In this document: positions 1-64,000 of the stretch, in pieces
How positions within the stretch are numbered: the stretch's first letter is position 1
How the letters are laid out: every line of letters begins with the position of its first letter
Origin: an uncultured Barnesiella sp.
Lineage (GTDB): Bacteria > Bacteroidota > Bacteroidia > Bacteroidales > Barnesiellaceae_A
NCBI GenBank assembly: GCA_944321085.1
Contig: CALUJY010000001.1
Span: forward strand, 278,671 to 342,670
Length of the DNA stretch: 64,000 nucleotides
Reading direction: 5' to 3'
Notes under the pieces: generated by a model
Database searches by the model: none
What the model was told of the DNA's origin: nothing
Seen by the model: only the letters and a program-made list of their open reading frames with translations
Program-made: the position numbers and the translations under genes

Positions 1-183
1 GATTTGATGGGTATGATAGCTGCATTGCCTGCGGGATTTCGCACGGTATTCAACATGTATGCCATAGAGGGCTATTCGCATAAAGAGATAGCCGATATAT
101 TAGGCATCAGCGAAGGTACATCGCGTTCCCAATATAACAGAGCGCGAAATTTGATACAGAGAAAAATTCAAGAAATGCAATAA
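1..183 (+). CDS. ECF-type RNA polymerase sigma factor, C-terminal end (partial)
   Basis: The gene is cut by the window edge; 60 codons remain before a TAA stop. The visible part is a sigma region 4 helix-turn-helix, with LPAGFRTVFNMYAIEGYSH followed by KEIADILGISEGTSRSQ, the pattern that reads the -35/-33 promoter element. The next gene starts 11 bases later on the same strand and encodes a protein with a short cytoplasmic N-terminus and one membrane helix, so the pair probably forms a sigma / membrane-partner operon. The missing N-terminus prevents a finer family call. The start lies outside the window. Confidence 0.85.
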   Translation, partial: DLMGMIAALPAGFRTVFNMYAIEGYSHKEIADILGISEGTSRSQYNRARNLIQRKIQEMQ

Positions 184-194
184 GAGGCACTGCC

Positions 195-1349
195 ATGAAA
201 GAGGATAAGATAGCTGCTTGCTTCAAGAAGAAACTGTCGGGTCACGAATGTGACGTGCCCGAAATGTTATGGGATAAGGTGGAAGCCGAATTACCTCCGG
301 TACGCGGTTTCAAGACTCGTCGTTACCGATACATCTGTCTTGCTGCGGCCGCCGTTGCGATACTCATCGTGGGCGTATCATCTTTCTGGCTGATATGGCG
401 GGTTCCGTCGCCTTTGCAAGATACTGCCGCTATTGCTGTCGTGACAGAAAAATACGAAACAGAGGTGTCACCTGAGCAACACAACGTACCCGAGGCGAGC
501 AGCCGCGTGTCGGTGCAACCTGACGTCACGGCAAGTCGGGTGTATGCCGAGGCTGTGCAGTCGGCGACCGAGATTTCTCGTAACGAGGTCAAGGAGCCGG
601 CTCGTGTAGTAGACCAGCCTGTCCGTTCGACAACACATGCTGTATCCGTAGTCGATAAACCTGTCAAAGTGGTATTGCCCGAGATAGGAACCGACGATGT
701 TTCGCAATATGACCCGCAAGCTCTTGCCGCTATTATACACTCGGCTGGTAAGCCTGCGTTGCCCAGTCATTGGTTGTCGGTGAAAGCCAATGCGATGCGT
801 GCCGATGTGACGCCTGTGCAATATGTGATGCGAGCTGGTATGCAAGAGATTATCTATCGCCATAAAATGCCTCTTTCGGTAACGGCCTCGTTCGAAAAAA
901 GATTTGGCCGCTGGGGAGTGGGTACGGGAGTATCCTATACTTTCATGACATCCGATTATGAGATGGCCGATAATGAGCGTCTTGGTACGCAGACCCTTCA
1001 TTATTTAGGCATTCCGCTGTATGTCAGTTTCAATATAGCCAAGGTGAAACGCTTCTCGTTCTATGCCTCGGCGGGAGGTGAAGCCGACTTTAATATTGCC
1101 GGAATACAGAAAGAGAGTATCGAGAGCCTTGCTTACGAAACGATGAAAGAAAAGAAAGTATGCGACAAAAAGCCGCAGTTATCGGTGCAGGCACGAGTAG
1201 GGGCAGCCTTTGAACTGATGAGACGCCTTGATTTGTATATAGAACCTACGTTGGGTTATTATTTTCATCACGAGTCACCTGTACACAGTATATGGAACGA
1301 CCGTCCGTGGAATGTAAGTCTGAGTTTGGGCGTGCGTACAGGGTTCTGA
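195..1349 (+). CDS. Membrane protein with anti-sigma-like N-terminus and C-terminal beta-barrel-like domain
   Basis: The 384-residue protein has a charged cytoplasmic-type N-terminus (1-45), a single strong membrane helix at about 47-67, a long Val/Thr/Glu-rich linker (about 70-180), and a C-terminal third rich in alternating aromatic strands ending in NVSLSLGVRTGF, as in small outer-membrane beta-barrel proteins of the PorT / OmpW-like type. It follows the sigma-factor gene by 11 bases. An N-terminal segment and helix directly behind an ECF sigma gene is the usual position of an anti-sigma factor, so a sigma-binding role is inferred, not shown. A barrel-type fold behind an inner-membrane helix is unusual; the domain may sit in the periplasm as a soluble beta domain. 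Confidence 0.7.
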   Translation: MKEDKIAACFKKKLSGHECDVPEMLWDKVEAELPPVRGFKTRRYRYICLAAAAVAILIVGVSSFWLIWRVPSPLQDTAAIAVVTEKYETEVSPEQHNVPEASSRVSVQPDVTASRVYAEAVQSATEISRNEVKEPARVVDQPVRSTTHAVSVVDKPVKVVLPEIGTDDVSQYDPQALAAIIHSAGKPALPSHWLSVKANAMRADVTPVQYVMRAGMQEIIYRHKMPLSVTASFEKRFGRWGVGTGVSYTFMTSDYEMADNERLGTQTLHYLGIPLYVSFNIAKVKRFSFYASAGGEADFNIAGIQKESIESLAYETMKEKKVCDKKPQLSVQARVGAAFELMRRLDLYIEPTLGYYFHHESPVHSIWNDRPWNVSLSLGVRTGF

Positions 1350-1638
1350 AACTTGGGAGCCTAAGGAAGTTATATCCCATGTTATTTTGTATCGGGCGAT
1401 GACAAAAATTTCAGGTAGTCATTATCTGACAGATTATCATGCGTTTCCGATGATGTAATTACATTTAAGTAGTATATCGGTGATATTCTCTCGAAAAAAA
1501 TTAAAATTTTTTCGAGGGCGATGCAACGTTTTGCCTCTCGATAGCATCTATCATAATAGAAGTTTCTGATATATTTGATAGTAGAATATAGACTCAGTAA
1601 CAACAAACCTTTTATTATTGATGTTTCTAACATTCTAA

Positions 1639-1668
1639 AAGAGCGGTGTTCGTGAGAATACCGCTCTT
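1639..1668. terminator. Intrinsic terminator hairpin with GTGA loop
   Basis: Arms AAGAGCGGT and ACCGCTCTT, extended by a G-T pair and TTC/GAA, close a GTGA loop and are followed by GTTTTG on the plus strand. It lies about 290 bases after the barrel-protein gene. The rest of 1350-1827 is AT-rich and shows no gene that I can support. Confidence 0.65.
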
Positions 1669-1827
1669 GTTTTGCTCTGGCATGCTGTCTGTGGGAACGG
1701 ATGTAGGACATTTGGCCGGAATTTCCGAAAAAGGGTTTCTGTTGCGTTCCCTTTTAGGATATTGCTACTGTAATAGCTGCTGCCTGTGAGAGCCTTGTTG
1801 CGAGAGCAAATATTGTAACTCTTGATG

Positions 1828-2454
1828 TTACAATGTAGTGTGTGTCAGCATTACCTCAGCCATGGAATGATTTCCAATAATATCGTAAACGGACGCTGCA
1901 CAACGGTAGCAAAGTGCGTCGACAATAGCCGGCGCAAGATTGTAGCTTGTGGCATCGTCGTCGGGCGGGGCGATGCAGGTTAGTTCTATGATGCGGTGCT
2001 GTTTGCAGGATGGAGGGAGTGAGTAGTAGTCTATGATTTGTTTCCCATTGCTATCGGTGCCCCATACGGCAACAGGCTTTGCTGTTCCGCCGCGAGTGAA
2101 GAGGTTGAATTGTAGTTCGTAGCGCGGGTCGTTTATGGTAATAAACTGTGTTACGGGGCGTTGCCACCCCTCCATGAGTAGCGATACAGGGCGCAGCATC
2201 TCGGTGTCGAGTGTAATACGTCCGCTGCCATCTTGGCGCTTTTGAGGTTCGGGAGGATTCGGGTATGCCTCAACCCACAGCAGATGAGGCGGTGCAATGA
2301 GGGCTATTGCCCGTAATGTTTCGCTTATCTTGGCATCGATGTAGCGGTCTATGGTTACACCTTCGTTTTGTGAGAGTGTGCCGTCCCACACAGGAGGTAG
2401 TTCCTCCATGCAACATTTGGTGCGGGAGATGATTTCATCGCGGGTTATGTTCAT
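1828..2454 (-). CDS. Phage adaptor-like structural protein (hypothetical)
   Basis: This 208-residue soluble protein has no signal peptide or membrane segment. It is last in a four-gene minus-strand cassette, and its start codon overlaps the stop of the tail-fibre-like gene by four bases (ATGA). The C-terminus, SYNLAPAIVDALCYRCAASVYDI followed by IGNHSMAEVM, has the look of head-tail connector/adaptor proteins that accompany SU10-type capsid genes in Bacteroidales phages; this rests on context and remembered resemblance, not on a diagnostic motif. Codon use and base composition resemble the surrounding chromosomal genes. It could be an unrelated domesticated protein. Confidence 0.5.
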   Translation of the reverse strand: MNITRDEIISRTKCCMEELPPVWDGTLSQNEGVTIDRYIDAKISETLRAIALIAPPHLLWVEAYPNPPEPQKRQDGSGRITLDTEMLRPVSLLMEGWQRPVTQFITINDPRYELQFNLFTRGGTAKPVAVWGTDSNGKQIIDYYSLPPSCKQHRIIELTCIAPPDDDATSYNLAPAIVDALCYRCAASVYDIIGNHSMAEVMLTHTTL

Positions 2455-3359
2455 ATAGGAGTATCTCTTAGGCCATCGGCGGTAATGGTGAAACGTTTTT
2501 TTATGAGAACGCCTCCTACACTACTGACAGAGCCTTCCAAAAGAGAAATCTCGTTGGCTGTGATATTGGTGGCGTATATCGTGTCGTTTACGATATGGGT
2601 AAAATTTTGTTGTACATATTGCTCGTTTTCTCCGGTACCCTTTTTTATGGAAAGGTTGGCAATTTCTTTTCCATTGGAGTCGGTGATGCTCAGAGTACAC
2701 ATTTCCGGCGACAAGACCAGCATGCCGTTGCCGTCTTGTTCTATCACTTGCAATCCTGTGGCAAGGACAGAGAAGCCGTCGACAGTTTCCCATACTTGTG
2801 TTGAATCGGGTGAGACTGCTGTAAAAGATCCGAAGAGATGGAGCCGGTAGTATTGCCCGTTGTAGAGTACGACATCGATATAGGTATTGTTGCGATGGTA
2901 GGTTTCGTCTTTGTTCCATATTCCGCGATAACGGTGAAAGACGAGTGGCGATAAGGAAATAGGGTAGACGTGGCTTTCCCATTTGCTTCCGTCCCAGTGT
3001 AAGAGGATAATGCTTGATTGTGAGCACGGCACCTCTATTTTTATCATCGTTCCCGGCAGTTTGGGGAATCCGTATGAGCCGGCCGTTGTTGCTACATAAT
3101 AGTAGAGAGCCTCTTTATTGGCGATGATAGAAGGCGAGAAGGTCTCGGGGTCGGTAATCATCCCCACTAAATCGGGAGCACTTGCGTAGTTTGTGTCGCA
3201 CCAGCATGCAGTGACGGGGTTCCACATCCATAGGGTCGATGTCTCGCCGTTCAAGAAGAAGCTGCCTGCTTCTCCTCCCTCGGGATAACAGCTTTGCAAT
3301 GCTTCGAGGCTGCCGTAATATCCGAGGTATCCGGCTATACATTTGTGCAGTATTTTCAT
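2451..3359 (-). CDS. Phage tail-fibre-like protein
   Basis: The 302-residue protein starts with GYYGSLEALQSCYPEGGEAG and then TSTLWMWNPVTACW, the pattern of the N-terminal unit found in many phage tail or fibre proteins of Bacteroidales (a length-plus-value unit with a TiWvWd strand). Around residues 143-190 there is YRGIWNKDETYHRNNTYID with a following VLYNGQYYRL, resembling the small carbohydrate-binding fold (CBM5/12-like) in fibre proteins. The C-terminus, NITANEISLLEGSVSSVGG, looks like the repetitive beta structure at the end of a fibre. It lies between the capsid-like and adaptor-like genes and overlaps the latter by four bases. The binding target is unknown. Confidence 0.55.
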   Translation of the reverse strand: MKILHKCIAGYLGYYGSLEALQSCYPEGGEAGSFFLNGETSTLWMWNPVTACWCDTNYASAPDLVGMITDPETFSPSIIANKEALYYYVATTAGSYGFPKLPGTMIKIEVPCSQSSIILLHWDGSKWESHVYPISLSPLVFHRYRGIWNKDETYHRNNTYIDVVLYNGQYYRLHLFGSFTAVSPDSTQVWETVDGFSVLATGLQVIEQDGNGMLVLSPEMCTLSITDSNGKEIANLSIKKGTGENEQYVQQNFTHIVNDTIYATNITANEISLLEGSVSSVGGVLIKKRFTITADGLRDTPI

Positions 3360-3511
3360 GTGAGTAGTTCGTTATAAGTTGTTTCTATTTCAGATATTCA
3401 TCTATTAAGAATTATCCTTGAATAAATGCAATAGGAGGTATGTCGTAATAGAGTGTCGTGACGTATTCTTTGCGATATGGATAATCATCAGATGAGGATG
3501 GCTTTGTGTGC

Positions 3512-3547
3512 AGGGCTGTGGCAGCTCCTTCCTGTTGCCACAGCCCT
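3512..3547. terminator. Strong hairpin after the capsid-like gene
   Basis: Perfect 12-bp arms AGGGCTGTGGCA and TGCCACAGCCCT enclose a 12-base loop, 14 bases beyond the stop of the capsid-like gene. There is no T-run in either direction, so it may be a weak terminator or an mRNA-stabilising 3' hairpin that raises capsid-gene expression over the distal genes, as is common behind capsid genes. Confidence 0.5.
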
Positions 3548-3561
3548 GAGAGAAGACAAGA

Positions 3562-4959
3562 TTATTCGCTGACAGGTACAATACGCATGTGTGCGGCAGG
3601 GTAACGGAGTGTCAGACAGCTTGCCTCGGTGAGGACAAGAGCATCGGTATTGCGGATACCGGCTTTTTTAAGATCCAAGGCTTGCGAGCCAAAAGGTACG
3701 TGCGACCACTTTTGGATATACTCGGGGTCGAAGATAAAGCCATAGTCGCTCATGCCGCAGTCGTCGAATACCTCAGAGTGCAAGACGTAGAGTCGGCCGA
3801 ACTTCGAGCTGATTTCGTTGAAATCGATACCCCATTTTACCATATTTTTATCGCCCTCCACGATTTTGGCCGTTTCAATCTTGTTGATGCGTCCAATGAA
3901 GTCGGAACCTCCGATGAGCACTTTGCGCTTGTTGCCGGCATTCCCCGTAAATGACATTTGCATCATATCTACAAGGTCGCTTTGTGTGAAACCGACGGAG
4001 GGGTCATACTCGTATTGCTTGCCTGCTTGCCACCAAATACCGCCGGTGAGGTTGACGTACTCTTTCTTCAAAGTGTCATAGACTTTGTGCTTGACACCGA
4101 ACATGAAGGTCTTTTCCATGCCAAGGCGCATATCGTATATGGCAGCCTCTTCTTGGTCAGAGAAGTCCCATTCTACCTCTTTGTTGGCAATTTTTTGAAG
4201 AGTCGATTGCTCGATTTGCATTTTGAAGATTTGGCAGTAGTTTTGTTCCTTGACGGGCAGGCTTTCAAATTGGGCGGTCTGTACGTCGAGCTCGGTGGCG
4301 GCGCGTCCCATGCGGATGAGGCAAGTGCCGGCGGGAATAGTGGGAACACAGTCTGTTATGGTTCCTAAGGTTTTCCCGTTTGCGACGTTTACAAGCGGTG
4401 CGCCTGTGTTGAGGTCTTTGGTGTATACGTATAACACGAGGTCGGCTTGCGAGGGCGTCACTCCGTCGCTTTCGTATCCTTTTACGCCCTGTACGAGTAT
4501 GGTGTCGGATATCTCAAATATATCGTTGTTGGCGGTGTCCAACTTGGCACGGCGGTTGTTGGCCGTGGCAGCGCTTCCTTCCGGTTCTGTATAAGCTGTT
4601 TTCAGCGTGGTTTTGGTAGGTTTCACATCTACCGAGTAGTAGTCTACAATCATAGAACCCGCTTTTCGAGCCCCTTTATAACGCGATATTTGGTCTACGG
4701 GTGTGGACATGGGGCGGATTTTTACGATGCGGTTATCTATTTCGCTTTGAAGCAGCGACGGGCTGTATTCGCGCGTCAGTTCGGTGGTAAGAGGTTGGCC
4801 GCTCACTATATTGCCTGTTGTCATACCGGGCAGTATTGCTGCGATGCAATAGGCCGAGGCATCGGCAAAGTTGCCTATCAGCAAGACAAAGAGCAACATA
4901 AGCGAGATGGAGATAATCCATTGCGTAGATGAAATTTTCTTAAATGTTTCTGCTTTCAT
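3562..4959 (-). CDS. Major-capsid-like protein (SU10-type, HK97 fold) with N-terminal membrane segment
   Basis: The 465-residue protein from about residue 60 on resembles SU10-type major capsid proteins: SPSLLQSEIDNRIVKIRPM then TPVDQISRYKGARKAGS and VDYYSVDVKPTK, followed by a region rich in beta strands and ending with VFDDCGMSDYGFIFDPEYIQ. Residues 14-30 (WIISISLMLLFVLLIG) form a hydrophobic helix after a basic start (KAETFKK), which free phage capsid proteins do not carry. An internal Met at residue 46 (codon 4822-4824) would yield a capsid without the helix, but no ribosome-binding or A-rich leader precedes it, whereas the chosen start follows an A-rich leader typical of Bacteroidales. 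The neighbours are scaffold-like, fibre-like and adaptor-like genes. The fold is inferred from sequence pattern only. Confidence 0.6.
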   Translation of the reverse strand: MKAETFKKISSTQWIISISLMLLFVLLIGNFADASAYCIAAILPGMTTGNIVSGQPLTTELTREYSPSLLQSEIDNRIVKIRPMSTPVDQISRYKGARKAGSMIVDYYSVDVKPTKTTLKTAYTEPEGSAATANNRRAKLDTANNDIFEISDTILVQGVKGYESDGVTPSQADLVLYVYTKDLNTGAPLVNVANGKTLGTITDCVPTIPAGTCLIRMGRAATELDVQTAQFESLPVKEQNYCQIFKMQIEQSTLQKIANKEVEWDFSDQEEAAIYDMRLGMEKTFMFGVKHKVYDTLKKEYVNLTGGIWWQAGKQYEYDPSVGFTQSDLVDMMQMSFTGNAGNKRKVLIGGSDFIGRINKIETAKIVEGDKNMVKWGIDFNEISSKFGRLYVLHSEVFDDCGMSDYGFIFDPEYIQKWSHVPFGSQALDLKKAGIRNTDALVLTEASCLTLRYPAAHMRIVPVSE

Positions 4960-5106
4960 ACTTTTTGTTGTTTTTGGGATGTTTTATAAATGAATTGTTT
5001 GTGAGCTTCTCCTCTTGTGCATCGTGCGAAATGTTATAGTGTCAATGGTAGTTTATAGGAATGAGGCCGTGGCATGTGAGGAGAGGCGTTTTGTTTTACT
5101 TGGAGG

Positions 5107-5862
5107 TTACATGTCCCACACACTGCGACGGCGGCGAGGACGGCGGTATCCGCCAGTTTCGTTATTCCCGTTTTTGTGAGGTAAGGCGGGTAGATTGTCG
5201 CCGGCGCTTTCGCGGCGCGAGAGAGTAATGCGTTCGTTACGGCCTTTTATTTCGGCGGCATGTTCGGCACACGGAAGGTCGGTGTCGTAGCGTAACCCTT
5301 TGTAGAGGAGTTCCAGTACATCTACTGTGAGGTCTCCGGCAAATACGTGGCGGCATACGTGGAACACGCGGTCGAGGAAATCGTCGAACTCTGTTTCGTC
5401 CATCTGTTTGGCACGCATAAAACGCTCGATGTGACGTGCGCTCTGTTCTACGTTGCGACGCATCGACTCTTCAAGTTCCATGTAGCGGCGATTTCGAGCT
5501 TCGAATTCCTCGTTGGCACGGCGTATGGCGTGCATGTAGCGTTCGTCGCCGGCGTGGTCGAACATATCTTTGCCGAAGTAGCGTATGCACGCTACCACTG
5601 TATCTTCGCCATCGGCGACATCAGAGATGAATGCTCCCATCTTGGGGTTTTTGCACATCAGCTGGCATAAACGATTTTGGTCGCTTAACATCTGCTCGTA
5701 GTGTTGCGAGAGTGCGTTGTCGTACTCGTCGAGAGCATCGTAGAAGTCGTCTTCGTTGGCAAACTGACGGTCGGGGTAGCGTTCTTGCAGTCGTCGTGCA
5801 ATACGTTCGCGAGCGCTTTCACGGGCGGTTCCCCCGCCACCGGTAATGTTGTTTCTGTTCAT
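5107..5862 (-). CDS. Scaffold-like coiled-coil protein (hypothetical)
   Basis: This is the first gene of the capsid-like cassette. The 251-residue protein is strongly charged and almost entirely helical: residues 14-75 contain RESARERIARRLQERYPDRQ and a DFYDALDEYDNALSQHYEQM heptad-like stretch, and residues 115-160 are a long Glu/Arg helix. The C-terminus is a disordered, very basic tail (GGYRRPRRRRSVWDM). A helical protein of this size immediately before a capsid gene is what scaffolding proteins look like; the basic tail could bind nucleic acid or the capsid interior. No sequence motif proves the role. A weak -7 candidate (TTACTTTG, minus strand, 5917-5924) lies about 55 bases upstream of the start. 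Confidence 0.5.
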   Translation of the reverse strand: MNRNNITGGGGTARESARERIARRLQERYPDRQFANEDDFYDALDEYDNALSQHYEQMLSDQNRLCQLMCKNPKMGAFISDVADGEDTVVACIRYFGKDMFDHAGDERYMHAIRRANEEFEARNRRYMELEESMRRNVEQSARHIERFMRAKQMDETEFDDFLDRVFHVCRHVFAGDLTVDVLELLYKGLRYDTDLPCAEHAAEIKGRNERITLSRRESAGDNLPALPHKNGNNETGGYRRPRRRRSVWDM

Positions 5863-6123
5863 AACAAGTTTTTTTTACAAGTTGATAATCATTAGTCCCG
5901 TTTCCCTCGGGCAATGCAAAGTAACAACCTGTAAGTCGCCGTGTCATGCGATAGTGTGCCGTCTTGTAGCGGGCATCGTTTTTTTTGACTTCGGGCATTG
6001 TGAAAAGATTTGTCTCTCCTTATTTTCACCCGGAATGTTACAACGTATGGGTAAAAATCTTATCTTTGACCATACAAAAAGCCGTGATTTGCAAATTCAA
6101 ATAATAAATTAAAAGCGTATATT

Positions 6124-7527
6124 ATGTTTCCTGCACAAACTTATGTTACCCGCCGCGACACGCTACGCAAGATGATAGGAAGCGGCATTATTTTGCTGCC
6201 CGGTAATAGTGATATGGCTATCAATTTCCCCAATAACGCAGGAGCCTTTCGCCAAGACTCTACGTTTCTCTATTATTTCGGGCTTGCCAATGCCCGTTTG
6301 GCAGCTATTATAGATATTGACAACAACTGCGATACGCTCTATGGCGATGATGTCACAATAGACGAGATGGTGTGGACAGGACCTGTGCCTGCTCTTGTGG
6401 ATTTGGCTGCGAGTGTGGGTGTGAAACATACGGCTCCGCTGGCTGCATTGCCCGACGCTATTGCTGCGGCTCGCCGCGAAGGTCGTACAGTACATTACCT
6501 CCCGCAATTCCGGGGTATGGAGCTTATCAGTATGTCGACATTATTGGGTGTGCCTGTACAGCAGGTCAACGATGGCGTATCGCCAGACCTGATGATGGCC
6601 GTGACCCAAATGCGCGAGATAAAGAGCGATGAGGAGATTGCCGAGATGGAGAGAGCTTTCCATGTAGGCTATCTGATGCACACTACTGCCATGTCGATGT
6701 GTCGTGAGGGCGTAGTGGAACGTGAAATCATAGGAGCAATAGGTGGTATAGCCATGCAATATGGATGGGGCTGCTCGTTCTTCTCGCATGTGACGCAACA
6801 TGGCGAGATATTGCATAATTTTAGTTGTGATGGTAAGCTCGTTAACGGGCGCCTCCTTTTGTGCGATGCAGGTGCCGAGCTAATTTCGGGCTACTGTTCT
6901 GACCACACACGTACCTATCCTGTGAGCGGAAAATTTACAACGCGGCAACGCGAGATATATGAGATAGTGTTACGGGCTCACGACCGTATTATAGAGGTGG
7001 CACGTCCTATGCGTTATCAGGACTTGCACAATGAAGCTCTTTATACCATGGCCTGTGGGTTGGCCGATTTGGGCATTATCAAAGGCGACCCTCGCGAAGC
7101 TGTGGCAGCCGGAGCGATGGATATGCTTATGCCGCACGGATTGGGGCATGGCATGGGGCTCGATGTACATGACTGCGAGTCGATAGGCGAACGCGGCGAC
7201 GTGTATAATTTCCCCTTCTCGCGTGTAGCCGACCGTGCTGCCGCCATTGCATGTTGCACGTGCCGCAAGGTATGGCAGCTGCGTCCCGGCGTTGTTATGA
7301 GCGACGAGCCCGGGTTGTATTTTATACCGGCGCTTATAGAGCAATGGAAAGCCGAAGGACGTTGTAAAGATTTCCTTAACTACGACTTGCTGGCTTCGTA
7401 TTACGACTTTGGCGGTATCCGTATCGAGGACGATATTATCATCACGGCCGACGGTTGCCGCCGTGTAGGAGGCGATAAGAAAATTCCTATTATGGTAGAA
7501 GAGCTCGAAGCCGTTGTAGGCAGGTAA
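6124..7527 (+). CDS. pepP: Xaa-Pro aminopeptidase (M24B)
   Basis: The 467-residue protein removes N-terminal residues that precede proline from peptides in the cytosol. It has the N-terminal aminopeptidase P domain (about 1-165) and the pita-bread M24 domain. The five metal ligands are visible in order: D248 (LLCDAGAE), D260 (CSDHTRTYP), H342 (MPHGLGHGMGLDVHD), E395 (SDEPGLYF) and E435 (IRIEDDI). Length and motif order are normal for Bacteroidales enzymes. A -7 box TATCTTTG is at 6061-6068, giving a leader of about 50 bases. It is transcribed divergently from the capsid-like cassette and is not obviously related to it. Confidence 0.93.
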   Translation: MFPAQTYVTRRDTLRKMIGSGIILLPGNSDMAINFPNNAGAFRQDSTFLYYFGLANARLAAIIDIDNNCDTLYGDDVTIDEMVWTGPVPALVDLAASVGVKHTAPLAALPDAIAAARREGRTVHYLPQFRGMELISMSTLLGVPVQQVNDGVSPDLMMAVTQMREIKSDEEIAEMERAFHVGYLMHTTAMSMCREGVVEREIIGAIGGIAMQYGWGCSFFSHVTQHGEILHNFSCDGKLVNGRLLLCDAGAELISGYCSDHTRTYPVSGKFTTRQREIYEIVLRAHDRIIEVARPMRYQDLHNEALYTMACGLADLGIIKGDPREAVAAGAMDMLMPHGLGHGMGLDVHDCESIGERGDVYNFPFSRVADRAAAIACCTCRKVWQLRPGVVMSDEPGLYFIPALIEQWKAEGRCKDFLNYDLLASYYDFGGIRIEDDIIITADGCRRVGGDKKIPIMVEELEAVVGR

Positions 7528-7537
7528 TTGCTGCACT

Positions 7538-7609
7538 GCCCGACGTAATAGAGGCTGCCGCGTTCGACCTTACAGGCGACGTGGCAGCCTTCGTTGTTGT
7601 GTGTCGGGC
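7538..7609. other. Two-tier stem structure after pepP
   Basis: An outer stem GCCCGAC / GTCGGGC encloses an inner stem AGGCTGCC / GGCAGCCT with a further GC-rich apical region, followed by TTATAAAAAGG. It begins 11 bases after the pepP stop, so it probably marks the end of that transcript or protects its 3' end. Confidence 0.5.
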
Positions 7610-7621
7610 TTATAAAAAGGT

Positions 7622-7656
7622 GGGGGCTGTCGCGAAATAGTATCGCGGCAGCCCCC
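7622..7656 (-). terminator. Terminator of the hut operon
   Basis: Arms GGGGGCTG and CAGCCCCC with an internal CGCGA/TCGCG extension lie 55 bases beyond hutH. On the minus strand the hairpin is followed by CACCTTTTTATA, so it fits a rho-independent terminator for the hut operon. Confidence 0.75.
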
Positions 7657-7710
7657 TCTTGTCATGAAAAAACTAAGAATTCTGTTGGTCGGGTGAAATA
7701 CCCTTTATTA

Positions 7711-9210
7711 TCAATAGTCGAAACGGTATCGGCGCAAGAAGTCGACACTCTTTTGTATCATCTTATACATGATGATGTCGTCTTTTACAAAGGGCACTTC
7801 GCTGCGGTATGCGGCCATGAATGCTTCTATCATAGGCGAAGAGCGAAGCGGACGACGGAAGTCGAGAGCCTGCGAGGCATTCATCATCTCTATGGCAAGG
7901 ATATTTTCGAGGTTGTCCAGTATCTTGTGTAGTTTTGTGGCTGCGTTGGCACCCATGCTCACGTGGTCTTCTTGTCCGTTGCTCGATACGATAGAGTCGC
8001 TCGATGCGGCAAAACAATACATCTTGTTTTGGCTTACCATTGCTGCTGCGGCATATTGGGGTATCATGAAACCCGAGTTGAGTCCCGGTTCGGCCACCAA
8101 GAACTCCGGCAGCCCGCGTAGCCCTAAAATGAGTTGTGCAATGCGGCGTTCCGATATATTGCCCAGCTCGGCAAGGGCGATGGCGAGGTAGTCATAGACC
8201 AAAGCCAACGGCTCGCCGTGGAAATTGCCGCCCGAGATGATGCGGTCTTCGTCGGGGAAGATGGTGGGGTTGTCGGTTACGGAGTTTATCTCGGTGAGCA
8301 GTACGCCGCTTACGTAGCGTATGGCATCTTTCACAGCACCATGTACTTGCGGGATGCAGCGGAACGAATAGGGGTCTTGCACTTGCTTTTTAGGACGGGC
8401 TATCAGTTCGCTGCCGTCGAGGATGCGACGGAAAGCCTCGCCTGTCTCTATCTGTCCGCGGTGCGGGCGTATCTGCTGTATGTTATCTTCAAAGGGGTCG
8501 ATACGACCGTCGAAGGCTTCGAGGGCAAGAGCTCCTATCATGTCGGCACCCTTCATGATGTGGCGGGCGCGTATGATGGCATATACGCCATTGGAACTCA
8601 TAAACTGTGTACCGTTCAGCAATGCTAATCCCTCTTTGCTTTGCAATTTCACGGGTTGCCATCCAAACTCTTGCAACACTTCGGTAGCAGCACGACGATT
8701 GCCTTTGTAGTTGACTTCACCCTCGCCAATGAGCGGTAAGAAGAGATTGGCCAGCGGGGCAAGGTCGCCCGAAGCTCCCAGCGAGCCGCGGTCATACACT
8801 ACGGGTAGAATGTCGTTGTTGAAAAAGTCGAGTATGCGTTGTACCGTGACTACTTGTACACCGCTGTGTCCCATAGAGAGTGCATGGGCTTTGAGCAACA
8901 GCATGAGGCGTACAATCTCTTTGTCTATCTCTGTACCTACGCTGCAAGCGTGGCTTTTCACGAGGTTCTCTTGCAGTCTGTTCAGTTCGTCGGGCGAGAT
9001 ATTGCGGTTGCATAGCGAGCCGAAACCTGTGGTGATGCCATATAGCGGGACGTCCGATTCTTCGGTCTTGCGGTCTAAGTATTGGCGGCACTTCTCTATT
9101 TTGGCGATCGCATTGTCTGAAAGCTCCAAATGGCGATGATGCTCCAATATATCTTCTATGATGTCGAACGTGAGTTCGCCCGAGCCTATTTGATATACGT
9201 TATTTTTCAT
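7711..9210 (-). CDS. hutH: Histidine ammonia-lyase
   Basis: The 499-residue enzyme removes ammonia from L-histidine to give urocanate, the first step of histidine breakdown. The Ala146-Ser147-Gly148 triad (GSLGASGDLAPLA) is the one that cyclises into the MIO cofactor, and the active-site YGITTGFG loop is at 57-64. Length is normal for the family. It is the last gene of the hut operon, and its start overlaps the stop of the cyclodeaminase gene by four bases, which suggests translational coupling. Confidence 0.96.
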   Translation of the reverse strand: MKNNVYQIGSGELTFDIIEDILEHHRHLELSDNAIAKIEKCRQYLDRKTEESDVPLYGITTGFGSLCNRNISPDELNRLQENLVKSHACSVGTEIDKEIVRLMLLLKAHALSMGHSGVQVVTVQRILDFFNNDILPVVYDRGSLGASGDLAPLANLFLPLIGEGEVNYKGNRRAATEVLQEFGWQPVKLQSKEGLALLNGTQFMSSNGVYAIIRARHIMKGADMIGALALEAFDGRIDPFEDNIQQIRPHRGQIETGEAFRRILDGSELIARPKKQVQDPYSFRCIPQVHGAVKDAIRYVSGVLLTEINSVTDNPTIFPDEDRIISGGNFHGEPLALVYDYLAIALAELGNISERRIAQLILGLRGLPEFLVAEPGLNSGFMIPQYAAAAMVSQNKMYCFAASSDSIVSSNGQEDHVSMGANAATKLHKILDNLENILAIEMMNASQALDFRRPLRSSPMIEAFMAAYRSEVPFVKDDIIMYKMIQKSVDFLRRYRFDY

Positions 9211-9839
9211 AATCCGTAGTTTTCTTCTCCGTAGGTTAATAAATCGTTTTCGAGAACAAGAGCCTGAGCCTCAATCTCTATCGTCTCTTCTTTCATGCGT
9301 GCGACATACTCTTCGTCGTGCAGCGAAGCCAAATTGATGCGCACGTTGAGCAATGCGCCGCGAACGGCAGTACGGGCGCACATCATGGCCACACAACTGT
9401 CTGTAATGGCATTGCTGTTGCCTTCTTGCCCTATGTATTGCAGCGTAGGCATGCAGGCGAGAGCAGTGCGGGCTACTTCCATGGGAATTTCTGCGGCATG
9501 TTTGGTAGCCTCTTCTATGACCTGTGCGCGGTGTGCTTTTTCTTCGTCACTCTCTTTGGGTAGTTTGAAAGCTGCAAAGACCCGGTCGAAAGCCTCTGAG
9601 TCGAGGTCGATAAGCTCGATAAACCGCTCGCGCCATTGTGTCAGCTTCGCGGCGGCCTCTTTCATTTCGTTCTCTTTTTCGGCGTATTTTTTACGACCGA
9701 TGGTGAGGTTGGTAACCATGGTGCCGAGTGCCGTTGCGATGGCTGCGCTCAAAGCCGATATACTGCCGCCGCCGGGAACCGGTTCGTTGCTTGCGGTTTT
9801 ATCTAAGAAATCGTTTATTGTAAGCTCTACAAGTTTCAT
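9207..9839 (-). CDS. fchA: Formimidotetrahydrofolate cyclodeaminase
   Basis: The 210-residue helical protein releases ammonia from 5-formimidotetrahydrofolate to give 5,10-methenyltetrahydrofolate. It begins with LTINDFLDKTASNEPVPGGG, the characteristic Pro-Gly-Gly-Gly segment of the family, and continues with SISALSAAIATALGTMV. In mammals this activity is fused to the formimidoyltransferase; here the two are separate genes of the same operon, with hutI between them. The length matches stand-alone bacterial FchA. Confidence 0.93.
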   Translation of the reverse strand: MKLVELTINDFLDKTASNEPVPGGGSISALSAAIATALGTMVTNLTIGRKKYAEKENEMKEAAAKLTQWRERFIELIDLDSEAFDRVFAAFKLPKESDEEKAHRAQVIEEATKHAAEIPMEVARTALACMPTLQYIGQEGNSNAITDSCVAMMCARTAVRGALLNVRINLASLHDEEYVARMKEETIEIEAQALVLENDLLTYGEENYGL

Positions 9840-9895
9840 CGTATAAAATCTTTAATGAGTTGTTGTGTTTGTAGGAAGTTGTTATGACAGGCTTT

Positions 9896-11140
9896 TTATT
9901 GATTCTGCGACGATACAATCTTACCGGCCTTGATGGTTATCTTCACCGAGTTCATACCGGTATAGTAGGGCAGCATATAGTGCGTATCGCTGTTGAGAAT
10001 GACTACATCGCCGGCCTTGCCTGTTTCGATACTGCCTAAGCGGTGTGCCCGTCCTATGGCTGCCGCTCCGTTGAGGGTCATGGCCGTGATGGCCTCTTCT
10101 ACTGTGAGGTGCATATATATGCAGGCCAGCGCAAAGGTGAGCGGGATGCTGCCCGAGCAGCAACTGCCGGGGTTGAGGTCGGTGGCCAATGCTACGGCAC
10201 AACCGGCATCTATCATCTCCCGTCCGCGGGCGTACGGCTCGCGTAAGGTGAATGCTGTCAGCGGCAGCAGTGTCGCCACCACATCATTGTCGCGCATGGC
10301 ACGTATACCTTCGTCCGAGGCGTGTAACAGGTGGTCGGCACTCAAAGCCTTTATTTTGCCGGCCAGCTCTGCACCGCCGAACGATACTATCTCGTCGGCA
10401 TGTATCTTTGCCCCGAAGCCCATTGCTTGTGCTGCCGTAAGGAGCCGTCGCGACTGTTCTACCGTGAAGACGCCTTTCTCGCAGAAAATATCGCAGTTTT
10501 CAGCCAAATTCCGTTCTTTCACCAAGGGCAGCATTTCGTCGATGATGAAGTCGATATACTCGTCGCTTCGTCCGCTATACTCGGGTGGCAAGGCGTGCGC
10601 TCCCAGATAGGTGGTTGCGATGTCGACCTTGCGATTGGGGTCGGCATTGATGCGGCGCATGACTTCGAGCTGTTTCAACTCGGTATCTTTGTCGAGTCCG
10701 TATCCGCTTTTCCCCTCTACCGTGGTGACACCCATTCGGCTCATTACGTCGATATACCATTCGGCTTTGCGTTTCAGTTCGTCGGGGGTAGCTTCCCGTG
10801 TGGCGCGCATTGTATTGACGATACCGCCGCCCCGTTCCATGATGCTCATGTAGCTATCGCCCCGCATCCGCCACATAAATTCTTCGGGGCGGTAGCCGCC
10901 GAAGACGAGGTGGGTGTGCGAGTCGACGAAGCCGGGTAATGCCACGTTTCCCTCAGCATTTACCACGACATATCCGGCCGGAAGCTCATTCCTGTTTTCG
11001 CCTACATAGGTTATTGTGCCGTCGGTAATCTCTATCGTGCCATGCTCGATGATTTGCAGACGGTTCATATCGCTGCCTTTGAGGGCGCTTTTCCCTATCG
11101 GCGTGATGATGCGGGCATTGATGATAATCAGATTGCTCAT
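9896..11140 (-). CDS. hutI: Imidazolonepropionase
   Basis: The 414-residue metal-dependent amidohydrolase opens the ring of imidazolonepropionate to N-formimino-L-glutamate. Metal ligands H75 and H77 lie in FVDSHTHLVFGG; AKIHADEIVSFGG and VALATDLNPGSCCSG give the later His and Asp. It sits in the middle of the hut operon, 56 bases upstream of fchA. Length is normal. Confidence 0.95.
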   Translation of the reverse strand: MSNLIIINARIITPIGKSALKGSDMNRLQIIEHGTIEITDGTITYVGENRNELPAGYVVVNAEGNVALPGFVDSHTHLVFGGYRPEEFMWRMRGDSYMSIMERGGGIVNTMRATREATPDELKRKAEWYIDVMSRMGVTTVEGKSGYGLDKDTELKQLEVMRRINADPNRKVDIATTYLGAHALPPEYSGRSDEYIDFIIDEMLPLVKERNLAENCDIFCEKGVFTVEQSRRLLTAAQAMGFGAKIHADEIVSFGGAELAGKIKALSADHLLHASDEGIRAMRDNDVVATLLPLTAFTLREPYARGREMIDAGCAVALATDLNPGSCCSGSIPLTFALACIYMHLTVEEAITAMTLNGAAAIGRAHRLGSIETGKAGDVVILNSDTHYMLPYYTGMNSVKITIKAGKIVSSQNQ

Positions 11141-11170
11141 AAGGTAGTAGTTGTATGTGCTGCTCGACGC

Positions 11171-11205
11171 AACCGGGCTGCTCTTTTGTGTAGGGCAGCC
11201 CGGTT
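11171..11205. other. Intra-operon hairpin between ftcD and hutI
   Basis: Perfect 11-bp arms AACCGGGCTGC and GCAGCCCGGTT enclose a 13-base loop in the 79-base gap between ftcD and hutI. No T-run follows on the minus strand, so an RNA-processing or stabilising element is more likely than a terminator. Confidence 0.5.
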
Positions 11206-11219
11206 CGTTGGGGCAGTGT

Positions 11220-12122
11220 TTATTCCATGATGCGGGCTTCCAAAACTTGTTGCATGGAGAAGCCTTCGAGACCCAAGTAATATGATGCTGTGTCGATGAG
11301 CGCCTCCATGGGTACCAATCCTATGATTTCGCTACCTACGATGCTTACGCCATAGCGGCGGGCTTCGTAACGCACCATTTCAAATGCTTGGTAGAGAGCT
11401 GTTTTGGTATAGTCGGTCATGTTGATGCTCACTTGTGTGATGCCGCGCTCTTTCAGCTCTACGCCCATGGCTTTGCAATAGCGCAAACCGCCGCCTATGA
11501 AGCGTATCTTCTTGGCGATGCCGTGTGCGATTTCGAGACTGGGCGTGTTGAGGTTGATGTTGTATGCTACCAATGGCATACGTGCGCCTATGGCCACCGT
11601 ACCGGCGGTAGGATGCCGTTCGGCAGGACCGAAGTCGGGATGCCATTCAGGTTGGTGTATCTTCTCGGCCATACCTTCAAATTCGCCTTTGCGGATGGCG
11701 GCGAGGTTCTCGCGGTGAGGAGCCGAGGCCGATTTCTCATACAGGAAGACCGGCAGGTTGTAGAGCTCGGCAACGCGGCTGCCTACCTCTTTCGAGAGGG
11801 CGATGGCATCGTCCATCGTACATCCTTTGATGGGGATAAACGGTACAACGTCGACCGCTCCCATGCGCGGGTGCTGCCCTTGATGTTTGTTGAGGTCTAT
11901 GAGTTCTACGGCAACGCCTATGGCCTCTATGACAGCTTCTTTCAGTGCATCGGGGTCGCCCACAACGGTTACGACCAAACGGTTATGGTCGGTGTCGTTG
12001 CTGTAATCGAGCAGCTTTACGCCCTCTTTGGCGCGGAAAGGAGATACGATTTTGTCTATTTTTTCCAAGTCACGTCCTTCACTGAAATTGGGGACGCATT
12101 CCATGATTCTGTTCCAGCTCAT
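11220..12122 (-). CDS. ftcD: Glutamate formimidoyltransferase
   Basis: The 300-residue enzyme moves the formimino group of N-formimino-L-glutamate to tetrahydrofolate and frees glutamate. It shows RIMECVPNFSEGRDLEKI at the N-terminus and the catalytic segment KHQGQHPRMGAVDVVPF near residue 80. Only the transferase domain is present; the cyclodeaminase is the separate downstream gene. It follows hutU by 19 bases. Confidence 0.95.
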   Translation of the reverse strand: MSWNRIMECVPNFSEGRDLEKIDKIVSPFRAKEGVKLLDYSNDTDHNRLVVTVVGDPDALKEAVIEAIGVAVELIDLNKHQGQHPRMGAVDVVPFIPIKGCTMDDAIALSKEVGSRVAELYNLPVFLYEKSASAPHRENLAAIRKGEFEGMAEKIHQPEWHPDFGPAERHPTAGTVAIGARMPLVAYNINLNTPSLEIAHGIAKKIRFIGGGLRYCKAMGVELKERGITQVSINMTDYTKTALYQAFEMVRYEARRYGVSIVGSEIIGLVPMEALIDTASYYLGLEGFSMQQVLEARIME

Positions 12123-12141
12123 AGTTTGTGGTTTTAGGTTG

Positions 12142-14151
12142 TTATTTGTTATGATGATAATTTTTCAGCGCTTCGTTTACGGTATCTTTCACCAGCGAGT
12201 CGTCGGCGATGTATGGCATGGTTATGTGGTAGCCTTCCATTTGGCGGTTAAATTCGTCGCTGGTTTCCATGGCGTGTTGGTTGCGAGCCCACGAGCGGCG
12301 GGCAACACCACCCATTACGTCCCACAACATGGACGAGCGCAATATGCGGTCTACCCGTTCCGAGCCGTCGCATACCATACCGAAGCCGCCGTTGATGGCT
12401 TTTCCTATACCTACGCCGCCTCCGTTATGCAGAGCTACGAGGCTCATGCCGCGGGCGCAGTTTCCGGCGAAACATTGCACCGCCATGTCGGCCATCACGT
12501 TGCTGCCGTCTTTGATGTTTGCGGTCTCGCGGAAAGGCGAGTCGGTGCCGCTTACGTCGTGGTGGTCGCGGCCGAGCATGATGGGACCAACCTCGCCATT
12601 GCGAACCATTTCGTTGAATTTCAGCGCGATATTCATGCGGCCTATGGCATCTTGATACAAAATACGGGCTTGTGTGCCTACTACGAGATTGTTTTTCTCA
12701 GCGTCGCGTATCCATATCCAGTTATCGAGGTCTTGTCCTCGGCGGTTTTTATCGATGCAGGCCATAGCGGCATGGTCGGTCTTGATGAGGTCTTCGTGTT
12801 TGCCGCTGAGGCATACCCAGCGGAATGGGCCGTAACCGTAGTCGAAAAGTTCAGGTCCCATGATGTCTTCGACGTACGACGGCCAAATGAAGCCGTTTTT
12901 CTCGTCGATACCATTGCGCGAAATCTCTTTCACGCCCGAGTCGTAAATGGCTTTCATAAATGAGTTGCCGTAATCGAAGAAGTATGTGCCCCGTGCGACA
13001 AGTTCTTTGATGACGTTAAAGTGGCGGTGCAGCGATAGGTCGACCAAGCGGCAGAACTCATCGCGGTCTTCTTTGAGCAGTCGTGTGCGTTCGGCAAAGG
13101 AAATGCCTGCCGGGCAGTAGCCACCTTCATACACGGCGTGGCACGACGTTTGGTCGCTGAGCAGTTCTATATGTATGTTGTGTGCTACGGCATATTCGAG
13201 CAAGTCTACAATGTTGCCGTGATAGGCGATGGAGCAAGGCTCCCGGTGTTGCATTGCCTCGTGTGCCATTTTGAAGGCTTCGCCCATGTCTTCGGTGATG
13301 TAGTGTACCCATCCTTGGCGGTGGCGGGTCTCAATGCGCGAACTGTCCACCTCGGCAATGATGGCTGCGGCACCGGCAATTTCGGCAGCTTTGGGCTGAG
13401 CACCGCTCATGCCTCCCAAGCCCGACGATACGAACAAATGTCCGCGCAGGTCACCGTCTTGCGGTATCCCGAGTTTCATGCGCCCGGCATTGAGGAGCGT
13501 ATTGAAAGTACCATGTACGATACCTTGCGGACCGATATACATCCATCCTCCGGCTGTCATCTGACCATAATTTGCTACGCCCATCTGTGCAGCTATTTCC
13601 CAATCTTTTTGATTGTCGAAGAGGCCTACCATCATAGAGTTGGTGATGATGACGCGCGGTGCATCGGGCTTCGACTTGAACAATCCCAGCGGATGTCCCG
13701 ACTCGACAACCAACGTCTGTTCTTGCGTAAGCTCTTCCAAATACATCTTGATGAGGCGGTATTGCATCCAGTTTTGGCATACCTGTCCTGTCTCACCGTA
13801 GGTAACAAGCTCATAAGGGTAGAGAGCAATATCGAAGCATAGGTTGTTGTCTATCATCACTTGGAATGCTTTACCCTCTATACATTTCCCTTTATATTCG
13901 TCAATAGGTTTGGCTTTCAGGTCGCCTTGCGGGCGGAAACGGTAGCCGTATATTTTGCCCCGGGTGAGGAGTTCTTCCATAAATTCCGGTGCGAGTTGAG
14001 CGTGTAACTCTTGCGGAATGTAACGCAGAGCATTTTTCAATGCGGTTTCGGTTTGTTCGGGAGTAAGTTTGTATCCCCGGTCGGGGGCTCGCCTAATACC
14101 CTCTACGAAAGTAGGATATGCGGGCAACTCTTTGGGCAGTGTGAGTTCCAT
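12142..14151 (-). CDS. hutU: Urocanate hydratase (long form)
   Basis: The 669-residue enzyme adds water to urocanate using a tightly bound NAD+ as electrophile. It is the long variant (about 670 residues) common in Bacteroidales rather than the 550-residue enteric type. Recognisable segments are ESGHPLGLFKSKPDAPRV, MTAGGWMYIGPQGIVHGTFN, LFVSSGLGGMSGAQPKA and DHHDVSGTDSPFRET. It is first in the five-gene hut operon, whose products convert histidine to glutamate with the one-carbon unit kept on folate. Its promoter is carried by a dispersed repeat just upstream. Confidence 0.95.
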   Translation of the reverse strand: MELTLPKELPAYPTFVEGIRRAPDRGYKLTPEQTETALKNALRYIPQELHAQLAPEFMEELLTRGKIYGYRFRPQGDLKAKPIDEYKGKCIEGKAFQVMIDNNLCFDIALYPYELVTYGETGQVCQNWMQYRLIKMYLEELTQEQTLVVESGHPLGLFKSKPDAPRVIITNSMMVGLFDNQKDWEIAAQMGVANYGQMTAGGWMYIGPQGIVHGTFNTLLNAGRMKLGIPQDGDLRGHLFVSSGLGGMSGAQPKAAEIAGAAAIIAEVDSSRIETRHRQGWVHYITEDMGEAFKMAHEAMQHREPCSIAYHGNIVDLLEYAVAHNIHIELLSDQTSCHAVYEGGYCPAGISFAERTRLLKEDRDEFCRLVDLSLHRHFNVIKELVARGTYFFDYGNSFMKAIYDSGVKEISRNGIDEKNGFIWPSYVEDIMGPELFDYGYGPFRWVCLSGKHEDLIKTDHAAMACIDKNRRGQDLDNWIWIRDAEKNNLVVGTQARILYQDAIGRMNIALKFNEMVRNGEVGPIMLGRDHHDVSGTDSPFRETANIKDGSNVMADMAVQCFAGNCARGMSLVALHNGGGVGIGKAINGGFGMVCDGSERVDRILRSSMLWDVMGGVARRSWARNQHAMETSDEFNRQMEGYHITMPYIADDSLVKDTVNEALKNYHHNK

Positions 14152-14184
14152 ATTGTTGAAATTAAGGTTTTAGTTCAATTAGTG

Positions 14185-14216
14185 CAAATATAGTGAAAGT
14201 TGGGCGCAGAGACAAA
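14185..14216 (-). promoter_or_regulatory. hutU promoter carried by the dispersed repeat
   Basis: On the minus strand a -33 TTTG (14213-14216), a 20-base spacer and a -7 TATATTTG (14185-14192) match the Bacteroidales housekeeping consensus. The -7 box begins 34 bases from the hutU start codon. The promoter is the proximal edge of the repeat copy at 14185-14278. Confidence 0.85.
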
Positions 14217-14278
14217 TGAAAACAAAGTTTTCAGATTTGGCTTTGCCGAACCGCATCCTATATTCTACAAATATACGG
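14185..14278. repeat. Promoter-bearing dispersed repeat, copy A
   Basis: Shares the order seen in the other copies: -7 box, GTGAAAG, a GCGCAGAG segment, CAAA, an inner inverted repeat GAAAAC/GTTTTC, then GGCTTTGCCGAACCGC and a distal CTATATT-type end. Compared with the tandem copies it has small indels, so no reading frame is conserved; it behaves as non-coding DNA. Confidence 0.75.
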
Positions 14279-14427
14279 AAAGTTGATAGCCGGGCAATGA
14301 ATACTCACATTATTTCACACTCTTCGCGATGCCTCTTGTATATGGCGTATGCGATGTTTTTTGTTGGGAATGAATTTGCTTTTCATTCTTGCAGTTTCTG
14401 TTGTTTTTAATCGGTTGTATCTCTGGA

Positions 14428-14502
14428 AATATAAAATGCTTGGATTGTCTCACGAAAACCCAAGCATCTTAATAACTTTACAATCTAATACTATGAAAAA
14501 AC
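14428..14502 (-). ncRNA. Candidate small RNA 1 (about 75 nt), anti-start-region family
   Basis: A complete minus-strand unit: a promoter (14508-14539), then a short transcript containing TTTTTTCATAGTATTAGATT, then an intrinsic terminator with arms ATGCTTGG (14460-14467) and CCAAGCAT (14436-14443), a GTGA apical loop and a TTTATATTT tail. A second unit with the same order and a shared 19-nt core lies at 22202-22266. The core is complementary to CTAATACTATGAAAAAA, the type of start region common on SusC-like mRNAs in Bacteroidales. No protein of useful size is encoded on either strand (the plus-strand ATG opens only seven codons). Function is inferred. Confidence 0.6.
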
Positions 14503-14507
14503 TGATA

Positions 14508-14539
14508 CAAAGGTAGCGTATCGCTTTTTCCTCTCCAAA
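14508..14539 (-). promoter_or_regulatory. Promoter of small RNA 1
   Basis: On the minus strand TTTG (14536-14539), exactly 20 bases, then TACCTTTG (14508-14515), a full match to the Bacteroidales consensus. No minus-strand gene starts within 350 bases, so the promoter only makes sense for the short terminated unit downstream. Confidence 0.75.
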
Positions 14540-14731
14540 TTATTTCTTAATAAAATTCTTTCTCTTAACACAGTTTATGTGAAATACGGCTTATTTGTTA
14601 ACGATTGAGGTGCTTTGTTCGTTTCTGATTTGCCGTTTTTTTATTTCTTTACATTTCAGACGGGACTGCCTTGTCTATTTTTCTCTTATTCGATGCCGGC
14701 TTTGACCGGAAAAGGCTACCTTTGCATTCGT

Positions 14732-15844
14732 ATGGCAGAGAATGAAAATTTTTTTGCACCCGCACTCGAACGCTGGTTTGTCGATAATGCCCGCGACCTG
14801 CCGTGGCGACGTACCCGTGACGCCTATAAGATATGGGTATCGGAGATTATCTTGCAACAGACTCGTGTGGCGCAAGGTTACGATTATTATATGCGCTTTG
14901 TCGAGCGTTTCCCCGACGTGCAGTCGCTGGCTTCGGCGCAGGACGACGAAGTGATGAAGTATTGGCAGGGGCTGGGTTATTACAGCCGGGCGCGTAACAT
15001 GTTGGCGGCGGCACGGGATGTGGTGACGCGTTTTGGCGGCATCTTCCCGAGTACCTACGACGACATACGTTCTCTCAAAGGAATAGGCGACTATACGGCT
15101 GCCGCTATCGCTTCGATAGCCTACGACTTGCCATACGCCGTGCTTGACGGCAATGTATATCGCGTATTGTCGCGTCTTTTCGATATAGACCTGCCCATAG
15201 ACGATGCGGCCGGCAAACGTTATTTCTCACAATTAGCCGACACGTTGTTGCATCGAGACAATCCCGGTTTATACAATCAGGCTATGATGGAGTTGGGAGC
15301 GTTGGTATGTCTTCCGGCGGGAGCAGCCTGCGACAAATGCCCCGTAGCTTCGCATTGTGCCGCTTATGCAGCTGGCACGGTAGCACAGCGTCCTGTGAAG
15401 CAGGGAAAAGTAGCCGTGAAACACCGTTATTTCCATTATTTCGTTATCATGCACCGGGGCGATACGTGGTTGCATCGGCGTGAAGGCAGCGATATATGGC
15501 GCAACCTGTATGAGTTCCCGCTCATAGAGACGCCCACACCCTTGTCATTGCCTCTTTTGCGTCGTACCGAAGCATATAGAACACTGTTTGGCGATGCTGG
15601 AAAGCTCACGTTCCTTGCCCCGCCCTTCGAGAGCAAACACGTGCTCACGCATCGTATTATCCATGCAGTCTTTTATGTCGTTGAGGTGGAGGCCGTTCCC
15701 CCCTCTTTGCACGATATGCGTCGTATGCCGTGGGGTGAGGTGGGCGAGTATGCCGTTTCGCGACTTACCGATATTTTCTTGCAGCATTGTGCGGCAGGTC
15801 TGTGGGATTGTACGTCGGCAACTCTGGACGGTTGCGAAAAGTGA
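14732..15844 (+). CDS. mutY: A/G-specific adenine glycosylase
   Basis: The 370-residue base-excision enzyme removes adenine mispaired with 8-oxoguanine. The catalytic Glu is E38 (WVSEIILQQT), the catalytic Asp lies in AVLDGNVYRV, the helix-hairpin-helix is SLKGIGDYTAAAIAS, and the 4Fe-4S ligands follow C-x6-C-x2-C-x5-C (CLPAGAACDKCPVASHC). A C-terminal NUDIX-like 8-oxoG recognition domain follows. The frame is open further upstream to 14615, but the -7 box TACCTTTG at 14717-14724 places the transcription start at about 14731, so the start at 14732 is chosen and the mRNA is probably leaderless. Confidence 0.94.
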   Translation: MAENENFFAPALERWFVDNARDLPWRRTRDAYKIWVSEIILQQTRVAQGYDYYMRFVERFPDVQSLASAQDDEVMKYWQGLGYYSRARNMLAAARDVVTRFGGIFPSTYDDIRSLKGIGDYTAAAIASIAYDLPYAVLDGNVYRVLSRLFDIDLPIDDAAGKRYFSQLADTLLHRDNPGLYNQAMMELGALVCLPAGAACDKCPVASHCAAYAAGTVAQRPVKQGKVAVKHRYFHYFVIMHRGDTWLHRREGSDIWRNLYEFPLIETPTPLSLPLLRRTEAYRTLFGDAGKLTFLAPPFESKHVLTHRIIHAVFYVVEVEAVPPSLHDMRRMPWGEVGEYAVSRLTDIFLQHCAAGLWDCTSATLDGCEK

Positions 15845-15960
15845 ACCATTTGTATTTTCTTGTCGCGCATATTATCTTCCAAAGGACCGCATGATTGGCA
15901 ATTATTCACTATCTTTGCCGCTGTAATGATTAACCCCTTTTGCAGAGAGTATAACCTCAG

Positions 15961-16968
15961 ATGATAGAGCGCGTAATTATTCTCGACGATGTAGACCCCG
16001 TACTGTTTTATGGTATCAACAACTGCAATATGCAGTTGGTAAAGAATCTTTTCCCCAAGCTCCGCATGGTGGCGAGGGGCAATGTATTGAAGGTTATTGG
16101 CGACGAGCTCGAAACCGCGGCGTTCGAAGAGAAAATACGTGAGCTTATCGCCTATTGTCAAGAGCACAACACGCTCAATGAAGAGGTTATCATAGAGATT
16201 GTCAAGAACGACGTGTCACACATCGGTAATGCTGCCGATGACGATGTGATAATATACAGTGTCGGCGGGAAACCCATTACCGCCCGTTCGGCCAACCAGC
16301 AGAAACTGGTACAAGCCGTTCGCGACAATGACCTCGTTTTTGCTTTGGGACCTGCCGGGTCGGGAAAGACCTATGTCGCCATCGCATTGGCGGTGCGCGC
16401 TCTCAAACACAAGGAGGCGAAGCGCATCATCCTGAGCCGCCCTGCTGTCGAGGCCGGCGAGAAGCTCGGTTTCCTGCCCGGTGACATGAAGGAGAAGATA
16501 GACCCCTATTTGCAGCCGCTTTATGATGCCCTGCAAGATATGATACCCCCGGCCAAGCTCAAAGAGTATATGGAGACGAATGTCATACAGATAGCTCCGT
16601 TGGCATTTATGAGGGGTCGTACACTCGGCGACGCCGTGATTATCCTCGACGAAGCGCAAAATACCACCACCCACCAGATGAAGATGTTCCTCACACGCTT
16701 GGGTATGAATGCCAAAATGATTGTGACGGGCGATATGACACAGATAGACCTCCCCGAGCGACAAACCTCGGGTCTCGTGCAGGCCGTGTCGATATTGTCG
16801 CGTGTCAAAGGCGTGGGGGTTGTCGAGTTCAACAAGAAAGATATCGTACGGCACAAGCTCGTGCAGCGCATCGTTGAGGCTTATGAGCAGCTCGATGAGA
16901 AGAACAAGCGCGAGCGGGAGGCCCGAAAAGCCGAGCAGGAGGCCGAAAAAGAAAAAGTCAATCAGTAA
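15961..16968 (+). CDS. PhoH-like ATPase
   Basis: The 335-residue protein has an N-terminal PhoH-associated region (1-105) and a P-loop ATPase core: Walker A GPAGSGKT at 130-137, Walker [11 protein letters not shown] near 230, and a [11 protein letters not shown] helicase-like motif. Family members are linked to phosphate stress and RNA metabolism (PhoH/YbeZ works with the YbeY endoribonuclease), but the exact substrate here is unknown. A -7 box TATCTTTG is at 15910-15917. The C-terminus is a Lys/Glu-rich tail. purC follows 22 bases later, so the two may be cotranscribed. Confidence 0.9.
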
Positions 16969-16990
16969 TTCTCAAAAAACAGATACAACT

Positions 16991-17938
16991 ATGAGCAATG
17001 CATTAGTAAAAACCGATTTCCACTTTCCCGGTCAGAAAAGCGTTTATCACGGCAAGGTCCGCGACGTTTACAACATCGACGACGATTTGTTGGTCATGGT
17101 AGCCACCGACCGCATCTCGGCATTCGACGTGATTTTGCCCGAAGGTATACCTTATAAGGGGCAGGTACTTAATCAGATAGCCGCCAAGTTCCTCGATGCT
17201 ACCGCCGATATTCTGCCCAACTGGAAGGTTGCTACGCCCGACCCTATGGTTACCGTGGGTCTCAAATGCGAGCCTTTCAAGGTGGAGATGGTGGTGCGCG
17301 GATACCTCACCGGCCATGCATGGCGTGAGTATCGCGACGGAAAACGTACGCTTTGCGGTGTGCCTATGCCCGACGGAATGCGCGAAAATGAGAAGTTCGC
17401 ACAACCCATCATCACCCCTACTACGAAGGCCGATGCCGGGCATGACGAGGATATATCGAAAGAAGAGATTATAGCCCGCGGCATCGTATCGCGCGAAGAT
17501 TATGAGCAGCTCGAGAAATATACGCTCGCGTTGTATCGTCGCGGTGCCGAGATGGCGGCCAGCAAAGGTCTTATTCTGGTAGATACCAAATATGAGTTCG
17601 GCAAGAAAGACGGACGCATCATTCTCATAGACGAGATACACACGCCCGACTCGTCGCGCTATTTCTATGCCGATGGCTACGAGGAGCGCCTTGCCAAGGG
17701 CGAGGAGCAACGCCAGCTCTCCAAGGAGTTCGTTCGCCAATGGCTCATTGCAAACGGATTCCAGGGGAAAGAGGGTCAGAAAGTGCCCGAGATGACACCC
17801 GAGTATTGCAACAGCGTTGCCGACCGTTATATAGAACTCTATGAGCACATCGTGGGCGAACCCTTTGTGAAAGCCGACCTTACCGACCTGGCCGCCCGCA
17901 TAGAGCGCAATGTCACCGACTTCCTCCGCTCGCGTTGA
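16991..17938 (+). CDS. purC: Phosphoribosylaminoimidazole-succinocarboxamide synthase
   Basis: The 315-residue ATP-dependent enzyme couples CAIR and aspartate to SAICAR in purine synthesis. Family segments seen are [51 protein letters not shown] and [14 protein letters not shown]. The frame is open upstream into phoH, but homology and the ATG 22 bases after the phoH stop fix the start at [10 protein letters not shown]. This is the longer (about 310 residue) variant seen in Bacteroidales. Confidence 0.95.
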
Positions 17939-17975
17939 CAACACGGGCAGAGCCGAAACAAATTATAGTATCACG

Positions 17976-18007
17976 GCCCGCGATAGGCATGTATGCCCAT
18001 CGCGGGC
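17976..18007 (+). terminator. Terminator after purC
   Basis: Arms GCCCGCGAT and ATCGCGGGC, extended by GGCAT/ATGCC, are followed by TTT, about 40 bases after the purC stop. It separates purC from the methyltransferase gene. Confidence 0.65.
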
Positions 18008-18074
18008 TTTATCGAAAGAGACTCGACAAGCAGCTCTGCCGCTCGCCGGTCGGAGTCTCAAAATAAGCACGACA

Positions 18075-18824
18075 ATGAGCCGCTTCAAAGCCGAAGATAT
18101 AAAACCCTACGACAGCACGGCTGCCAAGACCGGGCAGGTGCGCGATATGTTCGACTCGATAGCTCCGGCATACGACCTGATGAATCGTATGATGACTTTC
18201 GGCATCGATTGCCGGTGGAGGCGCAAAGCCATCGATATGGTGGGCAAGTATAACCCTTCCCGCCTGCTCGACGTGGCGACCGGCACGGGCGACATGGCAT
18301 TTCTCATCGACGATATGTTGCATCCGGACGAGCTTACGGGTATAGACCTCTCGGAAGGTATGCTCGATGTGGCGCGGCAAAAGGCCGCTGCGCGTGGCAA
18401 TGCCGGCCATATCACTTTTGAGCCCGGCGACTGCCTGCACCTCAGCTTCCCCGACAACCGCTTCGATGCCGTCACCGTAGCCTATGGCGTACGCAATTTC
18501 GAGCATTTGGCGCAAGGCTTTGCCGAGATGTACCGGGTACTTGCTCCCGGCGGCGTGCTTTGTGTCATAGAGCTCTCTACACCGGTGCATTTCCCATTCC
18601 GCCAGCTCTATAAGCTCTATACCTATACCATCATCCCCCTTGTGGGGCGTATCGTATCGCACGATGCCCATGCCTATACCTACCTGCCGCGCTCTGTTGC
18701 CGCCGTCGTGCAAGGCGAAGAGATGCTCGCCCTTTTTGCCGAGGCGGGGTTTGTGCATTGCCGTCTGCGGCGGCTCACCTTTGGGGCATGCACCATCTAC
18801 ATGGGCGAGAAGGCATTGCGCTGA
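18075..18824 (+). CDS. menG: Demethylmenaquinone methyltransferase
   Basis: The 249-residue SAM-dependent enzyme adds the final methyl group to demethylmenaquinone, the respiratory quinone of Bacteroidales. The SAM-binding motif I is [15 protein letters not shown] (about 58-72), followed by [15 protein letters not shown] and the UbiE/MenG signature [20 protein letters not shown]. The start [13 protein letters not shown] is chosen because it matches the family N-terminus and lies after the purC terminator, although the frame is open further upstream. Confidence 0.93.
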
Positions 18825-18871
18825 CTTGGCCCGAAGCATTGTTTAACCGACACGAAAAGGAAAATATATAT

Positions 18872-19336
18872 ATGACCACTGCAAGCAGTCAGACCGAAAA
18901 CCTCACCCTGCTGGGGACGAAAACCGAATATCCGCACGACTATGCGCCGCAAGTCTTGGAGGCCTTTACCAACAAGCACCCCGAGCGCGACTATTGGGTA
19001 CGCTTCAACTGTCCCGAGTTTACCAGCCTTTGCCCCATTACCGGGCAGCCCGATTTTGCCACCATACAGATAGATTATATCCCCGATGTGAAGATGGTAG
19101 AGAGCAAGAGCCTCAAACTCTACCTTTTCAGCTTCCGCAACCACGGCGCGTTTCATGAAGATTGTGTCAACATCATCATGAACGACCTCATTGCGCTCAT
19201 GAATCCCCGCTACATCGAGGTGACGGGTTTCTTCACGCCGCGGGGAGGCATCAGTATATACCCATACTGCAACTACGGCCGTCCCGGTACCGAGTATGAA
19301 CAGCTGGCGCGTCGCCGCCTCTTCGAGCATAAGTAG
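18872..19336 (+). CDS. queF: NADPH-dependent 7-cyano-7-deazaguanine reductase
   Basis: The 154-residue protein is the short, unimodular QueF that reduces preQ0 to preQ1 in queuosine synthesis. The nucleophile Cys54 lies in [13 protein letters not shown], and the family signature [17 protein letters not shown] and FHEDCVNII follow. It starts 47 bases after menG; the ATG at 18872 follows an A-rich leader and gives the normal family length. No other queuosine gene is nearby. Confidence 0.93.
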
Positions 19337-19343
19337 GGTTACC

Positions 19344-19375
19344 CTTGCTTATACCCCCGATTTGTCCTATCTTTG
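19344..19375 (+). promoter_or_regulatory. Promoter of the ABC-F gene
   Basis: CTTG (19344-19347), 20 bases, TATCTTTG (19368-19375), close to consensus. The leader to the ABC-F start is about 83 bases. Confidence 0.75.
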
Positions 19376-19456
19376 CACCCTCAAAGTCGGGATGGGGCAT
19401 TTGTTCCGCTCGGGAATATGCGGCAGCTTGTGTTGCCGCGCAGATTTATAAGGTAA

Positions 19457-21082
<1,626 letters not shown>

Positions 21083-21117
21083 CAAACATATAATAACACA
21101 ACATACACCGAAACACT

Positions 21118-21411
21118 ATGGTAAAGCACATTGTACTATTCAAGCTCTCTGCGCCCGAGCCCGAGCGTACGCAGATTATTACCGACTTTTGCAACGCCAT
21201 CATGGCATTGCCGCCCGTAATCGACGTGATACGCCGCATCGAAGTGTCGCGCAACATCAATCCTGCCGAGAAGTACGATATAGCCCTCTACTCGGAGTTC
21301 GATACCCTTGCCGACGTAACGGCCTATGCTACTCATCCCGCCCATGTAGCGGCCGCCGGCATACTGAAAGGGCATGTCGAGTCGCGCGCTTGCGTCGACT
21401 ATGAGATATAG
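21118..21411 (+). CDS. Dabb family (stress-responsive alpha/beta barrel) protein
   Basis: The 97-residue protein starts with MVKHIVLFKLSAP and contains DIALYSEFDTLADVTAYATH then PAHVAA, the standard pattern of Dabb proteins, which form ferredoxin-like dimers. The biochemical role is unknown for most members. It follows the ABC-F gene by 35 bases and ends at a strong terminator, so it is probably the last gene of that transcript. Confidence 0.88.
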   Translation: MVKHIVLFKLSAPEPERTQIITDFCNAIMALPPVIDVIRRIEVSRNINPAEKYDIALYSEFDTLADVTAYATHPAHVAAAGILKGHVESRACVDYEI

Positions 21412-21440
21412 TATAGTCCATTCTTGCGGACAAAATAAGT

Positions 21441-21481
21441 AAGCGTGCTGCCTGAAAATTCGTTTTTCAGGCAGCACGCTT
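21441..21481 (+). terminator. Terminator after the Dabb gene
   Basis: Perfect 18-bp arms (AAGCGTGCTGCCTGAAAA and its complement) close a 5-base loop at 21459-21463 and are followed by ATTTTAT. The remaining sequence to 21612 shows nothing that I can identify. Confidence 0.85.
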
Positions 21482-21612
21482 ATTTTATGGAGTTATGTAC
21501 ATTTCTGATAGGGTCCAATAAGCGGAGACTGATGTGTGGCGTGCATGAATATATGTCTTGCGTCTGTTGGGGGCCGTAATAGAATACAGCCTGTCATGGT
21601 TGAGCTGCATTT

Positions 21613-21912
21613 GAAAACTGGGTTTTCATTTGGTTCTGCCCTCGCCTTTCACTATCTTTATATAAGATAGGCTGCGGCTCGGCATAGCCTGTACTTGAAA
21701 ACTGCGTTTTCGTTTGGCTCTGCGCTCGCCTTTCGCTATCTTTGGATAAGATAGGCTGCGGCTCGGCATAGCCCGCACTTGAAAACTGCTTTTTCGTTTG
21801 GCTCTGTGCTCGCCTTTCGCTATCTTTATATAAGATAGGCTGCGGCTCGGCATAGCCTGTACTTGAAAACTGCGTTTTCGTTTGGCTCTGCGCTCGCCTT
21901 TCACTACCTTTG
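21613..21912. repeat. Tandem array of the promoter-bearing repeat (copy B), period 84 bp
   Basis: The marker GAAAACTG recurs at 21613, 21697, 21781 and 21865, exactly 84 bases apart, giving three full units and a partial fourth. Each unit holds GAAAACTG, a TTTTCRTTTG segment, GCTCTGCGCTCGCC, a -7-like TATCTTTR and, except the last, GATAGGCTGCGGCTCGGCAT. The junction TATCTTTATATAAGATA is palindromic. Because 84 is a multiple of three, a minus-strand frame stays open through the array, but this is an artefact of the period. The last unit ends exactly at the promoter of the small membrane-protein gene. Confidence 0.9.
21881..21912 (+). promoter_or_regulatory. Promoter at the end of the tandem repeat
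   Basis: TTTG (21881-21884), 20 bases, TACCTTTG (21905-21912). The transcription start would be at about 21919, which decides the start codon of the following gene in favour of the ATG at 21940. The preceding units carry the same -33 and -7-like boxes in the same orientation, so several promoters may be stacked. Confidence 0.85.
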
Positions 21913-21939
21913 AGAAATTCTATTCAAAAATCTATCTAT

Positions 21940-22128
21940 ATGAGTAGCTTTTACATCGTCAATATCGTATTGCTCGTTATCGCCATCTTTAATTTTATTC
22001 ATGCCCTCAAAGAGCTTCGCTCCCTTCAAAAAGGCGATTCGGGTAGTAGAAAAGTGGGGGTGGTACTCAATGCAATAGCTATTGTCCTCCTTGTTACGGC
22101 ATGTGTTATTCGGTTTGTGACCGAGTAG
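21940..22128 (+). CDS. Small membrane protein, two helices
   Basis: The 62-residue protein is MSSFYIVNIVLLVIAIFNFI then a polar loop (KELRSLQKGDSGSRK) and a second helix VVLNAIAIVLLVTACVIRF. The loop is basic, which predicts it on the cytoplasmic side. An in-frame ATG at 21910 is rejected because it overlaps the -7 box. I do not recognise the family; small two-helix proteins of this type are common in Bacteroidales and mostly unstudied. Confidence 0.75.
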   Translation: MSSFYIVNIVLLVIAIFNFIHALKELRSLQKGDSGSRKVGVVLNAIAIVLLVTACVIRFVTE

Positions 22129-22201
22129 TTGTGTGCTAAGTCGTTATAAATCTGTTTGTTATCTGATTTGTTGTACCGTTCGAGGGGATGGGAACGGACA
22201 T

Positions 22202-22266
22202 AAAAAAATTGCTTACCTCACGGCAAGCAACCTTCATTAACCTTAAATCTAATACCATGAAAAACA
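22202..22266 (-). ncRNA. Candidate small RNA 2 (about 65 nt), same family as small RNA 1
   Basis: The minus strand carries a -7 TATATTTG (22272-22279) with GTTG 20 bases upstream (22300-22303), then GTTTTTCATGGTATTAGATT, then a terminator with arms TTGCTTGCC and GGTAAGCAA around a GTGA loop (22209-22230) and seven T residues. The core, order and loop match small RNA 1 at 14428-14502. On the plus strand the same DNA reads like a SusC-type leader, CTAATACCATGAAAAACAC, followed by a 37-codon frame that resembles nothing. The remaining part of 22129-22676 holds a weak -7 box (AACCTTTG, 22563-22570) and a leader hairpin CCGCA/TGCGG (22614-22641) ahead of the DUF6249 gene. Confidence 0.6.
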
Positions 22267-22676
22267 CATTGCAAATATACAGCCTATTTTGTTTTCTCGC
22301 AACGCCGCGAGCAAAAAATGCAGGCATTTCGTATTATTTAACGATTGGGAGATACTTAAAGGGGTATTAAGATGTGATTTTGCTATCTCGGCGTAACAAA
22401 ACAGACCTTTTTGATTTTTTGTCGTCGCAGTATCTTTATTTTGTGCAAGACATTTGTGGTAAATGCCGGTAATAGTTTGCCATATCGCCGTGTTTCCTGT
22501 AAAAAAGCAATGGTTTTATATCTCTTGCATGCAGCATAATGTTGTCTGATAAAAAATATTTCAACCTTTGCAACCATACGGTAGGTTCGGTACGTCTAAT
22601 GGGCAAAATATCACCGCAGGGAGAGTCTCTCTTTCATGCGGTAGTTGCAGAAAACGTATAACCAAATAAAATTTTT

Positions 22677-23327
22677 ATGACTATGAAACGTGTTATTTTT
22701 GTCATTATGATGTTTTTGGCCGTAGTAGGCGTGTATGCTGCGGCTGTACCCGGGGAGCAATTCGAAGCGAGTGATGGGTTGCGTTCAGAGCAGTTCTATT
22801 TAGACTCTCTGCGCCTTGTGACACAGGAGCGGATGTATGCCGACTCGCTCAATGCAGAGTTTGAGAAGCAGCATTTAATGTATAACCAGCCCTCCTCTTT
22901 CATGGAAGAAGTTGAGATTGTGATTCCATTGGGCTTTTTTCTGATGGTGCTTGGTATTGTTGTTGTCTCTGTTGTAACTTCATACAAGAATAAGAGCAAC
23001 TTTTATAAGGTGATGGAAAAGGCGATAGAGGTGGGACAACCTGTTCCCGAGGGGCTATTCTTATCCGGGAAGCGGAATACCGAGATGTCGCCGTCACGTA
23101 CACTGCGTGTTTCCTTTATATTATTGGGCATAGGTATAGGCGGATTGATATTGGGAATGGTAATTCCCGAGGTGATTGTTTGTGCCGTGTCGTCAGCTCC
23201 TATTCTTATAGGTTTGGGTTACTTGGTGGTTTATTACATGGAGCGCAAGCAAGAGCGAGCCGACCGTGCCAAAGAGGTACATTCTGATAATAGCGATAAA
23301 ATAGTGTCGGGCGAAGATGAGAAGTAA
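22677..23327 (+). CDS. DUF6249-type membrane protein
   Basis: The 216-residue protein has a signal peptide (about 1-22, ending VGVYAAA), a polar extracytoplasmic segment with LDSLRLVTQERMYADSLNAE, a membrane helix at about 82-104 (IPLGFFLMVLGIVVVSVV), a cytoplasmic loop, and two further helices at about 145-190, with a charged tail. The arrangement fits DUF6249 proteins, which are usually coupled to ECF sigma genes in Bacteroidales. Its 3' end overlaps the sigma gene by 11 bases. An in-frame ATG six bases downstream is an equally good start. Confidence 0.75.
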   Translation: MTMKRVIFVIMMFLAVVGVYAAAVPGEQFEASDGLRSEQFYLDSLRLVTQERMYADSLNAEFEKQHLMYNQPSSFMEEVEIVIPLGFFLMVLGIVVVSVVTSYKNKSNFYKVMEKAIEVGQPVPEGLFLSGKRNTEMSPSRTLRVSFILLGIGIGGLILGMVIPEVIVCAVSSAPILIGLGYLVVYYMERKQERADRAKEVHSDNSDKIVSGEDEK

Positions 23328-23853
23328 AGCCCCCGACAGCCTGTTGATTTCACGCGTCATGCTGCTCGACGACCGCAAGGCTTTTGCCGCGCTCGTCGAG
23401 CGCTATCAGGGCGCATTGCGTCGCTTTTTCCTCCATCACACGGGAGGCGATGCCATGCTGGCCGACGACTTGGCGCAAGAGACGTTCCTAAAATGCTATT
23501 ATGGCATCAGGCAGTATAAAGGGCTGGCCGGATTTTCTACATGGCTCTATCGCATTGCGTATAATCTCTTCTTGGATTATGCGCGTACGGCAAAGCCTGC
23601 CGCTCCGGCCGAGGCTATTCCCGAGGCGGCCGCAAGTGTATCGACCGACGAACGGATGGATATTGCCGCAGCCTTGGCCTTGCTTTCGACACAAGAGCGA
23701 GCCGTCGTGTCGCTTTTTTATATAGAAGACCGTACGGTCGAGGATGTAGCCCGCATCCTCTCTATGCCGCAGGGCACGGTGAAGTCGCACCTTGCACGGT
23801 CGAGGTGTAAATTGGCAGATTTTCTAAAAAAGAATGGATATGAAACGAAATAA
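23317..23853 (+). CDS. ECF-type RNA polymerase sigma factor
   Basis: The 178-residue protein has sigma region 2 (DRKAFAALVERYQGALRRFF then DLAQETFLKCYYGIRQ and FSTWLYRIAYNLFLDYAR) and region 4 (LSTQERAVVSLFYIEDRTVE then VARILSMPQGTVKSHLARSR), with no extra domains. It is the middle gene of three overlapping genes; the upstream DUF6249 gene and downstream small membrane protein overlap it by 11 and 20 bases. The target promoter and signal are unknown. Confidence 0.92.
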   Translation: MRSKAPDSLLISRVMLLDDRKAFAALVERYQGALRRFFLHHTGGDAMLADDLAQETFLKCYYGIRQYKGLAGFSTWLYRIAYNLFLDYARTAKPAAPAEAIPEAAASVSTDERMDIAAALALLSTQERAVVSLFYIEDRTVEDVARILSMPQGTVKSHLARSRCKLADFLKKNGYETK

Positions 23854-24175
23854 GACTTTGCGTGATACATCGATAGACGACCGCATTTTGCGGCAATACC
23901 TGCATGACAAGGCCTTGCAGCCCGGAGAGAATCCTTGGTTCACGCCCCGCCTCATGAACAAGTTGCCGCCTGTTGCTCCGACGCAACCCGGACGATGGGT
24001 TATGACGACGGTTACGTTGTTGGCGGTAGTGGTATGTCTGGTAGCACTCTGTTATATTCCGTCGTCGGCAGTGAACTTTTCGTTGGCCGAGCTGTTATGT
24101 GTATATATTGCCATAGCGAGTGTAGTGGCTCTCGTGGCAGTGCAGATAGTAAGATTGATAAAGACATACTTCTGA
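23834..24175 (+). CDS. Small membrane protein, candidate anti-sigma partner
   Basis: The 113-residue protein has a polar cytoplasmic N-terminus of about 55 residues (DDRILRQYLHDKALQPGENP then WFTPRLMNKLPPV) and two membrane helices (WVMTTVTLLAVVVCLVALCY and LLCVYIAIASVVALVAVQI). The NPWFTPRLMNKLP motif in front of a helix is common among proteins encoded behind ECF sigma genes in Bacteroidales. The 20-base overlap with the sigma gene suggests coupled translation and a role in holding the sigma factor at the membrane. No biochemical evidence can be read from the sequence. Confidence 0.7.
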   Translation: MDMKRNKTLRDTSIDDRILRQYLHDKALQPGENPWFTPRLMNKLPPVAPTQPGRWVMTTVTLLAVVVCLVALCYIPSSAVNFSLAELLCVYIAIASVVALVAVQIVRLIKTYF

Positions 24176-24219
24176 TTTTGATTCTCTCTCAAGCGTTAAC
24201 AATTTTGACTAAGTGCGCG

Positions 24220-24251
24220 AAACGTCGGCGATTGCGAAACCGCCGACGTTT
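24220..24251 (+). terminator. Terminator of the sigma operon
   Basis: Perfect 11-bp arms AAACGTCGGCG and CGCCGACGTTT are followed by TCATTTTTA, 44 bases after the small membrane-protein gene. Confidence 0.8.
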
Positions 24252-24301
24252 TCATTTTTAGCTGCGTGGCGTGAGCGGCAGCATACCTTTCCCTGACAAA
24301 A

Positions 24302-24342
24302 ACCCTCCCGCAAGAGCCTGCAAACGGCTCTTGCGGGAGGGT
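24302..24342 (-). terminator. Terminator of mrp
   Basis: Perfect 17-bp arms (ACCCTCCCGCAAGAGCC and its complement) enclose TGCAAAC. On the minus strand the hairpin is followed by TTTTTG, 26 bases after the mrp stop. Confidence 0.8.
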
Positions 24343-24367
24343 ATACAATTTTGGGGGAGGATGTTCC

Positions 24368-25468
24368 CTATTTTTGCATTTCAACCTTCTGTGTGGCCGG
24401 TTGCTCGCGATTGCGTTTTTCGGTAGCCTTTACCACCTCTTCGGCAAGGTGGCGGAATGCCTCGCCGGCAGCGGTGTCGTCGAGAGCGACCGGATGTCCG
24501 GCATCGCCCGAGTCGCAGATGCTTTGCACGATGGGTATCTGTCCCAGCAAAGCTACGTGCATCTCCTCGGCAAGCCGTTTGCCTCCTTCTTTACCGAAGA
24601 GGTAGTAGCGGTTGTCGGGCAGTTCGGCGGGTGTAAACCAGCTCATGTTTTCAACCAATCCCAGAATGGGTACGTTTACCTTTTCGCCGGTAAACATGCT
24701 GATGCCTTTGCGGGCATCGGCGAGAGCTACCTCTTGCGGCGTAGTCACCACGATGGCGCCCGTTATGGCAAGTGTCTGTACCAAGGTAAGGTGTATGTCG
24801 CTCGTTCCCGGCGGCAAGTCGAGAACGAAATAGTCGAGCTCGCCCCAGTCGGCCTCGGTGATGAGCTGTTTCAGTGCGTTGCTTGCCATGCCGCCGCGCC
24901 ATAGCACGGCATCGTCTTTGCGTACGAAAAATCCTATCGACAGTATCTTTACGCCATACTTCTCTATGGGTATGATGTAGCTGTGACCGTCGCGTTCTTC
25001 GGCATAGACCTGTTCGTCTTCTATGTCGAACATTTTAGGCGCCGAGGGGCCGAAGATGTCGGCATCGAGCAGGCCTGTTTTGTAGCCGGCGCGCGCCAAG
25101 GCTACCGCGAGGTTCGATGCTACGGTCGATTTGCCTACGCCGCCCTTACCCGATGAGACGGCTATGATATTTTTCACTCCCGGCAGCGGGTTTTGCAGGG
25201 TGGGGCGAGGGGCTACGCGGCTCTTGACGGCTATCGTTACCTCGGCCTCTTCCGAGGCGTAGGCATGGATGGCAGCTTCGGCAGCCTTCACGATAGAGCG
25301 GGTGAAAGGGTCGTTGGCCTTCTCGAAGATGAGCGAGAACGACACCTTGTTGCCATCGATGCGTATGTCATCTTCGACCATGTTGTTCTCTATAAGGCTT
25401 TTGCCATTACCCGGGTATCGCACTTGCGAGAGCGCGTCGAGTATCAGTTTGGGATATAATCTCTCCAT
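24368..25468 (-). CDS. mrp: Mrp/ApbC family iron-sulfur cluster carrier ATPase
   Basis: The 366-residue protein has an N-terminal MIP18/DUF59-like domain (1-85) and a deviant-Walker-A P-loop ATPase (SSGKGGVGKST, Lys107 and Lys113 region), with LLDADIFGPSAPKMF and FVLDLPPGTSDIHLTL. Family members carry 4Fe-4S clusters to target proteins. The usual CxxC near the C-terminus is absent: the segment reads ENMSWFTPAELPDNRYYLFG, so cluster binding must use other residues or be lost. The start MERLYPKLILDALS is chosen by family N-terminus; an ATG at 25510 is possible because a -7 box TACATTTG lies at 25540-25547. Confidence 0.9.
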   Translation of the reverse strand: MERLYPKLILDALSQVRYPGNGKSLIENNMVEDDIRIDGNKVSFSLIFEKANDPFTRSIVKAAEAAIHAYASEEAEVTIAVKSRVAPRPTLQNPLPGVKNIIAVSSGKGGVGKSTVASNLAVALARAGYKTGLLDADIFGPSAPKMFDIEDEQVYAEERDGHSYIIPIEKYGVKILSIGFFVRKDDAVLWRGGMASNALKQLITEADWGELDYFVLDLPPGTSDIHLTLVQTLAITGAIVVTTPQEVALADARKGISMFTGEKVNVPILGLVENMSWFTPAELPDNRYYLFGKEGGKRLAEEMHVALLGQIPIVQSICDSGDAGHPVALDDTAAGEAFRHLAEEVVKATEKRNREQPATQKVEMQK

Positions 25469-25727
25469 TGTATATAGTGTTTTGTTTTTGCGGCGTACGG
25501 GTCCGGCCATCTATCTTTCGGCCGGTCGTTTTACTTATGCAAATGTAGCAATTTTGCGGTTGTGTTATGACCGATAAATGAAGAACCTCGGTTTTTTGTT
25601 CTCGTTTTTTCTACATTCCGATACTGCCATCGGCGGGAAGAGACAAAAGCAGGGAGCTGAGACCGAAAGGTTCATGCGGTCGCAACTCCCTGTGTGCGGA
25701 GGGGTATCCTATCCTCCTGTGTTCTTA

Positions 25728-26648
25728 TTACTCTTTTGTTTTTTTATCTTCGTCGAGCCGGTCGCGCGCATACATATCATCTATGATACCGTCTGAGAGT
25801 CCTATCACGGGAACCGAGATAAACTCGGCACCTATCGTGTCGGCTATGCGCAGGAATATCTCGGCGGCGGGCACTATGACATCGGCGCGGTCTTGTTTCA
25901 GGTTATAGGTATCCATGCGTTCGGCGACCGACAGCGGTTGCAGCCGGCTGTACAGGGCGCGAAGCGATTCTACCGGCAGGCGTTTCATCTCTTTGTCGGC
26001 CTCGGCCAGCGGAGCGAGCTTAAAGAGCTTGTTGATGTTTCCGCCCGAGCCGATGATGTTTACCTGCTGCATCGGTTGCGTGACGGCGGCAAGGTCGCTC
26101 TCCATCTTCTCCCAGGCTCCGCTCTCCACGGCATCGCTGAGTATGCGCACCGTGCCTATGTTATACGATTTGGAATATACGAGTTCGCCCTCTGTCAACA
26201 GGTTGACCTCGGTGCTGCCACCGCCCACATCTACGTAAAGGTAGTTGCCTTTGCGGTCTTCGAGGCACTCTATGTGGTTGTTATATACCATGCGGGCCTC
26301 CTCTTCGCCGTCGATGATTTCTATGGCTATGCCGGTCGATTTCTTAATTTCCCGTATTACCTCGCTGCCGTTGCGGGCGTCGCGCATGGCCGATGTGGCG
26401 CAGGCACGATAACGGTCTACGTCGTATATCTTCATCAGTTGGCGGAAGGCCTTCATAAGCCGTTTCAGCTTGCCGGCCTTCTTTTCCGAGAGCTCGCCTT
26501 TGGCAAATACGTCGAAGCCCAAGCGCAGCGGTACGCGCAGGAGCATCTCTTTCTTGAAGCATTTTTCTTGGCTGTCGTCTACGCTCTTGATGAGCAGCCG
26601 GGCAGCATTAGAGCCTATATCTATGGCGGCATAAACACACTTTCCCAT
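25728..26648 (-). CDS. ppx: Ppx/GppA family phosphatase (exopolyphosphatase)
   Basis: The 306-residue protein is the short, two-domain member of the sugar-kinase/HSP70-like superfamily. Phosphate-1 motif AAIDIGSNAARLLI is at 7-20, phosphate-2 motif YVDVGGGSTEVNLL near 140, and IIGSGGNINKLF near 200. It lacks the long C-terminal HD domain of enteric PPX/GppA. It starts one base after the ppk1 stop, so the polyphosphate kinase and phosphatase are cotranscribed and set the polyphosphate level together. A guanosine pentaphosphatase activity cannot be excluded. Confidence 0.9.
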   Translation of the reverse strand: MGKCVYAAIDIGSNAARLLIKSVDDSQEKCFKKEMLLRVPLRLGFDVFAKGELSEKKAGKLKRLMKAFRQLMKIYDVDRYRACATSAMRDARNGSEVIREIKKSTGIAIEIIDGEEEARMVYNNHIECLEDRKGNYLYVDVGGGSTEVNLLTEGELVYSKSYNIGTVRILSDAVESGAWEKMESDLAAVTQPMQQVNIIGSGGNINKLFKLAPLAEADKEMKRLPVESLRALYSRLQPLSVAERMDTYNLKQDRADVIVPAAEIFLRIADTIGAEFISVPVIGLSDGIIDDMYARDRLDEDKKTKE

Positions 26649-26649
26649 C

Positions 26650-28737
26650 TTATTCTTCTTTATCGTTTGCTTTTTCCTTTTCTATATTTTCTGTCAGATA
26701 GTATTCATACAGTTCTTCTTGTGAGCGGAAGGGGCGTTCCTCGTCGGTCGTCCACGGGAGGTTTTCGCCGCTGCCGTCGACGATGCGGCCTTGCATGTTG
26801 TCGCGCAAGCCATACTCTACGACACGTCGCAAGTCGGCTTTTATCTCCGGCTCATAGATGGGAGCCACCACCTCTACGCGGTTGTCGAGGTTGCGGGTCA
26901 TCCAGTCGGCCGAGCCGATGTAGATGCGTTCGTCGCCGCCGTTGGCAAAGATGAATATGCGCGAATGTTCGAGATACCGGTCTATGATGCCGTTGATGCG
27001 GATGGTTTCGCTCACACCCTTTATTCCGGTAATAAGCGAGCAGTTGCCCCTTACAAGCAGCTCTATGGGTATGCCGTGAGACGAAGCCTCGTAAAGTTTC
27101 TCTATCATGACGGGGTCGGTGATGTGGTTTACCTTCATCATGATATAAGCCGGCTTGCCCATCTCTTTGTTTTTTATCTCCTGATTGATGAGGCGTATGA
27201 ATTTTTGCTTCATCTCGTTGGGCGATACCAGCAGCTCTTTGTAACTTACCGGCATGTAGGGGCGCTCTATGAAGTCGAATACCGCAGCCACGTCACGCAC
27301 GATACTCTTGCGGGCGGTCATGAGCAGGTAGTCGGTATAGGTGCGGGCATTCCCCTCGTGAAAGTTGCCTGTGCTGATGCAGGCGATGTCGCCGCCGGTA
27401 CGCATAGAGATGTGCGTGATTTTAGAGTGGACTTTCAGTCCCTCGACACCGAAGATGACTTGTATCCCCGCATCTTGCATCATTTTAGACCATCCTATGT
27501 TCGATGCCTCGTCAAATCGTGCCAGCAACTCTATCACAACAGTCACTTTCTTGCCGTTGCGGGCGGCATTCACGAGCGCTTTCACCACCTTCGAGTCCTT
27601 GGCAAGGCGGTAGAGCGTGGTTTTTATGCTTTTCACCTCTTTGCTGATGGCGGCTTCTTGCAGCAGGCGGATGTAGGAATCGAAACTGTGGTATGGTACA
27701 TGTATAAAGCGGTCGCGTTCTCTGACGAGTTGCAACAGGCTCACGTCGCCGGTAAACTCCTTTTTGATGATGGGAGCCCATCGCGGAAACTTCAAGTCGT
27801 TGCGGCCGCAGTCGGGGAAGCGCATCAGGTCTTTGTGGTTGTGATAGCGTCCGCCGGCCAGCACGGTATCCAGCTTGTCGAGCTTCATGCGGTTCATCAT
27901 GCGACGCAAAAGCTCTTGTGGCATCGACGAGTCGTAAATCACCCGTAGCGGCTCGCCCCGTTTGCGGCTTTTCACGCCCTTCGATATCTTTTGGAGCAAA
28001 CCGGTGCGCAGGTCGTTGTCTATCTCCATCTCGGCATCTTTGGTAAATTTGAAAGCGTATGCCTCGAAGTCGGTATATCCCAAGCCGGTGAAAACAAACG
28101 GCAGGCAGTAGCGTACCACATCGTCGAGATACATCAGATAGCAGGCCTGGTTGCGGTCTGGCAGCCGTATGAAGCGCCCGCACTCTGTCACGGGGAGCTC
28201 TATGACGGCATATTCATATTTCTTGTTCTGGTTGTGCATCTTTACGGCAAGGTATATGTTTTCGTCGCCTTCGCGCCCCAACCATTTCACTTGCGACAGC
28301 CATACAGGGCTTATCAAGCCGTTGAGCTTGTCGCGATAGTAGGCTTCGATGAAGCTGCGTTGTACACCGTCGAGCTGGGTGTCGTTGATGAGGAATATAT
28401 TTTCGCCTCGCAGCAGCTCGGTCACGTGTGCAATGGTCTCTTCATAGATGGTGGCATAGCGGTTGTTCAGCTTGTTGATTTGCCTGATGATTTTGCGCGC
28501 ATTCTCCTGTTCCTTTTTGGCATTCCGGTCGGCACACTCTATTACCCGGTTCTGCGATGCTACACGCACCCTGAAAAACTCGTCGAGATTGTTCGAGTAG
28601 ATGCCCAGAAACGACAGCCGTTCGAGCAGGGGCACATGCTCTTTCATGGCCTCTTGCAAAATACGTTGGTTGAAATACATCCAACTCACGTCGCGCGGTA
28701 AAAAATGTTTATTTGCCTTTGTCTTAGCCATTGCCAT
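26650..28737 (-). CDS. ppk1: Polyphosphate kinase 1
   Basis: The 695-residue enzyme builds polyphosphate from ATP. It has the N-terminal domain (WMYFNQRILQEA then LLERLSFLGIYSNNLDEFF), a head domain and two phospholipase-D-like C-terminal domains. The phosphorylated histidine is H437 in GLKVHSKITH; the second His is in YLEHSRIFIFANGG. The promoter is the edge of a dispersed repeat (-7 box CATCTTTG, 28755-28762), giving a leader of about 11 bases to this ATG; an ATG two codons downstream (MAKTKANK) is also plausible. Confidence 0.95.
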   Translation of the reverse strand: MAMAKTKANKHFLPRDVSWMYFNQRILQEAMKEHVPLLERLSFLGIYSNNLDEFFRVRVASQNRVIECADRNAKKEQENARKIIRQINKLNNRYATIYEETIAHVTELLRGENIFLINDTQLDGVQRSFIEAYYRDKLNGLISPVWLSQVKWLGREGDENIYLAVKMHNQNKKYEYAVIELPVTECGRFIRLPDRNQACYLMYLDDVVRYCLPFVFTGLGYTDFEAYAFKFTKDAEMEIDNDLRTGLLQKISKGVKSRKRGEPLRVIYDSSMPQELLRRMMNRMKLDKLDTVLAGGRYHNHKDLMRFPDCGRNDLKFPRWAPIIKKEFTGDVSLLQLVRERDRFIHVPYHSFDSYIRLLQEAAISKEVKSIKTTLYRLAKDSKVVKALVNAARNGKKVTVVIELLARFDEASNIGWSKMMQDAGIQVIFGVEGLKVHSKITHISMRTGGDIACISTGNFHEGNARTYTDYLLMTARKSIVRDVAAVFDFIERPYMPVSYKELLVSPNEMKQKFIRLINQEIKNKEMGKPAYIMMKVNHITDPVMIEKLYEASSHGIPIELLVRGNCSLITGIKGVSETIRINGIIDRYLEHSRIFIFANGGDERIYIGSADWMTRNLDNRVEVVAPIYEPEIKADLRRVVEYGLRDNMQGRIVDGSGENLPWTTDEERPFRSQEELYEYYLTENIEKEKANDKEE

Positions 28738-28754
28738 ATGCTTTTACTTTCATC

Positions 28755-28845
28755 CAAAGATGGTGTAAGGCGAGTGCAGAGCCAAGAGGAAACGAAGATT
28801 TCAGTGATGGCTATGCCGAGCCGCCTCTCATCTTATGTAAAGATA
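28755..28845. repeat. Promoter-bearing dispersed repeat, copy C (ppk1 promoter)
   Basis: On the minus strand the edge facing ppk1 has CTTG (28783-28786), 20 bases, CATCTTTG (28755-28762). Inward it continues with GGCGAGTGCAGAGCCAAG, a degenerate inner repeat GAAACGAAGATTTC, then GGCTATGCCGAGCCGCC and a distal CATCTTATGTAAAGATAG end. It has the same order and spacing as the copies at hutU, the flippase gene and the tandem array. Confidence 0.8.
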
Positions 28846-28938
28846 GAGAAAGTTGAGTATAATGCCAAAATATTTATATCCTTTTGCATTACAGAAATTT
28901 TCCCTATCGCATAATTGTTGTTTGTTCTGTGTATGCGT

Positions 28939-29000
28939 TGATGCTTTCCTATACCTTTTCCTTTTGCGAATGCGCATCTTGCATGCATGGGAAAGCATCA
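28939..29000. other. Inverted repeat with inner CTTTTGC/GCAAAAG pairing
   Basis: Perfect 11-bp arms TGATGCTTTCC and GGAAAGCATCA are 40 bases apart in the gap between ppk1 and pheS. A minus-strand -7-like TACTTTTG (29003-29010) abuts the structure without a good -33 element, so a short transcript is possible but weakly supported. Confidence 0.35.
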
Positions 29001-29172
29001 TGCAAAAGTAGTTGCCGGGCATTACAAAACTGTAACATAGACGTAAAAACCATGATACAATTATGCTCGACAATAGCCACTCTGCGGTGCATAAGAGAGC
29101 CTTCTTGCGCGCCGGCTCAACTTTTATAACAATTTCAAGCGGCATTACGCCCTATCGTCTCTATATATTTGC

Positions 29173-29180
29173 TACATTTG
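29173..29180 (+). promoter_or_regulatory. -7 box of pheS
   Basis: TACATTTG lies 26 bases before the chosen ATG. No -33 TTTG is found at the right distance. The predicted transcription start (about 29187) supports the ATG at 29206 over an upstream TTG at 29191. Confidence 0.6.
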
Positions 29181-29205
29181 TAGCGATTTTTTGAATTATC
29201 GCTCT

Positions 29206-30225
29206 ATGCTTCAAGACAAAATAGAAAATCTGAAAAAGGAAATTACGGCTCTTGCAGCCGCCAATAAAGAGGAGTTAGAGGCCATACGCCTCAAATACCT
29301 TTCCAAGAAAGGTATTATACCTCAGCTTTTCAACGATTTCCGTTTGGTGCCGCCCGAAGAGAAGCGCCATATAGGACAGCTCCTTAACGAGCTGAAAGAG
29401 GCTGCAACCGCACACTTCAATACCCTGCGCGATGCTCTCGACAACGGAGCGCAAGATATGGCCGGTATCGACCTCACCCGCACGTCATACCCAGTACGGT
29501 TGGGTACCCGGCACCCGCTGTCGATTGTTCGCAATGAGATATGCGATATTTTTGCCAAGTTGGGATTCTCTATTGCCGAGGGGCCCGAGGTAGAAGACGA
29601 CTGGCATGTCTTCTCTTCACTCAATTTTGCCCCCGACCATCCGGCCCGTGACATGCAAGATACCTTCTTTGTCACCCGCAATCCCGATATTTTGTTGCGT
29701 ACCCACACCTCTTCGGTACAAACCCGTGTCATGGAGCGTACACAACCGCCTATCCGCATTATCTGCCCCGGACGCGTATATCGCAACGAGGCCATATCGG
29801 CACGTGCCCACTGCTTCTTCCATCAGGTAGAGGCTCTGTATGTCGACAAGAACGTGTCGTTTGCCGACTTGAAGCAGGCGTTGCTCTTCTTCGCCAAGGA
29901 GATGTTCGGCGCCGACACCAAGATACGCCTGCGCCCGTCGTATTTCCCCTTCACCGAGCCGAGTGCCGAGATGGATATCTCTTGCAACCTCTGCGGCGGC
30001 AAGGGGTGCAGTTTCTGCAAGCACACCGGATGGGTTGAGATATTGGGCTGCGGTATGGTTGACCCCAACGTTCTCGATGCCTGCGGTATAGACAGCAGCA
30101 TATACAGCGGGTATGCCCTCGGTATGGGTATCGAGCGTATCACCAACCTCAAATACAGAGTGAAGGACCTTCGCCTCTTCTCGGAGAACGATGTGCGTTT
30201 CTTGGAAGAGTTCGAGTCGGTATAA
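29206..30225 (+). CDS. pheS: Phenylalanine--tRNA ligase alpha subunit
   Basis: The 339-residue catalytic subunit charges tRNA-Phe. It has the N-terminal coiled coil (1-85), the class II motif 2 region RTHTSSVQTRVME then PGRVYRNEAISARAHCFFHQ, and motif 3 ALGMGIERITNL. A four-Cys knuckle, CNLCGGKGCSFC, inserted before motif 3, is found in many bacterial PheS. pheT is not adjacent; the next gene is nth, 84 bases away and beyond a hairpin, so the beta subunit must be encoded elsewhere. Confidence 0.95.
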   Translation: MLQDKIENLKKEITALAAANKEELEAIRLKYLSKKGIIPQLFNDFRLVPPEEKRHIGQLLNELKEAATAHFNTLRDALDNGAQDMAGIDLTRTSYPVRLGTRHPLSIVRNEICDIFAKLGFSIAEGPEVEDDWHVFSSLNFAPDHPARDMQDTFFVTRNPDILLRTHTSSVQTRVMERTQPPIRIICPGRVYRNEAISARAHCFFHQVEALYVDKNVSFADLKQALLFFAKEMFGADTKIRLRPSYFPFTEPSAEMDISCNLCGGKGCSFCKHTGWVEILGCGMVDPNVLDACGIDSSIYSGYALGMGIERITNLKYRVKDLRLFSENDVRFLEEFESV

Positions 30226-30252
30226 TACATATTAATTATATTCACCATCTCT

Positions 30253-30279
30253 CCGGCGGGCGGTCATACCGCCCGCCGG
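30253..30279. terminator. GC-rich hairpin between pheS and nth
   Basis: Arms CCGGCGGGCGGT and ACCGCCCGCCGG around a 3-base loop are followed by TTCTATTTTCC. It probably ends most pheS transcripts; nth has no clear promoter after it, so partial read-through is likely. Confidence 0.65.
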
Positions 30280-30309
30280 TTCTATTTTCCCACATATAAG
30301 ACAATACTC

Positions 30310-30993
30310 ATGACTACTGCCGAACGTTATCGCCGCGTCATACAATGGTTCTCGCAGCACATGCCTGTGGCAGAAACAGAGTTGCACTACGAGACACCCT
30401 ATCAGTTGCTGGTTGCCGTCATACTCTCGGCGCAATGTACCGACAAGCGCGTCAATCTTGTCACGCCGGCACTCTTCGAGGCATATCCTACGGTGTATGA
30501 CATGGCCTCGGCTTCGTCCGACGATATCTACCCCTTCGTAAAAAGCGTCTCCTATCCCAATAACAAGGCGCGTCACCTTGCCGGCATGGCGCGCATGGTG
30601 GTGGAGGAGTTCGGCGGCGAGATACCCTCCGATGTCGACCTCTTGCAGCGGTTGCCCGGGGTAGGACGCAAGACGGCCAACGTCATGGCATCGGTTGTGT
30701 GGGGGAAGGCGGCCATGGCCGTCGATACGCACGTGTTTCGTGTCTCCAACCGCATAGGTCTCACGCGTAACTCGCGCACACCCTTAGAGACCGAGCGTAC
30801 TCTTGTAAAGCATATTCCCGAGGAGCTTATTCCCAAAGCCCATCATTGGCTCATCCTTCACGGCCGGTATGTATGTACGGCCCGCCGTCCCCATTGCATG
30901 GAGTGCGGTTTGCGCGACTGTTGCGCCTATTACAAGCGCAATACCCGGAAAAACAGCCGTACGGAAAATGACGATGAGGCCACGGCCGATTGA
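30310..30993 (+). CDS. nth: Endonuclease III
   Basis: The 227-residue DNA glycosylase/AP lyase removes oxidised pyrimidines. The helix-hairpin-helix and catalytic Lys121 are in LPGVGRKTANV, the catalytic Asp139 in AVDTHVFRV, and the 4Fe-4S ligands follow C-x6-C-x2-C-x5-C (CTARRPHCMECGLRDCC). Length is normal, with a short charged C-terminal tail. It is convergent with the following sigma gene. Confidence 0.95.
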   Translation: MTTAERYRRVIQWFSQHMPVAETELHYETPYQLLVAVILSAQCTDKRVNLVTPALFEAYPTVYDMASASSDDIYPFVKSVSYPNNKARHLAGMARMVVEEFGGEIPSDVDLLQRLPGVGRKTANVMASVVWGKAAMAVDTHVFRVSNRIGLTRNSRTPLETERTLVKHIPEELIPKAHHWLILHGRYVCTARRPHCMECGLRDCCAYYKRNTRKNSRTENDDEATAD

Positions 30994-31076
30994 TTCATCG
31001 GCAGCGATGCGGCGCGTCGGTTGGGAGCTCAGTCGTTGCCTGTTGCAGCGGCAGAGACCAAGCGGTGTGGTGTTTT

Positions 31077-31586
31077 TTATTTCAGCATGACTCTGATATA
31101 GATTTTCAGGCGGAAAATGGAGCTCTTTACCGTGCCGAGTTTCATATCCAGCTCCTCGGCAATCTCGGCATACGAGTAACCTTGCAACCATCGCGTCATG
31201 AGGATGCGTTCCCTCTCGCAACTGATGGATGCGATAGCCTGTGCAATCTCGTTGATGGAGTATATTTCATCGGGCGCAGGCGCCAGGTCTTTGATGGGAA
31301 AGTCCGACAGTTCGGCATCTGTGGCGAGTTTCGAACACCTTTTCCGTTCGTTCTGGAAGATATGGTACATGATTGTATATATCCATGAGCCGATACTCCC
31401 CCTCTCTTTATAGAGCGCGGCATTGGAAAGCGCACGGCAAGCCGTTTCCTGGCATAAATCCTTGGCATCGGCGATATTGTACCTCGTCAGCCGTTTTGCA
31501 AAGCTATACAGCTCCTGCTCATGCTCGACAAGGTATCTGCCAATAGCATCCCGCAACGCCTCGTTGCAACTCTTTTCGGCTACCAT
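31077..31586 (-). CDS. ECF-type RNA polymerase sigma factor
   Basis: The 169-residue protein has region 2 (YSFAKRLTRYNIADAKDLCQ then RGSIGSWIYTIMYHIFQNER) and region 4 (ISCERERILMTRWLQGYSYA then EIAEELDMKLGTVKSSIFRL). Bacteroidales ECF factors are often paired with an anti-sigma gene, but neither neighbour looks like one here: nth is convergent and the upstream 411 bases hold no gene. The target is unknown. Confidence 0.9.
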   Translation of the reverse strand: MVAEKSCNEALRDAIGRYLVEHEQELYSFAKRLTRYNIADAKDLCQETACRALSNAALYKERGSIGSWIYTIMYHIFQNERKRCSKLATDAELSDFPIKDLAPAPDEIYSINEIAQAIASISCERERILMTRWLQGYSYAEIAEELDMKLGTVKSSIFRLKIYIRVMLK

Positions 31587-31997
31587 GATAAAACTAAGAT
31601 AATAGTGTGTTTAAGCTGTTTGTTGGCATTCAAGAGCTAATATAAATAAAAAAAAGAAGTTTTAATAATTTCCGTCGGAGGACGAAGCGGGTTTGGGGAA
31701 ACTTGCGGCAATACATCGCAGTGATATTTCGGTTTATACAAAATCTGCTTGCCTGCATTTTGCCATAGGGCAAACATCCCCGGGCGGATGCTGGTAAAAC
31801 AGATCCGAAACAAGGAAAAACAACAAAAGATAAAATCTGTATAAAAATATTAACACATCTTTCTTCGGCTCCCCATACAAGATGCGGCCGGTGGCGATTG
31901 TCTGATTTTCATAGTGCGCGACCGCCTCGCCGGAGAGGGCTTCCGGTAACGATATGAGGGTTGCTGGTGTGTGGGGAGGGCAACGGTTGGCAGCCTC
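31587..31997. other. Intergenic region without recognisable gene
   Basis: The 411 bases between the sigma gene and the glycosyltransferase gene are AT-rich in the first half and GC-richer after 31860. I see no gene, strong hairpin or consensus promoter. Confidence 0.6.
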
Positions 31998-32963
31998 TTA
32001 TTTCTCTACTTTCTCCTCATCCTCCTCATACTCTTCGTCGCTCTCTTTGAGATACTTGTAGAATTTCCTTGCGACTCTTCCCAAGGCATTGTAGCGCATG
32101 CCGTGGTCGGTGAGAGCATAGCCGTACATGCGTTCTATCTCGGCGTCTTCGGCAACGGGTATACCACCTATTTTTACGTGATGGTTGCTGTATGGACGGT
32201 CGAACTCGTACCACCCGAAAAGACGGCTGTTTTGCAGGCCTGTGAAGTGTGCTCCTGACGAAAGACCTATGTTGCGTACCAACGTGTGAGTAGGGTGCAG
32301 GGCGAGGCCGCCGTGGCGATATACTGCGATATTCCAGCAAATGTCCCACGGTACGGGATGGCGGTCAAGCATCTTCAAGCAGTCGAAACGTCCGTCGTAG
32401 GTGATGCGGGCTATGTCGGTGTCGGTAAGTCCGGCGAGAGCCTCTTCGCGACTGCCATAGTGGACGAATTTTTCCCAGCGGTCGCGCCATGTAGCCCAAG
32501 CTCCGCTGCTTGTCACATGGGGCGAAAAGTAAGTGTCGCCTTTTTCGGGAATGTCTAAGTTGGTAAATCCGGCCACGTGCATCACACGCTTGTCGTTGCG
32601 GTAGTAGTCGAGGGCGTCGTTCATGTAGGTCAGGTAGTAGGGCGAGCTGACGATGTCGTCCTCCATGACGATAATGCGGTCGTGAGTTTTCAGTACTTGG
32701 TTTATGCCCTCTATTACGTTTCGTTCCAAATAGTAGTTGCAGGGGCGTTCTATGACGGATACCGACCTGAATCCTGTCACCTTGTGCAACAATTTCCGTA
32801 CCTTGTTTACGGCACGCCACGATGCTTCGTCGCGTCCGCCGTCGGAGAAGAAATATACGTCGGTCTCTTGGGCCAGAAGGTTGCGTTGCAAGTGTTTGAT
32901 GGTGCGTGCCGTGTGGTCGGCGCGATTATAGACGAATATGGCAACGGGTGCTGTTGTTCTCAT
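31998..32963 (-). CDS. GT-A fold glycosyltransferase (family 2-like)
   Basis: The 321-residue cytoplasmic protein starts with APVAIFVYNRADHTARTIKH, a nucleotide-sugar binding strand typical of GT2-like enzymes, and has the metal-binding DRIIVMEDDIVSSPYY (DxD-like) near residue 100. It is the last gene of a four-gene polysaccharide module, overlapping the preceding gene by four bases. The C-terminal tail is very acidic (SDEEYEEDEEKVEK). The sugar donor and acceptor cannot be read. Confidence 0.82.
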   Translation of the reverse strand: MRTTAPVAIFVYNRADHTARTIKHLQRNLLAQETDVYFFSDGGRDEASWRAVNKVRKLLHKVTGFRSVSVIERPCNYYLERNVIEGINQVLKTHDRIIVMEDDIVSSPYYLTYMNDALDYYRNDKRVMHVAGFTNLDIPEKGDTYFSPHVTSSGAWATWRDRWEKFVHYGSREEALAGLTDTDIARITYDGRFDCLKMLDRHPVPWDICWNIAVYRHGGLALHPTHTLVRNIGLSSGAHFTGLQNSRLFGWYEFDRPYSNHHVKIGGIPVAEDAEIERMYGYALTDHGMRYNALGRVARKFYKYLKESDEEYEEDEEKVEK

Positions 32964-34033
32964 CGTGGTAATGTATTAAGTAAGAATTGTTCCGATTTTT
33001 CTCGTTCCTCTGCCAGCCGCTGCCATACGGTTGTGTAGTCTATGGTCGGGGCGGCAAACTGTTTGTAGTCCTTGTATGAGGCAATGTCAGTGATATACCG
33101 TTGCTCGGTGCCGGTCATTGCCAGCAGCGAGCGGATGCGCGATGTACCGCCGGCGGTGTTGCCGACAACGTAGAACGGCTTGCCGTAGAGCAGGGCGAAA
33201 CATACGCCGTGAAAGGAGTCGGTCACTACCGCTTCGGCATCGGCAAAGGCCCGTACCCAGCTTTCTACCGGCGGATAAAAGGCAAAAGCGAATTTCGAGA
33301 CCCGCAGCGTGCGTTCGGCATTGACGGTAAAGGCTCGTTTCCCGGCACGGGCAGCAGCCTGTTGCAGATGTGCTGTTTCGCTGCTTCGGTCGCCGAGGAA
33401 GAAGTAGAAGAGTTCGCCCTGCGATGGCCGGGCTTGCCGGGCTATCGGGTCGAAGGCTTCGCGACCGGCCAGCAGCGTAGGGTCGAGTACCCGGCATGCC
33501 TCTGCATTCCAATGCCGACGGCATATCTCTATCCCCTCGTCTTCACGTACCGATATGGCGTAAAACCGTTTTACAAGCCGTTGCAAATCGGCTTGCAGGG
33601 TTGTGTCGCACGGTTCCAGGTCGTCGGTCCCGAAAGAGGCCGCATAGGCGATGCGCCGTACCGCATCGGGGACGAAATCGAGGAAATAGTGCCGCTCTAC
33701 GCCTTGTATCATGGAGAGCCGCCACACTTGGTCGCTCCCTGCGATGACGGCGGCGCACTCATCGGCGGCGGCTCGCAGCTTGGCATCGTCGGTAAGACGG
33801 GGCGTGCGGTGCATGTATTGTCGGGCAAAAGCGGTGAAGTGACGATAGAGTATGTTGCGCTCTATCCATTGGTGGCAGGCCGAGGCCGCGGTGGCGCGTC
33901 GCCGGCAATCTATCACAATCGGGTCGTACCCCTTGCTTCGCAGGAAGTATTGCAGGGCATACGATTGCAGTGCGCCGCCATAGTTGCAACGCACCGGCAT
34001 GGTGACTATACCTATTCTTTTTTTCTCCTCCAT
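32960..34033 (-). CDS. Polysaccharide pyruvyl transferase family protein
   Basis: The 357-residue protein starts with KKRIGIVTMPVRCNYGGALQ, the N-terminal signature of the family (CsaB-like, GT-B-like fold), and has VIAGSDQVWR and AVVTDSFHGVCFALLYGKPF, the two most conserved segments. These enzymes add pyruvate ketals to surface sugars using phosphoenolpyruvate. The frame is open far upstream through the previous gene in another phase; the start at 34033 is set by the family N-terminus and overlaps the upstream gene by 22 bases. Confidence 0.88.
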   Translation of the reverse strand: MEEKKRIGIVTMPVRCNYGGALQSYALQYFLRSKGYDPIVIDCRRRATAASACHQWIERNILYRHFTAFARQYMHRTPRLTDDAKLRAAADECAAVIAGSDQVWRLSMIQGVERHYFLDFVPDAVRRIAYAASFGTDDLEPCDTTLQADLQRLVKRFYAISVREDEGIEICRRHWNAEACRVLDPTLLAGREAFDPIARQARPSQGELFYFFLGDRSSETAHLQQAAARAGKRAFTVNAERTLRVSKFAFAFYPPVESWVRAFADAEAVVTDSFHGVCFALLYGKPFYVVGNTAGGTSRIRSLLAMTGTEQRYITDIASYKDYKQFAAPTIDYTTVWQRLAEEREKSEQFLLNTLPR

Positions 34034-35202
34034 CGGTTTGTAAATCCTTTGATGCCCAACGCTCTCAGAGCCGGTGTAAGCAGTTGTTCTATCCGTTTCG
34101 GCAGGCTTATGGGTGCGGCCGATGCTACGCAGCGGTCTACCGTATGGCCGGCGAGGAAGAGTTCGAAGAAGCGGGCTCTCCCTTTCGGTTCGGTTACCGA
34201 TTGTGTGATGCAGGGATTGTGTGCCAGCATCTTCCCGGCCTCGATAGCCTCTATATGGCACTCCTTCATCTCCGTTACCGCAGCGCGGCCCTTTTCGGTA
34301 TGAGGTATTACAAAGCTCACGCCGCGGTCGTCGCGATAGCAGGCATTGGAGCTCTCCTCCTCTACGCCCCATGCGTCGGCCAGGGTTACATCGGCATAAC
34401 TCCCCGCAGCTTTTACGCGGCAGCGGTAGCACGACGGACGCAGGAAAAGGTTGTTGCCATAGCCTCGCAGATAGGCGGTCTGGCGCATGGTGTATTTGCG
34501 GTGCGTTGTTGTTACGGCAAACGAATAGTGCTTCCATCCTGTCGACTTGTCGCGAAAACTTATGGCGGTTATTTCGCTGCGGTCGATGTGCTTCGTGTCG
34601 CACAACTCCGATAGCGATTGTTGCCATACACGTCTCGAAGCCACGCCGTGGCAAGCCGTTTCTATCAGGAGCAATTCACGGTATGGTTTGCCCAGGTAAC
34701 GCCGCAATCCTGCCACTTGGCAGGGTGTGCCGCTGAATACGACACGTCGCCCTGCTTGAAGCCGCTCCTTGATGCGGCGGAAACTCTCATCCAGACAGCT
34801 CTCGACATATTTCGAGCCGCGCAGGGCGGCCAGCTCTTCCGCATGGCGCACCTCTATGTGGCGTATATGGCAAGCCCGGTCGGTTGCCGCTCCCCATACG
34901 CTCCCGCCCTCGCTGATGGCGGCCCGTGCCAAGATAGAGAAAGCTCCGCCCGACGACGACGCCTCGCGCTCGCCGGCGTTGTCGTTTATCACGAGGAATC
35001 CCTCCTTGCCGCGGGGATGGATTTCGGTGGCAAGGAACGGGCATACGCGTTCGCACAATCCGCAACCGGTACAGCGTGCAGCGTCGGCCTCGGGATAGGC
35101 AAAGCCTTCGGTATCCTCTCTCATGACGATGCAGGAGATGGGGCAAGCCGCAGCGCATGCGCCGCATCCGCAACAGCGCGATTTGTCATCAATTTTTATC
35201 AT
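34012..35202 (-). CDS. Coenzyme F420 hydrogenase/dehydrogenase beta-subunit-like ferredoxin protein
   Basis: The 396-residue protein has two N-terminal 4Fe-4S motifs: C10, C13, C16, C20 (CCGCGACAAACP) and CTGCGLCERVCP near 43-54, followed by the FrhB/FdhB-like N- and C-terminal domains (SSSGGAFSILARAAI, VVFSGTPCQVAGLRRYL, CYRCRVKAAGSYADVTLAD). In many Bacteroidales this family is encoded in polysaccharide clusters beside pyruvyl transferases, where its redox role is unknown. It lies between the flippase (14-base overlap) and pyruvyl transferase genes. Confidence 0.88.
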   Translation of the reverse strand: MIKIDDKSRCCGCGACAAACPISCIVMREDTEGFAYPEADAARCTGCGLCERVCPFLATEIHPRGKEGFLVINDNAGEREASSSGGAFSILARAAISEGGSVWGAATDRACHIRHIEVRHAEELAALRGSKYVESCLDESFRRIKERLQAGRRVVFSGTPCQVAGLRRYLGKPYRELLLIETACHGVASRRVWQQSLSELCDTKHIDRSEITAISFRDKSTGWKHYSFAVTTTHRKYTMRQTAYLRGYGNNLFLRPSCYRCRVKAAGSYADVTLADAWGVEEESSNACYRDDRGVSFVIPHTEKGRAAVTEMKECHIEAIEAGKMLAHNPCITQSVTEPKGRARFFELFLAGHTVDRCVASAAPISLPKRIEQLLTPALRALGIKGFTNRWRRKKE

Positions 35203-36742
35203 GGTTTTTCGGCTTTTTTATCCATGTCGTTATCTTTTCCCGCACGGTATGCCGTTCGGTAGCGTCGAGGCCGATGGAGTAAATACAAATTGCCGTTACA
35301 ATGAGGCATACCGCTATGTTGACCAAAAAATCGAATCGGTAGTGCGGCATGATTAACTTGTATGCCGTTACGACAACTACTACGCATGCTATGACTATGG
35401 TTGCGCGTAACAATACCTTGACGATATATTCCCGCCACGGAAACTCTATTTGCCGGCTGATGATGATGATGCGTGCCACGAGGCTGGCTAACGATAGCAA
35501 GCACCCTACTATCATGGCAGCATAAGGCGGTGCTCCTAACCATAGGACAAGCAGCGACAGGGGCAGATTCAGTATCAGAATACCGCCCACTACCATTTGG
35601 TATCGGGCTATGCGTCCTACTGCATTGATGAGCGTGATAAGACTCTGCGAGAATGAGTCGATAAGCGCATTGATGAGGATAAGCTGTGTAAATACTACCG
35701 TGTAGCGCGGAATCTCTACTTTGTAAAGCCACACATCGAGTATGCCTTGTGTTTCGCATACGATAGGGACTACGAACAGCAGTACCAGAAAACCGGCGAT
35801 ACGCGATCCTTTGAATACCAGCGGATAGAGCCGCCGGTAGTCTTTCTGCGCATAGAGTTTGATGATTTGAGGATTTACAGCCGTTGTAAAACTTGTTATA
35901 AATGCCGTTACGGCTTGGTTTACTTGATTGGCAATACCTTGCGCTGCATTGACCGTTACGCCGTAAAAAATGTTGATGATGATATTTACACCTTGTACTT
36001 TGGCGATATAGGCACAGCTGCCGAAGATGTTCCATGCCGAAAATGAGAACATGTCGCGCAGCAGTTCGCGGTCGAAACAGAAGCGGTATCGGCATTCGGC
36101 AAAACGCTTGCGGCAATATAACATGTATGCGCCTCGCGTAACAATGGCAACACCTGTAAGCAGCAACAGGTATAGTATGAGCTTGTCGTAGGGAATGACC
36201 ATCAGCAGAAACACCGCCGACAGCTTGCACAGCTCCTCGAACATGCCCAGCATGGCGTATGCCTTGAAGTGTTCGTGCGCAATAATAGCCGCTTGGAACG
36301 GGCTGCCCACAATATTGATGAGAAAGATAAGCAATGTCAGTTGATAGACGTATAGCGCCACTTCTTCGCGTCCGGCCGGGATGTTGAGCTGGGTTGCCAC
36401 GAACCACAATCCCACGCTCTCGCCTAAAAGTACTATCAGGATAGAGATGCCGAATAATATATTGAACGACGTGGAGAAGACCCTTTGCAACCGCTCGGCG
36501 TTTCGCGCACCTATTTCGTAATTCAGGAAACGTTGTATGGCCAGCGTCACGCCCGAATTGAACAAGCTGAAAACGGCGACGAAACTTCCTACGACATTGT
36601 ATGTGCCGTAATCCTCCACTCCCAATACCCGCAATAGTTCGCGGCTTGTGTAGAAGGCTATCACCATCGTCACAAACATGCGAAGGTAGAGCATCAGTGA
36701 GTTGCGTGCTATCCGCTTTCCGCTGTAAGTCGTATCGTCCAT
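35189..36742 (-). CDS. Oligosaccharide flippase (Wzx-like, MATE/MOP superfamily)
   Basis: The 517-residue protein has about 12-14 membrane helices; it begins with SLMLYLRMFVTMVIAFYTSR and has LLRVLGVEDYGTYNVVGSFV, the usual N-terminal pattern of lipid-linked oligosaccharide flippases. The frame is open to 36820, but the promoter on the repeat (TATCTTTG, 36750-36757) places the transcription start at about 36743, so the ATG at 36742 is chosen and the message is nearly leaderless. It is the first gene of the module; a polymerase and initiating transferase are not in this window. Confidence 0.9.
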   Translation of the reverse strand: MDDTTYSGKRIARNSLMLYLRMFVTMVIAFYTSRELLRVLGVEDYGTYNVVGSFVAVFSLFNSGVTLAIQRFLNYEIGARNAERLQRVFSTSFNILFGISILIVLLGESVGLWFVATQLNIPAGREEVALYVYQLTLLIFLINIVGSPFQAAIIAHEHFKAYAMLGMFEELCKLSAVFLLMVIPYDKLILYLLLLTGVAIVTRGAYMLYCRKRFAECRYRFCFDRELLRDMFSFSAWNIFGSCAYIAKVQGVNIIINIFYGVTVNAAQGIANQVNQAVTAFITSFTTAVNPQIIKLYAQKDYRRLYPLVFKGSRIAGFLVLLFVVPIVCETQGILDVWLYKVEIPRYTVVFTQLILINALIDSFSQSLITLINAVGRIARYQMVVGGILILNLPLSLLVLWLGAPPYAAMIVGCLLSLASLVARIIIISRQIEFPWREYIVKVLLRATIVIACVVVVVTAYKLIMPHYRFDFLVNIAVCLIVTAICIYSIGLDATERHTVREKITTWIKKPKNHDKN

Positions 36743-36749
36743 TATCTTG

Positions 36750-36833
36750 CAAAGATAGTGAAAGGAGCGAGCCGAGGCAAACGAAAACGGAGTTTTCGAT
36801 CGGGCTGTGCCGAGTCGCACACTATTTTATCAA
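36750..36833. repeat. Promoter-bearing dispersed repeat, copy D (flippase promoter)
   Basis: On the minus strand the edge reads TTTG (36778-36781), 20 bases, TATCTTTG (36750-36757). The interior has GAAAACGGAGTTTTC as the inner inverted repeat and GGGCTGTGCCGAGTCGC, ending in a degenerate CACTATTTTAT. It is the most diverged copy in the GAGC segment but keeps the promoter spacing. Confidence 0.8.
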
Positions 36834-37049
36834 CGTATATAAAAAGGCTGCAAACTCTCGTCGGGTGCGTGAGCTCCTTGATACGATGAAAGAGAACCAT
36901 AATAGAACCCTGCGCCGGCCTGATAATCAACTACTATCTGTTGCGTTATGTTGAGGGGGCAAAGTGTGTGCTGATTGCTGTAATGGCTTTGGTGTATAAA
37001 AAAGGCTGCGGTACAACTATATAATGTACCACAGCCTCTTTCTGTTGAG

Positions 37050-37131
37050 TGCGGATGACGGGACTCGAACCCACACGTCGCAAGACACCAGATCCTAAGT
37101 CTGGCGCGGCTACCAATTACGCCACATCCGC
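37050..37131 (-). tRNA. tRNA-Leu (anticodon UAG)
   Basis: The acceptor stem GCGGATG/CATCCGC, the loop CTTAGGA (anticodon TAG, complement at 37095-37097), the T-arm GGGTTCGAGTCCC and an 82-base length with an extra arm support this. No CCA is encoded. The sequence between 36834 and 37049 shows only a short hairpin-like GGCTGCGGTAC/GTACCACAGCC region that may be its terminator. Confidence 0.92.
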
Positions 37132-37692
37132 TTAGTGCGGTGCAAAGTTACGAAAAGTTTGTAAATATACAAGTAAAGCGGGCTGACAAGTGTTCTTTCT
37201 CGCAGTGGCAAGCAAATACAACGTCGTGCACGACGTGTAACGCTTCTTTGTTGTTTGTGGCTCTTCGGGATAATTTCCCGGGTTATTATTTGCTGAGCTT
37301 GTGGGAGAGATTTTTTTGCGCTGTTCCCGCACCTGTATATCGAGTTGACATAGCATTTTTCTGTCTGTTTTTTCAATCTATTTGTAATCAGTAAGTTGCA
37401 TTATTTTACTCCTTTATATCTACAAATAAAATGCAACTAATTTATTTTCAGTTATTTATTATATGATAATATATCTACGGGTAAAGTGATAATATAATCA
37501 TACATTCAATCTGCTGATTATTAGCGAATTATTTTTTAACTGTTTATAGTATTTTCTTTGTAAATACTTGTGTTACAATGCTTTTTGTCTTATTTTTGTA
37601 ATGTTATCATAAGTTTTGATAGCTGTCATAAAAAAGGCCTGTATATGGTGTGATATGTACTATTAATAGACATCGAAGTATACGAGCCTTTA
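37132..37692. other. AT-rich intergenic stretch
   Basis: No gene is supported. An inverted repeat AGTTGCATT / AATGCAACT lies at 37394-37437, and 37440-37620 is very AT-rich. No DnaA-box cluster or repeat array is visible. Confidence 0.5.
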
Positions 37693-37731
37693 TTTGGTTG
37701 AAAACAACGATTTATACTATACTTGTTGTAG

Positions 37732-37935
37732 GTAGTACATACGAATACGTAGAATACCTCAAATTGCAAGCCGCGAGGCTTTAATTTTCGATACAGAAGA
37801 AAAGTTACGTGATTTCTGTGGGAGGCAGAGAGGTCTCGTTGCCACTGCCTCTATTTGGGACTCCCAACAGGGACGGGGTGCGTCGCGACGACGCCATGCG
37901 GAGAAGTGACAGCACACACTTCTCCGCCTTTTTTG
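37732..37935 (+). ncRNA. Candidate structured RNA of about 200 nt with strong terminator
   Basis: A plausible promoter (TTTG at 37693-37696, 21 bases, TATACTTG at 37718-37725) leads into a chain of hairpins: AAGCC-GCGA-GGCTT (37768-37781), CAGAA/TTCTG, GAGGCAG/CTGCCTC, TTGGGA/CCCAA and GCGTCG/CGACGC, and ends in a perfect terminator (arms GCGGAGAAGTG and CACTTCTCCGC, 37898-37927, then CTTTTTTG). The size is that of 6S RNA, but I cannot match it to 6S or any other family. No protein frame fits. Confidence 0.5.
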
Positions 37936-38216
37936 TTTGCCACTATGGGGCTGTATCGAAAAAGTTGTCATTCTGTTTTCTGCGTTTTGTTCCTGTTCGG
38001 TTTTTTATTGTGAAATAGTTGGTGTCGTGTGGGGGATGTAGCGCGTTTTGTAATTGACTCTATGCAAATTGCTTGCCCGCTTCTTGCGGTTGCAGGTAGC
38101 GTGTGCGGTATGTGATTGTGGGGATTTGTAGGCCACGAGGGCGGTATAAGAAGTCGTAGCGCGGGGTGTAGTTTGTATGAATGCACTGTGTGTGAAAAGG
38201 TTAGTCTGTAAAACGC

Positions 38217-38248
38217 AAAAGGTTGCTACCGTGTGGCAGCAACCTTTT
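38217..38248 (-). terminator. Terminator of tRNA-Met
   Basis: Arms AAAAGGTTGCT and AGCAACCTTTT lie immediately after the tRNA on the minus strand and are followed by TGCGTTTT. The stretch 37936-38216 shows nothing else that I can identify. Confidence 0.7.
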
Positions 38249-38251
38249 GTG

Positions 38252-38325
38252 TGGTCCCACTAGGGCTTGAACCTAGGACCCCCTGATTATGAGTCAGATG
38301 CTCTAACCAACTGAGCTATGGGACC
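38252..38325 (-). tRNA. tRNA-Met (anticodon CAU)
   Basis: Acceptor GGTCCCA/TGGGACC, D-arm GCTCAGTTGGTTAGAGC, anticodon loop CTCATAA and T-arm CTAGGTTCAAGCCCTAG give a 74-base tRNA. A CAU anticodon can also belong to the lysidine-modified tRNA-Ile2; the GGTCCCA acceptor resembles what I remember of Bacteroides tRNA-Met genes, but the distinction is not certain. Confidence 0.88.
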
Positions 38326-38769
38326 GGCTTGAATTGTTTCTCAAAGCGGTTGCAAAGTTAATGCGTTATTTTGTTTTGTGCAAGTTTTTCGCTCAAATAT
38401 TGTTCGAAAATTTTTCATTTCGAGTAGATAGAATCGTAATAGTATTGTTTTCAATTTGTTATGTGAGCGGTAAATGAGGGTGCATAAAACTGAAAAGGGT
38501 GTGGGCAAAAGCCCCGCATGGCGGTATGGAACTGTGATTTACAGGCCATGATTTATCGGTATGCGATAATGCAATGACTGAGTGTGCGGTGCCGCAGGTC
38601 GAGACGATGCGGGGGCGTGGAGGCTAAGAGGATATTTAGAACCCGGTTGTTTGCAACACCGGTGCGCCTTTACGGTCGGGTTTGTGGCGTAGTGATACAA
38701 TGCGCAGCGGGGCTGCAACTTTGTCGGTTGCAGCCCCGCATGTGTTTTTATACCTAAGAGGTATGATGC
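38326..38769. other. Intergenic region with one GC-rich hairpin
   Basis: Between tRNA-Met and glyA I find no gene. A perfect hairpin with arms GCGGGGCTGCAA and TTGCAGCCCCGC (38707-38739) lies about 30 bases beyond the glyA stop; it has a T-run only in the plus direction (ATGTGTTTTTA), so it may serve as a 3' end for glyA without a T-tract. Confidence 0.55.
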
Positions 38770-40050
38770 TTAGTAGGCAAAGATGGGGAATTGTTTCATG
38801 GTTTGGTTTACTTTCTCGCGAACGGCTGTGATGACCGATGTGTTTTCGGGTTCAGAGAGTACGCGGTCTATCAATTCTACAATTTCGCCCATCATATCTT
38901 CTTTCACGCCGCGTGTGGTGATGGCCGGGGTTCCTACGCGGATACCCGATGTTTGGAACGGCGAGCGGCTGTCGAAGGGCACCATGTTTTTATTTACCGT
39001 GATGTCGGCTTGTACGAGCGCTTTTTCGGCTACTTTACCGGTCAACTCGGGATATTTGGTGCGAAGGTCTATGAGCATGCAGTGGTTGTCGGTTCCTCCC
39101 GATACTACGTTGTAGCCTTTGGCCACGAAAGCCTCTGCCATGGCGCGGGCGTTGCGGCGCACTTGTTGTTGATAATCCTTGAAAGAGGGGTCGAGGGCTT
39201 CGCCGAAAGCTACGGCTTTGGCCGCGATGACATGTTCGAGCGGTCCGCCTTGTACGCCGGGGAATACAGCCGAGTCGAGCAGAGCCGACATTTTGCGTAT
39301 CTCGCCCTTGGGAGTGGTCTTGCCCCACGGATTGTCAAAGTCTTTGCCCATGAGTATGATACCACCTCGCGGTCCGCGCAGTGTTTTGTGCGTGGTAGAG
39401 GTTACGATGTGGGCATAGCGCAACGGGTTGTCCAGCTCGCCGGCGGCAATCAGTCCGGCCGGGTGAGCCATATCGACCATAAATATAGCACCTATTTCGT
39501 CGGCAAGACGGCGCATACGGGCGTAGTCCCATTCGCGTGAGTAGGCCGACGCTCCGCCTATGAGGAGGCGCGGACGTTCGCGGCGGGCAACCTCTTCCAT
39601 TTGGTCATAGTCGATGTAGCCGTTATCTTGGCGTACGCCGTAGTCGAGAGCTTGGAACATGATACCCGAAAAATTGACGGGCGACCCGTGCGAAAGGTGT
39701 CCGCCTTGCGAGAGGTTGAGACCCATGAATTTGTCGCCGGGTTTGAGGCACGCCATAAATACAGCCATGTTGGCTTGTGCGCCTGAATGCGGTTGTACGT
39801 TGACCCATTCGGCATCGAAGATTTTTTTAAGCCGTTCTATGGCGAGGTTTTCGCTCTCGTCTACGACTTCGCAACCTCCGTAATAGCGTTTTCCGGGATA
39901 ACCTTCGGCATACTTGTTGGTAAGGCACGACCCCATAGCTTGCATCACTTGGTCACTGACAAAGTTCTCGGAAGCGATTAGTTCGATTCCTTTCAACTGA
40001 CGCTGATGTTCGCGCTCGATAATGTCGAAAATGGCATTGTCTCTTTTCAT
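38770..40050 (-). CDS. glyA: Serine hydroxymethyltransferase
   Basis: The 426-residue PLP enzyme interconverts serine and glycine with tetrahydrofolate. The PLP lysine is in [28 protein letters not shown] is at the N-terminus and [15 protein letters not shown] near the C-terminus. The -7 box TACCTTTG (minus strand, 40143-40150) gives a leader of about 85 bases. It lies downstream of the pyrimidine operon but has its own promoter. Confidence 0.96.
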
Positions 40051-40235
40051 GCGTGTATAGTATTAGAGATTAATAATTAAGTGTCACGTCGTCGGCGGGT
40101 ATCTATTGTATGTCGAGGTAGCATGCCGTCGGGGCGTTTTTGCAAAGGTATGAATATTTTGAAATGGGCAAGCGGCATCGCAGGGAATTTGCATGAATTT
40201 GTAATCGTGCGTTTTCCTTGCCTCTTTTCGGCAGC

Positions 40236-40808
40236 CTATTTGTCGCGGTTCTTTTGTACCGACCATCCGAATTTCCCGATTTCGTTGCCCGTCTCGTAGT
40301 AGTGACCGTGCGAATATACCAGCAGCCCGGCTTTCGCCATATCGAAGGCTCCGCTTTCGGAATCGATATATTGGTCGTCGGCAAGTATGTTTACGACATC
40401 GGCGATAAACATATCGTGCGAGCTGAGGGGGACGACTTCGCGCACACGGCATTCTATGGAGAGTGGCGACTCCTCGACGTAGGGCGAGCGCACCTCTACG
40501 CCGGCATGAGGTGTGAGGCGGCTCTCTTTCCATTTGTCGTAGTCGCGCCCCGAGCGTACGCCGCACCAGTCGGTGGCTCTAGCCATATTGGTCGTGGTGA
40601 GGTTGAGGGTGAACTCCATGTTGCGACGTATGATGTCGTGCGAATACCGTTCGGGACGTATCGAAACGTAGCATACGGGCGGGTTGGTGCAGAGTGTTCC
40701 CACCCAGCTTGCCGTGAAGAGGTTGTATTCATCGGGTGTAGCCCCGCAGCTTACCAATACTGCGGGGAGAGGGTAGATGAGAGTCCCGGGTTTCCAATTC
40801 TGTTTCAT
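40236..40808 (-). CDS. Flavoredoxin-like flavin reductase family protein
   Basis: The 190-residue protein resembles FMN-binding split-barrel flavin reductases: PGTLIYPLPAVLVSCGATPD then YNLFTASWVGTLCTNPPVCY and SIRPERYSHDIIRRNMEFTL. It begins 22 bases after pyrI, on the same strand, so it is probably cotranscribed with pyrB and pyrI. Its substrate is unknown; a link to dihydroorotate oxidation would be speculation. Confidence 0.85.
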   Translation of the reverse strand: MKQNWKPGTLIYPLPAVLVSCGATPDEYNLFTASWVGTLCTNPPVCYVSIRPERYSHDIIRRNMEFTLNLTTTNMARATDWCGVRSGRDYDKWKESRLTPHAGVEVRSPYVEESPLSIECRVREVVPLSSHDMFIADVVNILADDQYIDSESGAFDMAKAGLLVYSHGHYYETGNEIGKFGWSVQKNRDK

Positions 40809-40830
40809 TGGTGCAAGGGTTGGAACGGGT

Positions 40831-41292
40831 TCAACAAACGGTGATGTCGTCGCCTTGCATGCTGTGTCCGCAGTAGTGGCAGGTTACTTTCACGGGATTT
40901 TTCTGCGTTACGTGGAAAACGGTCTCCATCGGTTCGTTGTTGCTGATACATTTGGGGTTGCAGCAACGAACGATGCCGTGCAGTGTTTCGTCGAGGGTGA
41001 CAGTATGTTTCTCTACCACGCGGTAGTCGCGTATGATGTTTATTTTCGCTTCTGGGGCGATGAGGGCTATCTTGTTTATCTCTTCCTCTTTGAAGAAGTA
41101 GTCGGCGACTTTGATAATACCTTTTTTGCCTATTTTCTGGCTCGATAAGTTGTTGCCGATGGTGATACTGTTGGTGAATTTGTCGAGGTCGAGCAGTGCT
41201 ACCACTTTGAAGAGGTGTTCCGAGGGTATGCGGTCTATTACAGTGCCGTTTTCGAGGGCGGCGACTGCGAGTTCTTTTTTCTGCGTATTCAT
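40831..41292 (-). CDS. pyrI: Aspartate carbamoyltransferase regulatory subunit
   Basis: The 153-residue protein is the nucleotide-binding regulatory chain of ATCase. The allosteric domain (1-100) includes NGTVIDRIPSEHLFKVV, and the C-terminal zinc domain has Cys at 110/111, 115, 138 and 141 (CCNPKC and CHYCG). It follows pyrB by 20 bases. The ATG at 41292 matches the family N-terminus; the frame is open slightly further upstream. Confidence 0.95.
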   Translation of the reverse strand: MNTQKKELAVAALENGTVIDRIPSEHLFKVVALLDLDKFTNSITIGNNLSSQKIGKKGIIKVADYFFKEEEINKIALIAPEAKINIIRDYRVVEKHTVTLDETLHGIVRCCNPKCISNNEPMETVFHVTQKNPVKVTCHYCGHSMQGDDITVC

Positions 41293-41312
41293 GATTTCGT
41301 TTCGTTTAGGGG

Positions 41313-42230
41313 TTAGTCGGCATCGATACCTAATACTTTGCAAATAATGGCTTGGCGTGCGTATAGGCCGTTTTTGGCTTGTTGGAAATAGTATGCTTTG
41401 GGATTGTTGTCAACATCGTAGGCGATTTCGTTGACACGAGGCAGCGGGTGCAGCACGCGCAGGTTGGGTTTGCTGTTGCGCAGCATACTGTTGTGCAGGA
41501 TATATACGTTTTTAACCTTCTCGTACTCCATCAGGTCGGTAAACCGTTCGCGTTGTACGCGGGTCATATAGAGGATGTCGGCTTCGTTGATGACCTCCTC
41601 CGAAAACTCCGTGTGCTCGTAGTAGGGTATGCCGTGCTCGTCGCAGAAGGTTTTGTATTCCTGTGGCATTTTCAGCTCGTCGGGGGCAACGAAGTGGAAT
41701 GTAGGGTGGAAGTGCGACATGGCTTGCAGCAGCGAATGCACGGTGCGTCCGTATTTGAGGTCACCCACCATGGTGATGTTGAGGTTTTCGAGAGTCCCTT
41801 GCGTTTTGTAGATAGAGTAGAGGTCGAGCATGGTTTGCGAGGGGTGCTGGTTGGCACCGTCGCCGGCGTTGATGATGGGAACCGACGAAACCTCCGAGGC
41901 GTAGCGTGCCGCACCTTCGAGGTAGTGCCGCATGATGATGAGGTCGACATAGTTGCTTACCATCATGATGGTATCTTTGAGCGATTCGCCTTTCGATGAG
42001 CTGGTGGTGGCAGCGTCGGAGAAGCCGATGATGCGGCCGCCCAAGCGGTTTACTGCTGTCTCGAAACTCAGGCGTGTGCGGGTCGATGGCTCGAAGAAAA
42101 GTGTTGCTATGACTTTGCCTTCCAGAACCCGGCGATTGGGATTGGCTTCAAAACCTTTTGCTTTTTCGAGCAAGTCGATGATTTCTTCCTTGGAGAAATC
42201 GTTGATGGAGACTAAACTTTCTCGTTTCAT
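41313..42230 (-). CDS. pyrB: Aspartate carbamoyltransferase catalytic subunit
   Basis: The 305-residue enzyme condenses carbamoyl phosphate and aspartate, the committed step of pyrimidine synthesis. The carbamoyl phosphate loop [11 protein letters not shown] begins at residue 49 and the aspartate-side segment [10 protein letters not shown] is near 266. Its start codon overlaps the stop of a 51-codon leader ORF (ATGA), and an intrinsic terminator lies within that leader, so expression is probably set by attenuation. Confidence 0.96.
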
Positions 42231-42382
42231 GGTGTCTTTTTCGTGCAGATTATAAAAAAGACCGTCCCGATAGACTCGCGGGCGGTCGTGAATTTGTTTT
42301 CTAATGAAGGGAGTAAGCTCTTTCGGCTCTTATCGGGGAGCCTTCGCTGTCGTATACCGGCTGTCGATGTTGGCTTATTCAT
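42227..42382 (-). CDS. pyrB leader peptide (pyrL-like), 51 codons
   Basis: The ORF starts with ATGAATAAGCCAACA just inside the predicted transcription start (-7 box TACCTTTG, 42392-42399) and ends with TGA overlapping the pyrB ATG. It encodes [20 protein letters not shown] and, after the terminator codons, ends [11 protein letters not shown]. It runs in frame straight through the hairpin and T-run at 42254-42287. The layout is the one of enteric pyrL (44 codons), where ribosomes close behind RNA polymerase prevent the terminator from forming when UTP is low. The amino-acid sequence itself looks unconstrained and Arg/Lys-rich. Confidence 0.7.
42254..42287 (-). terminator. Attenuator of the pyrBI operon
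   Basis: Arms GACCGCCCG and CGGGACGGTC (one bulged base) around a 9-base loop are followed on the minus strand by six T residues (42259-42254), 24 bases before the pyrB start. It lies inside the leader ORF. A terminator this close upstream of a biosynthetic gene, with a promoter about 100 bases before it, is diagnostic for attenuation rather than for the end of an upstream gene. Confidence 0.75.
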
Positions 42383-42580
42383 AAACAGTAGCAAAGGTAT
42401 GAATTTTTTTGAAGTATTGTATTGCTTTTCTTCGTAATAATTATGAATTTGTGGTAAGAACAACTTCACCGTCGGTTGGAGTTCTATTGCGGAGCGATGC
42501 CGGCTGCTGTACAGAGCCTTTCCCGGACTTTTTTGTGAACGTTTCCTGTTGCAGTGCGTGGAAGGGGTGGCTGTGTGGCA

Positions 42581-42616
42581 AGGGCGTTGGCGAAAACAGA
42601 GATTCGCCAGCGCCCT
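42581..42616. terminator. Hairpin after the TonB-domain gene
   Basis: Arms AGGGCG-TGGCGAA and TTCGCCA-CGCCCT lie 38 bases beyond the stop of the TonB-domain gene on the minus strand. No clear T-run follows. Confidence 0.5.
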
Positions 42617-42654
42617 GCAAATTGGAAAAGATAAGGGTTTTTTGATTCGCTCGG

Positions 42655-43062
42655 TTACTTGGCCTTGAACATGACCGGAAGAGTATATTTGACATTTACG
42701 GTCTTGCCGTCTTGCTGTCCGGGAGTCCATGCCGGCATAAGGCTTACGACGCGGATAACTTCGGCATCGCACTCGGGCGATAGGCTGCGTACGATTTTAG
42801 GGTCAGTGGCCTTCCCCTCGGTGTTGATGACAAAATCGACGAGAACCATTCCCTGCACATCATCTTTGACGGCTTGTTGCGGATATCTCAGGTTGGTAGC
42901 TATGAACTCCATCATAGCCTTTTCGCCACCTGGGAATTGGGGCATCACTTGGCATGAGTTGTAGACCTTTTCCGAGTCGGTTTGCGCCTGTGCTTTTGTC
43001 GGTGTACATGTCACGATGGCTGCGGTGAGCAGCATCGAGAGCAGAAAGATTGTCTTTTTCAT
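42655..43062 (-). CDS. Secreted single TonB C-terminal domain protein
   Basis: The 135-residue protein has a signal peptide (MKKTIFLLSMLLTAAIVTC, probable cleavage near KAQA-Q at 27) and one TonB C-terminal domain: VMPQFPGGEKAMMEFIATNL then RYPQQAVKDDVQGMVLVDFV and MPAWTPGQQDGKTVNVKYTL. It has no membrane anchor, so it cannot pass energy from ExbBD by itself. Its domain is nearly identical to the C-terminus of the upstream M56 protein, so it probably arose by local duplication. It follows that gene by 54 bases. Confidence 0.88.
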   Translation of the reverse strand: MKKTIFLLSMLLTAAIVTCTPTKAQAQTDSEKVYNSCQVMPQFPGGEKAMMEFIATNLRYPQQAVKDDVQGMVLVDFVINTEGKATDPKIVRSLSPECDAEVIRVVSLMPAWTPGQQDGKTVNVKYTLPVMFKAK

Positions 43063-43116
43063 TGTCTCTTTTTTAAGGGTTAAACGTATAGGGTTAATAG
43101 TTGTATGCAGGATGGG

Positions 43117-44340
43117 TTACTGTAACCGGTACATGATGGGAATGGTAAATTTTACATTTACGGCCTTGCCCTCCTGCTGGCCGGGAGTCCATGCCGGCAT
43201 GAGGTTTATGACGCGGATGACCTCTCTGTCGCACTCGGGCGATAGGCTGCGGATGATTTGCGGGGCGGTGGCTTTCCCCTCGGCATCGATGACAAATTCG
43301 GCGAGGACAGCACCTTGTATATTCTCTTTGACGGCCTGTTGCGGATATTTCAGGTTGGTAGCTATGAACTCCATCATAGCCTTTTCGCCTCCCGGGAACC
43401 GAGGCATCGTCTCGCATGTGTCGTATACTGTTTCGACAGCGGGCGGCGGAATCTCCCTGGCGCTCTGCGGTCGCTCCGACGATTGCTTTTTGCACGCCTG
43501 TGCGCCCATTATAAGCAGGGCGGCAAGCGGGAGGGCTATTATATAGTAGAGCTTGCGGTAGCATGGGCTTGTGTTGCGGTTGAGCATCTTGATGCGTGCC
43601 GGTAGCGATTGTTTGTCGAATGCCGAACCGAAAGGATACTTGCTCCCGGTGCTTGCTTGTAGCAGGTGTAATTGGTATTGTTGTGCCGATGTGGTTGCTT
43701 GTATGGCCTCGGCATCGGCAAGTTGCTCGGTGTAGAGGTGTATTTCGTTTCGCAATAACCATGCAAAGGGATTGAACCATCCTACGATACATGTAATTTC
43801 GCCTAAGAGAATATCGTAGGTGTGCCCTTGCGAGACGTGGGCTTTTTCGTGGCTGATGATGTGATGAAGCATCTCGGGCGTGTAATCGACCGGTGGAATG
43901 AAAATAGCCTTGAAGAAGGAAAACGGACTTTTTCCCGAAGGGGGTATAAGAACCCGGGTATCTTCTATCGTAGCGGCGCGGCACTGACGTCGCAGATGGA
44001 GCAGAGAAAATAGCCTGACAGCAAGCCATGCTATACCTGTTGTTACGCCTGCAAGATAGAGCCATGTCATGACGTCGGCCGAGGTTGTGACCGTAGTGTC
44101 GGGGGTGATGGCAATGGTGGCAAGTGTAGCCGATAGTTTGCTGTCGTGAGGCAGCAGGCTGCTGACCGATAGCCCCGGCAGATAAGGCAGCAACGGGTAG
44201 GTGAGGGCGAAAATAATGCCCGTCACTATGATGCCACGGTGCAGCGGCAGGAAAGTGTCTCTCCCCCACAATGCTTTATACATTATATAAAGCAAGGCTA
44301 TGGCAAGTTGCGACCCTATGAGGTATGTGGCAAGATTCAT
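43117..44340 (-). CDS. M56 (BlaR1-type) metallopeptidase with C-terminal TonB domain
   Basis: The 407-residue membrane protein has helices at about 5-22, 37-55, 93-112 and 268-286. Between the third and fourth lies the zinc motif HEKAH (164-168; IISHEKAHVSQGHTYDILLG) with a probable third ligand E181, the layout of BlaR1/MecR1. Instead of a penicillin-binding sensor it ends in a TonB C-terminal domain (about 308-407, PRFPGGEKAMMEFIATNLKY). It lies directly downstream of a BlaI-type repressor gene. The family logic is signal-dependent cleavage that inactivates the repressor; the signal here is unknown and probably not a beta-lactam. Confidence 0.9.
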   Translation of the reverse strand: MNLATYLIGSQLAIALLYIMYKALWGRDTFLPLHRGIIVTGIIFALTYPLLPYLPGLSVSSLLPHDSKLSATLATIAITPDTTVTTSADVMTWLYLAGVTTGIAWLAVRLFSLLHLRRQCRAATIEDTRVLIPPSGKSPFSFFKAIFIPPVDYTPEMLHHIISHEKAHVSQGHTYDILLGEITCIVGWFNPFAWLLRNEIHLYTEQLADAEAIQATTSAQQYQLHLLQASTGSKYPFGSAFDKQSLPARIKMLNRNTSPCYRKLYYIIALPLAALLIMGAQACKKQSSERPQSAREIPPPAVETVYDTCETMPRFPGGEKAMMEFIATNLKYPQQAVKENIQGAVLAEFVIDAEGKATAPQIIRSLSPECDREVIRVINLMPAWTPGQQEGKAVNVKFTIPIMYRLQ

Positions 44341-44351
44341 GGCCGGGTGGT

Positions 44352-44729
44352 TTATTGTTTTTTACCCTCTTGTATGGTACGTAAGATTTTTTGCAACTCC
44401 TCTTGCGAGAGTTTTTTCTCTTCGGCAAAGAACGAGACCATGTCGCCGTAGGAGTTGGCAAAGTAGTTGCGGACAATGTCCGACAAGAAATGCCGTTTAT
44501 ACTCTTTTTCGGTAATGGCAGGTTTATAATAGTAGGTATTGCCCACCTTTTGTGCCGATACATATCCTTTGCGTACAAGATTCTTGACGACAGAAGCCAG
44601 TGTCGTATAAGGAGGCCGGGGTTCGGGCATCTGGCTGAGAAAATCCTTCACAGCTCCGCCTTTCTGTTGCCATATTGTGAGCATGGCTTCCTCCTCTTGT
44701 GCGGTTAGCTTTTCTATTGTATCTTTCAT
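44352..44729 (-). CDS. BlaI/MecI/CopY family transcriptional repressor
   Basis: The 125-residue winged-helix protein starts with KLTAQEEEAMLTIWQQKGGA and has PPYTTLASVVKNLVRKGYVS, the recognition helix and wing of the family, then a C-terminal dimerisation helix region (YFANSYGDMVSFFAEEKKLS). A palindrome in its own promoter fits its operator, so it probably represses itself and the two downstream genes. The M56 gene follows by 11 bases. Confidence 0.93.
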   Translation of the reverse strand: MKDTIEKLTAQEEEAMLTIWQQKGGAVKDFLSQMPEPRPPYTTLASVVKNLVRKGYVSAQKVGNTYYYKPAITEKEYKRHFLSDIVRNYFANSYGDMVSFFAEEKKLSQEELQKILRTIQEGKKQ

Positions 44730-44762
44730 GTCGTTGTTTATAACTTAATTACGATTTATTCG

Positions 44763-44795
44763 CAAATCTACGAAAATTTCGTAGATATATACAAG
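44763..44795 (-). promoter_or_regulatory. blaI promoter with overlapping operator palindrome
   Basis: The minus strand has CTTG (44792-44795), 21 bases, TAGATTTG (44763-44770). A perfect palindrome with 10-bp arms ATCTACGAAA and TTTCGTAGAT around one central A (44766-44786) covers the -7 box and spacer. Its position over the promoter and neighbour identity point to BlaI-type autoregulation. Confidence 0.75.
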
Positions 44796-45076
44796 CGACT
44801 GATTGCTAAAAAATATTAATTATAAATTCTTATTGCGATGTTGTGTGATGGATGCCGTCTGTTGCGATAGCCGTTTTATATGGGCTGCAAGCCGGTGCTT
44901 TTGTTTCTATGCCGATATGGCATGATGTGGCAGAGCCGTTTATGGGGAGGCGTACGGCATTGCCATGTTTCGGTTGCGTTTTGTCGTTTGTTGTGCTTGT
45001 CGTAGAGGAACAGTTTGCGAAAGACACGTTTAGTACGTGATAGTTTTATGTTCTCTTTTTCTCGAGGAAGAGATAC
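44796..45076. other. Intergenic region
   Basis: Between the blaI promoter and the ferritin terminator no gene or strong motif is seen. Confidence 0.55.
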
Positions 45077-45106
45077 AAAAATGCCCGACTTCGGCCGGGC
45101 ATTTTT
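45077..45106 (-). terminator. Terminator of ferritin
   Basis: Arms AAAAATGCCCG and CGGGCATTTTT enclose ACTTCGGC, 20 bases beyond the ferritin stop, with T-rich tails in both directions. Confidence 0.8.
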
Positions 45107-45125
45107 ATCGGGAGGGTGTCAGATA

Positions 45126-45647
45126 TTATTCGTTGTTGGCGAGCGGAGCAGGTGCTGCGTATGTACGAGCTGCCAGCTCTTTGTCGAACATATAGAGGCC
45201 GTAACCGTTGTCGCCTATCTTGTTGAGAGCGTCTATGTAGTTGCAAGCAGTCTCTTCTTCTTCAACTTGTTCGTTGATAAACCATTGCAGCATGTTTTGC
45301 GTAGCGTAGTCTTTCTCCTCAACAGCAAGTCCGTAGAGGTCGTTGATGAGTGAGGTTACTTTTTTCTCGTGGCAGAGAGTATCTTCAAAAGCAGCTACGG
45401 GCGATTTCCATGCAGTCTCTACGGCTGCTATGGGAGCCAAAGTTACTTTGCCGCCGCGTGAGTTTACGTAGTTCATGAAGATAGTGGCATGGTCTTGCTC
45501 CTCTTTGAATTGTACGGCAAACCAATTGGCAATTCCGCTGTAACCTTCGTTGGCGAAGTGCATCGACATGGAAAGATAGAGATATGCCGACCAAAACTCA
45601 GCATTGATTTGGGCATTGATAGCCTCTTCGATTCTTTTGTTTAGCAT
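45126..45647 (-). CDS. ftnA: Ferritin (bacterial non-haem, FtnA-type)
   Basis: The 173-residue four-helix protein stores iron as a 24-mer. Ferroxidase ligands are visible in INAEFWSAYLYLSMSMHF, AVQFKEEQDHATIFMNYV and INEQVEEEETACNYIDAL. The ATG at 45647 (MLNKRIEEAINAQ) is chosen over a TTG three codons upstream. A -7 box TAAATTTG (45685-45692) lies about 40 bases upstream; a second minus-strand -7-like TATCTTTG is at 45747-45754. Confidence 0.94.
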   Translation of the reverse strand: MLNKRIEEAINAQINAEFWSAYLYLSMSMHFANEGYSGIANWFAVQFKEEQDHATIFMNYVNSRGGKVTLAPIAAVETAWKSPVAAFEDTLCHEKKVTSLINDLYGLAVEEKDYATQNMLQWFINEQVEEEETACNYIDALNKIGDNGYGLYMFDKELAARTYAAPAPLANNE

Positions 45648-45753
45648 AGTAGTCAATTTTAGTATATTGTTTATATGTTGTATGCAAATTTAGTGCCGAA
45701 GTGCCGGCATGAATTTTTGTCATTGCAGTGGCACATTCTGCTGTGACAAAGAT

Positions 45754-45927
45754 ATGAATTTAGAAAGATTATCGGGTTATAAAAATTATAAAAAATATAA
45801 ATTTAGAATAATTCTAATATTTGGTATTTTATTGTCATCGTTTAGCGTGTTGATTGTCATGATATTACTGATTTTTTATGCTTTCGTTTTATTCTTTCTT
45901 TTCAATAAAAGCATTTCTTCAACGTAA
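45754..45927 (+). CDS. Possible small membrane protein in AT-rich DNA
   Basis: A 57-codon frame encodes a basic Tyr/Lys-rich N-terminus (MNLERLSGYKNYKKYKFRI) and a long hydrophobic stretch (LIFGILLSSFSVLIVMILLI then FYAFVLFFLF). AT-rich DNA easily produces hydrophobic frames by chance, and no plus-strand promoter box precedes it, so I give it little weight. Confidence 0.25.
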   Translation: MNLERLSGYKNYKKYKFRIILIFGILLSSFSVLIVMILLIFYAFVLFFLFNKSISST

Positions 45928-46013
45928 TAAATCGAAGAATTTGCTGCAAATTGTTTTTTCTCTCTGTATCTTCTGCTATATTTGCAGAAGTAACATAATT
46001 AAACCATTTTGCC

Positions 46014-47207
46014 ATGAATCAAGTATCTGCTCGTTTGGCAGCATTAGCACCCTCGCAAACATTGGCTATGTCGCAGAAGAGCAATGAGTTGCGAGCTCAG
46101 GGTGTAGATGTTATAAACCTGAGTGTGGGAGAGCCCGACTTTAATACTCCCGACCATATTAAACTCGCCGCCAAGAAAGCTATCGACGACAATTTCTCGT
46201 TCTATTCGCCTGTACCCGGCTATATGGATTTGAGAAAAGCCATTTGCGCCAAATTGAAAAACGAAAATGCTTTGGATTTTACCCCCGAACAAATTGTCGT
46301 TTCTACGGGTGCTAAACAGGCATTATGCAATGCTATTTTGGCTATTATCAATCCCGGCGACGAGGTGATAGTGCCTGCTCCTTATTGGGTGAGCTATGTA
46401 GAGATGGTGAAGCTGGCAGAGGGTAAAAATGTAATTATCGAGGCCGGTATAGAGCAAGACTTCAAGATAACGCCTGCCCAATTAGAGGCTGCCATTACTC
46501 CCAAAACGCGGATGCTTGTTTTGTGTTCGCCCTCTAATCCTACGGGTAGTGTATATAGCCGCGACGAGCTGCATGCTCTTGCCAAGGTGTTGGAGCGTCA
46601 TCCCAATGTATTGATACTTGCCGATGAGATATATGAGCATATCAACTATGTGGGAACACACCAAAGTATGGCTCAGTTCCCCGAACTCGACGGTCGTGTA
46701 ATTATTATCAACGGCGTTTCCAAAGCCTACGCTATGACCGGCTGGCGCATCGGTTTCCTTGCTGCTCCATTATGGATAGCCAAGGCTTGCAATAAGTTGC
46801 AGGGGCAATATACTTCGGGGGCTTCGTCTATTGCACAGAAAGCTGCCGTAGCAGCCTTCTCGGGCGACCAAAGTTGCGTAGAAGAGATGCGTAAGGCCTT
46901 TGAGCGCAGGCGTGACCTCATTTTCGGTTTGGTGTCGGAAATTCCCGGCATGAAAGTAAACAAGCCTGACGGCGCATTCTATCTTTTCCCCGATGTAAGC
47001 AGTTATTTCGGTAAAAGCTACGATAAATATCATATAGCAACTTCGAGCGACCTTGCCATGTATCTGTTGGAAGTGGGGCACGTAGCATCTGTGGCCGGTG
47101 ACGCATTCGGGTCGCCTTTGTGCCTGCGTTTTTCGTATGCCACCAGCGATGAGAATCTCATCGAAGCAATGAGCCGCGTACGCAATGCATTGGCGTTGTT
47201 GAAGTAA
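46014..47207 (+). CDS. aspC: Pyridoxal-phosphate aminotransferase (aspartate aminotransferase type)
   Basis: The 397-residue fold-type I enzyme moves the amino group of aspartate or a related acid to 2-oxoglutarate. Segments seen are VINLSVGEPDFNTPDHIKLA, SNPTGSVYSRDEL, ILADEIYEHINY, and the PLP lysine in NGVSKAYAMTGWRIG. It belongs to the bacterial AspB-like (class Ib) group. A -7 box TATATTTG is at 45977-45984. Substrate range cannot be decided by sequence alone. Confidence 0.92.
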   Translation: MNQVSARLAALAPSQTLAMSQKSNELRAQGVDVINLSVGEPDFNTPDHIKLAAKKAIDDNFSFYSPVPGYMDLRKAICAKLKNENALDFTPEQIVVSTGAKQALCNAILAIINPGDEVIVPAPYWVSYVEMVKLAEGKNVIIEAGIEQDFKITPAQLEAAITPKTRMLVLCSPSNPTGSVYSRDELHALAKVLERHPNVLILADEIYEHINYVGTHQSMAQFPELDGRVIIINGVSKAYAMTGWRIGFLAAPLWIAKACNKLQGQYTSGASSIAQKAAVAAFSGDQSCVEEMRKAFERRRDLIFGLVSEIPGMKVNKPDGAFYLFPDVSSYFGKSYDKYHIATSSDLAMYLLEVGHVASVAGDAFGSPLCLRFSYATSDENLIEAMSRVRNALALLK

Positions 47208-47249
47208 TAAAATAAAGCCTGTATTGTAGGGCTGACATAAACCGTAAGG

Positions 47250-47281
47250 AGCATCGTTTTTTATGAAAAATACGATGCTCT
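47250..47281 (+). terminator. Terminator of aspC
   Basis: Arms GAGCATCGT and ACGATGCTC with A/T-rich inner pairing are followed by seven T residues, 43 bases after the stop. The stretch 47282-47438 has no feature that I can support. Confidence 0.85.
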
Positions 47282-47438
47282 TTTTTTATAATGCACAATA
47301 AGAGGCCGGTATTATATGGTAATTTGTAATGTGCCATTTGCAAAATTAGCGGTTGTGAAAAGGGAAATTTTTGTATATATCTGATTATTAACTACATATG
47401 ATGCTTAAAAAATAATTACAGAAATTTTTCCGAAATTG

Positions 47439-47469
47439 TTTGCAGGAGAAATAATTATCCTTATATTTG
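47439..47469 (+). promoter_or_regulatory. Promoter of the carboxylase-subunit gene
   Basis: TTTG (47439-47442), 19 bases, TATATTTG (47462-47469), with a leader of about 105 bases to the ATG at 47581. Confidence 0.78.
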
Positions 47470-47580
47470 CCCATACAGACTTGCAATTATCTTTATGTGA
47501 AGGCATCTTGGACTTTTTGATAGATTGACCTTATGAATTGTGAGTAATACTATGATTTCAACACTTAAAAAGAAGTTATT

Positions 47581-49452
47581 ATGGCGAGAAAATTAAAGAT
47601 TCGCGATCTTACATTGCGCGACGGTCAACAGTCGCTTTTTGCAACGCGTATGACAGGGGAACAAGTAGCCCAAGTGATAGATTTTTATAAAGATGCCGGA
47701 TTTTACGCAATGGAAGTTTGGGGCGGTGCCGTACCCGATTCTGTAATGCGTTATCTCGACGAGAGTCCGTGGACACGTTTGAGCTCTATCAGCGAAGTGA
47801 TACAAGGTCGTTCGTATCTTACGGCTTTGTCGCGCGGGCGCAATCTTTTCGGATATGCACCCTATCCCGATACCGTGATAGATGGTTTCTACAAAGAGGC
47901 TGTAAAGCAAGGTTTGGGTATCATGCGTGTATTTGACGCTCTCAACGACTTGAATAACGTAAAGAGTTCTATCAAGAAAATCAATGAAGTAGGCGCTATT
48001 GCCGATGGTGCTGTTTGTTATACGGTTGATCCTAAACCCGAACGTCCCGAGAAGCCTGTCGAGAAGAAAGGCTTCTTTGCCCGTCTGTTCGGTGCGAAAG
48101 AAGAAGAACCCGTTGAGAAGAAAATATTTACCGACGAATATTTCGTAGAGAAAGCCAAGGGTATGGAGACATTGGGTGCCAAGATTATAACCTTGAAAGA
48201 TATGGCAGGCTTAATCAATCCGGCACGTGTAGCTACCCTGATGCCGAAGCTGAAAGCTGCCGTTAATGTACCTATCGATTTCCATACACACTGTACTCCC
48301 GGTTACGGTTTGGCATCGTCGTTGATGGCCGTTATTCACGGAGTTGACATCCTCGATACCAACATTTGGTATTTCGGTGGAGGTTCGGCAGCCCCGGCCA
48401 TAGAGCTTATCTACATATTCTGCCAGAAAATGGGTATCGAAGTAGAGGTAAACATGACGGCTGTTGCCAAGATACGCGAGCGTCTCGAAGGAATACGCCG
48501 CGAATTGGCAGCTTACGACCTCGTGAAGAGTTTCCCCATCACATTCGACCCGTTGACCGACAAGATACCCGCCGAAGTAGATGCACTCTTCGATAAGGCG
48601 ATTGCCGCAGCTAAGGCCAATCGCGAGGATGAGCTCCTCGACGCTTGCCATCGCATTGAGGCATATTTCAATTTCCCGAAACCCAACATTATCGTAAAAG
48701 AAGCCGAGGTTCCCGGCGGTATGTACAGCAACATGGTGGCTCAGTTGAAGAGCCTCGGTGCAGAAGATGTACTCAATGATGCCATGGCGCTTATTCCCGA
48801 AGTGCGCAAGGCTGCCGGTTTGGTGCCCTTGGTAACCCCCACGTCGCAGATTGTAGGTAGCCAAGCCGTTAATTTGGCCATCGACCGCAAGAAAGGCAAT
48901 CCCGACTATACGATGGTAACCAATCAGTTTATCAACCTTATCAAGGGTGAGTATGGTAAGACGCCCGTTCCTATTGACCCTGCTTTCCGTGAGAAAATCA
49001 CCGGTAGCGCCGAGGAGAAACCTTACGACATATCTTCATATAAAGCACCTGAGAATCCTACCTTGCCCGAGTATGGCGGTATGAAGCTGGCAAAAGACGA
49101 GAACGACTACCTCTTGTTGCAATTGTTCCCCACCGTAGGTGCAACCTTCTTGCGCAATCGTCGTGCCGAGGAGTATGCTGCTGCTCCCAAAGAGGAGAAA
49201 GCCGAAGAGAAGACCCCGGCCGAAGCTCCTATTACAGGTCCCGTGCAGAAAGTGCCTATGGGCGGTAGCGTTATCAGCGTAGCTGTGAAAGCTGGTGACA
49301 GCGTGAAGAAAGGCGCTCCGTTGCTCGTTTACGAAGCTATGAAGATGGAGAACACCGTTACGGCCGAGCGCGAAGGTGTGATTAAGCGCGTATTCGTACA
49401 ACCCGGTCAGGTAATTGCCACCGATGCCGTACTGGTAGAATATGAAAAATAA
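47581..49452 (+). CDS. Oxaloacetate decarboxylase alpha / pyruvate carboxylase subunit B type protein
   Basis: The 623-residue protein has the HMGL-like carboxyltransferase domain (KIRDLTLRDGQQSLFATRMT at the N-terminus; VPIDFHTHCTPGYGLAS in the centre), the conserved carboxylase domain, a Pro/Ala/Glu linker, and a C-terminal biotinyl domain with YEAMKMENT; the biotin lysine is K588. It has no biotin carboxylase domain, so it works either with a separate carboxylase subunit or with the membrane OadB/OadG sodium pump; neither is adjacent. A charged insertion near residues 155-182 (KKGFFARLFGAKEEEP) interrupts the carboxyltransferase domain. Confidence 0.9.
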   Translation: MARKLKIRDLTLRDGQQSLFATRMTGEQVAQVIDFYKDAGFYAMEVWGGAVPDSVMRYLDESPWTRLSSISEVIQGRSYLTALSRGRNLFGYAPYPDTVIDGFYKEAVKQGLGIMRVFDALNDLNNVKSSIKKINEVGAIADGAVCYTVDPKPERPEKPVEKKGFFARLFGAKEEEPVEKKIFTDEYFVEKAKGMETLGAKIITLKDMAGLINPARVATLMPKLKAAVNVPIDFHTHCTPGYGLASSLMAVIHGVDILDTNIWYFGGGSAAPAIELIYIFCQKMGIEVEVNMTAVAKIRERLEGIRRELAAYDLVKSFPITFDPLTDKIPAEVDALFDKAIAAAKANREDELLDACHRIEAYFNFPKPNIIVKEAEVPGGMYSNMVAQLKSLGAEDVLNDAMALIPEVRKAAGLVPLVTPTSQIVGSQAVNLAIDRKKGNPDYTMVTNQFINLIKGEYGKTPVPIDPAFREKITGSAEEKPYDISSYKAPENPTLPEYGGMKLAKDENDYLLLQLFPTVGATFLRNRRAEEYAAAPKEEKAEEKTPAEAPITGPVQKVPMGGSVISVAVKAGDSVKKGAPLLVYEAMKMENTVTAEREGVIKRVFVQPGQVIATDAVLVEYEK

Positions 49453-49502
49453 GATGCTGTAATATAGGAGAATACTCCTGTAATTCTCAGCTTTGTATTG
49501 AT

Positions 49503-49534
49503 AAGGACGTGTCCACCGGGTCGGGCACGTCCTT
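49503..49534 (+). terminator. Terminator after the carboxylase-subunit gene
   Basis: Arms AAGGACGTG and CACGTCCTT with inner GC pairs are followed by TGTTTG, about 50 bases after the stop. Confidence 0.75.
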
Positions 49535-49736
49535 TGTTTGCTCCCCCCGAGGTGTAAAAGTATGATGGCATAAAACGTAATATTGCAGAGAGGGGGGTAT
49601 GGTAGGTATCCGTATTTCTCGAAAGTGCGATATGTAAGACATTTACGAAGTTATTATACGTAATCGTGTCTGTATATTCGTAAATAAAGTGTATATTTGT
49701 CATCTATTATAATATCACTATACACGAAGAAACACC

Positions 49737-51407
49737 ATGAAGAAATTTGTTTTATCGCTTGCGGGTTTTGCCATGCTCTCGTTCTCTGCTGTGGCAGCAG
49801 TATCGGATGTGTGGGTGGCAGACCTCGGTAATGGAAAGTATCAGAACCCTATTTTGTATGCCGATTATTCCGACCCCGACTTATGTCGCGTAGGTGACGA
49901 TTATTACATGACCTCGTCGAGCTTTAATTGTATTCCCGGTTTGCAGATTCTGCATTCGCGCGACTTGGTAAATTGGGAAATCGTAAGCGCTGCGCTTCCG
50001 TGGGGGCTTATTCCCGAAGATACATATCGTACCGTACAGCATGGAGGCGGTGTGTGGGCTCCCAGCATAAGATACCACAATGGAGAGTTCTATATCTTTT
50101 GGGGCGACCCCGATGTGGGTATTATGATGACGAAAGCCGCGCAGGTCGAAGGTCCGTGGTCGACACCTCATGTGGTGAAAGCTGGGAAAGGTTATATCGA
50201 TACTACACCGTTGTGGGACGAAGACGGTAGGGTATATTTGGTACACGGTATAGCCGGTAGTCGCGGAGAGTTGAAGAGCGTCCTGTTCGTTTGCGAGCTG
50301 AGTGCCGATGCTTCATCGGTTATCAGCGAAAGTCGTATTGTCTTCGACGGGCACGAGAAACACGAGACTGTCGAGGGTCCTAAATTCTACAAACGCAATG
50401 GTTACTATTATATCTTTGCCCCTGCCGGAGGCGTACCTACGGGTTGGCAATTAGTATTGCGGAGCAAGAACCCCTACGGGCCTTATGAAGAGCGCACCGT
50501 ATTGGCGCAAGGTACAACCGACATTAACGGTCCGCATCAAGGTGGATGGGTAGATACTCCCACCGGCGAAGATTGGTTTATTCACTTTCAAGATGTTGGC
50601 GCCTATGGGCGTATCGTATGGCTCGAACCCATGACTTGGACAGCCGACGGATGGCCTGTCATAGGCGACGACAAGGATGGCGACGGTTGCGGTGAGCCTG
50701 TGAAACAGTGGAAGAAACCCAATGTAGGTAAGACGTATCCTATCATGACACCGGCCGAGAGCGACGAGTTCGATAGCAATCGTTTGGGGTTGCAGTGGCA
50801 ATGGCATGCCAATTATGACCGTCGTTGGCATTTCTGCAATGCCGCCGAAGGGCATTTGCGCCTCTATTCCTTTCCCGTCCCCGAAGATTATAAGAATCTC
50901 TATGACGTATCGAATCTGCTTTTGCAGAAAACCCCGGCCAAAGATTTTGTGGTGACGATGAAACTTACGTTCAAGCCCTGTCCCAAATACAAAGGAGAGC
51001 GTACCGGACTGTTGGTCATGGGGCTGGATTATGCCGGTTTGATATTGGAAAATACAGCCGACGGGTTGACTCTTTCGCAAGTAGCATGCAAGCGCGCCGA
51101 TAAAGGTAAGCCCGAAGTGGTGAATGCTTCTGTCCCTCTTGCCGAGCCTACGGTCTATTTGCAGGCGCATTTCAAAGACACCGGTAAGAAAATAGAGAAA
51201 AGCGAGGGTAGTGCCGATATGATTGTCGATGTGACATTCAGTTATAGTCTCGATGGTAAGAAATACCTTCCCTTAGGTGAAAAATTCAACCTGAAAGAGG
51301 GTAAGTGGATCGGTGCCAAAGTTGGAATGTTCTGCACCCGTCCCGCCTTGAAGAGCAACGATGGCGGTTGGGCTGAGATAGATTGGTTCCGTGTGACGAA
51401 AAAATAA
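49737..51407 (+). CDS. Glycoside hydrolase family 43 (xylosidase/arabinofuranosidase type) with C-terminal beta-sandwich
   Basis: The 556-residue secreted enzyme has a signal peptide (1-20) and a five-bladed propeller: general base Asp in YADYSDPDLCRVGDDYYM, pKa-modulating Asp in YIDTTPLWDEDGRVYL, and catalytic Glu in VEGPKFYKRNGYYYIF. The C-terminal domain (about 345-556) is a DUF1349/concanavalin-like sandwich common in GH43 enzymes acting on xylan side chains. A -7 box TATATTTG is at 49692-49699. No SusC/SusD or sensor gene is adjacent. Exact specificity cannot be read. Confidence 0.9.
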   Translation: MKKFVLSLAGFAMLSFSAVAAVSDVWVADLGNGKYQNPILYADYSDPDLCRVGDDYYMTSSSFNCIPGLQILHSRDLVNWEIVSAALPWGLIPEDTYRTVQHGGGVWAPSIRYHNGEFYIFWGDPDVGIMMTKAAQVEGPWSTPHVVKAGKGYIDTTPLWDEDGRVYLVHGIAGSRGELKSVLFVCELSADASSVISESRIVFDGHEKHETVEGPKFYKRNGYYYIFAPAGGVPTGWQLVLRSKNPYGPYEERTVLAQGTTDINGPHQGGWVDTPTGEDWFIHFQDVGAYGRIVWLEPMTWTADGWPVIGDDKDGDGCGEPVKQWKKPNVGKTYPIMTPAESDEFDSNRLGLQWQWHANYDRRWHFCNAAEGHLRLYSFPVPEDYKNLYDVSNLLLQKTPAKDFVVTMKLTFKPCPKYKGERTGLLVMGLDYAGLILENTADGLTLSQVACKRADKGKPEVVNASVPLAEPTVYLQAHFKDTGKKIEKSEGSADMIVDVTFSYSLDGKKYLPLGEKFNLKEGKWIGAKVGMFCTRPALKSNDGGWAEIDWFRVTKK

Positions 51408-51422
51408 AAAGTTCCGATATAG

Positions 51423-51463
51423 GGCAGGGGTGCGATTGATATTATATCAGTCGCACCCCTGCC
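51423..51463 (+). terminator. Terminator of the GH43 gene
   Basis: Perfect 13-bp arms GGCAGGGGTGCGA and TCGCACCCCTGCC are followed by ATTTGTTTG, 16 bases after the stop. Confidence 0.8.
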
Positions 51464-51564
51464 ATTTGTTTGTAAGGAGCCTATTGGGGCGTTGAATGCT
51501 ATCGGACGTTTCGGCAATACAATCCCCAAAGCCGCTTTTCTGCGGCGCTATTCTTTTTGTGAAC

Positions 51565-51596
51565 GTTGGTTTTTGAGCGGATAAATCTTATCTTTG
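51565..51596 (+). promoter_or_regulatory. rnz promoter; probably leaderless
   Basis: GTTG (51565-51568), 20 bases, TATCTTTG (51589-51596). The ATG starts eight bases after the last G of the -7 box, at or next to the predicted transcription start. Confidence 0.75.
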
Positions 51597-51603
51597 TAAT
51601 GTT

Positions 51604-52524
51604 ATGGCACGTTTCGAGTTGAACATATTAGGCTGTGGAGCGGCAACACCTACGCAACGACATTCACCGTCGGCACAAGTCGTCAATGTGAGAGACAAGC
51701 TTTTCATGATAGACTGTGGCGAGGGCGTACAACTCAATTTGCGTAGGATGAAGTTGAATATGAGTCGTTTGGGGCATATTTTTATTTCTCATTTACATGG
51801 CGACCACTGTTTCGGCTTGCCGGGACTGCTCTCTACCATGAGCCTTCTCGGACATGGTGGCGAAATGGTTATCCATGCCCATCCCGATTTTGAACGTGTG
51901 TTTATGCCTTTCTTGCAATACTTTTGTCGTGAGATGACCTTTACATTGCGTTTCGAGCCATGTTATATGACTTCGACAGAACCCATATACAGCGATAAGG
52001 GGTTGACGGTGACGACTATCCCGCTGCGCCACCGCATCCCGGCTTGCGGTTTCCTCTTTGAGGAGCAACCCGGTGAACGGCACTTGCAAGGCGATATGGC
52101 AAAATTCTATAACATTCCCGTTACGCTTTTAGCCGAAATAAAACGCGGAGCCGATTATGTAACACCCGATGGCAGAGTTATCCCTAACAAGGTTCTTACA
52201 ACGCCTCCGACGCCCCCGGCTCGGTATGCCTACTGTTGCGATACTGCATATAGCGAGCGTATCATACCCTATATTGAGGAAGTAGATGTGCTTTATCACG
52301 ATGCCACTTATGGCGACGATGCCGAATCGTATGCCCGACAGACTATGCACAGCACTGCCCGGCAGGCGGCGACGATTGCTCGCGAAGCACGGGTGGGGCA
52401 GCTTATATTGGGACATTTCTCGGGAAGATACCGCGATGAAAATCTGTTGCTCGATGAGGCACGTCAAGTCTTTGAAAATACCGTACTCGCTCACGAAGGG
52501 ATGCGTTGTGTATTGCGCCGATAG
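51604..52524 (+). CDS. rnz: Ribonuclease Z
   Basis: The 306-residue metallo-beta-lactamase-fold enzyme trims the 3' ends of tRNA precursors. The zinc motif HLHGDH with H63, H65, D67 and H68 lies in IFISHLHGDHCFGLPG; YHDATYGDDAESYARQTMHS and LGHFSGRYRD supply the later ligands. The tRNA genes in this window lack an encoded CCA, in line with the need for this enzyme. Confidence 0.95.
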   Translation: MARFELNILGCGAATPTQRHSPSAQVVNVRDKLFMIDCGEGVQLNLRRMKLNMSRLGHIFISHLHGDHCFGLPGLLSTMSLLGHGGEMVIHAHPDFERVFMPFLQYFCREMTFTLRFEPCYMTSTEPIYSDKGLTVTTIPLRHRIPACGFLFEEQPGERHLQGDMAKFYNIPVTLLAEIKRGADYVTPDGRVIPNKVLTTPPTPPARYAYCCDTAYSERIIPYIEEVDVLYHDATYGDDAESYARQTMHSTARQAATIAREARVGQLILGHFSGRYRDENLLLDEARQVFENTVLAHEGMRCVLRR

Positions 52525-52681
52525 TGATTTTTTGTAACGTAATTGTCATAAGTAATGTGCTAAGATGACAATTATAGACGTTAAATGCGTAAAAAATCAA
52601 TACTTTGTAGTTATATAAGAAAATATTAGTATATTTGCACCGCAATTAGGTATTAGATGTTTAACAAAAAAGTATTGTAAA

Positions 52682-52882
52682 ATGAATGTAGAAGTAATTG
52701 GTTCGTGGGCAGGACTTGTTTGGTCTGCTTTGAATGAATCTGGTAAACTTACTGTAAAGGCTTTGAAAAAGGCTACGAAACTGAAAGAAAAAGAACTTTA
52801 TGCAGCTCTTGGTTGGCTTGCTCGTGAAGGCAAAGTAACCATCGTTGAAACCGAAACAGATGTAGAAGTAGAGTTGTGCTAA
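52682..52882 (+). CDS. Small winged helix-turn-helix protein (DUF2582-like)
   Basis: The 66-residue protein (VIGSWAGLVWSALNESGKLT then VKALKKATKLKEKELYAALG and WLAREGKVTIVETETDVEVE) is a single winged-helix domain of a kind common in Bacteroidales and Chlorobi. The regulon is unknown. The promoter is TTTG (52604-52607), 22 bases, TATATTTG (52630-52637). Confidence 0.85.
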   Translation: MNVEVIGSWAGLVWSALNESGKLTVKALKKATKLKEKELYAALGWLAREGKVTIVETETDVEVELC

Positions 52883-52909
52883 GATAAGTAATAACTCTTA
52901 TTTATAAAA

Positions 52910-52944
52910 CGAGGATGTGCCCGAATAAGTCGGGCACATCCTCG
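52910..52944 (+). terminator. Terminator of the winged-helix gene
   Basis: Perfect 14-bp arms CGAGGATGTGCCCG and CGGGCACATCCTCG are followed by at least six T residues. From here to 53283 I find no gene or strong motif. Confidence 0.88.
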
Positions 52945-53316
52945 TTTTTTTAATCTATTTGTATGAATGGTTTGGGTTGTGGATTGGAGTCTTTTTTAGT
53001 AGCTATGGGGCGTGTAAGTATATCATCATACATATAGAAATATCTGTTGCAGAGAATATCTTTTTGTTGCAATGAAAATTTTGTGAAGGTGCGGTACGTT
53101 CCAAATACAGTAAAAAGGGTATAAATAACCTCTTATATGGTTGTGTGTCTCTTTGTTGTGCCTTGTAATTTTGCAATATTGAAAATAGAATAATACCCCG
53201 GCTGACTATTGGTGATAACAGTTGCGTAGAAACGATTGATATACAACGGTTACACTTGTCGGATGCTGACGAAGTCTGGTATATATCTTTGAGGAAAAGA
53301 AAAGAGGTAAGTAACC

Positions 53317-54735
53317 ATGAATAAAAAATGTATTATAATATTGTCGGTTATGCTGTTGTCTATCTCTACCACTGCGCAGCAGGCGATAGATGTGCATTGT
53401 CACAATGTCCTCCCCGAGTTCGTTGATTTTTTGGAAGAACGGGAAATGGCAATGAGCGAGAATTATCCACTCCCTATGTGGAATGCAGTTTCGCACCTGA
53501 GCTTTATGGAAGATGCCGATATTGTATGTTCGGTAGTATCGATGCCCGCCCCGCAACCATGCAAGGGCGGAGTTGAAGAATGTCGGCGCATTGTGCGTCA
53601 TTACAATGAGGTATGCGCCCAATTAAAATCGGCATATCCCGGTAAGTTCCTTTTTTGTGCATCGTTGCCGTTGCCTTACGTAGAGGCCGCCATCGATGAG
53701 GCTATATATGCGCTTGATTCGCTCGGTGCCGATGGTATTAAGCTCGCCACGAATAGTTGCGGACAGTATGTCGGCGATGAGGCTCTCGATGAGCTGATGA
53801 ATGTGTTGAATGAACGTCACGCCGTAGTGATACTTCATCCTCATAAGCCTGTACCGGTCAATGATTCCATAATAGCCGTTACCCCGCTTGCAATGTACGA
53901 ATATCCTGCCGAGACAACCCGAGCCGTAGTAAATATGATTATGCGCAATGTACCCTCCCGGTATCCTGCTATAAAGTTTGTTATTCCGCATTGCGGGTCT
54001 TTCTTGCCGTTAGCCCTGCCGCGTATGCAATTCCTTCATAGTGCTATGGTCGCAAAGGGGGTTATGGGTGAAATAAAATGGGAAGACAATCTCAGAAATT
54101 TCTATTACGATTTGGCTGGCGGAGTTACCCCCGAGCTTCTACAAACGTTATTGCGTTTTACGAGTCCCGACCATCTGTTATACGGTTCGGATTATCCGTA
54201 TCAGTCGGCCGAGCGTTTGGTCGGAAATATACAAAACTTGCGCGTGATGCTGTCGAGTGATAGAACGTTAGCAAAATATGCCGGAGAAATATTGTATGGT
54301 AATGCATTCCGCCTGTTTGCCATAAGCTCAAATGAAGGTATAGACAAAGAAATTCCGGTAAATAGCGTAGGTCAGTGTGCCAAACAATCGATGCAAGCCG
54401 ATGGCATTGTGCGTCTCTCGAAAATCGAGGTCTATCCCGAGTATCTCGAAGCCTATATGCGGTTTGCCGTAGAGGTGGGTGAGGTCTCTTTGCGTACCGA
54501 ACCCGGGGTGCTCACTATGTATGCTGTCGCAGAGAAAGAGAATCCATGTATGATAACTATTCTCGAAACATACGCCTCGCAAGGGGCATATCAGTCGCAC
54601 ATAGCTTCTCCTCATTTTCAGAAGTATAAGAAGGCTACACTCCACATGGTACGCTCCTTGGTCTTGTCTGATCAAGAACCGCTTAATCCTGCCAGCAAAA
54701 TCAGTAATTTCATACAACCCGATAGCTCGTTATAG
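53317..54735 (+). CDS. Secreted amidohydrolase fused to a C-terminal ABM-type domain
   Basis: The 472-residue protein has a signal peptide (1-20), an amidohydrolase-2 barrel (about 23-330) with metal ligands H27 and H29 (DVHCHN), VILHPHKPVP, FVIPHCGSFLPL and the catalytic Asp in LLYGSDYPYQSAERL, and a C-terminal antibiotic-biosynthesis-monooxygenase (ABM) domain (about 366-462: IEVYPEYLEAYMRFAVEVGE, LRTEPGVLTMYAVAEKENPC, HIASPHFQKYKKATLHMV). The barrel resembles decarboxylating ACMSD-like enzymes. Such ABM domains usually stand alone. The substrate is unknown. A -7 box TATCTTTG is at 53284-53291; AAGAGG before the start resembles a Shine-Dalgarno site. Confidence 0.88.
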   Translation: MNKKCIIILSVMLLSISTTAQQAIDVHCHNVLPEFVDFLEEREMAMSENYPLPMWNAVSHLSFMEDADIVCSVVSMPAPQPCKGGVEECRRIVRHYNEVCAQLKSAYPGKFLFCASLPLPYVEAAIDEAIYALDSLGADGIKLATNSCGQYVGDEALDELMNVLNERHAVVILHPHKPVPVNDSIIAVTPLAMYEYPAETTRAVVNMIMRNVPSRYPAIKFVIPHCGSFLPLALPRMQFLHSAMVAKGVMGEIKWEDNLRNFYYDLAGGVTPELLQTLLRFTSPDHLLYGSDYPYQSAERLVGNIQNLRVMLSSDRTLAKYAGEILYGNAFRLFAISSNEGIDKEIPVNSVGQCAKQSMQADGIVRLSKIEVYPEYLEAYMRFAVEVGEVSLRTEPGVLTMYAVAEKENPCMITILETYASQGAYQSHIASPHFQKYKKATLHMVRSLVLSDQEPLNPASKISNFIQPDSSL

Positions 54736-54833
54736 GCAGAAAGACGTAGGCATAGTCGCAAGGATAATAATCGTAGGGGCAGACAGTTTTGCGATAGCTG
54801 TATTCCTTTGCCGCAGATTGAAAATTATGTGCA

Positions 54834-54874
54834 ACACCCCCTCGAAAATAGTAAATCGATTTTCGAGGGGGTGT
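54834..54874. terminator. Bidirectional terminator
   Basis: Perfect 15-bp arms (ACACCCCCTCGAAAA and its complement) lie between the convergent amidohydrolase and DUF4861 genes, with TTCTTGTG after it on the plus strand. Confidence 0.8.
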
Positions 54875-54919
54875 TTCTTGTGTTAACAAAAGCAGAGTAT
54901 GTCTTCCGTACTGTAACGG

Positions 54920-56146
54920 TTATTTTTTAGGCTTGATGGCAATGCTGCAAGGGGTTTCCAGCTCTTTGCGCCAACTCTCGACGTAGGCAAACCATGCCTC
55001 GGGGGTCTTGTATCCGAAAGTCTCTTTCATCGAGGTGAAATTGATGTAATAGCGTATCGAGGTTGCTCCCGGAGCGCTTATTTGGTATAGATAGTTGCTC
55101 TTGTCTTTCTTTTCGCTCACAACGAGTTGTGTAGGCAGGTATGTTGCAAGACCCACAGTCTCTTTGGCATACTTGATGGTGTCGTTTACAGGCCAGTCGG
55201 TACCCCAGCAGGCAATGAGCCCTTTGTGGTCGCTATACGATTGTGAGCCTTTGATGTCTTGTACACCGGTACAGAAAATTTCGTTGCCGAGCGGTGCATC
55301 GAAGAGAACCTCTACCTCGGCATCGCGGTGCCCGCCGTAGAGTGTATATCGGCAGGTCATATTCAGGTAGCTGTCGCCATATTGCCATCCCTTCACTGCC
55401 ATCTCGACAATGGTGCGTACCGGTCCGTATGCCAAAATCGTGGCGCGGCGTTCCGATACGGGGTCTATGTGTATGGCCTTTTTGCCGTTCCACCCTTTGA
55501 GAGTACCGACACCGCAACTCCCGCTAACGAGCAATACGTCGTCGCCGAAGCCTTGGGCAAGTTGTTCGTCAGTGGGATACCATCCGCTGGGCTCTATCTC
55601 GAAGCCCTTGTTGAATTTGCCGTAAATATCTACCGTCTGTTTGCGGTCGAAGTAAAGCCGGTAAGCGACCAACTCGCTTTCGAAGGCCGGACCGTGGTGG
55701 TGCAGGTAGTTATACAGATTGCCTGTGGGGGTCGATATGGAGTTGATGGGGGCATGTTTTTTCTTTTTCCGTTTGCTTTTGTCGGCAACCAACATGTCGG
55801 CATATACGCGCGATTCGTAGCGTTGGGCGGTTACCACCGTATCGCAAAGCACAACGCGGGCTTCGGTCTTTCCCGACGGAGCCATGTCTATGAGAAATGC
55901 TATTTCATCGGCATGTCCGTCGCCGTTTAAGTCATCGACTTGCGAAGCAATCTCTTGATTGCCCACATATACGGTGGCCGAGCGTACGATAAATGGAGCT
56001 TGTGCATCGGCTACCGACACCTCTACCGGTACGTCGGTACGTGCCATTTTCGACGGGTTGGCTATCTCTACCGTTATTTCGTGCGTAGCGGCATGCAATG
56101 AAGCCGGCAGCAGGCAGGCTGCGAGGATATAGAGTGCTTGTTTCAT
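54920..56146 (-). CDS. DUF4861 family secreted protein
   Basis: The 408-residue protein has a signal peptide (about 1-19) and a beta-rich body with VYVGNQEIASQVDDLNGDGH, VAYRLYFDRKQTVDIYGKFN and HIDPVSERRATILAYGPVR, as in DUF4861 proteins. These commonly accompany pectin-degrading genes in Bacteroidales; the activity is not known to me. It starts six bases after the GH28 gene and is surely cotranscribed with it. Confidence 0.85.
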   Translation of the reverse strand: MKQALYILAACLLPASLHAATHEITVEIANPSKMARTDVPVEVSVADAQAPFIVRSATVYVGNQEIASQVDDLNGDGHADEIAFLIDMAPSGKTEARVVLCDTVVTAQRYESRVYADMLVADKSKRKKKKHAPINSISTPTGNLYNYLHHHGPAFESELVAYRLYFDRKQTVDIYGKFNKGFEIEPSGWYPTDEQLAQGFGDDVLLVSGSCGVGTLKGWNGKKAIHIDPVSERRATILAYGPVRTIVEMAVKGWQYGDSYLNMTCRYTLYGGHRDAEVEVLFDAPLGNEIFCTGVQDIKGSQSYSDHKGLIACWGTDWPVNDTIKYAKETVGLATYLPTQLVVSEKKDKSNYLYQISAPGATSIRYYINFTSMKETFGYKTPEAWFAYVESWRKELETPCSIAIKPKK

Positions 56147-56152
56147 GATGGC

Positions 56153-57793
56153 TTATTTGAAAGTTACGGTTTTGGGTGTTACGCCTTCGGCAAAGGTAGT
56201 ATGCTCTTTGTCTATATCTGATTGCCGGATGGTGATGCGGTCGCATCCGTTCTCTATCAAGGCCGAAGCCGAGGCTGGCGACGTCCTTAACCCGTCGATG
56301 TCGATGTTTTGCGCATCTGAGAGGCGTATTACACTGCCTTTAACAGGCTCTATACGGCAATTCTCTATCTTTACACCGTCGGCTTGGTTGATTACAATGC
56401 CCGATTTGGCGCCGAGTATCGTCGTGTTTGTTATGTTGACGTTGCTGATTTTCATCTCGGGCAGGCCGTTGAAGTACATGGCGCGTCCCGAACCGCGGCA
56501 TACTACGTTGTTGATGTGTATGTTGCGGAATATGGGAGTCTCCTCGGTCACAGGCGGGAGTTGGTCGGCTGTGGCTTTGCCTTTCTTGCCGTAGAAGAGG
56601 TCGAAGAGGAGAGGCTCTTCGGGGATATTTATCATGGCGATGTTCTCGATGTATATGTTCTCTACCACACCGCCGCGACCGCGCGTACTCTTGAAACGCA
56701 GGCCTACGTCGGTACCTATGAAGCTGCAATCGGCAATGTATATGTTGCGAGCTCCGCCCGACATTTCACTGCCTACGACAAAGCCGCCATGCCCGTGCAG
56801 TACGGTGTTGTTGCGTACTATCACATTTTCGCAAGGTACACCGCGGCGGCGTCCGTCCTCGTCTTTACCCGATTTGATGCAGATGGCATCGTCGCCGGCA
56901 TCGAATATGCTGTTTATGATGAGGGCGTTGCGACAAGACTCCAAGTCGAGTGCATCACCGTTTTGTGCATACCACGGGTTATTCACTTTCACGCCGTCTA
57001 TAGTGATGTGCGTGCATTGCAGCGGGTGCAGGCACCACGCGGGCGAATTTTTGAACGTGGCATTTTCAAGCAGTACGGTATCGCAGTTTTGGAAACTCAA
57101 CAAGGTAGGACGTAACCATCGTTTGATGCTCTCCCAACCTTCGTCGGTAGTGATATTGTCGGGTACATTGAAGTCGTAGCAGGCTTCGGCTCCCTTTTTC
57201 GAGGCTTCCGACGGATACCATATATCGCCTTTCTCGTTGGTTACTTTGCTCTTTTTGAGCAGGTCTTTCCATTGTTTCGAGGTCACCTTGCTTTTCTTTA
57301 CCGGACGCCAATCTTCGCCGCTTCCGTCGAATGTACCGTAGCCTGTGATAGCTATATTATGGGCATTGCGAGCATAGAGAGGCGATTGGCAGCGACGGGT
57401 GTCGAGCCCTTCGAACGATGTCTCCACTATTTCGTAAGCATCCAAGTCGGTGGTGAAGACGACCAATGCTCCGTGTTCGGTATAGAGGTTTACGTTGCTC
57501 AGCAGGCCTATCGGACCGCTTATCCACAGCCCGGCGGGAATAACCACTGTGCCGCCTCCTTTGGCATTGACATCTGCTATGGCGTTGTTGATAGCCTCTG
57601 TACAGATGGTTTGGCCATCGCTTACGGCTCCGAAGTCGCGTATATCTACTTTGTAATCGGGAAAGGACGGCCGCGCTACGCGGGGCATTTCGAAGGGTAC
57701 TCCTTCATAAATGGCGTTGTCGTTTGTTTGTGCAGCCGTTGTCATGGTATAAGCTGTCAAAAGCACGCTTAGCAATGTGATTTTTAACTTCAT
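56153..57793 (-). CDS. Glycoside hydrolase family 28 (polygalacturonase-type)
   Basis: The 546-residue secreted parallel beta-helix enzyme hydrolyses galacturonan or rhamnogalacturonan. It has a signal peptide (1-21), the N-terminal VDIRDFGAVSDGQTICTEAI, and the active-site set NGDALDLES, DAGDDAICIKSGKDEDGR, GHGGFVVGSEMSGG and LRFKSTRGRGG, corresponding to the NTD, DD, G-H-G and RIK motifs of the family. The -7 box TACCTTTG (minus, 57896-57903) leaves a leader of about 95 bases. It forms a two-gene operon with the DUF4861 gene and has no SusC/D partner here. Confidence 0.93.
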   Translation of the reverse strand: MKLKITLLSVLLTAYTMTTAAQTNDNAIYEGVPFEMPRVARPSFPDYKVDIRDFGAVSDGQTICTEAINNAIADVNAKGGGTVVIPAGLWISGPIGLLSNVNLYTEHGALVVFTTDLDAYEIVETSFEGLDTRRCQSPLYARNAHNIAITGYGTFDGSGEDWRPVKKSKVTSKQWKDLLKKSKVTNEKGDIWYPSEASKKGAEACYDFNVPDNITTDEGWESIKRWLRPTLLSFQNCDTVLLENATFKNSPAWCLHPLQCTHITIDGVKVNNPWYAQNGDALDLESCRNALIINSIFDAGDDAICIKSGKDEDGRRRGVPCENVIVRNNTVLHGHGGFVVGSEMSGGARNIYIADCSFIGTDVGLRFKSTRGRGGVVENIYIENIAMINIPEEPLLFDLFYGKKGKATADQLPPVTEETPIFRNIHINNVVCRGSGRAMYFNGLPEMKISNVNITNTTILGAKSGIVINQADGVKIENCRIEPVKGSVIRLSDAQNIDIDGLRTSPASASALIENGCDRITIRQSDIDKEHTTFAEGVTPKTVTFK

Positions 57794-58032
57794 GTCGAGG
57801 TGTTTTTGGTATGTGTTGGTTTATATATTTTTGCCGGTTTCCGAGCGCGATACCCTCTTGTCGGGCTTGTCTGTACACGCTCTTTTTCTCCTTTACAAAG
57901 GTAGATATAATGCTGAGTGCTTTGTTGTAGTTTTTGCCTTATTGTGTGTAATATTTCATCTAATACGCACAACCGCCGATGCGTTTTACAGAAGGCATCG
58001 GCGGTTGCAAGTCTTATGAGTAAGGTCGTCTC

Positions 58033-59955
58033 TTATTTGCGACGCTTGGCATTTTGGCGGCGTTGCTCGCGCAGGGCGGCTTCTTGTTGACGTTGAGCCT
58101 CTTCGAGACGAGCCATGAATCCGCTTTTCTTGCGGGGTTTCTTGGCATTGGCTTCCAGTTGAGCCAAAACCTTCTTCTCATCTATCAGCTTGCGGAACAG
58201 ATAGGTTTGTATGATGGTTATCAACAGCGACAAGAAGTAGTAGTAGCTGAGGCCTGCCGCATAGTTGTTGAAGAATATCATGAACATGATGGGCATGAGA
58301 TACATCGTGATTTTCATGCCGGGCATCGACTCTTGTCCCGTTTGCGACATGGTAACCTTGGTGTAGAGAATGTTGGTGATGGTCATCAACAGACAGAAGA
58401 GACTGATGTGGTTACCGAAGTAGGGAGTTATCAACGGTATATAGGTATCCCATTCCACAATGGCGTCGTACGACGAGAGGTCTTTTGCCCATAGGAACGA
58501 CTCGCCTCGCAGCTCTATCGATGAGGGGAAGAACGAGAACATGGCTACTAAAATAGGCATTTGCAGCAACAACGGCAAGCATCCGCCCATAGGGTTGACT
58601 CCCGCTCTGCTGTACAGCTCCATGGTAGCGTTTTGCTTTTTCATGGCATCGGCGGGGTCGGGATATTTCTCGTTGATGGCTTTCAGTTGCGGTTGCAGTA
58701 CGCGCATCTTGGCTTGCGACTGGTACGACTTGAAGGTAAACGGGAAGAGTATCAGCTTGATAAAGATGGTGAGTAGCAAGATAATCAATCCGTAGTTGCT
58801 TGTTACCTGACTGAGGAGGTCGAATACGTTGATGATTATCAGCGTATTAATCCAACGGAAGAGTGGCCATCCCAGCGGTATCATGCGGTCAAGGTCGAGT
58901 TTGTCGGCTTTATCGGCACCTTTGTCGTATGAGCGGAACAATTTGTAGTCGTTCGGACCGAGGAAAATCGAGAAGTTACCCACTGTCGTACTCGACGGGT
59001 CGTAGTCTATGAGCGTTTCGGTATTCAGCTCTTTGAGGTAGATGGGGTCATCTTCCAAGACCGCAGAGGTGAATGACGCTTCATTGAAATTATTGTCGGC
59101 GATAAATACGGTAGAGAAGAATTGGTCTTTATAACCTATCCATTTCAGGTTGGTAGTGGCATATTTGTCGTCGTTACTGGTTGTGCTCAGGTTCTCTACG
59201 TCGTCGCCCGTATATTTATAGTAGAGCGCACTATTTCGTTCCTCAAACATACGGCCTTTCTCTTGGCGGCGCATTTTCATGTCCCAATACATGTCGAGGG
59301 TGACGGCATTGGCGGGGATAACTCGCTCCATACCTTTTTGCTCAACCTCCATTTGCAGGCGATAGCTACCCTCAGGAAGGGTGTAGCGTATGTTCCATGT
59401 TGCTCCGTCGGCAAGGGTAAGCCCCATCTTTACCGAGTTGTCGGCTTCCGATATGGTGGGGTTGAAGTAAAGTGTACGGGTATCTATGACGCGAGCTCCG
59501 GTTTTGAAGAGAAATCCGTAAATGTTGTCACTTCCTTCGAAAAGCACTACGTTGGTCGAGTCGTAGTTCTTATAGTCTTTGAGCATAGCGCGGCGCAGAT
59601 AACCGCCGTGGGTAGAAAATTCGAGTGCAAGCACGTCGTTTTCTATCTTTATGATTTCTTCTTCGCCTTTGGCAACGGGAGCAAATGCGCCGAACGCCGA
59701 TACCAAACGAGCCCGTTCTATCGAGTCGGTTTGCAGACTGTCGCCGGCGAGCGGTGCCAAAGCCGCATTAGCGGCCGAGTCGGCTTGTTGTTGCCACAGT
59801 TGGGCTTCGAGAGCTTGTTCGGCTTCTACGGCCGCAATAGAATCATTATATTGGCGCTGGGCTTCTATATCTTCATGTGATGGTTGCGTAAACCATGAGA
59901 AAGCCAGCACCACGACTATCATCAATACAAATCCGATGATGGTGTTTTTGTCCAT
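58033..59955 (-). CDS. yidC: Membrane protein insertase YidC
   Basis: The 640-residue protein has an N-terminal membrane helix (TIIGFVLMIVVVLAFSWF), a large periplasmic beta domain (about 30-355, as in Gram-negative YidC) and the conserved five-helix core (YGLIILLLTIFIKLILFPFT, GGCLPLLLQMPILVAMFSFF, YLMPIMFMIFFNNYAAGLSY) with a very basic C-terminal tail that may touch the ribosome. It starts 22 bases after pyrG on the same strand, so the two are cotranscribed. Confidence 0.96.
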   Translation of the reverse strand: MDKNTIIGFVLMIVVVLAFSWFTQPSHEDIEAQRQYNDSIAAVEAEQALEAQLWQQQADSAANAALAPLAGDSLQTDSIERARLVSAFGAFAPVAKGEEEIIKIENDVLALEFSTHGGYLRRAMLKDYKNYDSTNVVLFEGSDNIYGFLFKTGARVIDTRTLYFNPTISEADNSVKMGLTLADGATWNIRYTLPEGSYRLQMEVEQKGMERVIPANAVTLDMYWDMKMRRQEKGRMFEERNSALYYKYTGDDVENLSTTSNDDKYATTNLKWIGYKDQFFSTVFIADNNFNEASFTSAVLEDDPIYLKELNTETLIDYDPSSTTVGNFSIFLGPNDYKLFRSYDKGADKADKLDLDRMIPLGWPLFRWINTLIIINVFDLLSQVTSNYGLIILLLTIFIKLILFPFTFKSYQSQAKMRVLQPQLKAINEKYPDPADAMKKQNATMELYSRAGVNPMGGCLPLLLQMPILVAMFSFFPSSIELRGESFLWAKDLSSYDAIVEWDTYIPLITPYFGNHISLFCLLMTITNILYTKVTMSQTGQESMPGMKITMYLMPIMFMIFFNNYAAGLSYYYFLSLLITIIQTYLFRKLIDEKKVLAQLEANAKKPRKKSGFMARLEEAQRQQEAALREQRRQNAKRRK

Positions 59956-59977
59956 GTTAGTGGTGTTATCTTGATTT

Positions 59978-61600
<1,623 letters not shown>

Positions 61601-61629
61601 TTATGTATGAAAATTCGGCGACAAAATTA

Positions 61630-61931
61630 CTAAAAATAATCGATAATGGCCTGCCTATGGCATACAATAAATTATAAACGTTGTTTTGTCTTTTGAAGAG
61701 TGATGCAATATGGATGCCGAGGTTGCAAAATTTTGTCGGATGGCTTGTCGTATGTTGGGGTTGTTATGGCTCGGATATGGTTGCAAGTGCGGTTTTTGCG
61801 GCCAAAAGCGCGGTGATGCGATGTTTTTTACCTTCGTTTTCACTGTTTTGTATCCTCCTATAAATAAGGCAGAAGAGTCTTTGATATATGAAATAAAACA
61901 GATACTTTTTTCGTATTGCTCTCGTTTGTAT
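61630..61931. other. Intergenic region
   Basis: Between the divergent pyrG and DUF3078 promoters there is no gene that I can support. A GC-rich GCGGTTTTTGCGGCCAAAAG stretch near 61790 has weak self-pairing only. Confidence 0.5.
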
Positions 61932-61959
61932 TATCTTTGTGCTGAAAAATTTATCGATA

Positions 61960-63306
61960 ATGAGGCAAAATATTTTATTCCTTGCAGGTATTTTTTTTAT
62001 GGCTTTGCCCTTTACGATGAGGGCTGGCAGCGTGGACGAGGTGTTCGCGGTGCAAGGTGACAACACAGGGGTAGCCATCCCTGCCGATACAGTGGTTCCT
62101 ACGGCCGATTTTATACTCAATTTGTCGGAGTTGTGGGACGATACCGTGTCGCAATATACGGTCAATCCGCTTTTCCTGCCGTTGGTTTTTGAGCGGCAAG
62201 AAGTTACGCCGTACGAGCAGTTGGAAGTTGAGCGTTGGGACGAGTGTAAGATGGTTTATGATATAGACACGTTGTTGCCGCGTTCCGACGAATGGCTGTC
62301 ACTGGCTGTGCGTGAGGCTCGACGTGTGCAAGCAGCTCGCAATTATGTCATTGTGAATTGTCCCCAAGTGGTGAAATATAATCTTGACAACCTGCCCGAG
62401 ATACCCAAGCAGTATATGATTGTGAATGACCCCACGAAGCAAACTATCACCATCGTGGAGCGTCCTATAACACCTGTTACCGAGTTACAGGCAACGCCGG
62501 TGAAGATAAAACGCTGGTTGTTTAACTTCAATAGTGCGGTACAGTTTTCTATGGTATATATATCGGATAATTGGTATCAGGGTGGTCAAAGCAGTTTAAG
62601 TTTGTTGAGCGACCAGCTACTTTCGCTCAAATACAACGACCCATCGGGTAAGGTGCTGTTTGAAAATGCTTTGCAGTGGAAAGTAAACCTCACCACCTCT
62701 GAGGAGGATACCGTGCATAAGGTACGTGTAGGAGAGGATGTTTTCCAACTCAATTCCAAGTTCGGTTATAAAGCATTCAGCAAGTGGTACTATTCGGCAT
62801 CGTTGCAATTCAAAACCCAAATCCTGACAAATTATGCCTCCAATTCCAACGACATTCAAGCCGAATTTCTTTCGCCGAGTGAGTTGAACGTCGGTCTTGG
62901 TTTGTCTTATCAACATAGTTACGAGAAGCCGGTGAAGTTGTCGCATACGCTTACGCTCTCTCCGCTGTCATATAACTTGAAGTTTTTGGCACTGCATCAC
63001 ATGGACCCCACGCGGTTTGGTATAGATAAGGGGTGGGCTAAGAACGAGATAGGTTCTTCGCTCGACTATACGATTGCGTGGAACTTACGGTATAACATAC
63101 AGTGGAGCAGTCATCTCTTTGCATTTACCAATTATAAAACATCGTTGGTGGAGTGGACTAATACTTTCGACTTTGCCTTCTCGACATATTTCTCGGCGCG
63201 TGTATATGTAGATGTGAGATACGATGACAGTGTTGCCCGTGACCCCCATTTGGGTTTCTTCCAAATAAAAGATTTGTTGAGCTTAGGTTTCGCGTATAAG
63301 ATATGA
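61960..63306 (+). CDS. DUF3078 family outer-membrane-type protein
   Basis: The 448-residue protein has a signal peptide (about 1-22, FMALPFTMRAGS), a polar N-terminal half, and a C-terminal region of alternating strands (FNFNSAVQFSMVYISDNWYQ then GGQSSLSLLSDQLLSLKYND, ending LLSLGFAYKI), typical of the DUF3078 barrel-like family. The role is unknown. The start follows the -7 box TATCTTTG (61932-61939), which rules out an upstream in-frame CTG. It overlaps the next gene by four bases. Confidence 0.85.
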   Translation: MRQNILFLAGIFFMALPFTMRAGSVDEVFAVQGDNTGVAIPADTVVPTADFILNLSELWDDTVSQYTVNPLFLPLVFERQEVTPYEQLEVERWDECKMVYDIDTLLPRSDEWLSLAVREARRVQAARNYVIVNCPQVVKYNLDNLPEIPKQYMIVNDPTKQTITIVERPITPVTELQATPVKIKRWLFNFNSAVQFSMVYISDNWYQGGQSSLSLLSDQLLSLKYNDPSGKVLFENALQWKVNLTTSEEDTVHKVRVGEDVFQLNSKFGYKAFSKWYYSASLQFKTQILTNYASNSNDIQAEFLSPSELNVGLGLSYQHSYEKPVKLSHTLTLSPLSYNLKFLALHHMDPTRFGIDKGWAKNEIGSSLDYTIAWNLRYNIQWSSHLFAFTNYKTSLVEWTNTFDFAFSTYFSARVYVDVRYDDSVARDPHLGFFQIKDLLSLGFAYKI

Positions 63307-63908
63307 CGACAACAGGTGGCCGGAGATGGTTCTTGTGGAGCTGCTTGCTGGCATTGCTTCCTATGATTGTCGCTTGCTACGAGGTGCATCCTTTCTTTGC
63401 TTCTTCGTCGAAACATTCGCTACCTGATCAAGAGTCGGTACATCCTTTCGATAAGAGCGACTTTGTGCAGTATCTCGACTCGGCAGCTGTCGACGATTGG
63501 GAGGGTATATGGCTTTTGTTGGGTAATAAAATTTATTGTTATTTGGCGATAGAGCGTATCAATGATTATACTTATGAGGCACGATACACGCACCGCATTA
63601 TGTTGTGGTTCGATGTAAATATGGCAGATTTATATACTTATCCTTCGGGTATGGTGATGGGGTATCTCGAACAAGATATTGCAAGCGATACGCGTCGCCT
63701 TACGTTATACGACGTGACGTTTTGGAACAAATGGTTCTATTGGCAAATGCCTGCGATGACAGCAACAGCACATTTATCAGGTGACCGTACTCTCATTATG
63801 CTCGACAACGTGCCTCGTCGATGGAAAGGAGTGGGACGGTGCGGCCTGAAACGTATCTATCCTGTGCGCTCGTATGAGGAGAAACAGTATAAGGTGCGTT
63901 ATCTGTAA
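63303..63908 (+). CDS. Putative lipoprotein, hypothetical
   Basis: The 201-residue protein has a basic start, a hydrophobic segment (FLWSCLLALLPM) and a lipobox IVAC with Cys25, so it is probably a lipoprotein. The body is rich in Tyr and Trp (DDWEGIWLLLGNKIYCYLAI, DVTFWNKWFYWQMPAMTATA). I do not recognise the family. Its ATG overlaps the stop of the DUF3078 gene, so the two proteins are probably made together at the cell envelope. The last 92 bases of the window show no feature. Confidence 0.7.
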   Translation: MTTTGGRRWFLWSCLLALLPMIVACYEVHPFFASSSKHSLPDQESVHPFDKSDFVQYLDSAAVDDWEGIWLLLGNKIYCYLAIERINDYTYEARYTHRIMLWFDVNMADLYTYPSGMVMGYLEQDIASDTRRLTLYDVTFWNKWFYWQMPAMTATAHLSGDRTLIMLDNVPRRWKGVGRCGLKRIYPVRSYEEKQYKVRYL

Positions 63909-64000
63909 CCGGTAGCGCAAGACCTCTCTGACAGATTTTTATAATTTTACGAAAATGTAGCGGTAACCGTTATATGAGAGCCGCATATTGCGTTTGTTGA

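Follow-up and report, generated by a model that had tools for sequence, protein, structure and literature searches.

The capsid cassette of the window, which is the whole stretch of 64 kb analysed here, was with a probability of about 0.8 the head module of a podovirus-derived system resembling gene transfer agents (GTAs), spread over at least five loci. The system is described here from its genes: its gene set corresponded to the needs of a short-tailed, DNA-packaging particle with lysis, and it is in this sense that it works like a GTA. Virus-like particles are probably produced by the gut bacterium concerned, and its own DNA could reach other cells in them. The best reading of the wider survey was that a GTA-like system exists in six or more family-level groups of Bacteroidales (labelled f below), including Barnesiella. 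The sequence-only reading had offered four options for the cassette, namely a domesticated particle, a satellite borrowing a helper phage, a GTA-like system and a compartment, and the third of these was the fitting one.

Table 1. Loci (A to E) and features of the system in the window and elsewhere in the window's own genome (G000); positions without a contig name are those of the window.
Locus	Feature	Position	Strand	Basis or remark
A	Scaffold/capsid/fibre/adaptor cassette	1828-5862	-	
A	Scaffold-like protein, 251 aa	5107..5862	-	phrog_22323 E 1e-31 (unnamed family) and position
A	Major capsid protein, SU10/HK97 type, 465 aa, hydrophobic N-terminus	3562..4959	-	SU10_MCP, HK97 fold
A	Tail-fibre N-terminal (virion-anchor) protein, 302 aa	2451..3359	-	Alignment to L017 and Barnesiella-locus fibre-like proteins
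A	Head-tail adaptor, podovirus type, 208 aa	1828..2454	-	phrog_22135, model matches
A	Capsid-operon promoter TATCGCA-22 bp-TTACTTTGC	5916..5953	-	No second match in the window; 0 mismatches
	pepP (aminopeptidase P)	6124..7527	+	Conserved host flank, outside the system
B	TerL	G000:C9:86150-88051		With small upstream ORF (TerS candidate); divergent from 208-, 104- and 864-aa virion-type genes
C	Portal	G000:C4:95653-97131		
D	Tail nozzle	G000:C8:103538-105763		Between men genes and rpmB
E	Lysis cassette (holin-like, M15 endolysin, spanin-like)	G000:C1:245092-246154		
E	M15 endolysin	G000:C1:245325-245729		Left of the window, at a distance of 33 kb

The four open reading frames were present on the minus strand as first read, and were flanked by an OMP-type gene and pepP (Table 1). 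The capsid protein matched Pfam SU10_MCP (E 2.5e-49) and phrog_26635 (E 8e-104), and its AlphaFold2 model (pLDDT 69, moderate confidence) matched the HK97-fold proteins VP1 (Z 12.1) and SU10 (Z 11.1) as well as the RcGTA capsid (6tb9; Z 10.5). The proposed SU10-type capsid was thus confirmed, and the fold whose absence had been named as a ground for rejection was present. The adaptor model (pLDDT 88.8) matched the podovirus adaptors of Carin-1 (Z 10.8), GP4 (10.0), SU10 (8.6) and T7 gp11 (about 7), and the A4 and N4 adaptors were also among its structural matches, in line with the earlier assignment. The scaffold was named by its position beside the capsid gene, its orthologue standing before the capsid in complete phages and in all relatives of the genus. 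The product of 2451-3359 could be aligned to the N-terminal part of tail-fibre-like proteins from phages, as had been suggested, and in complete Bacteroides phages the scaffold-like and fibre-like genes had the same neighbours as in the cassette. The fibre gene was absent from the capsid operon of the eight other genus members, and receptor-binding tips were missing or unrecognised in the window's own genome, where the 302-aa fibre is short. The hydrophobic, signal-like start of the capsid protein ended in a lipobox-like SGC or TGC in many relatives (L018-L056); such a start was present in phages too, and some Prevotellaceae and Muribaculaceae copies were without it. At the left edge of the window (1-183), the apparent 3' end of an ECF-type sigma factor gene lay beside the OMP-type gene, near the cassette.

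The capsid gene was found in all nine genomes of the genus, in the order scaffold-capsid-adaptor and in single copy when separate prophage copies are set aside. The capsid genes of the relatives shared 60-71% amino-acid identity with that of the window over the matched length and contained no stops. The cassette stood beside pepP in every genus member with that flank covered, no full prophage was found at this site in relatives, and no integrase or attachment site was seen beside the cassette. Separate prophages of the same phage family did occur in the genus (G002:C32, called L096; G001:C45, called L097; and G005:C77) and had their own TerL and portal. An ordinary or recent prophage at the site was therefore rejected, since only four phage genes were present locally, further parts of the system stood on other contigs and true prophages of this kind were separate in relatives. 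Among the 392 Bacteroidales genomes drawn, 35 contained the capsid gene, almost all of them in one copy, and these genomes were concentrated in certain genera; in Barnesiella it was a single-copy gene in 9 of 9 species.

No homologues of the portal, TerL, nozzle or endolysin were found within the window, and the sole copies in the genome were at four other loci. The earlier statement that the packaging and lysis genes were absent was thus right for the window but wrong for the genome. With a TerL query taken from L017, a phage-like contig that is related, a TerL unlinked to the capsid was detected in 9/9 genomes of the genus, and profile searches detected the portal, the nozzle and the endolysin in 9/9 each. 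The neighbourhoods were syntenic among these genomes: host genes and divergent virion-type genes around TerL, an aldehyde dehydrogenase gene adjoining the portal, and men genes on one side of the nozzle with rpmB/ftsY on the other. TerL matched terminase PHROGs and T4 gp17. Its motifs LKARQWGGST, ESTA and ESNTLE were retained in all nine genomes; VDVGG was not literally found in the window's own copy, nor G(E)HDDI in two others. The portal matched P22_portal (E 1e-39), and no solved structure matched the nozzle by sequence. The lysis cassette comprised an M15 peptidase (phrog_894 endolysin, E 5e-34), a lipoprotein and a small membrane protein with two helices; no endolysin of this type was detected in f28, f60, f67 or f105. 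The 864-aa protein of locus B had no HMM or phage match and was called virion-type by position only. In-frame stops were reported within the portal matches of G317, G220, G281 and G140, and these may reflect an early stop, readthrough or decay.

The dispersed genes occurred together or not at all. Among 48 genomes, those with the capsid had TerL in 27/28 cases and the portal in 28/28, and those without it had neither (0/20 for both). When four genomes with prophage-like sets, linked or mostly linked and kept for comparison (G027, G345, G278, and G357), were left aside, TerL and portal accompanied the chromosomal-type capsid copies in 23/24 and 24/24 genomes, respectively. Fisher's test gave about 1e-12, a value that is indicative only since the genomes are related; the pattern of whole genera was the stronger point. 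The nozzle was found in 17 of 18 genomes of f105, f60, f67, f28, and f86 and in none of the 20 negatives; in f25, 4/6 genomes gave a weak match. Near-complete assemblies showed that the loci were truly separated: in G263 the capsid was located at 1,395 kb, TerL at 1,427 kb, the portal at 1,149 kb and the nozzle at 1,132 kb.

A shared promoter motif, TATCGCA, 22 bp and (T/G)(A/T)nCTTTGC, was located upstream of the capsid, TerL, portal, nozzle and lysis loci. In the window, the match was directly before the scaffold gene, against a chance mean of 0.13 even with one mismatch allowed. At least 13 of 15 positions were matched in 38 of 43 upstream regions, with a spacer of 22 in those 38, compared with 0.1% of shuffled regions; the pattern was picked after these regions had been viewed, so that this significance is descriptive. 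The lysis cassette was an independent confirmation, since it was uncovered by scanning the genus with the motif alone, through recurrent hits; additional members of the system were sought by this motif only. The scan gave 15-23 hits per genus relative against 2-9 for a reversed control, but in the window's own genome motif and control gave 7 hits each, and the promoters there were degenerate at TerL (TATAACA), portal (TATTACA) and lysis (TATTGCA). The f60 loci and the f67 capsid operon had TATCGCA or TATAGCA. Strict scoring with the genus motif yielded no significance in Barnesiella or at part of the f28 and f67 loci; Barnesiella needed a variant of its own. This variant, TGCCA-22 bp-CTTTG, preceded the capsid, TerL and portal operons in 10/11 regions against 0.2% of shuffles, and its 17 hits in the 243 kb examined were all at system operons. 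The CTTTG half resembles the Bacteroidetes -7 box (TAnnTTTG), with a different element in the -33 place. The shared promoter apparently switches the loci on together. Hits upstream of engB and of a tRNA-modification-type gene (two genomes each) were set aside as probably due to chance. An HTH gene beside pyrK/pyrD had a TATCGCA-22-TTTACCTTTG promoter in four to five relatives (L180-L183), and it may be a candidate regulator or a chance hit.

The system genes were intact and under purifying selection. In orthologous close pairs, dN/dS was 0.05-0.08 for TerL, 0.08-0.09 for the portal, 0.03-0.13 for capsid and scaffold and 0.05-0.13 for the scaffold alone; the decay that would have spoken against the earlier proposal was not found. 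A tree built from six concatenated system genes had 4/5 splits in common with one built from concatenated host flank genes, as did 6 of 5000 random trees, and the system gene trees thus largely followed the host tree, which indicated vertical descent. Together with the constant site beside pepP, this bore out the suggested domestication. The scattering of the genes is in itself what would be expected if rearrangement had dispersed an old prophage whose remains were kept piecemeal for unrelated functions, and the genus does contain related prophages that are intact (G002:C32 and G001:C45). However, such an origin was very unlikely in view of the all-or-none co-occurrence, the intact reading frames, the dN/dS mostly below 0.1 and, above all, the dedicated shared promoter, whose sequence had shifted in step at three Barnesiella loci.

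Another alternative starts from the cassette itself, in which four genes stand without packaging genes nearby: these alone would form the capsid of a satellite or a cargo compartment. Some Muribaculaceae loci, which retain just a scaffold-like gene next to the capsid gene, would suit it. However, the genes were inherited vertically, no integrase or attachment site was seen, and the genome has a TerL, portal, nozzle and lysis genes of its own behind the common promoter, which left this alternative with hardly any probability. The same genes ended the description of the cassette as stand-alone, and with it both the satellite borrowing a helper and the compartment. A phage satellite or capsid-forming chromosomal island was likewise rejected, because the site and flanks were the same across the genus, no integrase adjoined and the trees followed the host. 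An encapsulin-type compartment was dismissed on account of the scaffold, portal, adaptor and TerL, and no cargo enzyme was found in the capsid operon.

The GTA-like reading agreed with three of the features by which GTAs are recognised as viriforms (PMC9662315); the definition further asks that the system's own genome be incompletely packaged, that mostly random host DNA be packaged and that this DNA be delivered to other cells. Structural proteins derived from Caudoviricetes were represented by the capsid, adaptor, portal, TerL, nozzle and endolysin (by HMM, fold or phage homology). Endogenisation at multiple loci was seen in at least five loci, single-copy and syntenic in nine genomes, with which near-complete assemblies of other families agreed. 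Vertical inheritance and co-diversification were seen in the four of five host splits, the single copy in 9/9 Barnesiella and the monophyly of the dispersed TerLs. We propose that a putative regulator fires the shared TATCGCA-22-CTTTG promoters jointly, in some cells. Scaffold and capsid would then build a procapsid on the P22-type portal, and the T4-gp17-related TerL would package DNA, which would be mostly host DNA because the system's own genes are scattered and hardly packageable as one genome. If the capsids hold a few tens of kb, it also follows from the dispersal that the system's own genome would not be fully packaged. Adaptor, nozzle and fibre may close the particle, holin, endolysin and spanin may lyse the cell, and the particles may deliver their DNA to relatives. 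Points that speak against this reading are the missing or unrecognised receptor-binding tips, the degenerate promoters and the motif count no higher than its control in the window's own genome, the families without this endolysin and a mixed result on amino-acid composition.

Killing particles typically have a contractile tail, whereas the tail here was of podovirus type (adaptor and nozzle), and no immunity gene was seen at the system loci. It was therefore unlikely that the particle is PBSX-like, packaging host DNA but serving as an antibacterial weapon instead of a gene mover. A weapon of this kind would nevertheless need the same gene content, the conserved lysis cassette would suit it, and PBSX itself packages random pieces of host DNA, 13 kb in size, but does not transfer them (PMC7667829).

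Only a few GTA families are recognised, in alphaproteobacteria and spirochaetes (PMC9662315), to which a Faecalibacterium GTA was added in 2026 (PMC12946183). The open-access literature searched contained no report of a GTA from Bacteroidales, an absence that is weak evidence. Like the present system, RcGTA (Rhodogtaviriformidae) is Caudoviricete-derived, chromosomally fixed at several loci (five in RcGTA), vertically inherited and built on an HK97-fold capsid (PMC9662315). In contrast to RcGTA with its siphovirus-like tail, the system described here had a capsid of the SU10_MCP family, a P22-type portal and a podovirus adaptor and nozzle; it also had no main cluster (portal and nozzle were single-gene loci), belonged to a different phylum and used a shared promoter with a 22 bp spacer. 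BhGTA of Brachyspira (Brachygtaviriformidae) also has dispersed loci, host co-diversification, an endolysin and TerL (PMC9662315), although it is from a different phylum; the comparison covers these described features. FpGTA I and II are likewise from a gut bacterium, have more than one operon and encode proteins like those of short-tailed phages; they belong to Bacillota, are encoded in two compact operons of 10.5 and 5.5 kb, and their particles and DNA have been shown (PMC12946183), whereas the system here had at least five loci, was in Bacteroidota and is read from its genes. Homologous scaffold, capsid, adaptor, portal and TerL were present in the temperate Bacteroides phages BF1-TP2, BKO1-TP3 and BS-TP4 and in the prophages L096 and L097, with a nozzle homologue in BKO1-TP3 and L096 and an annotated tyrosine recombinase in BF1-TP2. 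These viruses have one contiguous genome of about 65-68 kb and fell outside the dispersed-TerL clade. Alphaproteobacterial GTAs are reported to have a carbon-poor amino-acid composition; here the result was mixed, with a lower value in TerL and not in the capsid.

If the reading is true, gut commensals such as Barnesiella exchange chromosomal genes via host-controlled particles, and a host-owned DNA-packaging particle fixed in whole gut Bacteroidales genera would be a new route of gene flow in the gut microbiome. The parts of such a system are easily missed by prophage finders because each comprises one to four genes among housekeeping genes; they come to light through their co-occurrence and shared promoter.

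The TerLs of f1, f105, f28, f60, and f67 formed one clade outside phages. The capsids of the dispersed lineages also formed one clade, except that L017 and L029 were nested inside it. These two contigs were phage-like, with linked TerL and lysozyme, and their TerLs were outside the dispersed clade, which suggests that a phage and the domesticated system may have exchanged the capsid module. The degree of dispersal differed among families. In f86, the capsid, fibre, holin-like and endolysin genes were still together, with host genes before TerL. In f67, TerL and the portal-nozzle pair were less than 10 kb apart with ribosomal-protein genes between them, and in f60 and f28 the portal adjoined the nozzle. 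Portal and nozzle were about 14 kb or more apart in Barnesiella; in the genus of the window they were separated by tens of kb or stood on separate contigs. The number of clusters or loci was two in f67, three in f60 and f28, four in Barnesiella and five in the genus of the window. We consider it fairly probable that a podovirus-derived Bacteroidales GTA, with a gene content unrelated to the recognised GTA families, was ancestral to at least five family-level groups and was progressively scattered, its function being held together by a dedicated promoter that co-evolves with a putative regulator. The series across families makes it directly testable how a virus becomes the cell's own machinery. 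In the Muribaculaceae-like f25, capsid, adaptor and portal were adjacent with TerL often far away, or there were only scaffold-like and capsid genes; this arrangement may or may not be the same domestication. In the Muribaculaceae and Prevotellaceae MAGs L031-L053, the capsid gene and a short scaffold-like gene alone stood between host genes, with a prolyl-oligopeptidase-like gene as an example of an upstream neighbour, and these capsids were 54-62% identical to that of the window.
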